Shown here piece by piece: positions 1-64,000 of a stretch of 64,000 bases of DNA. A program made the position numbers and the translations under genes. The stretch spans positions 11,354,060-11,418,059 of the forward strand of contig OZ038529.1 in assembly GCA_964036665.1 (NCBI GenBank), written 5' to 3'. The stretch's first letter is position 1, and each line of letters starts with the position of its first letter. This stretch comes from Gordius sp. MW1 (lineage: Eukaryota; Nematomorpha; Gordioida; Gordea; Gordiidae). The notes beneath the pieces are model-generated. The model did no database searches. It was not told the DNA's origin and was given only the letters and a program-made list of their open reading frames with translations.

Positions 1-12
1 AAAGATAGGCAA

Positions 13-3000
13 ATGGAAGAATTAACATTATCGCCTCCCTGGCGTAAAGAGGATCTTATTATCCATTCAAAGTTTTGTAATTCAACAATTAAATATAATA
101 ATGAATTTTTAAGTACGTAAAAACCATAGTTAATTCTTTGTATTGTTTTTAAACTTAAATGGGCTATATTTGACTTAAAATGTATTATTAAAATGCTTAG
201 ATATATGGGATAAACTATCAAATGAAATTATAGTTACAATATTTAGTTGGCTTCCAAAAGCTGTTTTATGCAAGACTTCATTAGTTTGTCATCGATTTTA
301 CTCTTTAAGGTATAATATATACTAAAATAATCCTATATATTATTATAGTCATGCTGAGACTTTGTGGGATTGTATGGATTTAAGTGGGCGCAAGATATCT
401 TTAACTAGTCTGATCCATCTAATGAATCTTGGTGTTAAAATTATGAAGTTATCAAGATCAGATATATTGGTAATATAATTAGTTGAAAGTTGAAATATTT
501 GATATTAATAGGATACTGGTAATGCTCTTAAGCAATCTACATTTGACATTAAGAGGTAAATGGTTTATATTCATTTAAACATAAATTTCAAAATGCATCT
601 AAAAATATGAATAATATATAATTTAAAATACATTCTTAATTAGCAATTACTTTTCCATTTGGTTTATAAACATATTCAGTTAATATTACCTTATAATATA
701 CTATATGTGTAAATTACTATTCTTTATATAGCTTATATTGTTAATTATTTTTTGGTGTGAATTTGACTATAAATTTTATATGAAAAAGTCCTTGCTAGAG
801 CTCTGCATTTTTTTAAAATTTTGACAAGCCCTACTCAAACTCAAAATTCTTAATTTTTGGCTTGACCTAAAGTTGAGCTGTGTAAAAAAAAATTTATGCA
901 ACTTCTTGGACATTTTACAATTAAAATTAATTTCACTCTATAAATATGTTATAAAATTTATACGGCTAATTATAGGTAATAGAAAACTATAAATGTTATG
1001 ATTTACCTTGTTTAATTGTGAACTACTTAGAAGTTTTAATATAGCTTTGTTATTTTCTATGATTTTTTTTAAATCCAATAAAAAATTTTACAATTTAGGA
1101 CAAAAAATGAATATTTAAAGGAAGGAAGGCCTGGGTCTAAAAAGCAATAAAGGGTATACAATCGCTATAATTGTTTTAGGAGAGTTGGATAAATGATAAA
1201 TTTTTTAAAAATAAATTGTTGGGTTAAGCTGACTCATACCCGAGGTTTAAAACCTTTATTAATTTTTATTCGAGTCTGGCACCTCTCTGGTCGGGCATCC
1301 GGCGGCCCTTGCACAGCTCAAGTCACGACCTGCAATAAAAATTTGCTATAATTGATGCGTTAAATTCTTCATTTTTTTTAAATTTATATAAATTAGATAA
1401 CTTTAGCTTTATTTCTTCGAGAACCGCATTTTTTTAAAGCCTTGGCTGATTTGAGAATTTAAGACTACAAAACTGCAGTTTGTGCCAATTATTTTACAAT
1501 TTTTATCTATTTAATAAAATTCATTGAAAACAAATTATTTTTGCATGCGTGTTTGCTTTATAAAGAGCTGGTCTATTTAAAGTATCGGCTGGGCACCTTT
1601 GATGTTTATGATGACTACGTGAATTTATGTAAAATTTATGCATTGTTCCTTCAATTTGAATGATCGCTATATTAGCCCCGTCCTAACTTAAAACGACTCC
1701 GGTGTTTGATATGCATAACGCATTAAATCTTTTTAATTTCTTTCTTTGCCTGGTAAGTTTAAGCATTGTTTTCCTTTGAAAAGTGCCCGAGCAAAATTTG
1801 GGATTCTCTAGGTGCTCGATTATGAAGGCAATTGGAGGTGTTAAATTTATTTGCTTTCATCGCTAGTCATAAATAAAAATTAACAATTAGAATTTTTTCA
1901 TAACATGGCGAGGGGTTAAACCATTTAGGGTTGCCCATATCTCAGCTTACAATAACCGCGATCCAGGATAAAGTTTCAAATACGTTGGGCTAATAATTTT
2001 AATCGCTGCATTTGGGGCGCGGGGGCCTAGTTGGTATAAGCTTTGTCTTTAAATAAAAACTCGTCGGTTCAAATCCCGCTTTCAGCACTTTGTTTTAAAA
2101 AGATGTAAAATATATATTACATCGTCAACACTGCTGTCAGGATAGTATAGCCGAGCGTCACCCATCTTCCAAATATCTAAAGAAGCTGATCACCTTAGTG
2201 TGACATACAGCTATTGGAATTTTTTTTAATTTTAATTAAATTAGATATTAACATCCATGTTCGAGTGATAAAGATTCTGGCTACATTGAGGTAACAAATA
2301 TTGACACAAACTACGCCTCTGGGAAATATTTGAGTTAAATTAGGATTCGTTTCTAAATTTCGAATCGAATTCGAATTCTCATAAACAATTTATTAATTGT
2401 TTCATATTGATATTTTATCCTTTTGTTCGCCTCTTTATTATTTTTAAATTCAATCTTTATTTTTGTGAATAAATTTTTGAAATGTATTAAAAAATTAACG
2501 CGACATTTATAATTAAAGAAACTTGAAAAAGATTCAATTGAATTTGAATTTTTATTGTAATATTCTACGAATCTCAATACGAAATTAAAAAAAACCAAAT
2601 TCGAATCGAATATCAAATATTTGTTTCCATTCGAAAATAAGAGACGTAGCATAATTGAGTACCGCGACACAATTTTATTAGTCTAACCTCCAAAAGTGTT
2701 TCTTTTATAAATTAACGCTAAAACCTCGTTTACTCAGCCATTAGCTCTTTGGCTTTATTAAAACAGTGTGCATATATATAATACCAAAAGTATTATGAAA
2801 TTTAATGTTTTTAACTTACAGTTATTAAAAAAAATGAATGTTTTAAAGTCTGTTTTAAATTATTCTTACAAACGTCACAAAAATTTTAACACTTAGAATA
2901 TACAAATCCATCTAAAAAATCAGTTTAAATGATGGACTTGGGACAATACTTGAGAAATCGGTAGGTGCTGCTCGATCTCTAAATTTTCCAATAAATTTAA

Positions 3001-4695
3001 ATTAAAAATTATTGCAAAGTATAATTTCAAGTCCCTGGCCCTAGTTGCCGCTTCTCGCGGTTTTGACTTGTGATGCTTGCCCGCTACAATATTTATTTTT
3101 TTCTTTTATCCCTCTATAACTTGATGTAAAACTAAATGTTAAAAATGATATTATTTAAAATTATATGATATTTTTACAAGGACTGGGAGACTCACCCATT
3201 TAGACCTGAGCTTTGCTCACTTTAGTGATGCTACACTTTATTCGATGCTTTCGGAACAAACTAACATTACGCACCTCAGTATGGAGGATTGTTGTCTTAA
3301 TCAGGACATTTTCAAGTAAACGTTAAATAAAATCAACTTTAAAAAATGTTGTGTTTAGGTTGATTAGCCAGAATAGAAACTTGCAAATTCTAAATCTGTG
3401 TCGATGTGAGGGACTTGACGAAGTTGGCTTGAAATACATTTTCAGCTGTTGCCCGGGGTTTGTTTTCTTTTTATTTACCATTTCTTGGGCGTAGCCAATA
3501 ACTCCTCTAAATACATAAATTTGTAAAATGCTAATATACTTATGGCTTAAGTTTTAACAAATTATCATTTTGCCCCTCCCTAAAGCATTATTAATCCCCC
3601 ACCCTCTAGTTCCACTCCTGTCTAGGACCATGCATGTATCAATAAAATTAGCGATTAATAAAATATTGTTGTTTGACCCGAGAAGTGAAAGTTTTTTGTT
3701 ACAAGATGCATATTTTAATTTAATTTAACTAACGAAACGTTTACGTCTCATCTCTAGTTTGCTCGAATTGAACCTGGGTTGGGCTTGGATCGAACCTGAT
3801 TGCGTCCATAAAATATGCAGCCTGTTACCCCAAGGTTTGCTTCGGTTAAATTTTAGCGGGAGCCGCGAAAGCTTGACCGACGATGGTATACTACAACACT
3901 AACTATTACAATCACCGTTTCTATAAATGTTGCGTATTTTTTCAAGATTTGTTGACGATCCTGAAGCGTTGTGAATCGTTAGAAGAGTTAGACGTGAGTG
4001 ATTGCAGCAAGATTGGAGTGCCCTCGGTGGAGGCTGTGTGCAACTACTCGCAAGGTCTCAAAGCCTTATCCATGAGTCGATGCTACGAAGTTGAACCCAA
4101 CATCCTTTTGTAAACCATTTATTTGCCTTCCAACTTTTTCGAAATTTATAGGTATTTAAGTGATTAGAAGAATAATAATTAGAATAATAAGTGGTAATGT
4201 ATAATAATGAGATAAAAATGATAATAATAAAACAAGAATATCTTTATTGGTAACCACATAGAGGGGCCGGGGGAAGGCGTGTTCACATATAGAACATAAA
4301 CATATATGATTTTTAACAACTCGTGTTTATTTTACAATATCTAAATGTTTTTAATGATCAGACGATTAGTCTTTGATATATTCACATATATGACAATAAG
4401 TTAGAGTTTTAGAATTTCGGGACTGATTAATTTTGCTCGATCAGTGTAAAATTATATTATACCAATTGTGATTTTGCATGTTAGAAAATTGAAGGCTTTG
4501 AAAGGGCTCAAACACCTCAATATATTCAACCTGTTGAATTCTACGGGGCTTGTCAATCTGAAGGAGGCTTGCAATAAAGCGGGTGTGTTTATGGAAATCA
4601 ACCAAAATTTGTTTTCAACCATTGCGCGTCCTACTACGGGCATTAGTCGGACTAGTATTTGGAAACAACGGACGAGAGAATTAACCTGTTTATAA
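13..4695 (+). CDS. SKP2: SKP2-like F-box/LRR protein, nine exons (5' end uncertain)
   Basis: SKP2 is the substrate receptor of the SCF ubiquitin ligase that drives p27/Kip1 degradation at the G1-S transition. Exons: 13-112, 201-309, 349-469, 512-555, 3181-3315, 3359-3457, 3758-3885, 3947-4109, 4485-4695. All junctions are GT-AG and phases agree, giving 369 aa. The F-box begins WDKLSNEIIVTIFSWLP (exon 2). Exon 3 continues like vertebrate SKP2 (ETLWDCMDLSGRKI). Exons 5-8 encode leucine-rich repeats (LTHLDLS, LQILNLCRC, LLELNLGW, LEELDVSDC, LKALSMSRCYEV). The C-terminal tail FSTIARPTTG is the SKP2 signature (FTTIARPTIG in vertebrates), so this is SKP2 rather than another FBXL. The reading frame is open to base 1, so the ATG at 13 may be internal and the N-terminal degron region may lie outside. 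A possible ATTAAA poly(A) signal is at 4748. Confidence 0.9.
2015..2215 (+). mobile_element. tRNA-derived SINE, copy 1
   Basis: A pol III-type A box (CCTAGTTGGTATAAG) is followed about 35 nt later by a B box (GGTTCAAATCCC) and a body. The head and the start of the body match the SINE at 18651: CTCGTnGGTTCAAAnCCCGCTTT, then a stretch ending near AAACGAT or ATCGTCAAC. It lies inside the long SKP2 intron. Ends are approximate and no target duplication was found. Confidence 0.5.
2343..2645. repeat. Decayed MITE-like repeat with TTCGAATCGAA subterminal motifs
   Basis: Clusters of TTCGAAT/ATTCGAA occur near both ends (about 2358-2380 and 2598-2637) around an AT-rich core. The same palindromic motif recurs at 19975-20075. 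This pattern suggests transposase-binding subterminal repeats of a non-autonomous DNA transposon. Ends and target duplication are not clear. Confidence 0.3.
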
Positions 4696-5407
4696 AACGT
4701 GGTTATTTTTTGTTAAGACTGATTTAATCCAGTTTGTTATCGCATATATTAAATATACATTGTTTTTTTTCAACAACCGGATAAAACTAACCTTTACCTC
4801 GAGATCTGTTCTTCGGGCGTCTCGAGCGTCAAATTTGGTTCTAATAATTAATAAGTATATATCTTATTAATATTTATGAAGGTTTGCATGGAGCCACTTA
4901 TTGAGCTAATATTTATATGGCGGGCGGCAGGATAGCCCAAATGTTTTTTATTAGAAATAATTTAGAACTTAAAAACAAGTTTACAATAAATTGCTATATA
5001 TTTTTTCAAAGCGAAACCACTACTTCTATTGCATGCAAATAATATTTTGCTGAAAAAATGAATTGTTAAGATTTTGAATGCGTTAGCAGGTAGAATACCA
5101 AATCTATCACTTGTTTCGTCAGCGAAGTTACGATATCTAAAAAAGCCTTCTTGTCTGTATAGCTAATTAGGGCAAATATATGAACTATTTATATTAAAAT
5201 TTAAGACTAAAACTTGTAATTGTAATCATGAGTTTCAAATGATTTGTAAAGTTTTTACAATCAGTAACACGTTTTTTGGATCTATATATTAATACTTAAT
5301 TAAGTCTTTAGAAAACAGAAAAATTGTGTAGCGATCTCGATTTTTAATAGTTTAGCAGAAATTATCAAAGAACAACTCTGCTTATTATAATTTATCTCAC
5401 CTTCAAA

Positions 5408-5994
5408 CAGGCGCGTAGCCAGGATTTTGCCGGGGGGGGGAAATCTCCAAAAAAATTTTATAACATTTTTATTTCAACATCAAAATTATAAAATTTGGTA
5501 TAAACATAAGGAAAGTCATTATAAATAATTTCATTTTTCTTTTTCCCAGCGTCATCTGGTGATGGCAATTTTAGAGCTCTTTCTGTAGTAATGGAAAAAA
5601 GCATTATATTGATATCGCTTATTAGAAAAATAATGCAATTTAATATTAGAACAAATTACTAGATGTGGAAGGGCAAGAGTATGATTCGGATGATTTGATG
5701 ATGGGGAAAAAATCGTATATAAGGTTCCGTTTCATATCGCAAAAGGAAAACAAAAATAATAGTTAATAGTCTTTTTGGCTAAATTTGATTCAAAAATAAA
5801 AAAAGGATATATCGGTATGTATTTAATAAATTGCATTGCATAGCAATTAATAAGTATCTTAATTGGTCAGTTACGTTGCACAACTATAAAATATAAACAT
5901 TAGATCTAAAATAATTTTTTTCCATAAAAAATACCGGGGGGGGGGGGGGGAATTTCCCGTTCTCCCCCCCCCCCCCCCCGTATTTACGCCACTG
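5408..5994. mobile_element. hAT-type MITE (GCGTAGCC family), copy 1
   Basis: The left end is CAGGCGCGTAGCCAGG followed by a G run. The right end is a long C run, then TATTTACGCCACTG. The two ends form imperfect terminal inverted repeats (CAG-GGCGTA). The flanks CCTTCAAA (5400-5407) and CCTTCACA (5995-6002) match at 7 of 8 bases, an 8-bp target duplication typical of hAT elements. The 587-bp body is AT-rich and non-coding. Confidence 0.65.
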
Positions 5995-7488
5995 CCTTCA
6001 CAAAATATGTAATTTTTTATAAAAATTAATAAATGATTTTATTATTGTACATTTTCAATGGACTTTTTTTAATATAATACATTATTCTCAACACCTAGGA
6101 GCAAATAAAGTATACCAACGACGTATTTTTTTGAATTTGTTAGAGAAGATTCTTTTAGTTCAAGATGCAAAAAATAGTTTGGTTATTTAAATCTAAGAAC
6201 ACACTTATAAATCACTTATTTTTTATTTGAAATTTTATTATTTTCTATATGACCAAGTTCTTATTTTATAGCTAACTCTTCGTTGAAAACGGCTACTTTT
6301 ATAAATTAAGTGTTTGAAGGTAAATAAACCTCAAAAGCCCTTTAGTCCATTTTAATGCTTTAGAAATTCAACTTAACTTTTTAGGTTATTTTATAATCCT
6401 ATGCTAATAATTTTTATTGTCTATTATTCCTTAATTTTAAATAAAATTTCATAAAATATTAGTTAATTTACATCCCACGAAGAAAAATATCATATAATTT
6501 GAAATTAAACTTATCTAAAATGAAAACAAGCTTTTAATTACGAAATTTTTTATAAGAGGCCATTTTCCATAAAGAATTTTTAGAAAATTTTAAATTTATA
6601 CTAAATTTATGACCACTCTGAAAATCGTTTTAAAATTATTTATGCTTACTTATTAGGACCGAGAATAAAAATAATAATGAGAGATATAATTATTTAAGGT
6701 TAATTTAAATACAAATGTTTGCGCATAATAAATAATAGTGATTTAGTCCCAAAATTTTAGGGAAATATTTTGAGTGTTAAAAACAAACGATATTAGCGGG
6801 CTTATAGTTTTGGTAATTTAAAAAGCACACATTTTTAGTTACAAAATGTTTTGCCTTTATATTATCAATGAATATAAGATTTGCGTATTGCGGGAGTAAA
6901 AAATAAAAATGCAATAAAAAATGGGCAAAATGTTCTGCTAAAAGTTATAAGCACAAATAATGCTTTAAGCGTGTACGTTAATGAGATTAAAAAATAGATG
7001 TTCAAAATTTTAAATCCCATTTTAAAATACTTTCGATTACAGAAATCTTAAAAAACTTCCTCTTACTTAGACTAATTACACAATTGTTGAAATATACCTG
7101 CCGATAAAATATATTAACTACAATATTATATAGAGTTTTTAATTAGATATTTAAAAGTAGCTTAATGACGAGTAAAACCAGTTTACACACTTACGAATGT
7201 TTGAAATTTTGTAATGGCAAAAAATTATGTAATATAATAATTCTTTACTTAGAATAAAATAAAATGCAATGATATTTTTTCACTTACTAAAATTTTGCCC
7301 TCAATAGTGTTTCCAAATTTTATTATTTTAATTAAAATAATTTTAACTATCCCTATAACTTCATGTTCATGCGAAGGATCGTTCGCATTGCTAAAATGGA
7401 TAAAAACTATCTTCGTTCCACAATTGGACAAGATAGGTTATCTTCCTTAGCTTTATAGAGCTTAGAACATAAAGAGAACAAATTATTG
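5995..7488. other. AT-rich intergenic sequence, nothing recognised
   Basis: No convincing ORF, RNA gene or repeat structure was seen. It lies between the MITE and the foldback-like element. Upstream, 4696-5407 is equally featureless apart from a small CTCGAG/TCTCGAG inverted pair at 4798-4827. Confidence 0.5.
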
Positions 7489-9052
7489 TGCTCAGTATTT
7501 AATTCAATTTTTGCTCAGTAGAATAATCACTTGCTCAGTAGAATAATTAAATGCTCAGTAAAATATTCAAATGCTCAGTAAATAATTTAATGTTCAGTAA
7601 TTTAATTATTTGCTCAGTAATTAATTCATTTGTTCCTTTATTATTTCTATGTTGCTCAGTAACTAAAATTTAAAATAAAATTAATATTTAAGCAAGATTT
7701 GAACCAGCAATGTCAATTCATAGGTGTCCTATGTGTTATCTATGTGGTAAAAAGACATGGGTTTTGTTTAGTCGACCTTAAAAGTTCGACTAAAAGGACA
7801 GAATTTATTTTTGTCTGTTTTGGTGACAGTTGTCAAAATTATCGTTTGTAGAGCGAAATTAATCCTCTAAATGAAAATTGGTGAGCTAGATATATCGTAG
7901 ATAAATTAAGAACTTTGCCCCCCTCCGTTTTTTATCCCGTTGGTTCCCCCCCCCCCCCTTATTTTTTACCCACTTTCTCACTAGGGAAGAGGGGGGGGGG
8001 GTGATTTGCCCTCCTCCCTTATTTTTTACCTTCTTTCTCACCTGGGGGGAGGGGGAGGGTGATTTCCCCCCCCCCTTAGGTTTTTATTTTCTTTCTCATA
8101 TGGGAGGGGGGGGGATAATTTGCCCCCCCCCCTTATTTTTTTATTCTCTTTCTCATCCGGGAGGGGGGAAGGGGTCATTTGCCCTCCTCCCCTTTTTTTC
8201 ACCTCTCTTATTTTTTACCCTCTTTCTAATCTGGGGGGAGATCGGAGAGTGATTTGCCCCCCCCCCCTTATTTTTTTATTCTCTTTCTCATCCGGGTGGG
8301 GGTTGCCTCCCCCCCCCTTATTTTTTACCTGGGGAAGGGGGGAGGGTGATTTGCCCCCCTCCCCTTTTTTTACCTCTCCCCTTATTTTTTACCCTCTTTC
8401 TAACCTGGGGGGAGGGTGATTTGCCCCCCCCCCCCTTTCACCCGAGGTGGCCCTCCGGGTGAGAAAGAGGGCAAATAATAGAAAGGGGGTGGAAAAGAAG
8501 GGGGGGGACAAATTACCCCCCCCCCCCGGGTGAGAAAGAGGGTAAAAAATAAGGGGGGAGGTGGGTCACTTCCTCTCCTCCCTCCCCCCAGGTGAAAAAG
8601 AGGGCAAAAGTTAAGTGGGGAGGCAAATCACCCCCCCCCCCGCCCTTCCGGGTGAGAAAGAGGGTAAAAAATAAGGGGGGGGGGGTCAAATCACCCCCCT
8701 CCCCCAGGTGAGAAAGAGGGTAAAAAAATAAGAGGGGGGTCACCCTCCTCCCCTTGATGAGAAAGAGGGTAAAAAATAAGGGGGGGGGGGAAACCAACGG
8801 GACAAAAAGGGAGGGGGGCAAAGTTCTTAATTTATTTTTGAAAAGTTGTATACCAATTAAAATATTATTTACAAAATATAAGCGCAAAATAAATTAATAT
8901 ATCATAAATTATGAATTTACATTACTGAGCATTTTAGCAAAAATACTGAGCATTATTAATTTAAAGCTGAGCATTTTAAAGTTAATTTACTGAGCAACTT
9001 TGAATTTTTAATTGGGCACTTTAATAAAATACTGAGCACATTTTACTGAGCA
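7489..9052. mobile_element. Foldback-like palindromic element with minisatellite arms
   Basis: Outer left arm (7489-7661): about eight copies of TGCTCAGTA, one of them TGTTCAGTA. Outer right arm (8933-9052): about seven copies or variants of the reverse complement TACTGAGCA. Inner left arm (about 7905-8437): about eight 50-60-bp units of C run + TTATTTTTTACCCTCTTTCTCACC + G run. Inner right arm (about 8455-8836): six units in inverse orientation (GAGAAAGAGGGTAAAAAATAAG). The arm junctions are nearly exact mirror images: AAGAACTTTGCCCCCCTCC at 7909 against GGGGGGCAAAGTTCTT near 8825. Long inverted repeats made of tandem repeats are the hallmark of foldback (FB/TU) elements. No transposase gene and no clear target duplication were found. 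Translations across it (for example 8001-8419 and 8513-8887) are shadows of the repeats. Confidence 0.65.
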
Positions 9053-10400
9053 TTTTTTAAATAACAACCCTTTAAGTTATTCCCCCGGATGCTATTGTAA
9101 ATTTTGCAACATCGAGTAAAAGGCGTTATGAACTACTATTAAAAGACTAATTTTAATATTTAATGGAAAATCATTTGGGTTTTTAAACTTGTTCTTACGA
9201 AAATTCTATCCTGGATTCAATTTAATTGTCCATCTCACATGCTTATTGTTCAACATATCTTGCATATTTTTATGTACCACATGCACATATAAAGCCAATG
9301 ATTTTCCAAAAAATAGTTTGTACATCATTTTTCATCTTATTTAGTGATATTCCATCAAAAGCTTGATAAATTAATATTGAAAACAAATTCCTAAATTTTA
9401 AAGACAATTGTTAAAGCTTCAAAACTTTCAAGGGATAAAAATCCCCAAAAAGTTCCTTATGGTGTGCCATTGGATTCAACAAAATGTACACAGACCTAAG
9501 TTGTTCTGCATCTCACATCTCTAATTTCTTCTAAAATTATTAAGTAAAATTTTGATTCATTTAATTTTGACAGCATATTTTTAAGGTTCATTTATCATAT
9601 AGCCGTTAAATTTATTAATTTAATTTTAAGGTGGTGTAAAGGGGGGGGGCGGTTGTGCAAATATATCTATAATATCACCAGGGACAATAACTTCTAAATA
9701 CTCATTCTCGAACGAATTTTAATTTCATAATTAATTTATTTTATGTTATAATTACGCCTTTTGAAGATCTAGCCTTAAAAAAATCTTTTAAATGTTCTCA
9801 TTGTTTACCTGATATAAATGCTGCCAATATTACATATGTAAAATTAAAATTTGTTATACATGTGGCCAAAAATTTTTGGGGTTGTGGCAATAAAATATTT
9901 TTTTAAAAACTTTATTGTATAGTTTTTTTACTAATTTGTATTATTTTTTAAAATGTCAACGATTTCTTATCCATAATCCCCATCCCACTTTGTGCCCTTA
10001 AAATTCATTTATACAAAAACTTATTATACCGAGTGAAATTTTCTATATTGTTTCAACTACATTACTTTGTTTAATTTATGAATAAATTTTATTTATTTTA
10101 TGCCCTAGAAACATGCGGGTCTAAGACATACCAGTGTGATGTTATTAGAAAAAATATACAAAGTAGTAGCGGAATTTTAAGTTTGTCCAACGTCCATGAG
10201 GGAAAAAATATTCATTTGCGTTTGACCCATGGTCGTATGGTTTTAAATTAAGAGGAGGGGAAAAACATAATTTTTTTAATTTTTAAGGGTTTTTGTAAAA
10301 AAATTTTTGTCCCTCCCCCCATGGCTTGACCAGCTCAGCCCCAAGGCAAAAATGCTAGCTACGCCACTCACGCCTAACTTTTTCCCATCGCTACTTTACT
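9053..10400. other. AT-rich intergenic sequence with a MITE end
   Basis: Non-coding. A G run is at 9640, and the C run near 10312-10320 followed by GCTACGCCACTCA (10360-10373) looks like the right end of a GCGTAGCC-type MITE whose left end I could not place. Confidence 0.4.
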
Positions 10401-10435
10401 TTATAAAATCAGCTGTTTATCAAACTGAAAATCTC

Positions 10436-10860
10436 TACCTTTTGCCACCTAATCTAATTTACCTTTAGGCAGTATAAATTTAATCGGTAAGATGCATAGG
10501 AGGCTTACTGGTCTAAAATCAGCTGTTTATCAATCTGAAAATCGCCGTATCGGTGCATTCGACCAAAGTTTAACTGACCAAATATCTAAGAATGTCTATG
10601 AATGTCTATGAATATTTAACGAAAATGCTCCTTGAGAAGGGTTTACAGAGACGAAAACGTTAGGGTTAGTGTTTTAGGTCGGGGTTTTAGGTTAGGGTTT
10701 GGGTTAGAATTAGATGCACACATTTTAATCGACAAATGCATTTTCGTAGACATTTATTTGTTATTTGCTCTTTGATCAATTGCAACTGAATCGAAAATCG
10801 CTACCTTTTGCCACCTAATCTAATTTACCTTTAGAGTATAAATTTAATCGGTAAGATGCA
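10436..10860 (+). repeat. Direct duplication of the FECH upstream region
   Basis: A block of about 60 bp, from CTACCTTTTGCCACC through TTTAATCGGTAAGATGCA, occurs at 10436-10497 and again at 10800-10860, where the second copy ends in the FECH start codon. A second motif, AAATCAGCTGTTTATCAA, is at about 10408 and 10515. Between the copies, 10590-10763 contains an inverted pair (AATGTCTATGAA and GTAGACATT) around TTAGGG/TTAGGTT-like repeats (10660-10712), probably a MITE. The upstream copy continues as ATGCATAGGAGG and does not encode FECH. Confidence 0.6.
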
Positions 10861-13800
10861 CAAAATAGGAGTTTTAATGGTCAATATGGGAGGTCCAAAG
10901 GCTTTAGATGAAATTTATTCGTATTTAATTCGGATTTTTACAGACAGGGATATAATGAAATTACCTTATCAAAAGTAAGTAGTGCTTATTTACTTTATAA
11001 AATACTATTTAAAACATAAGCTCTTGTGGGTCATGATCCTATATGCTTTTCAGATATACTGGGCCACTGTTGGCAAAAATGAGAACTTCAAAGGTTCAAG
11101 AGCACTATAAACAGATTGGTGGGTCTTCACCTATCCATCATTGGACCAATGTGCAAGGGGAAAATATGATAAAATTGCTGAACCAAAAAAATGTTCATTC
11201 TTCTAAAAACTTTAAATATTATGTTGGTTTTCGATATGCAAATCCATCTACAGAGGAAGCCATTGATTCTATGGCAAGGTATTTACTATTTTTATGATAG
11301 TTTTCTTGAATATATATGCAATATAAATAAAGATTTGTATACCTTAAAATTAATTTATACCTTTGGTGTGTCTGCAATAAAAGGAGCCATAGTTCTTAAT
11401 ATGTCTAAAGCTATTACCTTATAATGTGTGAGGATAGGTTTAACAACCTAATTTTAAACTTGTGAGCTTTTATTTATATTTTTTTCAGAGATGGAGTAAA
11501 GAGGGTAGTTGTTTTCTCACAATATCCACATTATAGTTGTTCAACTACAGGTTCAAGCCTAAATGCTATATACAGACATTGTATGAAGTCAAATGATGTT
11601 GTAAAAGATATCCATTGGTCCGTAATAGACAGGTGGCATATGCACCCAGGCCTGATTAATGTTTGCCATATATTATTTATTTAATTAAAATATTTTTATT
11701 TTGGGATGAATTTTTAAATTCTCTATATCATTGGCAACACCTAACATAAGTTGTTCATGGTCAAATAAACATTTTAGTATATATTTTTTTAAATTTGATG
11801 ACTATTAATTATCATTATGAAATTTTGTCTATTTGGCCACTAACACACCAGGCTTACAATTATAACAATCATATCAATTATCTTCTGACATTTCATTTTT
11901 ATATTTATCATTTTTAAGGCCTTTGCCAAGAACATAAAAACTGAATTGAATAAATTTTCCAAGGATCAGCAAAAAGATGTTGTCATCCTATTTTCTGCAC
12001 ATTCCCTCCCAATGTCTGTAAGTCTCTTTAAAATGTAATATTTAAAATGTACAAATATTAGGTTGTTAAAAGGGGTGATCCCTATCAACATGAAGTTGCT
12101 ACCACCATGAACCTTATAATGAAAGAGCTAAATTGGTCACACCCTCATAGATTAGTTTGGCAATCAAAAGTAAGTTTATAAATATAATTTTTTACATATT
12201 ATGACTAAAAATCTAAGAAGGGATTGGTTTTTTTATAATTGGATAGACATGCATTTTATTCACTAATAGTCATTTTGCACTAAGACTGATACACTCGGCT
12301 CTTAGTTGGAGCTGCACGCCAGCCCCAAAAATTAGAGGTATTAAAAATTTAGGCCAGAATTATAAATTAAAAATAAAATATATGAAGCTATTAAAGGTTT
12401 ATTATTTATTATGATAGTCTTACAATCCCGTGAATAAACTTATAATTAATTATATCTTTATTAATTTCTCTGGTTGTTTTGTCCCATTTATAAAACCCAT
12501 AAATTGCATAGCGATTAATATATTAATCTACAACTCTTGTTTATAATATAAGAGAGTCCTTTTATTATATTTAATATTATTTAAAAACTTTTATATTATT
12601 TTATCTTTGTCAAATTGTTTAATCTAAAACCTTATTCAGAATAATTAATATATTTCTTTAAATTTCGGGCCGGGCCTCAAACCTAGATCATCTAAAAAAT
12701 CATTTGAACCCGGCTTGATACCCATTTGCAAGTCTGTAATCGTGCAATAATATCTATTATTATCAAAAAGTTTGAATGATTTGTAGCTATAAAAATTGCC
12801 CCCCCCCAAAAAAAAAAATTTTTTTATCTTATAAACTGGTGCATTTTAAATTCTCAATTTTACACTTATTAAAGTTACATGTTAATCTTTATTTTCTCAA
12901 ACTTTTTTCCTAAAATTACGTTATTCGGAATTTTGTCTAAATTTCTAGGAGTATTTTCTGCATTCCAGAGAATTTCCACCCTTTCTTTCTTGATAGATCA
13001 TATTTGTTTTATTTTTCTGCCCGAACCCGACCTAGTCCGATATTTTAACCAAATTGATCGCCCGAACCCTTAATATGTCCATTTGGCCATACCCGATACA
13101 TTAGAGGTGTCCAACTCGAATTTTTTATTTAGTAATCTCGGTCGATTTATTAAAAATTATTAAATAATTCTCATTTTTTATATATCAATTAGGATTAACA
13201 AATCAATCAAAACAAAATAATCCACGAAAACAAAATAATCGGTGAATATAAAGAATCTAATTAAATCCGAATTGCCTAAATATTAATATGCCCCCTCCCC
13301 CCGAGAATCTAAAGGTATAACTATTGTCCTGCCCGTCGGCCCAGCAGCGGGCTGGATGGGGCTATTTTAATTTCTGCTCCCTTCCTTCAACCCCGTAAAC
13401 ACACCTACTTAAAGTTTTGCATCATTATAATTGCAGCTCTATTTTTGGTCGGGTGAGGTTGAATGTAATTCGATGCTTAAAAACGGCTGTTACCTATTTG
13501 CATACAGTGCTAACTCTTTTCTGTTTACAGACCTTTTGTAAATATTTTTTATAAATATTGGTCGCGTTAAGGTTAGGATTTAGTTAACTGAGCTATTGTT
13601 CTAAGGTCGGAATTGGACACGGTTTTATTTTGCCCATTAAACGTTGTTTTATGTTTTACGAGAGGTAGGACCGGTGGAATGGTTATCTCCATCAACCGAC
13701 ACCGTGATCAAGAGTTTGATCGAGAAGGGACACAAAAATATCCTGCTGGTGCCGATCGCATTTACTAGCGATCACATCGAAACCCTGCACGAAATGGACA

Positions 13801-16800
13801 TAGAGTACATGCAAGAATTGATCGAGGAAATCAAAAAATCGAATCCCGCTTCTGGCTCGGACGTTGCCATAAAGAGATGCGCTTCCCTCAACGATAGTCC
13901 CCTTTTCACACAAGTAAAAGTTCACAATGTTATAGGCTTTCTTAATTTTTATAATTAAATATAATTTAGCTTCATTTTTATCAAATGCTTTCGATGGAGA
14001 AATGGTATCAAAGTACGTAAAAGATGTGGGGCAGGATTGTTATTGTTCCTTATATATGTTCTGTAGCGAGCTAAAGACTTATAGTAGCTTTCTGTGATTA
14101 GGTTTGGGCCTGCGTTAAATATTCCCGTCCTTAGTAAAAATATTATTGGGAATGTAACAGACTTTTTAGGAATTTAACCTTGGAAACGATAAACAAAATT
14201 TTATAACTTATTAATATATAGTGTTTAAACATAGTATTTTCAATAAACTTTTGTCTAGGATATTTGGTGAAAATGCGATTTATTTTGTTATTAGATAAAT
14301 TAAAATTAGGATAACATAGAAATCATATCTTGATGTTTCAAGCTTTGGCTATAAAAATTTTCATTTTGGCGTTTTTATTGTTTTTTCAAAACATAAAATC
14401 ATCATAATATTTGCCATAATAATATTTATCTTTTTTCGCGCCATAGTCGAGGCTTTATTGATTGGGGCTCTATCACTTTTTTCACCTCTTCGTCTCCAAC
14501 CTTTAGATAGTGGCCCGCAGCCTTGAGCCTAGAAATGTATATTTTGTCATTGTATAATTAATGGACAATTGCTTTTTATGGCGTTTATATTTTACTTGCA
14601 TAATTCCAACTTACCAATGAGCTTTCATTATGGGCTTCATTAGTGTAGGATTGTTGTAGAATTTTGGTCCTACAATTTCTAGGATTTTAAATAGATCTTC
14701 AATTTCTATGAACGGCCATCTGATTATATTTATCAAGTCCGAGTAGTTTATAAAAGTCGACGACTTTTCTTTTTTCTTTTGATTGATCCACTTTAGAATT
14801 AACAACGCAACCTATAAAAAATGGTTTCGTAAAATAATGAGGTTATTTTGGTAAATAATTTATGTGTTTGCCTTAAGACAAATTTTGCTTATTTTAATGG
14901 TTCTAGTTGGTTTTCCAATCCGTTAAAATTGAATTATATAAACGCAGCCGTGTTTACGAGAACCAATCATTTTAAATTATGAATGTTTATATAATTAACT
15001 TAATTACGCCATAGTTTCCATTTAAAATAACAAAATTTAACGTTTCAAAACTTCATAATATAAATTCAAAGCCACAGCCGTGTTATAATTTATTAGTTTT
15101 CCCCCTATACTTACAGAGGAATAACACAAATTATGTCGATTTATAAACAAATTTTACCTTACAAATTGCCATTTAAAGCTCATGTGAATTAGTAGATAGA
15201 TTACCTACCTGCATTTCGTTTTTGATCGGTAAATCGTCTTTGGAACACACGTAAAATAATGATTCGTCGTTGATTAATTTTAATTGTTCGTCGCGCACCC
15301 CTTGGAGTATGATAGGCTTGATATTTTTGTAACAAATTTCTTGCATCCTCTTGGCGTCACTTTGTATCGCACTTTTCAGGGTGCTGAATATATTTTCTTC
15401 CCTCAAAGCGCAATCCATGGCGGCCTTGGCTATTTTGTATAACGTCAAGCATCCCATCCGGCTCGAGGCCAAGTATATTTCGGCCAGGTTTCTAACAATA
15501 TATCGCATTCATTTTAATCCATCACTGCATATACGAGTGCTCGCTAATCGCAAAAAATTATACTCCGACTTTCAATTGAAATCGTAAACCAGAACATTCA
15601 ATTAAAATGAATAAGAAAGTTATGAACTTATTTGTCCTGAACTTAACTCGGTCCAAAAATTTGTTCACGCTTCACCCTATATTAGGCTAGATTTCGCCTG
15701 GCCCATGGCACAAAGTTACGTTTTTTAAAAGTTTTAATATTGTAAATTAATGTTAACCGTTGTAGGATGTATCGAAGTCTGACCAATAGAGCACCATTAT
15801 TAGGAGAAAAACTATCACATTAAAAGGTTTTATACCCTGTCGAATTTTGATTAAATTTATTTTACCCGACAATATGGCTTAGCCAAGATTGGAACAAGAG
15901 AATGGTAATAATGTTTGGAGGGCAGAATGCTAATTTGTTGAATTTTCATTGATAATATATTTAATCTTTAACTTTTTTAAAATTAAAGGGGCCATCCACC
16001 CTCTTTGCACTCCCCCTGGCTACGCCCTTGCCCGAAACCCGTTTTACCCGAATTAAATAAATGCTAAAATTGACACTCGAACCCTGATAATCTTTGCTAA
16101 TGTACATACCTTATCTTTAAAGGAATGTTCGCAACATAGCAATGTTCTACCAAACAAATGTCTATCTCTTGAACAACACTCACAAATGGCGATTCATTGT
16201 TTCCCTCATTTTTAGATTTGATAATGTTTAGCAATCCATAACAAGCCAAAATCATCGGGTGTACGTAAAATTTGTTGTAATTCTTGGGTGGATTATTGCG
16301 ATTGGAGTCGTTAGTTTCGTTCGAATTCTGTACGACTAGCAAATGATTTGCCCCCAGGGTCCAATATTTACCCCGACTACTTCTGATCCATACCTTCTTG
16401 GCATACTCACCGACTAATGAATAATGACATATTTCGGCACGTTTTTTACTCATTGTAAACTTTATTAGCAGCAACAATCAAATGAAAGATGTTTAAAAAT
16501 TTATCATTAAATAAGCTCGTTTCTTTCAATTGTGGAAGTATTCTTAATCATTTTTTACACTTACTTTGTAGTTGTTTGACAAAATTTGCCATGAATTCGT
16601 GAATGCTAAAGCTTACATGTTAGCCATTATCCGTAGTTATCTTTTTATCAATTTAGTCAACAGTGTGTGTGTATTACTGTAGAATGTTTCACTCGCAAAC
16701 AAAGTATGCAAATTTTACAATTTCATTTATTCCAGGCACTGGCTGATATTGTTACCGAGCATCTTGCGCGAGACGAGCCTTATTCCAACCAAATGCGATT

Positions 16801-16867
16801 GACGTGTCCCCTCTGCCTGAATCCCACGTGTAAAGCTATGAGGGAGTATTTCGCTAAACCAAATTGA
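10856..16867 (+). CDS. FECH: Ferrochelatase, seven exons, [2Fe-2S] type
   Basis: Ferrochelatase inserts Fe2+ into protoporphyrin IX, the last step of haem synthesis, on the matrix face of the mitochondrial inner membrane. Exons: 10856-10974, 11054-11278, 11489-11660, 11919-12017, 12062-12169, 13665-13913, 16736-16867; phases agree and give 367 aa. It begins [11 protein letters not shown]. It has the catalytic His (H200 in [10 protein letters not shown]) and Glu (E280 in [14 protein letters not shown]). All four cluster cysteines of the animal enzyme are present: C132 in YSCSTTG, and C348, C351, C356 in [11 protein letters not shown]. The length equals the mature vertebrate enzyme, so this start gives no transit peptide. 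The frame is open upstream to a CTTTAG acceptor just before AGTATAAAT, so a transit-peptide exon may lie further upstream. The last intron contains an antisense gene. Confidence 0.92.
12170..13664 (+). other. FECH intron 5 with decayed GC-rich hAT-like fragments
   Basis: Mostly AT-rich. GC-rich patches at 12665-12720 (TTTCGGGCCGGGCC), 13018-13100 (GCCCGAACCC twice) and 13330-13362 (GCCCGTCGGCCCAGCAGCGGGC) resemble the CCCGGCCC/GCCCGAACCC subterminal repeats of the intact hAT-type element at 21604. They are probably eroded copies. No terminal repeats or target duplications could be matched. Confidence 0.35.
14374..14379 (-). promoter_or_regulatory. Poly(A) signal of the BTB/BACK gene
   Basis: AATAAA on the minus strand, 47 nt beyond the stop codon and inside the FECH intron, is consistent with the nested gene making its own transcript. 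Confidence 0.45.
14426..16453 (-). CDS. BTB/BACK-domain protein nested in the FECH intron, four exons
   Basis: Exons on the minus strand: 16453-16110, 15491-15209, 14811-14615, 14528-14426; GT-AG junctions in phase, 308 aa. The first exon has a BTB-like stretch ([14 protein letters not shown], then a helix leading to VANIPLKI). The junction into [14 protein letters not shown] matches the end of BTB domains. The rest reads as [22 protein letters not shown], then [11 protein letters not shown], then [18 protein letters not shown]. The protein ends [14 protein letters not shown]...KPRLWREKR. Such proteins usually serve as substrate adaptors for Cullin-3 ubiquitin ligases (family knowledge; function here is inferred). 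An in-frame ATG lies 8 codons upstream (16477). AATAAA follows the stop by 47 nt (14379-14374, minus). The BTB core seems short, so an upstream exon cannot be excluded. Confidence 0.72.
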
Positions 16868-17059
16868 AAAAAACACACAGCTTTTAACACCTTTTTTGTT
16901 ATTCCTATTTTGTTAAAATTTTATAAATTTTATTTATTCGTATTTGTTAATCGAACGCTTATTATTATCAATTTTGTCTTGTTAAAATATGTAGTTTTAA
17001 ATGTAAAATAATATTTTGATAATAGAAGTGCTTTAAAATACTTAGTATCAAACTTATAT

Positions 17060-17405
17060 AAAAAACTAGATGAACCCGGCAAACATTGTTTTACCTTTTA
17101 CCCGGGTGTATTAAATATGTTGGAATTTTAGGGCATATATGATGATAAAGCGGTTATTGAAGTAAAATTAAAGTTTGATGTCTATATGTTCTACTTCTAT
17201 TGTTCTATTTCCGTATACAGTGCAACGCGTACGAATACTCGAAAACTACTGGACCGATTTGACTCGAACCAATCTTAAAACATGCTCCGGAGTGTCAGGA
17301 ATAAACTGTGAAATTTTGAGCCAAATCTGTCTGGTAGTTTTCCAAAATTGGTGGCGGCATATATACACACACACACATAGTTTCATTTTTATATATAAGA
17401 TTTTA
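17060..17405. repeat. Interspersed repeat, unassigned
   Basis: The region contains CGAAAACTACTGGACCGATTTG, a wording I recall from dispersed invertebrate repeats, then a short (CA)n run and ATATATAAGATTTT. No terminal repeats or coding capacity are visible. It starts about 190 bp after the FECH stop. Confidence 0.3.
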
Positions 17406-17519
17406 AATATTAGTTACCGAATCGTTTCTAGCTCGCAAAGTTATGGTTGTTATTGATTTTTGAATTAAGTGCGCGTAAAAATGAGGGTGTTGCGGATTGC
17501 ATGAGCCACTAAAATTTAG

Positions 17520-17822
17520 GCTCGCGCGCATTATACTATAACGCGACGACCGCGATGGCCAAATAAAAAAGTGCCTTTATATGCATTAATGTATAAGACC
17601 CTGCATTTTCTGCTAAGACTAAAGCGGCCACGCAACAACGGGAGAGAGCCTTTTGTGTCCTTTTTAAAACGCACGGTATTATCCAGAGTGTCCATTTTTT
17701 CAGGCATGCTATCTAAAATTCTTATATCGATTTTAGCCATACTTAGAATCAACGCAGGTTGATTATTTTGGTCACGCCATCGTTATCGTTATCCGTCCCC
17801 ACCAAAGAGAAAGCGCACACTA
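17520..17822. other. GC-richer island of unknown nature
   Basis: About 300 bp are markedly less AT-rich than the flanks (CGCGACGACCGCGATGG, GCGGCCACGCAACAACGG). The minus strand has a 73-codon frame (17752-17531) beginning MILSMAKIDIRILDSMPEKMD. Another minus frame also reads plausibly as membrane protein (ENAGSYTLMHIKALFYLAIAVV), so the coding frame cannot be decided. It may be an isolated exon, a decayed gene or an RNA. I do not recognise it. Confidence 0.3.
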
Positions 17823-18650
17823 GCGTCATATTTCTATAATGTTTCCTCTGCTTACGTCAAATTATTTATTGCCATTTAATAAGTTGGCAAATAAATTATA
17901 TTGCGAAATTATTTTTTTATACCGGTTCAACTCACTATTCATTCTTCATTGGGTAAGCTATTTATCAGTTTTTAATTAACATAATAATGTAGATTGCAAT
18001 AAAATTTTGTACACCTTTAATAAAAATTTTATATGCGTATATGACATCCTCGTAATTTGTCCAATCAAATTTTGTTTTGCAATTAAAACTGGTGTAATGG
18101 AAATGTAAAAGTATAAGCTAATTTTGCTAAAACCTTATTTTTCTAAAAATATAATTTAAAATACTGACACAACACATTATTATGCTAACGTGGTTTCACT
18201 TTATAATTGTTCTGCATTTGTTTTAAATATCATCAAAACCATATTATCTCCTTAATAATTTACCATTTTCGAAACTTGTATTAAAGATGTTTAATCTTTG
18301 CAACTATAGCATTTAATGCTTTCGGCAGGTCTAGGCTGACATTAAAACATTCATAAGATTATTCGTAAGATTAAACAAATGTTTAGTCCTGCAAAATAAT
18401 TTTTATGAGGTTTTTATTTTTATGTCGCCCTTACAAAAAAAATGATATATTTTAATCCTTAAGTTTTAAGCATATTTAATTTAATAAATTAATTTATATT
18501 ATAAAGTAAAAACCAAATTTTTCAAGAAAGAATTAATTAAAATTTTAAATTATCTTGCAACGATTAAATCATCTATAAATTTTTTCGATTTTCATTAAAA
18601 TTCTTAATCCCCAAAATAAAGGATTTCCAGAAAAATTGAAAAAATTTATC

Positions 18651-18996
18651 GTGGTGGCGTAGTGGGTTTAGGTTTTGTCTTTGAAACTGGAGCTCGTGAG
18701 TTCAAACCCGCTTTTGGCATTTTTTCGAAAGATTATAAAATATCTTAAAACGATGCGCATGGTAGGCGCCCTTATCATGTGAAAAGTCAACGAGTGTCAC
18801 TACATCTGCCGCAAAAGGATGTAGTTAAAAAAACTAGTTTGCTAAGGACAAGATTGGGAGTGAGCTCGCTAAATGTGTAAACGATGGCTGTGAATTAGAG
18901 TTCGGTCATGGTCCGCATGATGCACAGATGAAGAAAAGGATGAAATGAATATTAAAAATAACTCTGGCATTTGATTTAGCTATCACGACTTTTTCA
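18651..18996 (+). mobile_element. tRNA-derived SINE, copy 2, with target duplication
   Basis: A box GGTGGCGTAGTGGGTTTAGG and B box GAGTTCAAACCCG lie about 35 nt apart, followed by a body homologous to the copy at 2015. The element is flanked by a 12-bp direct repeat, AAAAAATTTATC, at 18639-18650 and 18997-19008, as expected from LINE-mediated insertion. Confidence 0.65.
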
Positions 18997-19428
18997 AAAA
19001 AATTTATCACCTAATAATATAAAAGAGTTCGAATCGTCTTCACAGATAGCCTTCCTTTTAATATCAAGAAAGAATTAAAACATGTACGCGATGTAAGATT
19101 ATGCCAGGTGAGGCTATTGCAGCTAGAGACCTGTAAAATCGATTTTTTTAAGGCCCGGCCCGGGCCCGAAATTTAAAATGGGGAAATAGGCCTGGCCCGG
19201 GCCCAAATTTTAGCATCTTTAAAAATAAGGCCCGCCCCGGAATTTTTATAATTGTAGGAATTTAATCAAACTCAATTTTGGTAAAATTTTTAATAAAAAA
19301 ATAAAACGCACATAATAAAATTATAAATCGATAATGGAACTATTTTGATGCAAAAAAAACAGCATCAAAAATTTCCGCGTTTAAATTTGTTCTCCGGTCT
19401 TCATAAATCCGGCCCGCTGACTAAAAAC

Positions 19429-19848
19429 TAGAGATGCACCGATACCAAGTATCGCATGGTATCGGCGCCGATACCTTGCCAAAAGAATCGGCCCGATACT
19501 TTGCTAGTATCGGCAATTACCAAGCCGATACCTTTTTCAATATGAAACTCAAAAAATAATATTTATAGTATCTCCTACCATTAAAAAATAGAGGACTTTT
19601 TAAATTTTTTGAAAATTGTTTCATTTGATTGGCTATAAATATTTCTTTACAATTGGTTTTATCGTCAAAATTCTGATCTACCAAAATTTGGATGTGACTT
19701 AATTTATAATATTTAATTTGCATATATTTTTTAGTATAAAAATTTTTTTTATTATAAGTATCGGCATGGTATCGGTATCGGCAAAAAAATCTTAAGTATC
19801 GGCTGGTATCGGTATCGGCATAAAATAGTGGTATCGGTGCATCTCTTA
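19429..19848. mobile_element. Nested hAT-type MITE with CGATACC subterminal repeats
   Basis: Termini TAGAGATGCACCGATACC and GGTATCGGTGCATCTCT are inverted repeats. Inside each end the word GGTATCGG or its complement CCGATACC is repeated several times. Flanks CTAAAAAC (left) and TAAAAAC (right) fit an 8-bp target duplication damaged by a 2-bp deletion at the right junction. It lies within the larger hAT-type element and is therefore younger. A frame of about 110 codons on the minus strand only translates the repeats. Confidence 0.65.
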
Positions 19849-19965
19849 AAAACACCCCTTACTCGAGGCAGACGAAGAAGGTGTCGAAAAAATCTTAAAA
19901 CAAGGGAGCTAAGCGCTAGAAATTGACCACTCTGGTCTTTCCACTACGCCTCTGGATTTCGAATC

Positions 19966-20100
19966 AAATCGAATATTTTTAGTATTCCATTTGAATTCAC
20001 TATTTTAATTTGAAAAAATGCTCGATTCGAGAGTCGTCCAATATTAAAATAATGATTCGAATACGATTCGAAAAAAATTTTAAGTTTCGTTCGATTATTT
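19966..20100. repeat. TTCGAAT-motif repeat fragment
   Basis: Repeated ATTCGAA/TTCGAAT words within about 130 bp match the motif of the repeat at 2343-2645. It lies inside the hAT-type element at 19124-20993. Confidence 0.3.
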
Positions 20101-21059
20101 TTCAAGGTTTTTAATTCCTAAATATAGCTATAAATGAATTTATTCATAAAAATGCAAAGATTGAATATAAAAATATTAAAGGCGAAAATGATAAAATATC
20201 GATATTTTAGTAAATCTTTGTTTGTTATATAAGGCAAACTTGAACGATGATTGCAGGTTGCAAATTCGATGATTTATTATGGTCCCAAACCATTAACTTA
20301 TTTTTATTCTTCAGTATCAAAATTATTTAAATTAATATAGTCTCTAATTAAAAGTTCGCCTATATGGTATAAATTAAAGTTTATCTATTATTTAGTGTCG
20401 GTACCCGTACAACGGGTTATTTTCTTGTTTCATTATAAATCTAGAATGTTTACGTAATAAAATCTCGGCATATATATAAGGTTAATGCATATGAAAATAT
20501 ATTATTTATAGTTTAATTATTTCTGTTAAAGTTTAATGGATAAGTACAGAAAATGAAAATAAATATTAAATAATAGTTGACCTAAAATGTTAGCAAAAAT
20601 TATGAAATTTTTTTTGAAGTTGAACCCCATACTTTATGTAAAGTGATATTTTTCTATTTTGGGTATGCTTATAAAATTTAAATTTAGTGATCGGAGAAAA
20701 TAACTAATTTGCGGAAAGATGAAATCAGCTTAATTATTTTCGTCTTGTATATTTAAAATAACTATCAAGTATAAATAAGATTTCGAATTCCTTTTTTAAT
20801 TTTTTGTAATTATTGTTTTAAACAGAACAAAGAACTACCTAGGCTGCGACTTCTAAATTATTTACTTCTAAATTATTTCGGGCCGGGCCTATAATTATGA
20901 ATTAGGCCCGCCCCGGAATTTTAAAGTTTCAAAATTTAAGGCCCGGCACGGGCTTTTCCGGGCCGGGCCTCGGGCCGCCCGTGCAGGTCTCTAATTGCAG
21001 CCCAACACATACTTGTTGATCGATTATGTCATCTCCAAGACAAAAACACAAAAGCTGAA

Positions 21060-21600
21060 GTGACTAAATAAATAAATCAAATAGCTCCGGCTACAAAAAT
21101 TGAAAGGTGTTTACAATGATAGAATAATTAAAAGGCCGCAGACAGTTGATCATGAAAAAGCTAACGACATGTGGAATAACATAGTTTACACGGTACGATC
21201 CGTAGCGAAATGTGTTCTAGGAGAAGGCAAACCAGGTATACCAAGAGATAAAGAGACATGGATGTGGAAAGACGTGCAACGCCTAGTCAATTTAAAAAGA
21301 AAGTTTTACAAATTGTGGTCACGAGAAATGAAGAAACAGTGGTTTGTGTCAAAGCTAAAAATAGGGTAAAACGTTGTATGGTTAAGGCTAAAGCAGATGT
21401 CTACGAGAATTTGAACGTCAAATTAACTACTTAAGAAGGAAAAAAATGATCCACAAAATCACAAGGACGAGGGCATAAAACTCAAAGGATGTGGTAACCT
21501 AAAAAACACAAAGAGCAAGGAAGCAACACTTTAACTCTGGGGCATCAAATCATTGACCGTTGGGAAGAAGAAGAAGAACGGTGAAAGCTGATAATATACC
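21060..21600 (+). pseudogene. RTE-type LINE fragment, 5' part
   Basis: The frame at 21100-21369 reads like the linker between endonuclease and reverse transcriptase of RTE-type LINEs (DKETWMWKDVQRLVNLKRKFYKLWSR). It is followed by a decayed stretch ending in a GAAGAAGAAGAA run at 21563. The sequence resumes at 22570 after the hAT insertion. No full ORF survives. Confidence 0.5.
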
Positions 21601-21603
21601 TAT

Positions 21604-22561
21604 CAGAGGTCAGATTTGTAAGAATTTTTCAGCCCGAACCCGGCCCGGCCCGATTTTATAATTAATCTGCCCGCCCGAGCCCGCCCGAACCCATCTAAGT
21701 GTCCGCCCGGGCCCGCCCGAATCGTTAAAGCTGCCCGAATTGCCCGGCCCGAAATATTAAATTTGCCCGTTAGTCCCGAATTTGTGAGGTCGCAAACAGA
21801 GGTCGGATTTGTTAAAATTTTTCTGCCCAAACCCGGCCCGGTCTAAATTTTTAACTAATTCCCCGCCTGAACCCTTCTAAGTGTCCGCTCAGCCATGCCC
21901 AAACCATTAGAGCTGCCCGGCCTTATTAATAAAATTTGCCCGTTAGACTAGAAATTATCCAATCCCAAAATCTTTTAACCACTATTACAAAATAAGCATT
22001 AAATAATGGCATATTGATCAGAACAAAGATGACAATATTTTATTATTCATAATTATTATGTAAAAATAACAAATCGTCGACAATTTCCGGGGATAATCAT
22101 GTGCGTCTTTCCTCTATTAATCTTCCTGCGATAGAGAAACTTCTTTCACTTGCAGCACTCGTCGCCGGGATGGCAAAGAGTATTTTTGTTAATCTTGCTA
22201 ATTTAGGATACCTAAAATAGTTATAATTTTAGATAACTTTAATGTGACTTGTTTTCTTTATTTTTCCACCATATTAAAAGGGAAAATTTTTCATCCACGT
22301 CCTTGTCTAAAACATCATTCAAGTATGAATTGATCTCATCTAATGCTGTATCATCTTCATCATCAGCCCATAGCGAATTTTTCTTTTTTCGAGGAAAATC
22401 AATTTGATAAAATTTTTGGCATGCCCGAATTGCCCGAATCTTATCAGCGTGCCCGCCCGGGCCCGTCCGAAAAGTAAAACTTAAGACAGTTGCCCGGCCC
22501 GGCCCGTGGGCCGGGCCGGGCGGGCCGGGCAGCGGGCCGGGCCGGGCATTTCTGACCTCTG
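21604..22561 (-). mobile_element. hAT DNA transposon with transposase remnant and perfect 8-bp TSD
   Basis: Termini CAGAGGTCAGA and TCTGACCTCTG are inverted repeats, flanked by the identical 8-bp duplication ATACCTAT (21596-21603 and 22562-22569). GC-rich words (CCCGGCCC, GCCCGAACCC) crowd both ends. The first about 193 bp, including the terminal motif, is tandemly duplicated from 21797. On the minus strand 22375-22098 encodes the C-terminal hATC dimerisation region of a transposase. It sits within an RTE fragment. Confidence 0.82.
22085..22375 (-). pseudogene. hAT transposase C-terminal (hATC) remnant with a 37-nt intron
   Basis: Reading down the minus strand: acidic DEINSYLNDVLDKDVDEKF, then LLIWWKNKENK, then YPKLARLTKILFAIPATS, then AASERSFSIAGRLIEERRT. 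This is the diagnostic hATC block (WW, then yP.La..a...L.iPatSa.sER.FS.aG). A GT-AG interval at 22248-22212 (37 nt) restores the frame between ENK and YPK and looks like an intron of the same size class as the host introns. The rest of the transposase is missing, so the copy is inactive. Confidence 0.75.
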
Positions 22562-22569
22562 ATACCTAT

Positions 22570-23870
22570 GCAAGGGTTCAAAACACTAGGGCCCTTAGGT
22601 GTACAAATACTGCAATGCTGTTTATCAAAATATTTGCAACTGGTCTGATGTCTGATGAATGGAGGGAAAGCTATGTTATACCAATCTATTAATGAAGGGA
22701 GATGTACAAGAGTGCAATAACATTGGGGGGGGGGGGGGGGGGTAAAGTTAACGCGTCACGCAATGAAGGTGTGGGAAATGGTTTGAATTCGAAAAATATT
22801 CTCAATGGTTGAACGACATTTTAGGTGCATGCATGGGAAGTCAACTTCAGATGCCACATGGTCTCAGGAGAATTAATAAGGAATGCCAAAAGGATCTTCA
22901 TATGTGTTCCATCGATCTTTAGAAAGCTTTCGATAAAGTTTGAAGGCAGTTTCTATGGGATAGCCTGAGTTTCAGGGTATCCCGATGCTAATGTAAAAAA
23001 AGGATATGTATAGTAACGCAAAAACCAAAACAAACATCCAGTGGTACATTAAAGAGATTCAGTCTAATGTCGATGTGCATCAAGGATCGGCACTAGGTCC
23101 ATTGCTCTTGATTACAATGATCGATTGGAATACTAAGGACATGAGACGCGAATCACCATGGGCAATGCTCTTGCGGAGGATATAGTGCTATGCGCAGGTT
23201 CGAATGTGGAATTAGCAGCGCAGGTAAAATGTGGATGGATCGAAAAGCAATGGCCTTAGGGTCAACCGAGATATGAATACATATGCTTTAAGTCGGAAAA
23301 TGAAAACAAAGACACACCTGCAAACCGATCATTGGTGTTTGATCAGTAAACGGAATTCATATATCTTGGTTCTGGGGTACAATGTGATGGGGGTGTGGAA
23401 AGCAAAATTAAAGCAAGAGGAAACACTGGCTGGCTAAAATTCAAAAAGTTGAGGGGTGCACTATGTGACAAACCCATATTATTAAATACTAAAATTGAAA
23501 GGACAATTATATAACACCGTTATGGGCTAAGGCAAAGGAAAAGCAAAGCTTGGCTACAATGGAGATTAAGATGGTACTTGGGACAAAGCAAGAAGGACCA
23601 TATAAGGAATAAAGTGATAAGGTATAAACTAAATGTAGCCTTGATTTAGACAAAGTTGATTGTAAGAAGATTGGATGGTATGGTCATTTGGAGAGAGGGA
23701 GAAAGTCCCTGGCAAAGCGTATCAAGAAGGTGCAAGTCGAAGGTCAGTGAAAGAGAGGAAGGCAAACAAAAAATATATATGTGAAAAGGTACGAGCTAAA
23801 TTAATACATGGAAAACTACTTGGTGTGACTAACAGCTATAGGAAAAATATTAACTTATTGTATATTTAAA
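22570..23870 (+). pseudogene. RTE-type LINE fragment, reverse transcriptase part
   Basis: Broken frames show RTE reverse-transcriptase words: HRSLESFR (degenerate YIDLEKAFD region, about 22910-22930), VDVHQGSALGPLL (23070-23105), IYLGSGVQCDGGVESKIKARGNTGWLKFKKLRGALCD (about 23358-23470) and a C-terminal RRLDGMVIW-like stretch. Multiple stops and frameshifts are present. A G run of about 20 lies at 22723-22742. It is more decayed than the two copies at 34840 and 43325. Confidence 0.5.
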
Positions 23871-23929
23871 CAAATATATATCGAGTTATAATTTTAACAT
23901 ATATAATGATCATAGATAACGAAAGGTGG

Positions 23930-24000
23930 CATCGGGGGCTAGACTATCAGTTAAGTACAATTGGTTCAAGTCGATGCTGGAATCGTTTCAAGCCAGATTT
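23930..24000 (+). repeat. Possible SINE head
   Basis: GGTGGCATCGGGGGCTAGAC followed by AATTGGTTCAAGTCG resembles the A box and B box spacing of the SINEs at 2015 and 18651. No body similarity or target duplication was identified. Confidence 0.25.
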
Positions 24001-25049
24001 GCCCTCAAAAATAGATATAAGATTGATTTTTTTAAACTCTTAATCAGCCCCGGTAATTTGAATAAATAGATATAAGAATTTAAGCTTGCATAACTTATAG
24101 TCACAAATTTTTCTTTAACCAAAATCCAATTATTCAGAAAAGTAAAATTGAGGATTACGCGGCTATTTAACTTATTTAGTTTTATTCATATTACATTGAA
24201 TTATAAATTTTTGTCCGCGTGGCTGGGGAGGGGTTAATCCAAAACCCTCCTGATCTTAGGGAATACCTAGATTACATTTAAATATAGCTTTTAATCCACC
24301 TGTGTGCTTATGCTTTTATATAATTATTTCTAGTTATCTTTATACCAAATTATATTAGAAAAATATCATTAGATTGATTGATTAATTGTGGCTATATTCA
24401 AAAATGTTATATGTAATATTTGATCGAAATCGAATATTGCACATAGCTTATTTACCTTTAAAATTTCATCTTTTGTATATTTTGGTAATAAATTATTTCA
24501 TATTATTCATTGAGATATTTTGTCTGGGCTACTAAAATTAGCATCCTCTTCTGTGTACCATGTTAATTATTATTCAAGATATTATCATACTCACTTTAAG
24601 TAATTATATGTTCATCTAAGTGATGATAACCTAAATTTAAACTGGATGATCTTAAGCAATCATATTATAAGGAATTCATATTAACAGCTATAAAAAAGAT
24701 TTATTCTCCCCCTTGGTCAGCCTTATACTTCCGTTTTACAGGCCTTTTCAAGTCAAAAATCCATGTAAAAAAGGTTTTCAACGTTATAATTTAGATATAT
24801 GTAAGCTAAAAAAGCTGATCTAAAATTAAAAAAAACTAACGCAAGTGCCTTCGTGGTGTATTAAGGATCCCATGATCCAAAAACCTTTTATATTAAAAAG
24901 TATTCGGCCATAACCTATGAAATTTTGACCTAATCTAGTTATTCATGAAATATTGGTGTATTGAAAGTCTAATAGCGTTTTATATTAAAGTTCATAACAA
25001 TCGTGGCCAATAAGGTACACCACGAATACTCTGTCGAAACGAATCCAAC
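24000..25049. other. AT-rich intergenic sequence, nothing recognised
   Basis: No ORF above chance, no RNA gene and no clear repeat structure were seen before the MITE at 25050. Confidence 0.5.
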
Positions 25050-25399
25050 CCATCTGGCGAAATGGACAGCTGGCGAAAAGTCATAAAAGTTGCAAAAAGT
25101 GTGCTTATTTATATATAATATATATATAGAAAATATGATTTATATATACAATATATATTATACTTTTTGTTACAATTGCAATATATAGGAATATTAAACT
25201 AACCTATACAAAATTTAACCTAAGTGTATGTATGTATGTTCCAATGATATATAACTTGTAAAAGATAATTGCAAAACAGAATTATTTATATTCCTGACAG
25301 AAAATAATCAAAAATTAGTGTTAATATTATGTTGCTTAACTTTAGATTATTTGTTGCCTAATATTAGCAAATTCGCCACATGCCCATTTCGCCAGATGG
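25050..25399. mobile_element. TIR MITE with CCATCTGGCGAAATGG ends
   Basis: The left end CCATCTGGCGAAATGGAC and the reverse complement of the right end (GCCCATTTCGCCAGATGG) match over 18 bp with one mismatch. The left end repeats the motif once more internally (AGCTGGCGAAAAG). The 350-bp body is AT-rich and non-coding. No target duplication is evident. It lies about 240 bp upstream of the zinc-finger start codon. Confidence 0.55.
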
Positions 25400-25641
25400 C
25401 CAGGAGCGGAATTAACAAAGGTTTATAAAAAAGTTTAAGATGCCCTTTTTATTAGATAATTGCTCATTACTTGTGAATTTAATTAATTTCTTTACATTTT
25501 ATAGTTTTACTTCATTATTGTTAAATTTATTATTACAATAATAATTTAAGTAAACTATGATGCCGTAAATTTATTTTGAATATGAATTGTACTTGTCTAT
25601 TTATTTATCAGGATAATCAATCATAAAAACGCACTATCAAT

Positions 25642-28600
25642 ATGATTAAGGTTAATAAATCTACAATTCATCCAAATTTAAACACATTAGAAAACTCACT
25701 CGAAGGTCTTCCCAAACATATTAATAAAGATCTCACTATAACTGGTGTAAAATTTCATGTCTCGAAAACTATGAAAGGTTATGATGCCATAGGTTTACAG
25801 TGTGAGATATGCCCTAACAAACCACTCTTTTTGTCTATAAAAAAACTTTACGATCATTGCAAAGATCATTACAAAAGTAATGCAAAAAATTCTTTACAAT
25901 TACTTAAAAATGCGTCTCTGTCCCAAGATTTTGAACGTACCCAAGTTTGCAGAAGAATTAAATACAACCGAACAAGTACAAAACTTAAGTCTATGAAAAA
26001 CTCCTATTTTGATATGAAATCAAAGCTAGCCCAAACACTTTGTCATAATGCACAAATAAATAACATTATAACGAAATTGAGTAATTTTGATGAGTTACAA
26101 AGCATTTTTCAGATACCTCCCTATATATATTTTCAAGTATTTTATGAAAATAGTGGTCACAAATTGTGGAGCAATTTTATATATCAATTTAATGACAAAA
26201 TGATTAAAAATCTTATCAGCAGCCTTATGAATAATTTAACGGAGACTACTATAGAATCGATTGGCTCTACGTTAGATAGTTCGTTACGTTTCCAAAATAA
26301 AGGTATTTTCGTTAATAATAAAAAAATTATTAAAAGAGAATTAAATACAGACATAATCCGGATGAGTTCAAATCATCAAGATAATGCCATTGCAGGCAAA
26401 TGCAATGCTAGTCTTAAAATTAAACGGTCGATATCTTTACCTGCTTTATTATATCATAAAAAGGCGGATTCTGCTTTACAAATCGACGTAATCACAAAGA
26501 AATACTGCCAAGGAGCTCACAACTTAAATTCTGAAATGAAGTTCAATAAACAAGCAGAGACATCAACTGAAAAGCAGAAAAAGGTTATAACTAAAAAAAT
26601 AAATTATGAAAAACTCGACTATCATTTGTATATGAAAGATGGATGTAAGCCGATTAATTGTCATGCCTCTAACAATTATACGCTATCTCAAGCATCCGAT
26701 AGACAATCTATTATTCCTGTTCACCTTGATGCATTAATTTGTTTGAAACTATTTCTATATTTTATGGAAATTGAAGGTTTACTTGGCACTTTTAAGAAAA
26801 ATATTAATCCACCTACTTTATCGAGTCATAAAAGGTTAAATAATAAACAAGGTAATCGCAAAAAGTGTGAATTATTGATCTTAAAAAATATTTATGGACT
26901 TGATCATACCGTTAGGACCAATATTGTTCAGGATCGGCCGCTTTGTAGTGTAAAAGACAAAATTAATTTAAGAGTAAAGAAAAGAAAATATATCGCCAAA
27001 AATTCATATGATAATGAAAAAACTATAATAAATAAAAACAACAAATTAATTCCAAATTCGAGAGAAAGTGTAGGTGATTTAGAATGCGATACTACATGTA
27101 CAAAAGATCAAAAACCAAACGAAGCGTTAATAAATCGTCGCAAAACGAAATTTGTTAAATTACTTGAGTGCGATTCACAATTTGTTCCTACAACTGATTG
27201 CAGCAGGTATATTACATTATTTGTCAATATGTTTCAGACATTATAGGAAACCCTTTTCAACTGTTTACTATATATAAGAATACAAAATAACCATTTAATT
27301 TCAGCACGGTACGCGTTTGCTAGAGTGTTTTTAAAATATTATAAGTATAAACCAACCATTTTAATTAATATTTACGTTTTTATTTATTTAAGCAACGATT
27401 TACACTCGTTTTCACACTAATTAATGCGATTTTTAGGAATTTTTAAATTAGAGACTGATTTAATAAAAATACCCTACTTTAGGAGTGCCTTATAAATAAA
27501 ACATACTTTTGCCATTTATTAAAAATAATTATTATTTGATCGTTTATTTTCGTGTCACATTTAATTGAGATAGATTTTAAAGGTCATTTGCTGTTGAAAA
27601 GTAATGGTTCCATTAATACCATATTTATCAATCATTTAATTTTAAAAATCGAAATTATTTTAATATATAGTCTTCGGCTTTAATTTCCTAACGTGTTCTA
27701 AAAAATTTACACAGAAAAATACACAATTATTAATTAGGTTATATTTATATACATGGGCGTAGCCATTGGAATTAGAGCGGGCAATAATGATTCAGGGACG
27801 GGAAAAATGATTATTTTTTAATATTTTAGCCATAACTTTAATAAATTTTAGCAAATCGCCCTTCCCTGCCCCCCCCCTAACTGCGCCCATGTCAACCAGA
27901 AATTGTTACGATAATAAGTTAGATGGATTATTAATAATGTATAAATTTATAAAGTAAAAAAGTTAATTTATAAAATAAGAGTTTACACCACAAAAACATA
28001 TTCATAATTCAAACGAATAAAATTTTTAATCCCTTAGGTCGAAATGTAAAGATCTTCAGTTGCCAAATGTTTTGCAGGGAAATTTATGTTTTAACAGGGA
28101 TGCTAACAACAACCTTTTATTGAATGATTGTACATCTTTAAACACCAATTGTGTCAAATTCTCGCATTTAAAAGCAAAAAATCACAGTAGTAATCTTACA
28201 AATTTTTATTGTTATATGATCCTTAATTGATTATAGCAAATTATAAAAATCCAGACTTGCATACATTCAAATGTTCTTTTTGCAATTACTGGAGCAGAAC
28301 TAGTAGTCAACTAAAAGTACATATGAAGAGACATCAAGGTAATTGTTTTTTTAAAATTTATGTATTTTATTAATGAGTAACTTGCTAATATGAATTTTAT
28401 TTAGGTATAAGAGGTTACACTTGTAAAGTCTGTGATTATCATGGAGTAACGCAATCGGATCTAAACAGGCACAAAAAAGCTCAATCTCATTTGTGCCGCG
28501 CCCAAAATGTATGCAGCAATTGTGACAAAGGATTTATGACCAAATACATACTGGATCAACATAAATGTGAAACGGAAAGTTATAAACAAGAAAAAGGCTC

Positions 28601-28661
28601 ACCTAAATCTAAGCTAGAGCTCATATTTCAAAAATGTACCAAAACTGCTAACTCAACGTAA
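25642..28661 (+). CDS. C2H2 zinc-finger protein, four exons, 690 aa
   Basis: Exons: 25642-27206, 28038-28186, 28237-28338, 28405-28661; phases agree. The fingers are split between the two ends. One near the N-terminus has C54, C57, H72, H76 (CEIC...HCKDH). At the C-terminus are C584/C587/H600/H604 (FKCSFCNYW...HMKRH), C612/C615/H628/H634 with a wide H-x5-H (YTCKVCDY...HKKAQSH) and a C2HC finger C642/C645/H658/C660. The middle about 450 residues are Lys/Asn-rich, low in hydrophobic order and probably disordered. Probably a nuclear DNA-binding regulator; the orthologue was not identified. The exon 2 donor at 28187 (50-nt intron) was preferred over one at 28211 (26 nt). AATAAA lies at 28709, 48 nt past the stop. 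Codons are strongly AT-biased. Confidence 0.8.
27752..27891. mobile_element. hAT-type MITE (GCGTAGCC family), copy 2
   Basis: Ends CATGGGCGTAGCC and CTGCGCCCATG form inverted repeats. The interior includes ATTTTAGCCATAACTTTAAT and a C run, shared with copies at 54619 and 58138. It lies inside intron 1 of the zinc-finger gene. The flanks do not show a matching 8-bp duplication. Confidence 0.6.
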
Positions 28662-28708
28662 TTCAATAGTCAAAAAGAATCTCAACATTTTTTGACACTT
28701 TGGGGCAA

Positions 28709-28714
28709 AATAAA
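28709..28714 (+). promoter_or_regulatory. Poly(A) signal of the zinc-finger gene
   Basis: AATAAA lies 48 nt downstream of the stop codon, a normal distance for metazoan 3' ends. Confidence 0.45.
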
Positions 28715-29001
28715 AACATGTCCATTTATATAAATATATCGTTAATCAATTTAATAATTTTTACAAGTAAGACCTAACTTCTGGTATTAAGTATCGATTA
28801 TGGTTGCTCATTTTGTTTTAATGACGTGATTTAAAACAAATTGATTAAATTTTCACTATTTTTTAATCCCAAAATATATTTTTAAATATTCGCTTTGGCC
28901 TTTGAATGAAAAATTGAAATGACTTAACACTTCTGGGATATACATTTTATGCCAAATATATCACTCACAATGGGTATAACATAGGTAGAAGACTCTTTAA
29001 C

Positions 29002-29256
29002 GGAATAAATACTTTATTTAAGGTCTATCAAAAAGGAAACGTTTGGAATAAAGTAAGTAATAAAGAAGTGTAAAACACTTCTTTATATAGTCGCGAGCTA
29101 ATCGAAATAATAAATTAAGTCAATTAACATTTAGTGGTGAATCCGCGAGCTATATGTGATAGGTCAATTAACGTCGCCAAGTAGTATGCCGCGAGTTATA
29201 TAAGGTAAAATAAATGAGTCAATTAAAGTTTCAAAGTAGACTTAAGTAATATGCCG
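29002..29256 (-). repeat. 3' LTR of the gypsy element
   Basis: Runs from GGAATAAATACTTTATTTAAGG to TAATATGCCG on the plus strand and matches 33860-34110 almost throughout. A GAAGTG...CACTTC hairpin sits near 29065-29085. Confidence 0.8.
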
Positions 29257-29479
29257 GCTACAAATACTCCGCTAGGTATAAACGGAGTTCATAAAAAATT
29301 AACAATTTTTTTGGCCCAATGAACTTGTCGACCAGACTTGGTGATGGTTGGGTTAGGAAGTGGTGAGTTAGGTTAGGTTTTGTAGAAGAAACAATGGTAG
29401 GTTGGTTTAAATTTTGGTTCGGTGAGTGCCTGTTTGGTTTTGGTGAATTAAGGTTAACTGGTGAATTCGGGTTCAACCT

Positions 29480-30340
29480 TGGGCTCGAGGAAAGCTATCT
29501 TTAATCGATCATTTGAGACAGTGTCTTTCCTCCCATTGTGGTCTATGATAAAAAATTTAGTATGCTATTCAATCACTTTGAAAGCTCCTTCATAGGGAGA
29601 ACCAAGGCTTTGCGTAGCCGGTTAGTCCTAATAAAAATATGGGTAGATGTAAATAATTTTTCGGAAATTTGATGTTCGATGGTCTGGAAGGTGTAAATCG
29701 GACATCTTCGAACTGCTGTCGAAGGCGTTGGATGTAATCGGCGGCGTTTATGTCGCAATCCGACCGTTGTAAAAAATGTCCTGGGAGTCGTAAAGAAGCA
29801 CCGTATACCAGCTCAGCGCTTGAACAGGCGAGATCTTCCTTGACGATGTTGATCCCTAGGAGTACAAGGGGAATAAGGTCGGACTAACGGGTAACGTCAC
29901 CTTTTGTGGTAATTAAACTTTTGGTCGGTGAAAACGCTTTACCATTCCATTGGCTTGTGGATGGTAAGCTGTCGTAGTGATATGATGGTAACCTAGTAAA
30001 ATAGATAATCGTTTAAAAAGGGTTAATTGGAATTGCGGTCCCCGGTCCGTGGTTAATGTCGCCTAGTTGGCTATCCAGTGAAAATGTACGTGCAACGGTT
30101 ACGGCTGTTGCGTCATTAATGGGAATTGCAATCGGCCATCGGGTGAAACGATCAACGGCAGTAAAAATGTAAATGTGGCCGTTAGAAGGTGGTAAGGGTC
30201 CGACGAGATCTACATGTACGTGGCTAAACCTTGCGTCTGGTTCAGCGAACGTGCTTAAGGTTGATATTAAGCGTCTATTTACCTTAAATTTTTGACATGC
30301 AATGCATTGCTTTGTCCAATCGCATTCATGTTTGTTCATT
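29480..30340 (-). pseudogene. gypsy integrase remnant
   Basis: CIACQKFKVNRR is the end of the zinc (HHCC) domain, and VDLVGPLPPSNGHIYIFTAVDRFTRWPIAIP is the start of the DDE core with its first Asp. The C-terminal part (about 29758-29480) reads HIFIRTNRLRKALVLP and FIIDHNGRKDTVS, the usual gypsy integrase tail. Stops and shifts separate the pieces. Confidence 0.75.
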
Positions 30341-30639
30341 CCCGGCCAGACAAAACCTGGGGCGATTAGTTTAAGTGCTGGGCGTAAGGCTGGGTGAGAA
30401 AGACCATGTTTGATTAAAAACTATGCGTCGGAGCGTCCTAGGTACTAAAGGTCTCGAAATTGATGTAGATGTATCGCACGTAATAGTTAAATTTGTACCT
30501 GGATTAAGCGTTGTTCCAGTTTAAGGCTTTCGAGCTCTTCTAGTTGATATTGCTCTTGTTTTTGTGTCATAGTACTTCTTTCTGTAAGTGATGTGTTTGG
30601 TTGTTGTATGGAAGCGCTATCGATTCGGGACAAAGTGTC

Positions 30640-30960
30640 TGTAACTATATTCGCCTTACCTTTAATAAACTGTATTTTTGAAGTAAAGTGTGATATAGTC
30701 TAATTGTCGTATTTCACGCGGCGAGTATTTATCGGATTTAGAAGTGAGAGCGTAAGTTAACGGTTTGTGATCAGTAAAAATTGTAAAGTCGCGACATTCT
30801 AAAATGTGTCGGTAATGTTTAATTGAAAGATAAATTGCTAGCAGTTCTCTCCCGAATGTGCTGTATCGAGTTTGTGTTTTGCTCAATTTGAAGGAGAAAA
30901 AGGATAAAGGACTGATTTCCCCTTTTACGATTTGATGTAAAACGGCTGTTGGCACCATCC
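30640..30960 (-). pseudogene. gypsy RNase H remnant
   Basis: PLSFFSFKLSKTQTRYSTFGRELLAIYLSIKHYRHILECRDFTIFTDHKPL is the Ty3/gypsy RNase H core in separated blocks: SKTQTRYSTFGRELLA and FTDHKPL. The frame is broken upstream. Confidence 0.8.
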
Positions 30961-31059
30961 ACTAAATGATTAAGGGTCGAGATTTTATCAAGCATTATCT
31001 TAATCTTGTGGAATGCGCCGTGTGCGCTCTGCGTCATGTCCAAGGGTCCTTTTGCGTCA

Positions 31060-32695
31060 TTCAGGATCAGTCAGCGGTTGTAGAAGGAGTGCACAATTAG
31101 ATATAAAAAGCCTGTAAAAATTTACCATTCCCACGAAACGACGCAATTGTCATAGTGGTCAGGGTGGCGAAATTCTTGATTGCCGAGATCTTCTCGTATT
31201 GGCGTTAAACCTTGTGGGGACACGTGATGTCCTAGGAAATCCATAGAAAAACATCACCAATGGCATTTGTCCAAATTAATTTTCTCTTAGTCATGTAAAA
31301 ACTTGACGTAAGTGTTCTAGATGTTCGCTAGTTGATGTACTTGCGATCAAAATATCGTCCAAATATGCGAAAGTGAGAGACCACGGAGAGCTTGGTCAAT
31401 GAAGCGTTGGAATGTTTGAGCAGCATTTCGTAAGCCAAAAGGCATTCGCAAAAATTCATAAAGACCGAAAGGTGTGGTTATTGCAGTCTCTGCGATGTCT
31501 TCCAAGGCTATGGGTATTTGATGGTTTGGGGGGGGGGTGTAAGAAGGGAGGGTTACAATATCAAATAAATTTTATCTAAGCTTGGTGTTTTTGTTATGCC
31601 CCTCCAAAAATATAATGTTCTTAAGCCCTTGTAATTTTTACACAAATTATTTTTATCTTTCGACTAATTTTTATCTGTAATAAGTAATAGAACAACAAAC
31701 ATAAATCACTTTTATCCAAAAATATAATTTAAAAAAAATTTAACCATGAAAATTTTATAACCCCCTCCTTCAAAAAATCCTTCTTATGTTTCTAGGTTTT
31801 TATAAGTGTCTTAATGTCTTTGATGTAACTAAACTATAATATTTTAACCCATTTATTTTAGTTATTAATCAAAAAACTTTTTAGGAATTTCCTGTCCCCC
31901 CCCCTCATTTACGCCACTGATTTATCCACAGTGTTGCTATTTTATGTTAAAAGAAGTAAATAGTACAAAGTACCCCCCTCCCCCTCATGCCTTATTTGTT
32001 TCATCAATGTGATGGTTAATGTAATTAATGTGATGGCACAAGTGGCGGTTCTATTTTCTTCAATTTAGGACCATGGGGGAGGAAATTAGTAAAAAAAAGG
32101 GACCTCACACTAGGTAAGCGCGTCTTACTATGGACCTTTATACGGGTGTGGCTTCTTAGTCTCTTTCTTCCTATTGCAGCGCTGGTCTAAAATGGCGCGC
32201 TGCATAACATCACTAGACTAGATCTATTTTTGTATAAATGGTTGTGCCGGCTAGGTTGAGCGAGATATCGCGTAGGTGTGGTAAGGGGTAACAATCCGGT
32301 ATCGTTAGAACGTTTAGGGCTCGGTAATCTCCACGCCGTCGCCAATCTCCTGGAGTTTTTTTCGGGACCATGTGCAGTGGATAACTCTAGGGGCTTTCTA
32401 AGGGTTGAATTATGCCGAATTTATGCATGTGAGCAAACTCTTGTTTGGCAATCTTTTGCTTGACAGGGTCTAAGCGTCTAGGTCTGGCCTAAAAGGATGG
32501 TCCTTGTGTACTTATGTGGTGGACTATTTGGTGGCTTACGCGTGACCTGTAATTTGGAGGGGCATAAATATCGGGGAACTCTTTCAACACATTTTTAAAA
32601 CGTGGTGATTCGATCTTAATTGCGAGTTGTAAATTATACAAGTTCGAGTCAATATATCGCCCATAAGACTTTAAAGTAGTTTTAGGGTCTGACAA
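31060..32695 (-). pseudogene. gypsy reverse transcriptase remnant, split by an insert
   Basis: 32695-32216 reads FPDIYAPPNYRSRVSHQIVHHI through LAGTTIYTKIDLV. After the insert, 31530 downward reads [46 protein letters not shown], and YLDD with ILIAS follows in a shifted frame near 31365-31340. The catalytic YLDD box survives but the frame does not. Confidence 0.75.
31530..32212. mobile_element. Insert within the gypsy reverse transcriptase
   Basis: It begins with a G run (31530) and has C runs at 31896-31904 and 31974-31985. TTTACGCCACTG at 31908-31919 is the right end of a GCGTAGCC-type MITE. 31790-31890 is the reverse complement of the sequence at 42938-43025, so it is a dispersed family member. 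It interrupts the protein between KIDLV and HQIP. A matching left terminus was not found. Confidence 0.55.
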
Positions 32696-33000
32696 ACATT
32701 TACGATGTATAACAACGAAAAGGTTATAATGATTTAAAAAATCAGCCCCGATGATAGGTGTTTAACGTCCGCGATTGTGAAAACCCGTTGAAAGCTTCTT
32801 TGCAAGCTAAGGTCTAATTCCAATGATTTTTGGCCATAGGTCAGTTAGGAACTGTTATTTGCAGCTTGAATTAGGATATGTGAGGGGGCGAGACGGTGAT
32901 TACGTGGGGGTGGTATGACAATGAGTTCCGCACCTGTATCTATTAAGAAACGAAATTTGGTGGATTTATCGTAAATAAAAATAGGCGACTGGTGTTATGG
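32690..33000 (-). pseudogene. gypsy aspartic protease remnant
   Basis: FRFLIDTGAELIVIPP (about 32968-32916) contains the DTGA active-site motif of retroelement aspartic proteases. It follows gag and precedes reverse transcriptase on the minus strand. Confidence 0.7.
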
Positions 33001-33099
33001 CCTGAACCAGGTGTTGCGGATTCTGGCAGGCCTGGGTTTGTCGAGGAAAGCGGGGTATAGTTGCAAGGCTGTCGGCTTTTAGTGATGGTACCAACACCA

Positions 33100-33796
33100 A
33101 TCTTGGGGAATGTCTGTGCGGGGTTGAAAAGGGGATCGAAATTGCCTTGATGAAAACCTACTTCTCGACGGAAGACGTTTTTGTCGACTGACCTCATGCC
33201 GCAATGTGTCATTGCTTACACTCAGTTTGTTGACCATGTCTCTGAGCGTCTCGATATCATCGTTTGATTTGTGTGTGGCAGGAACGAGGTTGGATATTTG
33301 AGGCGTATGGTATGTGTCCGCGATTTTATTGCTCATTCAGCCAGCTTGACTAAAGTTTGATCGCTTGCACAAATTGCCAAGATGTTAGACATGTTGTTGT
33401 CAAGTTTATCCAACCACAATTGTTTTAAGATGACGTCATCCTTTTGGCAGTACCAAGGGCTTTCATGTGTCTAAAAAGTTGGGATGGTGTACGATCACCC
33501 AATTGCACGTTGGAGAATAAGTCGTGGAATCGTGCTGCTAACTTTGTCGTGCGGTCGATGATAGCTGTCCGGATAGTTGTGAACGGAGCCTCAAACGGTA
33601 GATTATCCAAATTTCTGGGGGAGGGATTCAATAACGTATCCAAGTTCGCTAGACTCAGATGTTATACGCGTATCGTGAAAAGAGCCTCTATTTGCACTAA
33701 CCATAGGCGTGGATTTAAACGATTAAAGGGGGGTAATTTAAAAAACATAGCGTTCTCTGATTTTATTTGGGTGTCATCAAATTGGTTGGTATCCAT
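33100..33796 (-). pseudogene. gypsy gag remnant
   Basis: Starts MDTNQFDD at 33796 and continues FKLPPFNRLNPRLWLVQIEA, a gypsy Gag matrix/capsid wording. Then, after stops, come FTTIRTAIIDRT and LGDRTPSQLFRHMKALG. It is frameshifted near 33430 and 33330. No CCHC knuckle was seen. Confidence 0.65.
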
Positions 33797-33859
33797 TTAC
33801 AAGGTTGGGTATAACAAGGGTTGGGTAGAAGGTTGGCTATAAGGGTCACCTATTATAAA

Positions 33860-34110
33860 GGAATAAAAACTTTACTTAAGGTCTATCAAAAAGGAAACGT
33901 TTGGGAGAAAGTAATTAATAAAGAAGTGTTGCACTTCTTTATATAGTCGCGGGCTGATCGAAATAATACATTAAGTCAATTAACATTTAGTGGTGAATTC
34001 GCGAGCTATATGGGATAGGTCAATTAACGTCGCGAAGTAATATGCCGCGCGTTATATAAGGTAATATAAATGAGTCAATTAAAGTTTTGAAGTAGATAGT
34101 AATATGCCGC
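33860..34110 (-). repeat. 5' LTR of the gypsy element
   Basis: Partner of the LTR at 29002-29256. Shared landmarks include AAGGTCTATCAAAAAGG, CTTCTTTATATAGTCGCG and AACATTTAGTGGTGAAT. Confidence 0.8.
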
Positions 34111-34839
34111 GAGCAATCAATTAATAGTATTGGTTACTAAAACTCAAGTGCTAATATACAAAAGAGAATTTGCAAATTAAACCAATTTTAAATAATAATA
34201 TGCTCAGTTTATTAATAACCATTAATCATATGTCGACTTTACTGATTCTATAAAAGCTAGATTAGTATCATTTTTAGGTATATAGTACACTAGCATATAT
34301 TTCGCAATTTTTACAATAGCCCACATTTTATACGTTATGCTATATCGTGAGACAAAAAAATAGTCTGTTGAACACAGATTTTGAACTGTGCATTATATTC
34401 ATTGTCATGCCATGCAGTTATATTTCAACATGACCGAAAACTTAAACACAAACCCTTGGATTGGGTTTGGGGTGATTGAAATAGAATCGGGTCGGGTCAG
34501 AGGCTATAACTAATTTGGCAATATTCCTAAACTTATCAGAACTTGGATATAAATAGCTTGCTGGCTATTTGATAATAAAAATTCAACATTGAACTAAATT
34601 AGTTTGTATTGAGAAACCTTAATTTTATCTTCGCAACTGTAACTTTATAGTATAGTATTCCTTATGGTTTTGGGTACAGGGCAACAATTTATACACTCAT
34701 ACTACTTAACAAAGATATTTTGTAAAATTTTATTCAAAGTCAGTGTATAAGAATTATAGATAACAATAAATAAATATGATAGATTAAGTAAATTGTAGAT
34801 TTGAAAAGGTTTTTAGATAAAATTACAAGTATTCACCCA
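34111..34839. other. AT-rich spacer, nothing recognised
   Basis: Lies between the gypsy element and the RTE LINE. No coding or repeat structure was seen. Confidence 0.5.
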
Positions 34840-37815
34840 CTTTGGCTAAATAGGAATTTTAAAAATGATATAAAGTTTCAAACAAGATTTTACAACAGAA
34901 AGTTAGGGCGTCCTCCACAAACGACGGGCACTGCATACCCCGCCCGTGCAATGTGAAAAATATACTAGGGTTACTGCCCAACTCACAACGAAGGCGGTTA
35001 AGGAAATTAGTTGTGGAGAGAATGCGAATAACGTGCTGGAATGTGAGAACGTTGACGGGGAAGAACATCGAGGTCGCACAAATGCTAAAAAAAAAGGTAC
35101 ACATCGCCTGCCTACAAGAGACGAGGTGGAACGGATTGAAAGCTCGGGAATTAGGAGAAGGATACAAGCTTTTCTACAGTGGGTTACCAAGTCTTAGAAA
35201 CAGGGTCGGTATCTTTCAAGCAAATCGTTCAAGGACAAGGTGGTGGAAGTCAAGCGTTGTTCCGACAGGCTAATGTGGGTGAAGATTGCAGATCAATGGG
35301 GCCTTCTAACCGTTATGTGAGCGTATGTTCCCCAAATGGGTGTATGGAATCAGAGAAAGACATATTCTTCGATTCATTGGAAAAAGAAATGCAATGAATA
35401 CGACCGGAAGAAAGGCTAATTATTGGGGCCGATTTTAACTCACATATGGAAAGATCTTCTTGGGTATGAACGCAATCATGGAGGGTATGGGCATGGTCTG
35501 AAGAACAAAGAAGGGGACAAACTTCTCCAAGTGTCCCAAGGATATGACATGGCGATGGTTAACACCTATTTTCAAAAACCGGAAGATCATAGTGCGACCT
35601 GTAGAAGTGGGAAGCATTTTAGTCGAATTGACTATTTGTACGACGAAAGGACTTATGGAGTATTAAGAAAGTAATACCGGGAGAAGAAATCGCCAGGCAA
35701 CATCGTCCCCTTGTTATGGATCTTGACAACAGAGTATTTCCCGAAAGAAGAAAGGTCTATGAACCTCGAATTCGATACGAAAGGCTAAAGGATACGTCTA
35801 CGAACGAAGAATACCATCAAAAAGCCTCCTCACTCTTGGGTGCAAGGACGTTGCAAAGGGACGTAGACGACGATTGGGAGACGCTATCTAAGGACATTAA
35901 GGAAACAGCGATCCGTGTTCTAGGACAGACCAAAGAAGGCAAAGCTATGAATAGGGAACTATGGAGGTAGGATCAATCGGTTAAGGATTTCATCAAAAGA
36001 AAGAAAAATCCATATAGACGGTGGCATAAATTAAAAAAAGTCGGAGGATTATCAAGAGGACAGGGACGCAAAGAGGCCGCAAAAAGGCCGTTGCAAAAGC
36101 GAATAATGCCGCCTACACCGAGATGGCAAACAAACTGGATCATAAAGGGGGCGATAGGCTTATATACAAATTGAGAAGAGAAGCCGCGATGTCGGAGTTC
36201 TTAAAATAAAAACGAAAAGAGAGAAACCTTATTCAGGCCGAAAGAAGTGTTAAGGTGGAAAGGATATTTTAAAAAACTTATGAATATTGCAAATGACAAG
36301 GATTTTCTTCCCAAAATTGAGCCAAATATAAGTATGGTCGAACTCTTTAGGAGGATAAAGCTAGGACAAAAATGAACAAGATGCAAAAAGGAAAAGCAAA
36401 TGGCCCAGATGGAATACCTATAGAAGCATTGCTCGGATGTCGTGAAGAAGGAGTCACCACCATGAGGAACCTCCTTAACAAGATATTGGTAGAAGAGCGA
36501 ATTCCTAATCAATAGAGAGCAAGCACGATTATACCCTTATTTAAAGGCTAAAGAGACCCTCAGGACTGTGGCAATTACAGAGGTATCAAGCTAACTTGCC
36601 ACTCCTTGAAGCTTATGGAAAGGATCTTAGTAACGAGGCTGAAAAACGAGGTGGATATATCGGCTAATCAATTCGGATTTGTGGCCGGCAAATCCACAAT
36701 CGACCCAATCTTCGCACGAAGACAAATCATGGATAAGTATGGTTAAAAGAGGAAAGACCTACATATGGTTTTTATCGACTTGGAAAAAGCTTATGACACG
36801 GTCCCCCGTTTAATATGGTGGTGCCTGAGGAAACAAAATATCCCTGACGCATATATACGGCTTATGAAAAATATTTATGAAGCCTCAAACTCTTGCGTTA
36901 GGACGACAGTTGGATACTCTAAACCTTTTCGGGTTAATATTCGATAACATCAAGGCTCTGCTTTAAGTCCCTTTTTATTTAATATAATTATAGACACGAT
37001 AACGAGGGACATTCAAAAGCCATCGCCATGGTGTATGCTATATGCCGATGTTATAGTACTATGCGAGGAAACAAGGGATAAAGTATTCGAAGAAGCTGAA
37101 AAGTGGTCAAAGCACTTAGCTGGATATGGTTTAAAGGTCAACGAACGAAAAACGGTATACATGAAAATGAACGATAGATGCACCCCATCGCTGGATGACC
37201 ATCTAAATTACCCAAAAGTAGACAGGTTGACTTACCTCGGCTCGATGCTACATCAAGAGGGAAAGTGCGCAACGGAAGTCACTGCCCGGATCCAAAAAGG
37301 ATGGCATTGGCGAAGTATATCCGGTGTAATGTGCGACAAGAAAATGCCAATATGGTTGAAGAGCAAAGCTTACAAATCCATCGTAAGACCGGTTTTACTC
37401 TTTGGAAGCATGGGCATTAAACACCATGGAAGGAAAGCTATTACAAGCCACAGAGATGAGAATGATACGGTGGAGCTTGGGGTATACTAAGCTCGACCAT
37501 ATGACGAATGACTTTCTCATGACAAAAATGGGTATACAACCTATGGCGGACATGATTAACGAAAATCGGCTAAGGTGGTATGGGCATATAATAAGAAGGG
37601 ACACGGATGACGTAAATCGAAAAGTAATGGACACAGAGGTACCGGGGAAGAGAGGAAGAGGACGACCCCGTGTTACGTGGAAAGGGCAAGTCGATAAAGT
37701 TGAAAACTAAAGAGATTTCTCAAGACATGGCACTCACCCGGTCAAGATGGAAGAAACCTATCAAAACAAACTCCACGAATGTGGGACCAAATAACTGATA
37801 AAGAAGGAGAAGATG
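34840..37815 (+). mobile_element. RTE-type LINE, near full length, inactive
   Basis: Endonuclease region about 34950-35710 (ACLQETRWNG, IIGADFNS, SRIDYL, ARQHRPLV). Linker about 35720-36180. Reverse transcriptase about 36380-37400 (NQFGFVAGKST, VFIDLEKAYDTVPR, HQGSALSPFLFN, MLYADVIVL). C-terminal zone WYGHIIRRDTDDVNRK and GKRGRGRPRVTWKG. It ends in GATAAAGAAGGAGAAGATGATG. Many frameshifts are present, and the catalytic YADD box reads YADV, so the copy is dead. It is the same family as the minus-strand copy at 43325-44690. Confidence 0.82.
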
Positions 37816-38249
37816 ATGAAACTACATTCTTTTATATTGAAATGATTATAATATTAATAAGGAATTTAAGGCTTAAACATCCTAATGGTCGACTTAATTC
37901 GCATAATTAAATAAGAAATTTGTAGGATATAACAGGCGAGTAGCAAAGAGGGGGGGGAGGCTGGCCAAAATTTGAATTTTTTTTCGCTTCTGTACAGTAG
38001 GCGACTGACCTGTTAGGCGACAACCAATTAAGTTACAGATTTATGTGCGCTTCGAATGAGCGCGACTGGAGAAAAAAACAAGTGATACCAAGTGATGGAA
38101 ACCAATATTTGATATAGGGAACCGGTCAAAGGAGCACAGAAATAGGAGCGAAACTCGTCATGATTGCTCAGATTTGCTCAGAGTTTTTTGATATGGTGAA
38201 TTTGTAACAAGTAATATATATATACATAAATTTTTAGAGAATTTATTGG

Positions 38250-38600
38250 AACTTATCTCATATTATTCATCAGAATTTAACATATTGTCTTAGCACAAAA
38301 TATTTTATATTAACATGTCCTAGTGAAATCAAAGTAAATATATGAATATATAAAGATTGTATTGGAACATTTCTCATCATGTATATCAGAATTTAACATA
38401 TTGTTTTAGCAAATACCTTATCCTGATGTTATACTTATAATAAAAGTCATTTATGTATGGAAAGATTTTATTGTATAATTTAGCACTTATATTTTAAATA
38501 CCAACTATGGATTTTTATAAAATTACATATTTTATTTATCCTGATGTTTTTTCTTACTTATAATAAAAGTCAATCATGTATGAAAAGATTTTATTGTATC
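38250..38600. repeat. Imperfect tandem repeats
   Basis: Two or three diverged units share CAGAATTTAACATATTGT, TATCCTGATGTT and ACTTATAATAAAAGTCA followed by AAAGATTTTATTGTAT. They lie inside the 4.9-kb TIR element. Confidence 0.5.
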
Positions 38601-39002
38601 ATTTTGTTTATATACTGATATAATTGCATGATGTATATTGACATTTTATGAGATGATATGTTTTTTAAAAAAATGAGGGACTGATACCTTGATTTGGGTT
38701 AGGGTTAGTTTAAAATTAATACACCCTTCTTTGTGCAAATTCTTCTTAGAAATTAGGTTTGATAGTTTTGCCTTGATTTATTTTCAATAAACAAAGTGTG
38801 CTCCTTTTTTTCCTGATGCCTTTGACCCCCACTCTTTGATAGATTTGCACATATGTTTATATTAGTTTTAACAAGTTCAATCTTATCTTCATCAAGTAAA
38901 TTTATGTGTTTTTCTAATCTTAATAATAGTAATAGCTGTAATCTTAATTCATTGATCTTCCAACTCAAGTCTAATGTTCAAAGTATTTTGTGTGCATATT
39001 TT

Positions 39003-39178
39003 TTAATCTTTAGATTAGTCAATGTTAAAACAATGAATTTTAAAAAGGAATTACAATTAAAGCTCAAACCTATGTTTGACCTCACACATATTTTTTGAAT
39101 CTTTAGATTAGTCAATGATAAACAATGAATTTTAAAAAGAATTACAATTAAAGCTCAAACCTATGGTTGACCTCACAT
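39003..39178. repeat. 90-bp tandem duplication
   Basis: TCTTTAGATTAGTCAATG through AAACCTATGnTTGACCTCACA occurs twice head to tail with a few differences. Confidence 0.7.
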
Positions 39179-40678
39179 CTGTCACCACAAAATATTACCT
39201 ATTCATAGCATTAAATATGTACCATTTTTTAACATTATATCAAACACTGAATAAACATATATTTCATATATTATAAGGCTTTTACTGAACTAATATTATC
39301 TATAAATCTACATAAATTGTTCAATATATAATATTTAAATTAAAAATTTTATAACACATCATTTACACATAATTTTTTATGAAAATAAAAAAATGCTATA
39401 TTAAATACTGCTCTTAATATTTTACGGCTTGCTTACTAACTATTTATTAAGTGCCAAAATTATTACTAATTATTAAATAATTAAAATATTTTTTGCTTTT
39501 CTTAATTTGTTAGACTAAAACTAACACACCCATTTGTATTCCAACCATAGATAAAAATTTTTAAGGCATCGTATTGAACATTAGAGGATGTTAAGCACCA
39601 GCACGCCTAAGCACTTGCACATCCAAATTCTTCTGTTGTTTAGGTCAAAATCCTAACACGGATGGTAAAGGGGGTCAAAATGACCCCAAACATTAAATAG
39701 CTATAACTTGGTTGTATTAAGGCATAGTATCTAACTCATATCAGTAAATTAATATTATTACTTTGGGTATTCAAACAAGTTAATTTTATATCCTAAATTA
39801 GTACAATTTTCAAAATTTTCCCCTATAGGATTAATTTGGCTCAAAAAATATTTTTCTACTTTAATTTCATAATTTTATTAATAATATTATATAAAATAAG
39901 GTTAGAACTATAAATACATACAATTTGGCATAAAAAACCTAAAAAAATAGAGATGTCCAAACTTATGCAATTTTGGCCCTATGTTTTTAAAGTTAAAAAG
40001 TTACTACTGTTCTTAACCATTATTTTCTATTTTTGGACTTAAATTTAATTTTTTTGAATATAAATACATCATAGAAGGTTAGAATTGAGAATATGAAAAA
40101 AATCTAAATGTAAATTCATAAACAAAAATTTAATCAGGCTCAATAGTAAATTTTGTGTAAAAATGAGAGTTCCTATAAGTTTTCCTAGTTTGTAAAATTA
40201 TTTTATATTGAAAGGGTTAAGTTTAAAATTGTCGATTTATATATAGATATTGGTATAAGTTCATGATTTTTTAAATTTGGCAGAAAAAACATCATAAAAA
40301 TTAGAGTTGTCCAAACTTAAGAAAGTCCTAACCCTTTGTTTTTTGAGACATAAAGTTTCTATTGTTCTAAATCCATTTTTTTATAATTTTTCAACTTAGT
40401 TTTAAATTTAAATGACAAAAATCCTTTTCTTCAATACAAAAACCCTTAAAATAAAAAAATTTGTGTTTGCCCCACCTAAATAAACTTAAACAACTTTCGG
40501 CCCCCCCCCTATTTTAAAACCTGGCTACGCCCATGTTTCCAACACCTTCTGAGCTGGTATAAGGTGTGACCTTCTATGTTTTTGATTACTATATAATACA
40601 TTATATGGTATTATATTTATTATATAATATTTAATGCAGGGTATTATTATTATTGTATCGTACTATATTATTTATTAT

Positions 40679-41196
40679 TATCGTATCTCTCGATACGAGG
40701 ATACTTTCCCCCCCCCCTATACAAAGAAACGCCGCCGCTAACTTTCTATCACGTATAGGATAATAAGGTACTCTTATTCTCTTTTGTTCTTCAGAATGTA
40801 GTAGTCTACGACACCATCTGCCTTTCATGGACATGCTAGTTAATGTGTAGTACATAGAACTCTATTCCTGAACATTTAATTTCTAGTACGCGTATATTCC
40901 CCCCCCCCCGACGCGCTTATGCATATACGTATTTGTTATTTTCTTACGCGTGAGTGATTTTCAATATACGCGTGTGATCGGAATAATAATTTTAATTCTT
41001 GTGTGATTTAATAAATTATTTAATTCTATGTAGAAAAAAGGAGTTTAATAATTTTACCCCTCTTCCTAAATGGGAAGAGGGTGTCCCTTTATTATGCAGC
41101 TCGTTCAATATCTCCCCTCATTCCTATTCCTCATAGCTAAAATCCCATCCTGAACAAATATATAATCTTCATCGTGTTAGTTAAAAAATAGAAAAA
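40679..41196. repeat. About 520-bp direct repeat, left copy (LTR-like)
   Basis: Begins with the palindrome TATCGTATCTCTCGATACGA and includes ACGCGTATATTC, a C run and GACGCGCTTATGCATATACG. It is nearly identical to 41967-42491. The differences are C-run length, an 'acgc' insertion and a few substitutions. Outside the pair on both sides is the same TATTATATT-type microsatellite, so the repeat-core-repeat unit behaves as one insertion. Apparent ORFs here are chance frames. Confidence 0.7.
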
Positions 41197-41966
41197 TGGT
41201 GTCCAGAAGATAAATTCTCCCACCCCTACCTCGGAACAATGATTTAAGAATAATTCGGAACAAATTCCCCCCTTCTGCTGAATGAAATAAATCATATTCT
41301 AAAGATTAAATTCTTATAACTGGAGATGAACGACAAGCAAATTATCACCTGATTGCGTCAAAACTAAGGGAAAACTAAATCGTACTCAAGCGTTAGCCAT
41401 GTTAGTGCTGATAAAGCTATAAATAAGGTCGGATCTGTGCCTATGACCACAATTGTTAAGGAAGCGGGTGTCTCCTTAATTTTCAGATGAGGGCAAGAGT
41501 TCCTCATGTATGGAGGTAAAGGCATAAAAATGCTGAGAATTCCTCATTTTAGATGGATCGTAGGACAAGAATATCCAATAACAAATGGCAATACGCACCG
41601 AATGAAGGACTATTCCCACAAGCCATAAATGAGGTATTTATAATTACATCCCGTTTGCCATGAACAACCGTCACAGCGCAGGGATATTGGATAAAATTAT
41701 TCCAGGAACATCCCTTTTGCCATGAACAACTATATCTGTCAAAGGAAAAGACTACACAATTTTATTGGAGGTTACACATGTATATACTAAATTTTGCTTA
41801 ATTGGTATATAGTTTTGATATAGTGGATTGTTAAATTAAATGTTTTTAATATTGTAAACCCATAATCAATATGTGATAAAAAACTATCCGATGGCATTAT
41901 ATCAATTATTATTTTGGTCTACATATATCCCTACCCCTGACCCTAATTTTTAATGAAAGGGAAAGG

Positions 41967-42491
41967 TATCGTATCTCTCGATACGAGGATACTTTCCCCC
42001 CCCCCTATACAAAGAAACGCCGCCGCTAACTTTCTAACACGTATAGGATAATACGCAAGGTACTCTTATTCTCTTTTGTTCTTCAGAATGTAGTAGTCTA
42101 CGACACCATCTGCCTTTCATGGACATGCTAGTTAATGTGTAGTACATAGAACTCTATTCCTGTACATTTAATTTCTAGTACGCGTATATTCCCCCCCCCC
42201 CCCCGACGCGCTTATGCATATACGTATTTGTTATTTTCTTACGCGTGAGTGATTTTCAATATACGCGTGTGATCGGATTAATAATTTTAATTCTTGTGTG
42301 ATTTAATAAATTATTTAATTCTATGTAGAAAAAAGGAGTTTAATAATTTTACCCCTCTTCCTAAATGGGAAGAGGGTGTCCCTTTATTATGCAGCTCGTT
42401 CAATATCTCCCCTCATTCCTATTCCTCATAGCTTAAATCCCATCCTGAACAAATATATAATCTTCATCATGTTAGTTAAAAAATAGAAAAA
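41967..42491. repeat. About 525-bp direct repeat, right copy (LTR-like)
   Basis: Partner of 40679-41196. The 770-bp core between them has no recognisable gag or pol. It lacks the TG...CA ends usual for LTRs, so a non-autonomous LTR element (TRIM type) is only one possibility; a segmental duplication is the other. Confidence 0.65.
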
Positions 42492-42830
42492 TTATATTTA
42501 TTATATTGCATTATATTTACTGTATTGCATTATATATATCTTGTATTATATTATATTTTATGTATTATAAAATATTTCTTGTAGTTATTGTATCATATTA
42601 TATTTATTGCATTATATTTATTATATAACTTATATTATATTTATTGTTTTGTATTATAATAAATTAATTTAATGTATTATATTATATTAAATCTATTGTA
42701 TTATATTTATTGTATAATGTAATATATATTATATTGTATTTAATCTTTTGTATTATATTTATTATATTGTATTATATTTACTGTATTATATTTATATCGT
42801 ATTTATACTATATCATTTTAATGTTTAATT
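42492..42830. repeat. TATTATATT-type microsatellite
   Basis: Imperfect repeats of TATTATATTTATTG and related words. Similar sequence at 40590-40678 flanks the other side of the direct-repeat unit. Confidence 0.7.
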
Positions 42831-43062
42831 TCCATTATGATTTATAGTCTTATATGTTGCAGTCACGTGTTTAAGAATCGCGTAATCTAATTGGTTGTCG
42901 CCTAACAGGTCAGTCGTCTACTGTACCAGATTCTTTTTTTTTGATTAATGACTAGATTAAATGGGTTAAAATAATTTAGTTGCATAAAAGCTTTTATGAC
43001 ACTTATAAAAACCTGGGAACATAATACATACATTTCATTTTTTAAATTTAATTTTTGACAAA

Positions 43063-43191
43063 ATGCATTGTAATAATTCCGAATATGATCGTCAAAATGG
43101 ATATGAAAAAATCATGGCTGAACATTTTTTTCCTGTGAAAACACCAAACCGCCCCATTGCTAGGAAGTGGCAATTAAGCGATTATGTTTGA
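43063..43191 (+). other. Short ORF, 42 aa, unknown
   Basis: ATG at 43063 reads MHCNNSEYDRQNGYEKIMAE and ends in a stop after WQLSDYV. Amino-acid composition is unlike the AT-rich surroundings, but there is no homologue I recognise and no splice context. It could be chance. Confidence 0.2.
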
Positions 43192-43324
43192 TATAGTAAT
43201 TAATTTCTAATATAATTCAATTGCCATAAATTTTATTGTTTATTATTTAAGTTGTTTCTTTAGCATATATAGTCAAAAGATCATCCAAACTTAATTTAGC
43301 ATTGATTATCAAAATAAATATTGT

Positions 43325-44690
43325 ATATGGATCCTATCTTCTTCTTCTTCTTTATCAATTCGTAGGTCCCACATTCGTGGGGTTTTTTATCAGTTTCTTC
43401 CATCTAGCTCGTGTTAGAGCCATATTGGGATCGATCTTCTTATTGAGCATAACTTTGTCCACTTGCCCTTTCCAGGTACCACGAGGTCGACCTCTTCCTC
43501 TTTTTCCCGGCACTTCCATGTCTAGTACTATTCGATTGACGTCACTCGCATTTCTTCTCAAGATATGCCCATACCATCTTAGCCGATTTTCGTTAATATA
43601 GTCGGCTATTGGCTGAATACCCATTTTTTCTCTAAGACTTTCATTCGTCATATGGTCCAACTTTGTGTATCCCAAGCTCCAGCGTATCATTCTCATTTCC
43701 GTCGCTTGTAATACTTTCAAGATTTATGACCAGTGGCCGATGTTGCCTGGCGATTTCTTCTCCCGGTATTACTTTGCAGTCCTTAATCGTCCATAAATCT
43801 CTTCGTCGTATAAGCAGATAATCAATTTGACTATAATGCTTACCACTTCTGTACGTCACGATATGTTCTTCACGTTTCTGAAAATAAGTGTTAACGATCG
43901 CCATGTCATATGCTTGGGAAACTTGTAAAAGTCTATCCCCTTCCTTGTTCTTCATGCCATGCCCATGTCCTCCATGATTTCTTTCGTAATTTTGACGATC
44001 TTTTCCCACGTGGGCGTTGAAGTCTGCCCCAATAATTAGCCTCTCCTCCTGTCGTATTCCTTGTATTTCTTTTTCCAATGATTGGAAGAAGGTGTCTTTT
44101 TCGGATTCAAAACACCCAATTTGTGGTGCGTAGCCACAAATAACGGTTAAGAGGCCACCTTGATCTGCGATCTTAACCCACATCAACCTATCTGAGCATC
44201 TTTTGACTTCAACAACCTTGTCCTTGAAGGATTCGCTGAGAACGATACCGACCCCGTTTCGACCTGTTGGTGACCCGCTGTAAAATAGCTTGTAACCCTC
44301 TCCTAGCTCTCGTGCCTTCGTTCCGTTCCATCTCGTTTCCTGTAGGCAAGCGATGTGTATCTTTCTTCTTTTGAGCATCTGTGCGACCTCAATGCTTTTC
44401 CCCGTCAGCGTGCCCACGTTCCAGCTTGCTACCCGTACTTTGTCCACAACTAGATTCCTTAACCGCCTTCGTTGTGAGTCAGGCGGTAACCCTTGTAAAT
44501 TTTTCGCATTGCACGGGCGGATGATGCACTGCGCGTCGTTTGGAGAGGACGCCCTAGCTTTCTTTTGTTGCACTTTATTAGAAACTGTCATAATTTGGAA
44601 AAGGTTTTTTTTAAAGCCGGTTTCCCACCTGACGCCAACCCTCCACTTTTTGCACACGGACTTGGGACCGTCGTTGGTATCCTATGCTAA
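43325..44690 (-). mobile_element. RTE-type LINE, internally deleted, intact endonuclease ORF
   Basis: A 338-codon frame (44657-43641) encodes a complete APE-type endonuclease: WNVGTLTG, ACLQETRWNG, GRNGVGIV, IIGADFNAHVG, SQIDYLLIR, ARQHRPLV. At about 43720 the sequence jumps to the LINE's C-terminal part in another frame (43720-43355: MRMIRWSLGYTKLDHMTN, RLRWYGHILRR, GKRGRGRPRGTWKG). Compared with the plus-strand copy, about 1.7 kb with the whole reverse transcriptase is missing. The 3' end is TGATAAAG(AAG)n, typical of RTE short-repeat tails. The endonuclease residues Glu, Asp-x-Asn and terminal His are all present. Confidence 0.85.
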
Positions 44691-44806
44691 ATATATATAT
44701 AATTTTAAATCCATTGATTAATAATCTCCAGATGATACCCTGTTTTGTTTAAAGATTTAGATAAAAACGTCTCACCCATATCTATAAACAATGATGTAGA
44801 TCAGTG

Positions 44807-45641
44807 CGTAGCCAAGGCCCCCCCCCCTTAGAACTTAAAAAATTAAGATATAAATTAAATATTTAATTAATTAAAAATATTTAGTCAGATAAACGACTCA
44901 CTTAAAAATACCCTAATAGATATCTATTTATTTTTAAATTAAATTCTCGGCGAAAAGCTTTAGCCACATTTTTTGTCTTCTTAACACCACATGCATCAAT
45001 AATCGTTTTTGCATACTCAAGAGATTAAAAGCGTATTCAAAAAATAGGATGTCAAGACATCGATGGAATGAATTGGATTAACAAATCATAGGTAATGCTC
45101 CTACGTCAGGTGAAATCTCTAAATGACAATCGCTAGGCAAATGAAAAATCAAATGACTATTTATTATATTGTTCCTCATTCTATTCACAGAATCACTACC
45201 TTTATCATTTAGCATATTTGGCTAAAATTTTCTGCTAGAACCCATCACGGTTTGATTACCAAATTGCCCGCCAAGGCCAGCCCATCCCCTTTAATTGCCC
45301 AATTTATTAATGCAGTCGGAACTGCCGGGACCAAAATAAAGCTTTTAAATTTCAGGCATTATTTTTTTCGAATTTTGGAAACTTTTTCTAAAATTTTTTA
45401 TAAATAAAATGTGAAAAAAATATTAAACTATATAAATATCTCATTGTTGTGCCCGCCCAGGCCTACTTGAAAATCTTAATTTACGACTGTTGCCTGCCCG
45501 GCCCCTTGGCCGAGTGGGCCCAGCAGCGGGCCCGACTTTTTGGTTGTTTAATTTTTATTTTCAATACAAATAAAGTGTTAAAAAAATTTAGGCAGCTTTC
45601 CCCTCCTTTGCGAAAATATTGGCTACGCGCCTGCAAATTAA
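44807..45641. repeat. GC-rich, hAT-like repeat region
   Basis: Left CAGTGCGTAGCCAAGG with a C run (44807) and right TTGGCTACGCGCCTG (45625-45640) look like ends of a GCGTAGCC-type MITE. Inside are GC-rich words (TGCCCGCCAAGGCC, TGCCTGCCCGGCCCC, GGGCCCAGCAGCGGGCCC at 45265-45535) like those of the hAT element at 21604. The flanks show no matching duplication. Confidence 0.4.
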
Positions 45642-45729
45642 TGAATAAATCAAATGGTGAATATATTAAGGGGTTAGTATTCCTTTATTTTATATTTTTC
45701 TTCAAAAATTATATTTTTTAAGTATTTTT

Positions 45730-45965
45730 TTTGTCTTTTCTAATTTTTCTTGGCTATAATAATTTTTTCTGTTTTGATGGGTTGTGATAAGCGTAGAACA
45801 GGAGTTGGTCCAGGACCTAAAAAAATTATAAATATTGTACTTGAAGGAAATTATGAACTTACTACACGGCCTCCAATCCATACATGTAAAGAATTCATTG
45901 GGGGATTAGTTGTTGTAAATGAAGTTTCACCAAGACCTATAAAACTAAGATTATTGCACCTGTGA
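45730..45965 (+). other. Short ORF, 71 codons, unknown
   Basis: The frame from 45750 contains CDKRRTGVGPGPKKI and FIGGLVVVNEVSPRPIKL. It looks more protein-like than most chance frames here, but it has no neighbour exons I can join and no family I recognise. Confidence 0.2.
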
Positions 45966-46704
45966 AACGTATATCATTCTTTTTGTAAATAAGACACTTT
46001 TAAAATAATCACAAGAAATTTTATATAAATTAAAATTATATCCAAAAGAATAGGATAGCGGAATGACGATAGTTCGTCTAAATTAATCAGAAATTATTTA
46101 ATATTCAAAAGTAATATAATTTAACGATAAACGGATTGTTTTCTTATTTAATATGACGCATTGATTTATACTGACTCGTCTACTGCACAATTCATCTACT
46201 GCACTAAAATTATAATTTAAACATTATTATATATAAGTATATCTATTATATATAACAATATAAAATATTGTAAATGCATATTAACTTATTATAAAGCATT
46301 TAATCTAACCCATGAAGGAAAATATATAGGCAGCAATAAAAAAATTTGAACTTCATTAATTATATGCTTAATATGAATGAAAATATATATGCAACAATAA
46401 AAAAGTTAATTTTTATATATTATATGCTTAATATATGTTTTAACCTTTTAAAGCATTATAACATGATTTTTTTTAATAATAATATCTTTTATTAAATGAA
46501 ACTATATACTACTTTAAAAATTCGCAATTTTTGAATGTTTACCTTGCATATAATTTTTATAACATGATTAAATAGAAAATTAATTAGTTATAAGCCTTTG
46601 CAAATTTGAACTACATTTTGATTGGTTGTAGATTCCAAAAGCGATAGACAGTTGAGCAAATATGGACGCATTTGTTAACTTGACTTTAGATTATATGACG
46701 CAAG

Positions 46705-47314
46705 ATGGCAAGTTTCTTGACAGAACTTGATTGGTTAGTAGATATGCACAATAGGAAAATTGAGCAGAAGCGATGGAGTTTTATTTTGGGTAGTTGTATT
46801 TTGACACCAATTTGTTTTTACTTTTTTTGCATTTTATACTTTAAATATATTCCCCATGTTAGCGTCCCTAACATTAAATCAGGTATGAATTTGAGTTTGC
46901 AATAATAACTGTTAATTTAGCTAGTTGCTAGTGTGACACCTATTGTAACATCATTTAATCAATTGAGGTTTTTATTCCCTGAAAGTTTTTCAAGTGTTCA
47001 ATCAAGGAATAAAAAGTTGGTTAGTTCTGATAGCAATTGCCAAAATTATCTGAAAGTATAATTTTTATCATGTTTAATATATTTATTAGGTATTGGATTT
47101 GCTCAAAGGCATAAATAAAGTTCATCTAAATAGATTGTCAAGTTATATAGCTAAGGATATAACTCATAATGTTAAATTCTATATTCCAAATGATATTAGT
47201 AATTACTCCATGTAAGTTTAATACATGTTTTTAGATGAAAAGTTGGAATATACCATTCAGCCAAATGATTTAAAACTTATTACTAAAAGTATGAGTACAA
47301 TCAAATTTGCTTGA
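46705..47314 (+). CDS. Small single-pass membrane protein, four exons, unknown function
   Basis: Exons: 46705-46882, 46925-47055, 47090-47198, 47235-47314, joined by 42-, 34- and 36-nt GT-AG introns with agreeing phases, 165 aa. The N-terminus is MASFLTELDWLVDMHNRK, then a basic patch and one strongly hydrophobic segment at about residues 26-45 (FILGSCILTPICFYFFCILY), then a soluble C-terminal part rich in Ser, Asn and Lys. No signal peptide or known motif was recognised. It ends about 440 nt before the first exon I can support for YME1L, on the same strand. The small introns match the host's style, which supports a real gene. A competing donor at 47213 would give a stop at once. Confidence 0.5.
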
Positions 47315-47754
47315 TATTTTGTTTTTAAAAGCATAAAAAATTATATACATTTTTTACACATATGCTTTTTTTAAAAACATTATACAAAAGTTATCCATAA
47401 CTTTTTGATCCATTGGTTTATTTAGAACTTTTGACTATTGGCTTGACATACATAAGTATATAATACTGCCTGAAATCATTTTCAATTTCAAGAATGTAAA
47501 AGTTTTTTAACATATCTTTATATTTAAAATTTGAATTGGGCTTTCCCACCGTTACAAGCCTGCTTCTTTAAGGATATTTGGATATTTATTGTTTGAAAAA
47601 TCTATTATTATATTTAATAGGGCACTAATAACTTTCCCTCCAAATTCTTTGCAATTAAATCATTAATTAATAAATTACTAACTGTTAATATTTTTTTATA
47701 GATAGTATTATAAATTTATTAATACGAATAATCAAACTACACAAACTAATTTAA

Positions 47755-60841
<13,087 letters not shown>

Positions 60842-60868
60842 TTTTTATTAATTCTATGATTTGTTATA

Positions 60869-60874
60869 AATAAA
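60869..60874 (+). promoter_or_regulatory. Poly(A) signal of YME1L
   Basis: AATAAA lies 28 nt after the stop codon and is followed by T/G-rich sequence. Confidence 0.5.
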
Positions 60875-63348
60875 GTGTAAATAATATATTGGTGCTTGTA
60901 AATTTATATATATCAATTAATTGAAAGAATGAACATTGTATTTTTAAGTTAAATATGGGTTAATATTAAATTTTTACCCTAACATCAATTAGTTTAATTT
61001 TTATTAGTGGAATTTTTAATCTGAATACATTTAGTGTCAATATGATATTTTATTAACCATAAAGATTACTAATTGCGATTTGGACCAAACTAATTGAATA
61101 CTTTTTATTTTTATTTTTTTTTGTTTATTATATTGAAAACGTTTTATTTATTTTTATATTTTATAAATTGAATCGATATATACTTGTTTTTATATAACTA
61201 TTTTATTAACAATTTTTAATTGACCTAACAATATATACAGGTTTTTTTATATAAGTTGCTCCGGGTACGATCAAAGACGAGGTTGTTTTAATTAAATTTT
61301 TGAATATATGTGTCAATCATTAGAATTTTTCAATAATACCTGAGAAACGCTTTAACAACGAATCCTTAAATCATGATAATTAAGTTGAGATGGTCATAAA
61401 GAAATAAAATAACCTATTCATTGTTTTACCTTACACGACTAATGGCTCTAACAAGCACAAAGATGAAGATTATATAACTTTCTAATGGGCTCATTGTCGT
61501 TTTCTTGTGATATTTGAGAAGACTCGGAGTTATATAAAAAAATGTCCAGTGTAATTTAATACTATAAACATTTCTGATACTTAAAAAGAAGGGAGACAGG
61601 AGTGGGGCAGTCGGAACTTCTATCAGAAAAGTCTCTTTTGATATTAAGCTTGTCGAAGTAGGGACTGTACTTAGCCCATAGTTTGACTTATGAAATGACT
61701 GGATATTCTAATCTGTTTAGGTTGTTAGTAATTTTTTGTTTGCCGGAGCTAACAGCGTTTATAAAAAGTCTCCTTATAAAAATTTAGTTTATTTTTGGAA
61801 GGATTATACATAAAAGTAAGGATATCTGATTTAGAATTCTTAAGGTAATACTTTTTTATACAATTTATCTCGTCAAGCCGCTAATAAACCGAAGAACAGC
61901 CCAGTCTGTTAACAGCCTTAGCTGCTCCAGCTCCTGTCCTCTTATAGGGTGCTTGAATGAAGCAAGTGAGGAAACAGGACTTGAAGCAAGCTGCCAACGA
62001 TTCGACTACCTCAAAATAGTTGAGCACCCCCTACTATGGTGACCATAACTTTCAAAAAATAGCTCTTTTTTCAAATAAGGATTCTCAATAGACATCCAGT
62101 TATTAGAAAATATCACCAATACGGTTCAAAATCAAAGAAACGTTGCGCTTTTAGTAAAAATTCTTAATTTAAAATTATATTCAGAAAGGGGAGAGGTTAT
62201 GCCTAATTCGTCTCACCCAAGAATCAGGGTGGTAAGCTGACTATATATAAAGGCTTTATATTATCTAAATTTTTCTAGGATCTTACCTGGAACTGATAAC
62301 AAAATACTTAAAATGCCGTAAAAGAGAAAAAAAATACATCTATTTATCATATGTTCTTTTAAGAGTATTTTGTCTATGTTATACAAAGTTATTAATATTG
62401 CGGGTAGCAAGGATGATTACATTAACAAAGTAACAAGGTTGTTATTGTGATTAGAACGTATAACATGATTGGGTATCGCAATATTTGCTTTAGTTGTATC
62501 AAAGAGAGTATTTTCAAACTTTAATAAAGGCCCCATGAGAAAAATTATTGCATATAGTTTAGAAAGTTTAATATTTCATTTTTTAATTCCGTACTTTTCT
62601 ATGCAAGAATACCTTAAAGAGGATTAGCTTAGAAATACTATACTAGAGATAAAAAGAAAGTACCCAATCTCCAACAGGCCCACCAAATACTTTATTTTTG
62701 TTGTAAGAGTATCCCTATCCGTCCAGCCCGAATTTCTCTAAAGTGCAAAAATAAACCTATATCTCATTAAAAATGCATTTTATAAATATTATTGGTTGTT
62801 AGGATTTGAACATAATTAACCATGGTATGTTTAGAAAGACTTATGATACTAAAAAAACTTTGTGGGTGACGCGATTCAATCTGATTTTTTATATTTCCAA
62901 ACCTAGTCATTAAACATTGGCTCGCTCGAGAGGCTTTTGTTAATAGCCAGTAGTAATTTATTTGTGGCATAAACATAGTGAATTTATAATTACGTTGAAG
63001 GGTCAATGGAAAAATGTTTATTAATTATGTGCAGTAAACTATATACCTTAGCCGACCCGCCCAAATAATATTATGTAAGTACTTTCTCAATCTGGGTAGT
63101 AGAGGTGTAAAATTGCTAACTTGCTTCAACCCCAGACGCGAGCACGCACATTGAGTCGTTTAATAAGAGCGTTGGCTTGGCACAATCTGTGCTTGCAATT
63201 CGGTGCACGCTAGAAGAGCATATAAAAATGGTCGAGAGAAAGCCGCAAAATCTGTTCAAGCATTGAGCAGATTTCCAGAGCAGAAACTTGAGCAGATGGC
63301 AGATTTAAGAAGCAATTGCTACGAATGCCGATGTATAAAAGAGTCCGG
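60875..63348. other. AT-rich intergenic sequence, no gene recognised
   Basis: No ORF with protein-like character, no tRNA cloverleaf and no clear transposon ends were seen. A patch at 61900-62040 (TAACAGCCTTAGCTGCTCC) is less AT-rich without a recognisable identity. The 64-codon frame at 63203 is unsupported. Confidence 0.45.
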
Positions 63349-63680
63349 CCCAAAAATAAAAAAGGATTTTAGCCTGTGGTTAGGGTCAGACAAATAAAAT
63401 TGAAATAGCGGTCATGATTTATTTTTTGGCACAAATTTGGACAGATTCGGAATTTTCCGTTATAAACTAACAACTCGGACAAGCTTCAAAAAGTAAGATT
63501 TACAAAAATAAATATCGAAAATAAAAAAGGTTTTGGCCTCTGGTTAGGGTCATACAAATTAAAGGTAAATAGATTTTTAAGCAAAAATTTAGCCAAAATC
63601 TTGACTTTCGATTATAAAGCAACAAGTTGGACAAGTTTCTAAAGAATCAGTTGAGATTTATAAAGGTATCAGTGAAACTA
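63349..63680. repeat. Imperfect direct repeat, about 165-bp units, two copies
   Basis: Both units share AATAAAAAAGG-TTT, CTnTGGTTAGGGTCA, CAAATT, AACAA-T-GGACAAG and GATTTA. They start at about 63349 and 63519. Confidence 0.55.
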
Positions 63681-64000
63681 AAAACGGCTGGCAACATTGC
63701 TAGGGATAAATAAAAAACGCAAAATTAGGGCAGCTTTCTTAAGACTAAATGTTAAATAAGCATTAATTCATATTAAATAAAATACAAAATAAAAGTTGAA
63801 TGACCAATAGATATAAATTAACACCGTTTAAATTCGATGACGTTTTTACGAAAATATATATTTCCTAAGATCGAAGATTTTTGCGAGTTGAGATTTTTAT
63901 GCGCTCTAACTTATTCATGTCAAATTTTTCCGCTTCTATATATTCTTAACAAAATATATTCATTCATAACAAAGTAATTACAAATTGATATTTTTAAAGA

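Follow-up and report, generated by a model that had tools for sequence, protein, structure and literature searches.

The question raised by this locus is what kind of element carries two nested layers of inverted repeats. The locus lies in a 64-kb stretch of DNA (C3:11354060-11418059, hereafter the window), and the genome searched comprises 211.8 Mb in 12 contigs. The original prediction placed the two layers at 7489-9052, mirrored about a centre near 8450, and proposed a foldback or TIR transposon with subterminal repeats. Both layers are real, with 8 and 5-6 outer words and 6 inner units on each strand, and orientation flips once, near 8440-8455. The predicted extent was nearly correct; copies elsewhere move the ends to 7474 and 9069. 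In our reading, to which we give a probability of about 0.8, the element is a two-module, non-autonomous foldback with MULE-type ends. Its parts, in window positions, are as follows.

7474..9069, + strand: whole element, in all probability a non-autonomous foldback with MULE-type ends (ends set by copies elsewhere)
7474..7487, + strand: left terminal motif GAGAACAAATTATT, common to copies and adjoining 9-bp duplications
7489..7661, + strand: outer array of 8 TGCTCAGTA words, with spacings of 23, 20, 20, 20, 19, 20 and 42
7662..7899, + strand: left spacer without a mirror on the right, present in other core-bearing copies
7901..7923, + strand: left junction word ATAAATTAAGAACTTTGCCCCCC of the inner core, with an inverted copy at 8813-8835
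7914..8440, + strand: left inner array of 50-60-bp C/G units
8441..8455, no strand: centre of the inner palindrome, where units switch orientation
8456..8822, - strand: right inner array, inverted
8813..8835, - strand: right junction word of the inner core
8836..8922, + strand: right spacer, common with MULE-bearing copies from about 8854-8863
8923..9052, - strand: right outer array of 5-6 inverted TGCTCAGTA words
9053..9069, + strand: right terminal motif, decayed in the window copy (by comparison with other copies)

Hence, from the outside in, a terminal motif precedes TGCTCAGTA words at intervals of about 20 bp; next come a spacer and 50-60-bp units with C/G runs. On the right side, the arrays recur in reversed order and orientation. 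Words on the + strand begin at 7489, 7512, 7532, 7552, 7572, 7591 (one mismatch), 7611 and 7653. Inverted words begin at 8923, 8944, 8988, 9030 and 9044, allowing one mismatch, and at 8965 with two. The original counts, about 8 words on the left and about 7 on the right, are close to the 8 and 5 (6 if two mismatches are allowed) given here. The words are concentrated here; 13 of the 20 in the window (up to one mismatch) fall inside the element, whereas base shuffles of the arms, 500 in all, averaged 0.04 words and never exceeded 2. An open reading frame at 8513-8887 lies within the repeats, and was not taken as a gene.

A transposon should recur, and this one does. With the whole element as query, at least 208 matching pieces were found in the genome (40 of 1955 candidates scored). 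The 32-nt left end, with up to three mismatches, occurs at 294 places (158+136); a reversed control found 0. The family, judged from copies in other places, begins GAGAAC and finishes AACATCC. The right end of most other copies is ATTTAAATAACATCC, and the window copy is without the stretch beside the right terminal motif. Both ends were defined for 27 elements, of which 21 are from L002-L030 and six carry MULE sequence. Perfect 9-bp target duplications flank 16 of these 27, compared to 1 of 702 mispaired flanks. Allowing one mismatch, the numbers are 22 of 27 and 9 of 702; the remaining five have 2-6 mismatches. No perfect duplication of any other length from 5 to 12 bp was found in the 27 elements. 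One copy, L003, is nested within another of the same family, and is bordered by the duplication GTATTTAAT. No 9-bp duplication borders the window copy (flanks GAACATAAA and CTTTAAGTT), a decayed member of this repeated, mobile family. The checks named with the original prediction, for further copies and for a target duplication of 9-10 bp, both come out in its favour. Separately, four exact left ends occur on one strand of C5, at 15329502, 15333097, 15336661 and 15340276, about 3.6 kb apart. There, the element seems to have turned into part of a larger tandem repeat.

The outer layer forms ends of the Mutator-like (MULE) transposon type. MULEs make target duplications of 8-11 bp, a range that includes the 9 bp of this family, the window copy excepted. 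Furthermore, longer copies with the same ends carry pieces of transposase. The genome has 128 matches to PF10551, and one lies in L061, 1.2 kb inside the family left end (31 bits, cut-off 27.6). This copy has both family ends, is 3,059 bp long, and is flanked by the perfect 9-bp duplication GAATTAAAA. Similarly, L062 (2,138 bp) has both ends, a perfect 9-bp duplication and a PF10551 match. Both ends and perfect duplications also mark the MULE-bearing copies L043, L098 and L100; a sixth, L095, has both ends and a duplication with 3 mismatches. The inspected MULE pieces are short or broken, and no intact transposase was seen among them. Comparable word arrays are present in L061, L098 and L100. 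By analogy with Galileo, where repeated TIR words bind transposase (PMC3688188), the outer TGCTCAGTA words are probably transposase sites, which makes the protein-binding role suggested in the original prediction plausible.

The MULE-bearing copies also show where the outer layer stops. Copies L061, L062, L098 and L100 match the window element at about 7474-7662 and from 8854 or 8863 to 9069; L043 matches more weakly. The left spacer (7662..7899) has no match in L061, L098 or L100, and L062 has only a 23-nt match, at chance level, outside the element. Similarity between the MULE-bearing copies and the window element is thus limited to about 7474-7662 and 8854-9069; the layers are distinct modules and differ in origin. 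The left ends vary at one base, which we compared in 100 listed ends of the 294, using the 128 and 119 listed MULE places. Where this base is A or C, at least 10 of 27 ends have a same-strand MULE match within 3.5 kb. Where it is T, none of 73 has such a listed match. The result was identical with 34 selected MULE places and with the whole lists. Conversely, 39 core-bearing left arms map to at least 20 of the 73 T-type ends and to at least 1 of the 27 A/C-type ends. Hence, coding and core-bearing copies appear to belong to separate subfamilies that have their ends in common.

We now turn to the inner layer. Six units lie on the + strand (7959-8382) and six on the - strand (8458-8756). The core, at 7907-8830, folds as one long hairpin with a predicted energy of -327 kcal/mol, compared to -192 +/- 6 kcal/mol for 20 shuffles (z -22.8). 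As in foldback elements, the inverted arms are long, internally repetitive, and able to fold back. The same anatomy recurs. Exactly one flip in unit orientation was found in 39 of 43 elements or loci (32 of 33, and 7 of a second set of ten, nine fam1 loci and L121). No locus has more than one. The four without a flip are L013 (1 unit), L019 (11 units on one strand), L027 (3 units) and L029 (none). Elements that flip have between 4 and 52 units. Across the genome, the terminal 18-mer of the core, AAATTAAGAACTTTGCCC, has 882 matches with up to two mismatches (457+425; control 12+2). The unit word, at the same stringency, occurs at 3121+3147 places (control 0).

Two further arrays were seen. The first, L122:1-3471, is a fam2 interior made up of 3.5 kb of C/G units alone, with 37 one way and then 15 inverted. 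The second, L116:1-681, is a long array of the same type beside L072, on one strand and satellite-like. We also considered whether a transposase gene lies inside the core intervals of L122 and L123. The former consists of units only, the sequence between the arrays of L123 is non-coding, and the open reading frames listed for both intervals are encoded by units.

The inner core is not confined to the MULE family. We sampled ten inverted pairs on C1 and C2, with terminal words 0.4-1.1 kb apart, and 20 of 24 further exact matches listed on C1 outside known loci. Counting L076 and L077 once, as they mark opposite ends of a single core, this gave 29 distinct cores, from about 440 expected if each of the 882 word matches is one end. 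Frames, judged by eye from the flanks, were fam1 for 6 cores, fam2 for 18, fam4 for 3 and fam3 for 2; none of the 29 lies in plainly unique DNA. Hence, the same terminal word is found inside at least four outer frames. The first, fam1, is the frame of the window element, and L064 belongs to it on one side only. The ends of fam2 are TA[G/T]AGTTGTTAAATTGC (mostly TA[G/T]AG); L090 matches partly, L079, L082, L087 and L088 have diverged, and L078 has an insert. The fam4 frame is GGAGTCAGCGAACG, and fam3 has arms with AAACGCCAAAGG, on one side only in L068. The left flank of L068 and the right flank of L045 contain a stretch starting ATCAGGCAAAA...ATCACAATGGAAATCG, a further repeat that borders elements.

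The target duplications differ between frames. Six of seven two-ended fam2 elements have perfect duplications of 8 bp, and none of any other length from 5 to 12 bp. The seventh, L078/L119, has GGTTATAA and GGTTATAT, identical at 7 of 8 bases, and ends TAGTG and AAGAG. One fam3 element has the duplication TTTGATAT, by eye, of 8 bp, or 9 with the preceding base. For the fam2/fam4 elements L117, L118 and L120, no other end was present in the stretch examined. Note that hAT transposons make 8-bp duplications and have CA/TA-type ends, both of which are found in fam2. A hAT domain is present in L121, beside other repeats resembling a nested element. By position alone, it looks like a partner for fam2. 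Since it lies between the core arms, beside those repeats, we did not count it. Equally, fam2 may be a P element, or a MULE with 8-bp duplications. The 8-bp duplications indicate that the fam2 transposase probably differs from that of fam1; note that some MULEs also make 8 bp, according to the accessible text of PMC5225508.

The junctions of the core differ between frames. Upstream of the core, the left side of fam1 (20 rows) and fam2 (22 rows) agree over ATATATCATAAATAAATTAAGAAC. For the right side of fam1 (26 rows) and fam3, agreement is confined to about AAATAAATTAAGAAC. Note that the 22-row fam2 consensus contains at least L072 and L074, which are fam4 by their outer ends, and that 15 rows fell in 'other'. 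At the junction, fam2 and fam4 have about 20 bp more in common. The difference in junctions amounts to about 9 bp, whether one frame is set against another or the left of fam1 against its right. A different junction, TGTGAAGAT(T/G)TGCCCC, is used by L123 and L126. Alternatively, an inner transposon might end in the 14-15 bp that the junctions have in common.

The outer ends and the core are best explained, in our view, as a composite assembled in steps. The family MULE transposase would have bound the repeated TGCTCAGTA words, again by analogy, and moved the element in trans. The core would have moved from frame to frame when synthesis, in the repair of a gap or at a stalled fork, switched template. 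After capture, the transposase of each frame would have amplified the core, and the arrays would have grown and shrunk via slippage or unequal exchange. We regard the odds as about even for this history of capture, amplification and array change. More speculatively, the core may be a second-order parasite: a hairpin module without its own transposase, hopping among MULE and, probably, hAT frames, whose own hairpin stalls forks and so provokes the template switch. We consider this version rather doubtful.

Two other histories merit more than passing attention. In one, compatible with the composite just outlined, the C/G core was the original inner arm of fam2, from which other frames took it. 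Since fam2 is the commonest frame (18 of 29 cores), mirrors its arms and core with hardly any spacer, and includes the 52-unit, 3.5-kb interior of L122, this is a possibility to take seriously. Even so, the core sample comes mostly from one chromosome, and we think it somewhat less probable than its converse. In another, the core is itself a foldback transposon, which would have entered each frame in an insertion of its own and travelled with that frame thereafter. Plain nesting of this sort would account for a terminal word that recurs in four frames, stands in inverted copies at the two core ends, and is accompanied by TTAA on either side. However, TTAA lies within a longer conserved word, and a free-standing core with TTAA duplications, as expected of a TTAA-type transposon, was found in 0 of 29 cases. 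Nor were directly core-less fam1 copies detected; among the 40 candidates scored of 508, no match ran across the join of the two flanks, and left-arm matches of this query stopped at the join in 29 of 39 cases and before it in 10. Differing break points, and no empty frame, mean that capture by template switching fits better than clean insertion in this limited sample. Separate insertion is, accordingly, unlikely.

That the repeats form a cellular satellite or a regulatory structure, and belong to no transposon, is far less probable still. The abundance of the unit word would suit it, as would the arrays sampled away from known core ends: of three, L126 is fam3, and the flanks of L124 and L125 could be assigned to none of the frames. 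Hence, unit arrays may also occur outside transposons. The target duplications, together with the MULE-bearing relatives, argue against a satellite, and the former exclude it for the element as a whole; arrays elsewhere are not covered by this argument. Finally, an assembly artefact or local inverted duplication is extremely improbable: long C/G tracts are hard to sequence, and run lengths could be wrong in the assembly, but 39 of 43 loci repeat the anatomy, although their unit numbers differ, and 16 of 27 elements inserted at different places have their own exact 9-bp duplications.

Composite arms, with outer and inner domains, occur in sea-urchin TU elements and Drosophila FB, and in this the window element resembles them (by description, not sequence). 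The closest described family for the outer part, on the accessible text, is Tm1 of root-knot nematodes, a Mutator/Foldback family whose transposase resembles the Phantom subclass of MULEs (PMC3169594). Like the window family, Tm1 has 9-bp duplications, asymmetric terminal motifs, and repeated TIR words, in its case a variable number of tandem words of about 14 bp. It also has MITE-like copies and, in some, nested inverted repeats. Unlike the window family, its word and termini are different, and neither an inverted C/G core nor core sharing between frames is described in the accessible parts of that report. Muta1 of Aedes aegypti is a 3.2-kb element that its authors class as a type 2 foldback (PMC5225508). 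There, 10 of 12 long-TIR MULE families have subterminal tandem repeats of 9-15 bp. Muta1 and its relatives also have 8-9-bp duplications, and non-autonomous copies with foreign interiors. However, those interiors vary, whereas one hairpin core is found here, and Muta1 words are of 12 bp with 3-4-bp spacers, compared to 9-bp words about every 20 bp. Note that likeness to Tm1 and Muta1 is by end anatomy.

Two other systems offer partial parallels. Tetris, of Drosophila virilis, is a non-autonomous foldback, whose arm repeats also form satellite arrays, and which has end parts in common with another element, DAIBAM (PMC4079207). Its 220-bp arm repeats are within the TIRs, whereas core and ends are separate modules here. 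Galileo, in which the THAP domain of the transposase binds repeated words in long TIRs, belongs to another superfamily, P (PMC3688188). The original prediction knew of no described family with this combination. For the outer half, this does not hold, given Tm1 (PMC3169594) and Muta1 (PMC5225508), both seen in accessible text; MULEs with such ends are already published. The unusual part is the hairpin core common to several frames. We found no report, in the open literature, of one inverted minisatellite core common to several transposon frames.

How foldback elements acquire their arms is a question that the shared core addresses. Foldback structure is thought, in the accessible text of PMC4079207, to have arisen several times from different transposon lineages. 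Because one genome has the same kind of inner arms in several frames, and their junctions can be read, arm capture by template switching is directly testable. Hairpin cores, with 882 terminal-word matches, might in addition give rise to breaks and inversions.

Elsewhere in the window, no RNA families (at the gathering threshold) or tRNAs were detected. An open frame of 534 codons (25642-27246, + strand) has no Pfam match at E 0.01. An Exo_endo_phos domain (37.7 bits) lies at 43641-44657 on the - strand, and at 37035-37490 on the + strand a reverse transcriptase match is weak and falls below its cut-off; both are probably remains of non-LTR retrotransposons. Finally, two tandem repeats are present: a 114-bp unit at 53448-53868 (3.7 copies, 95% matches) and a 127-bp unit at 54994-55620 (4.9 copies, 92%).
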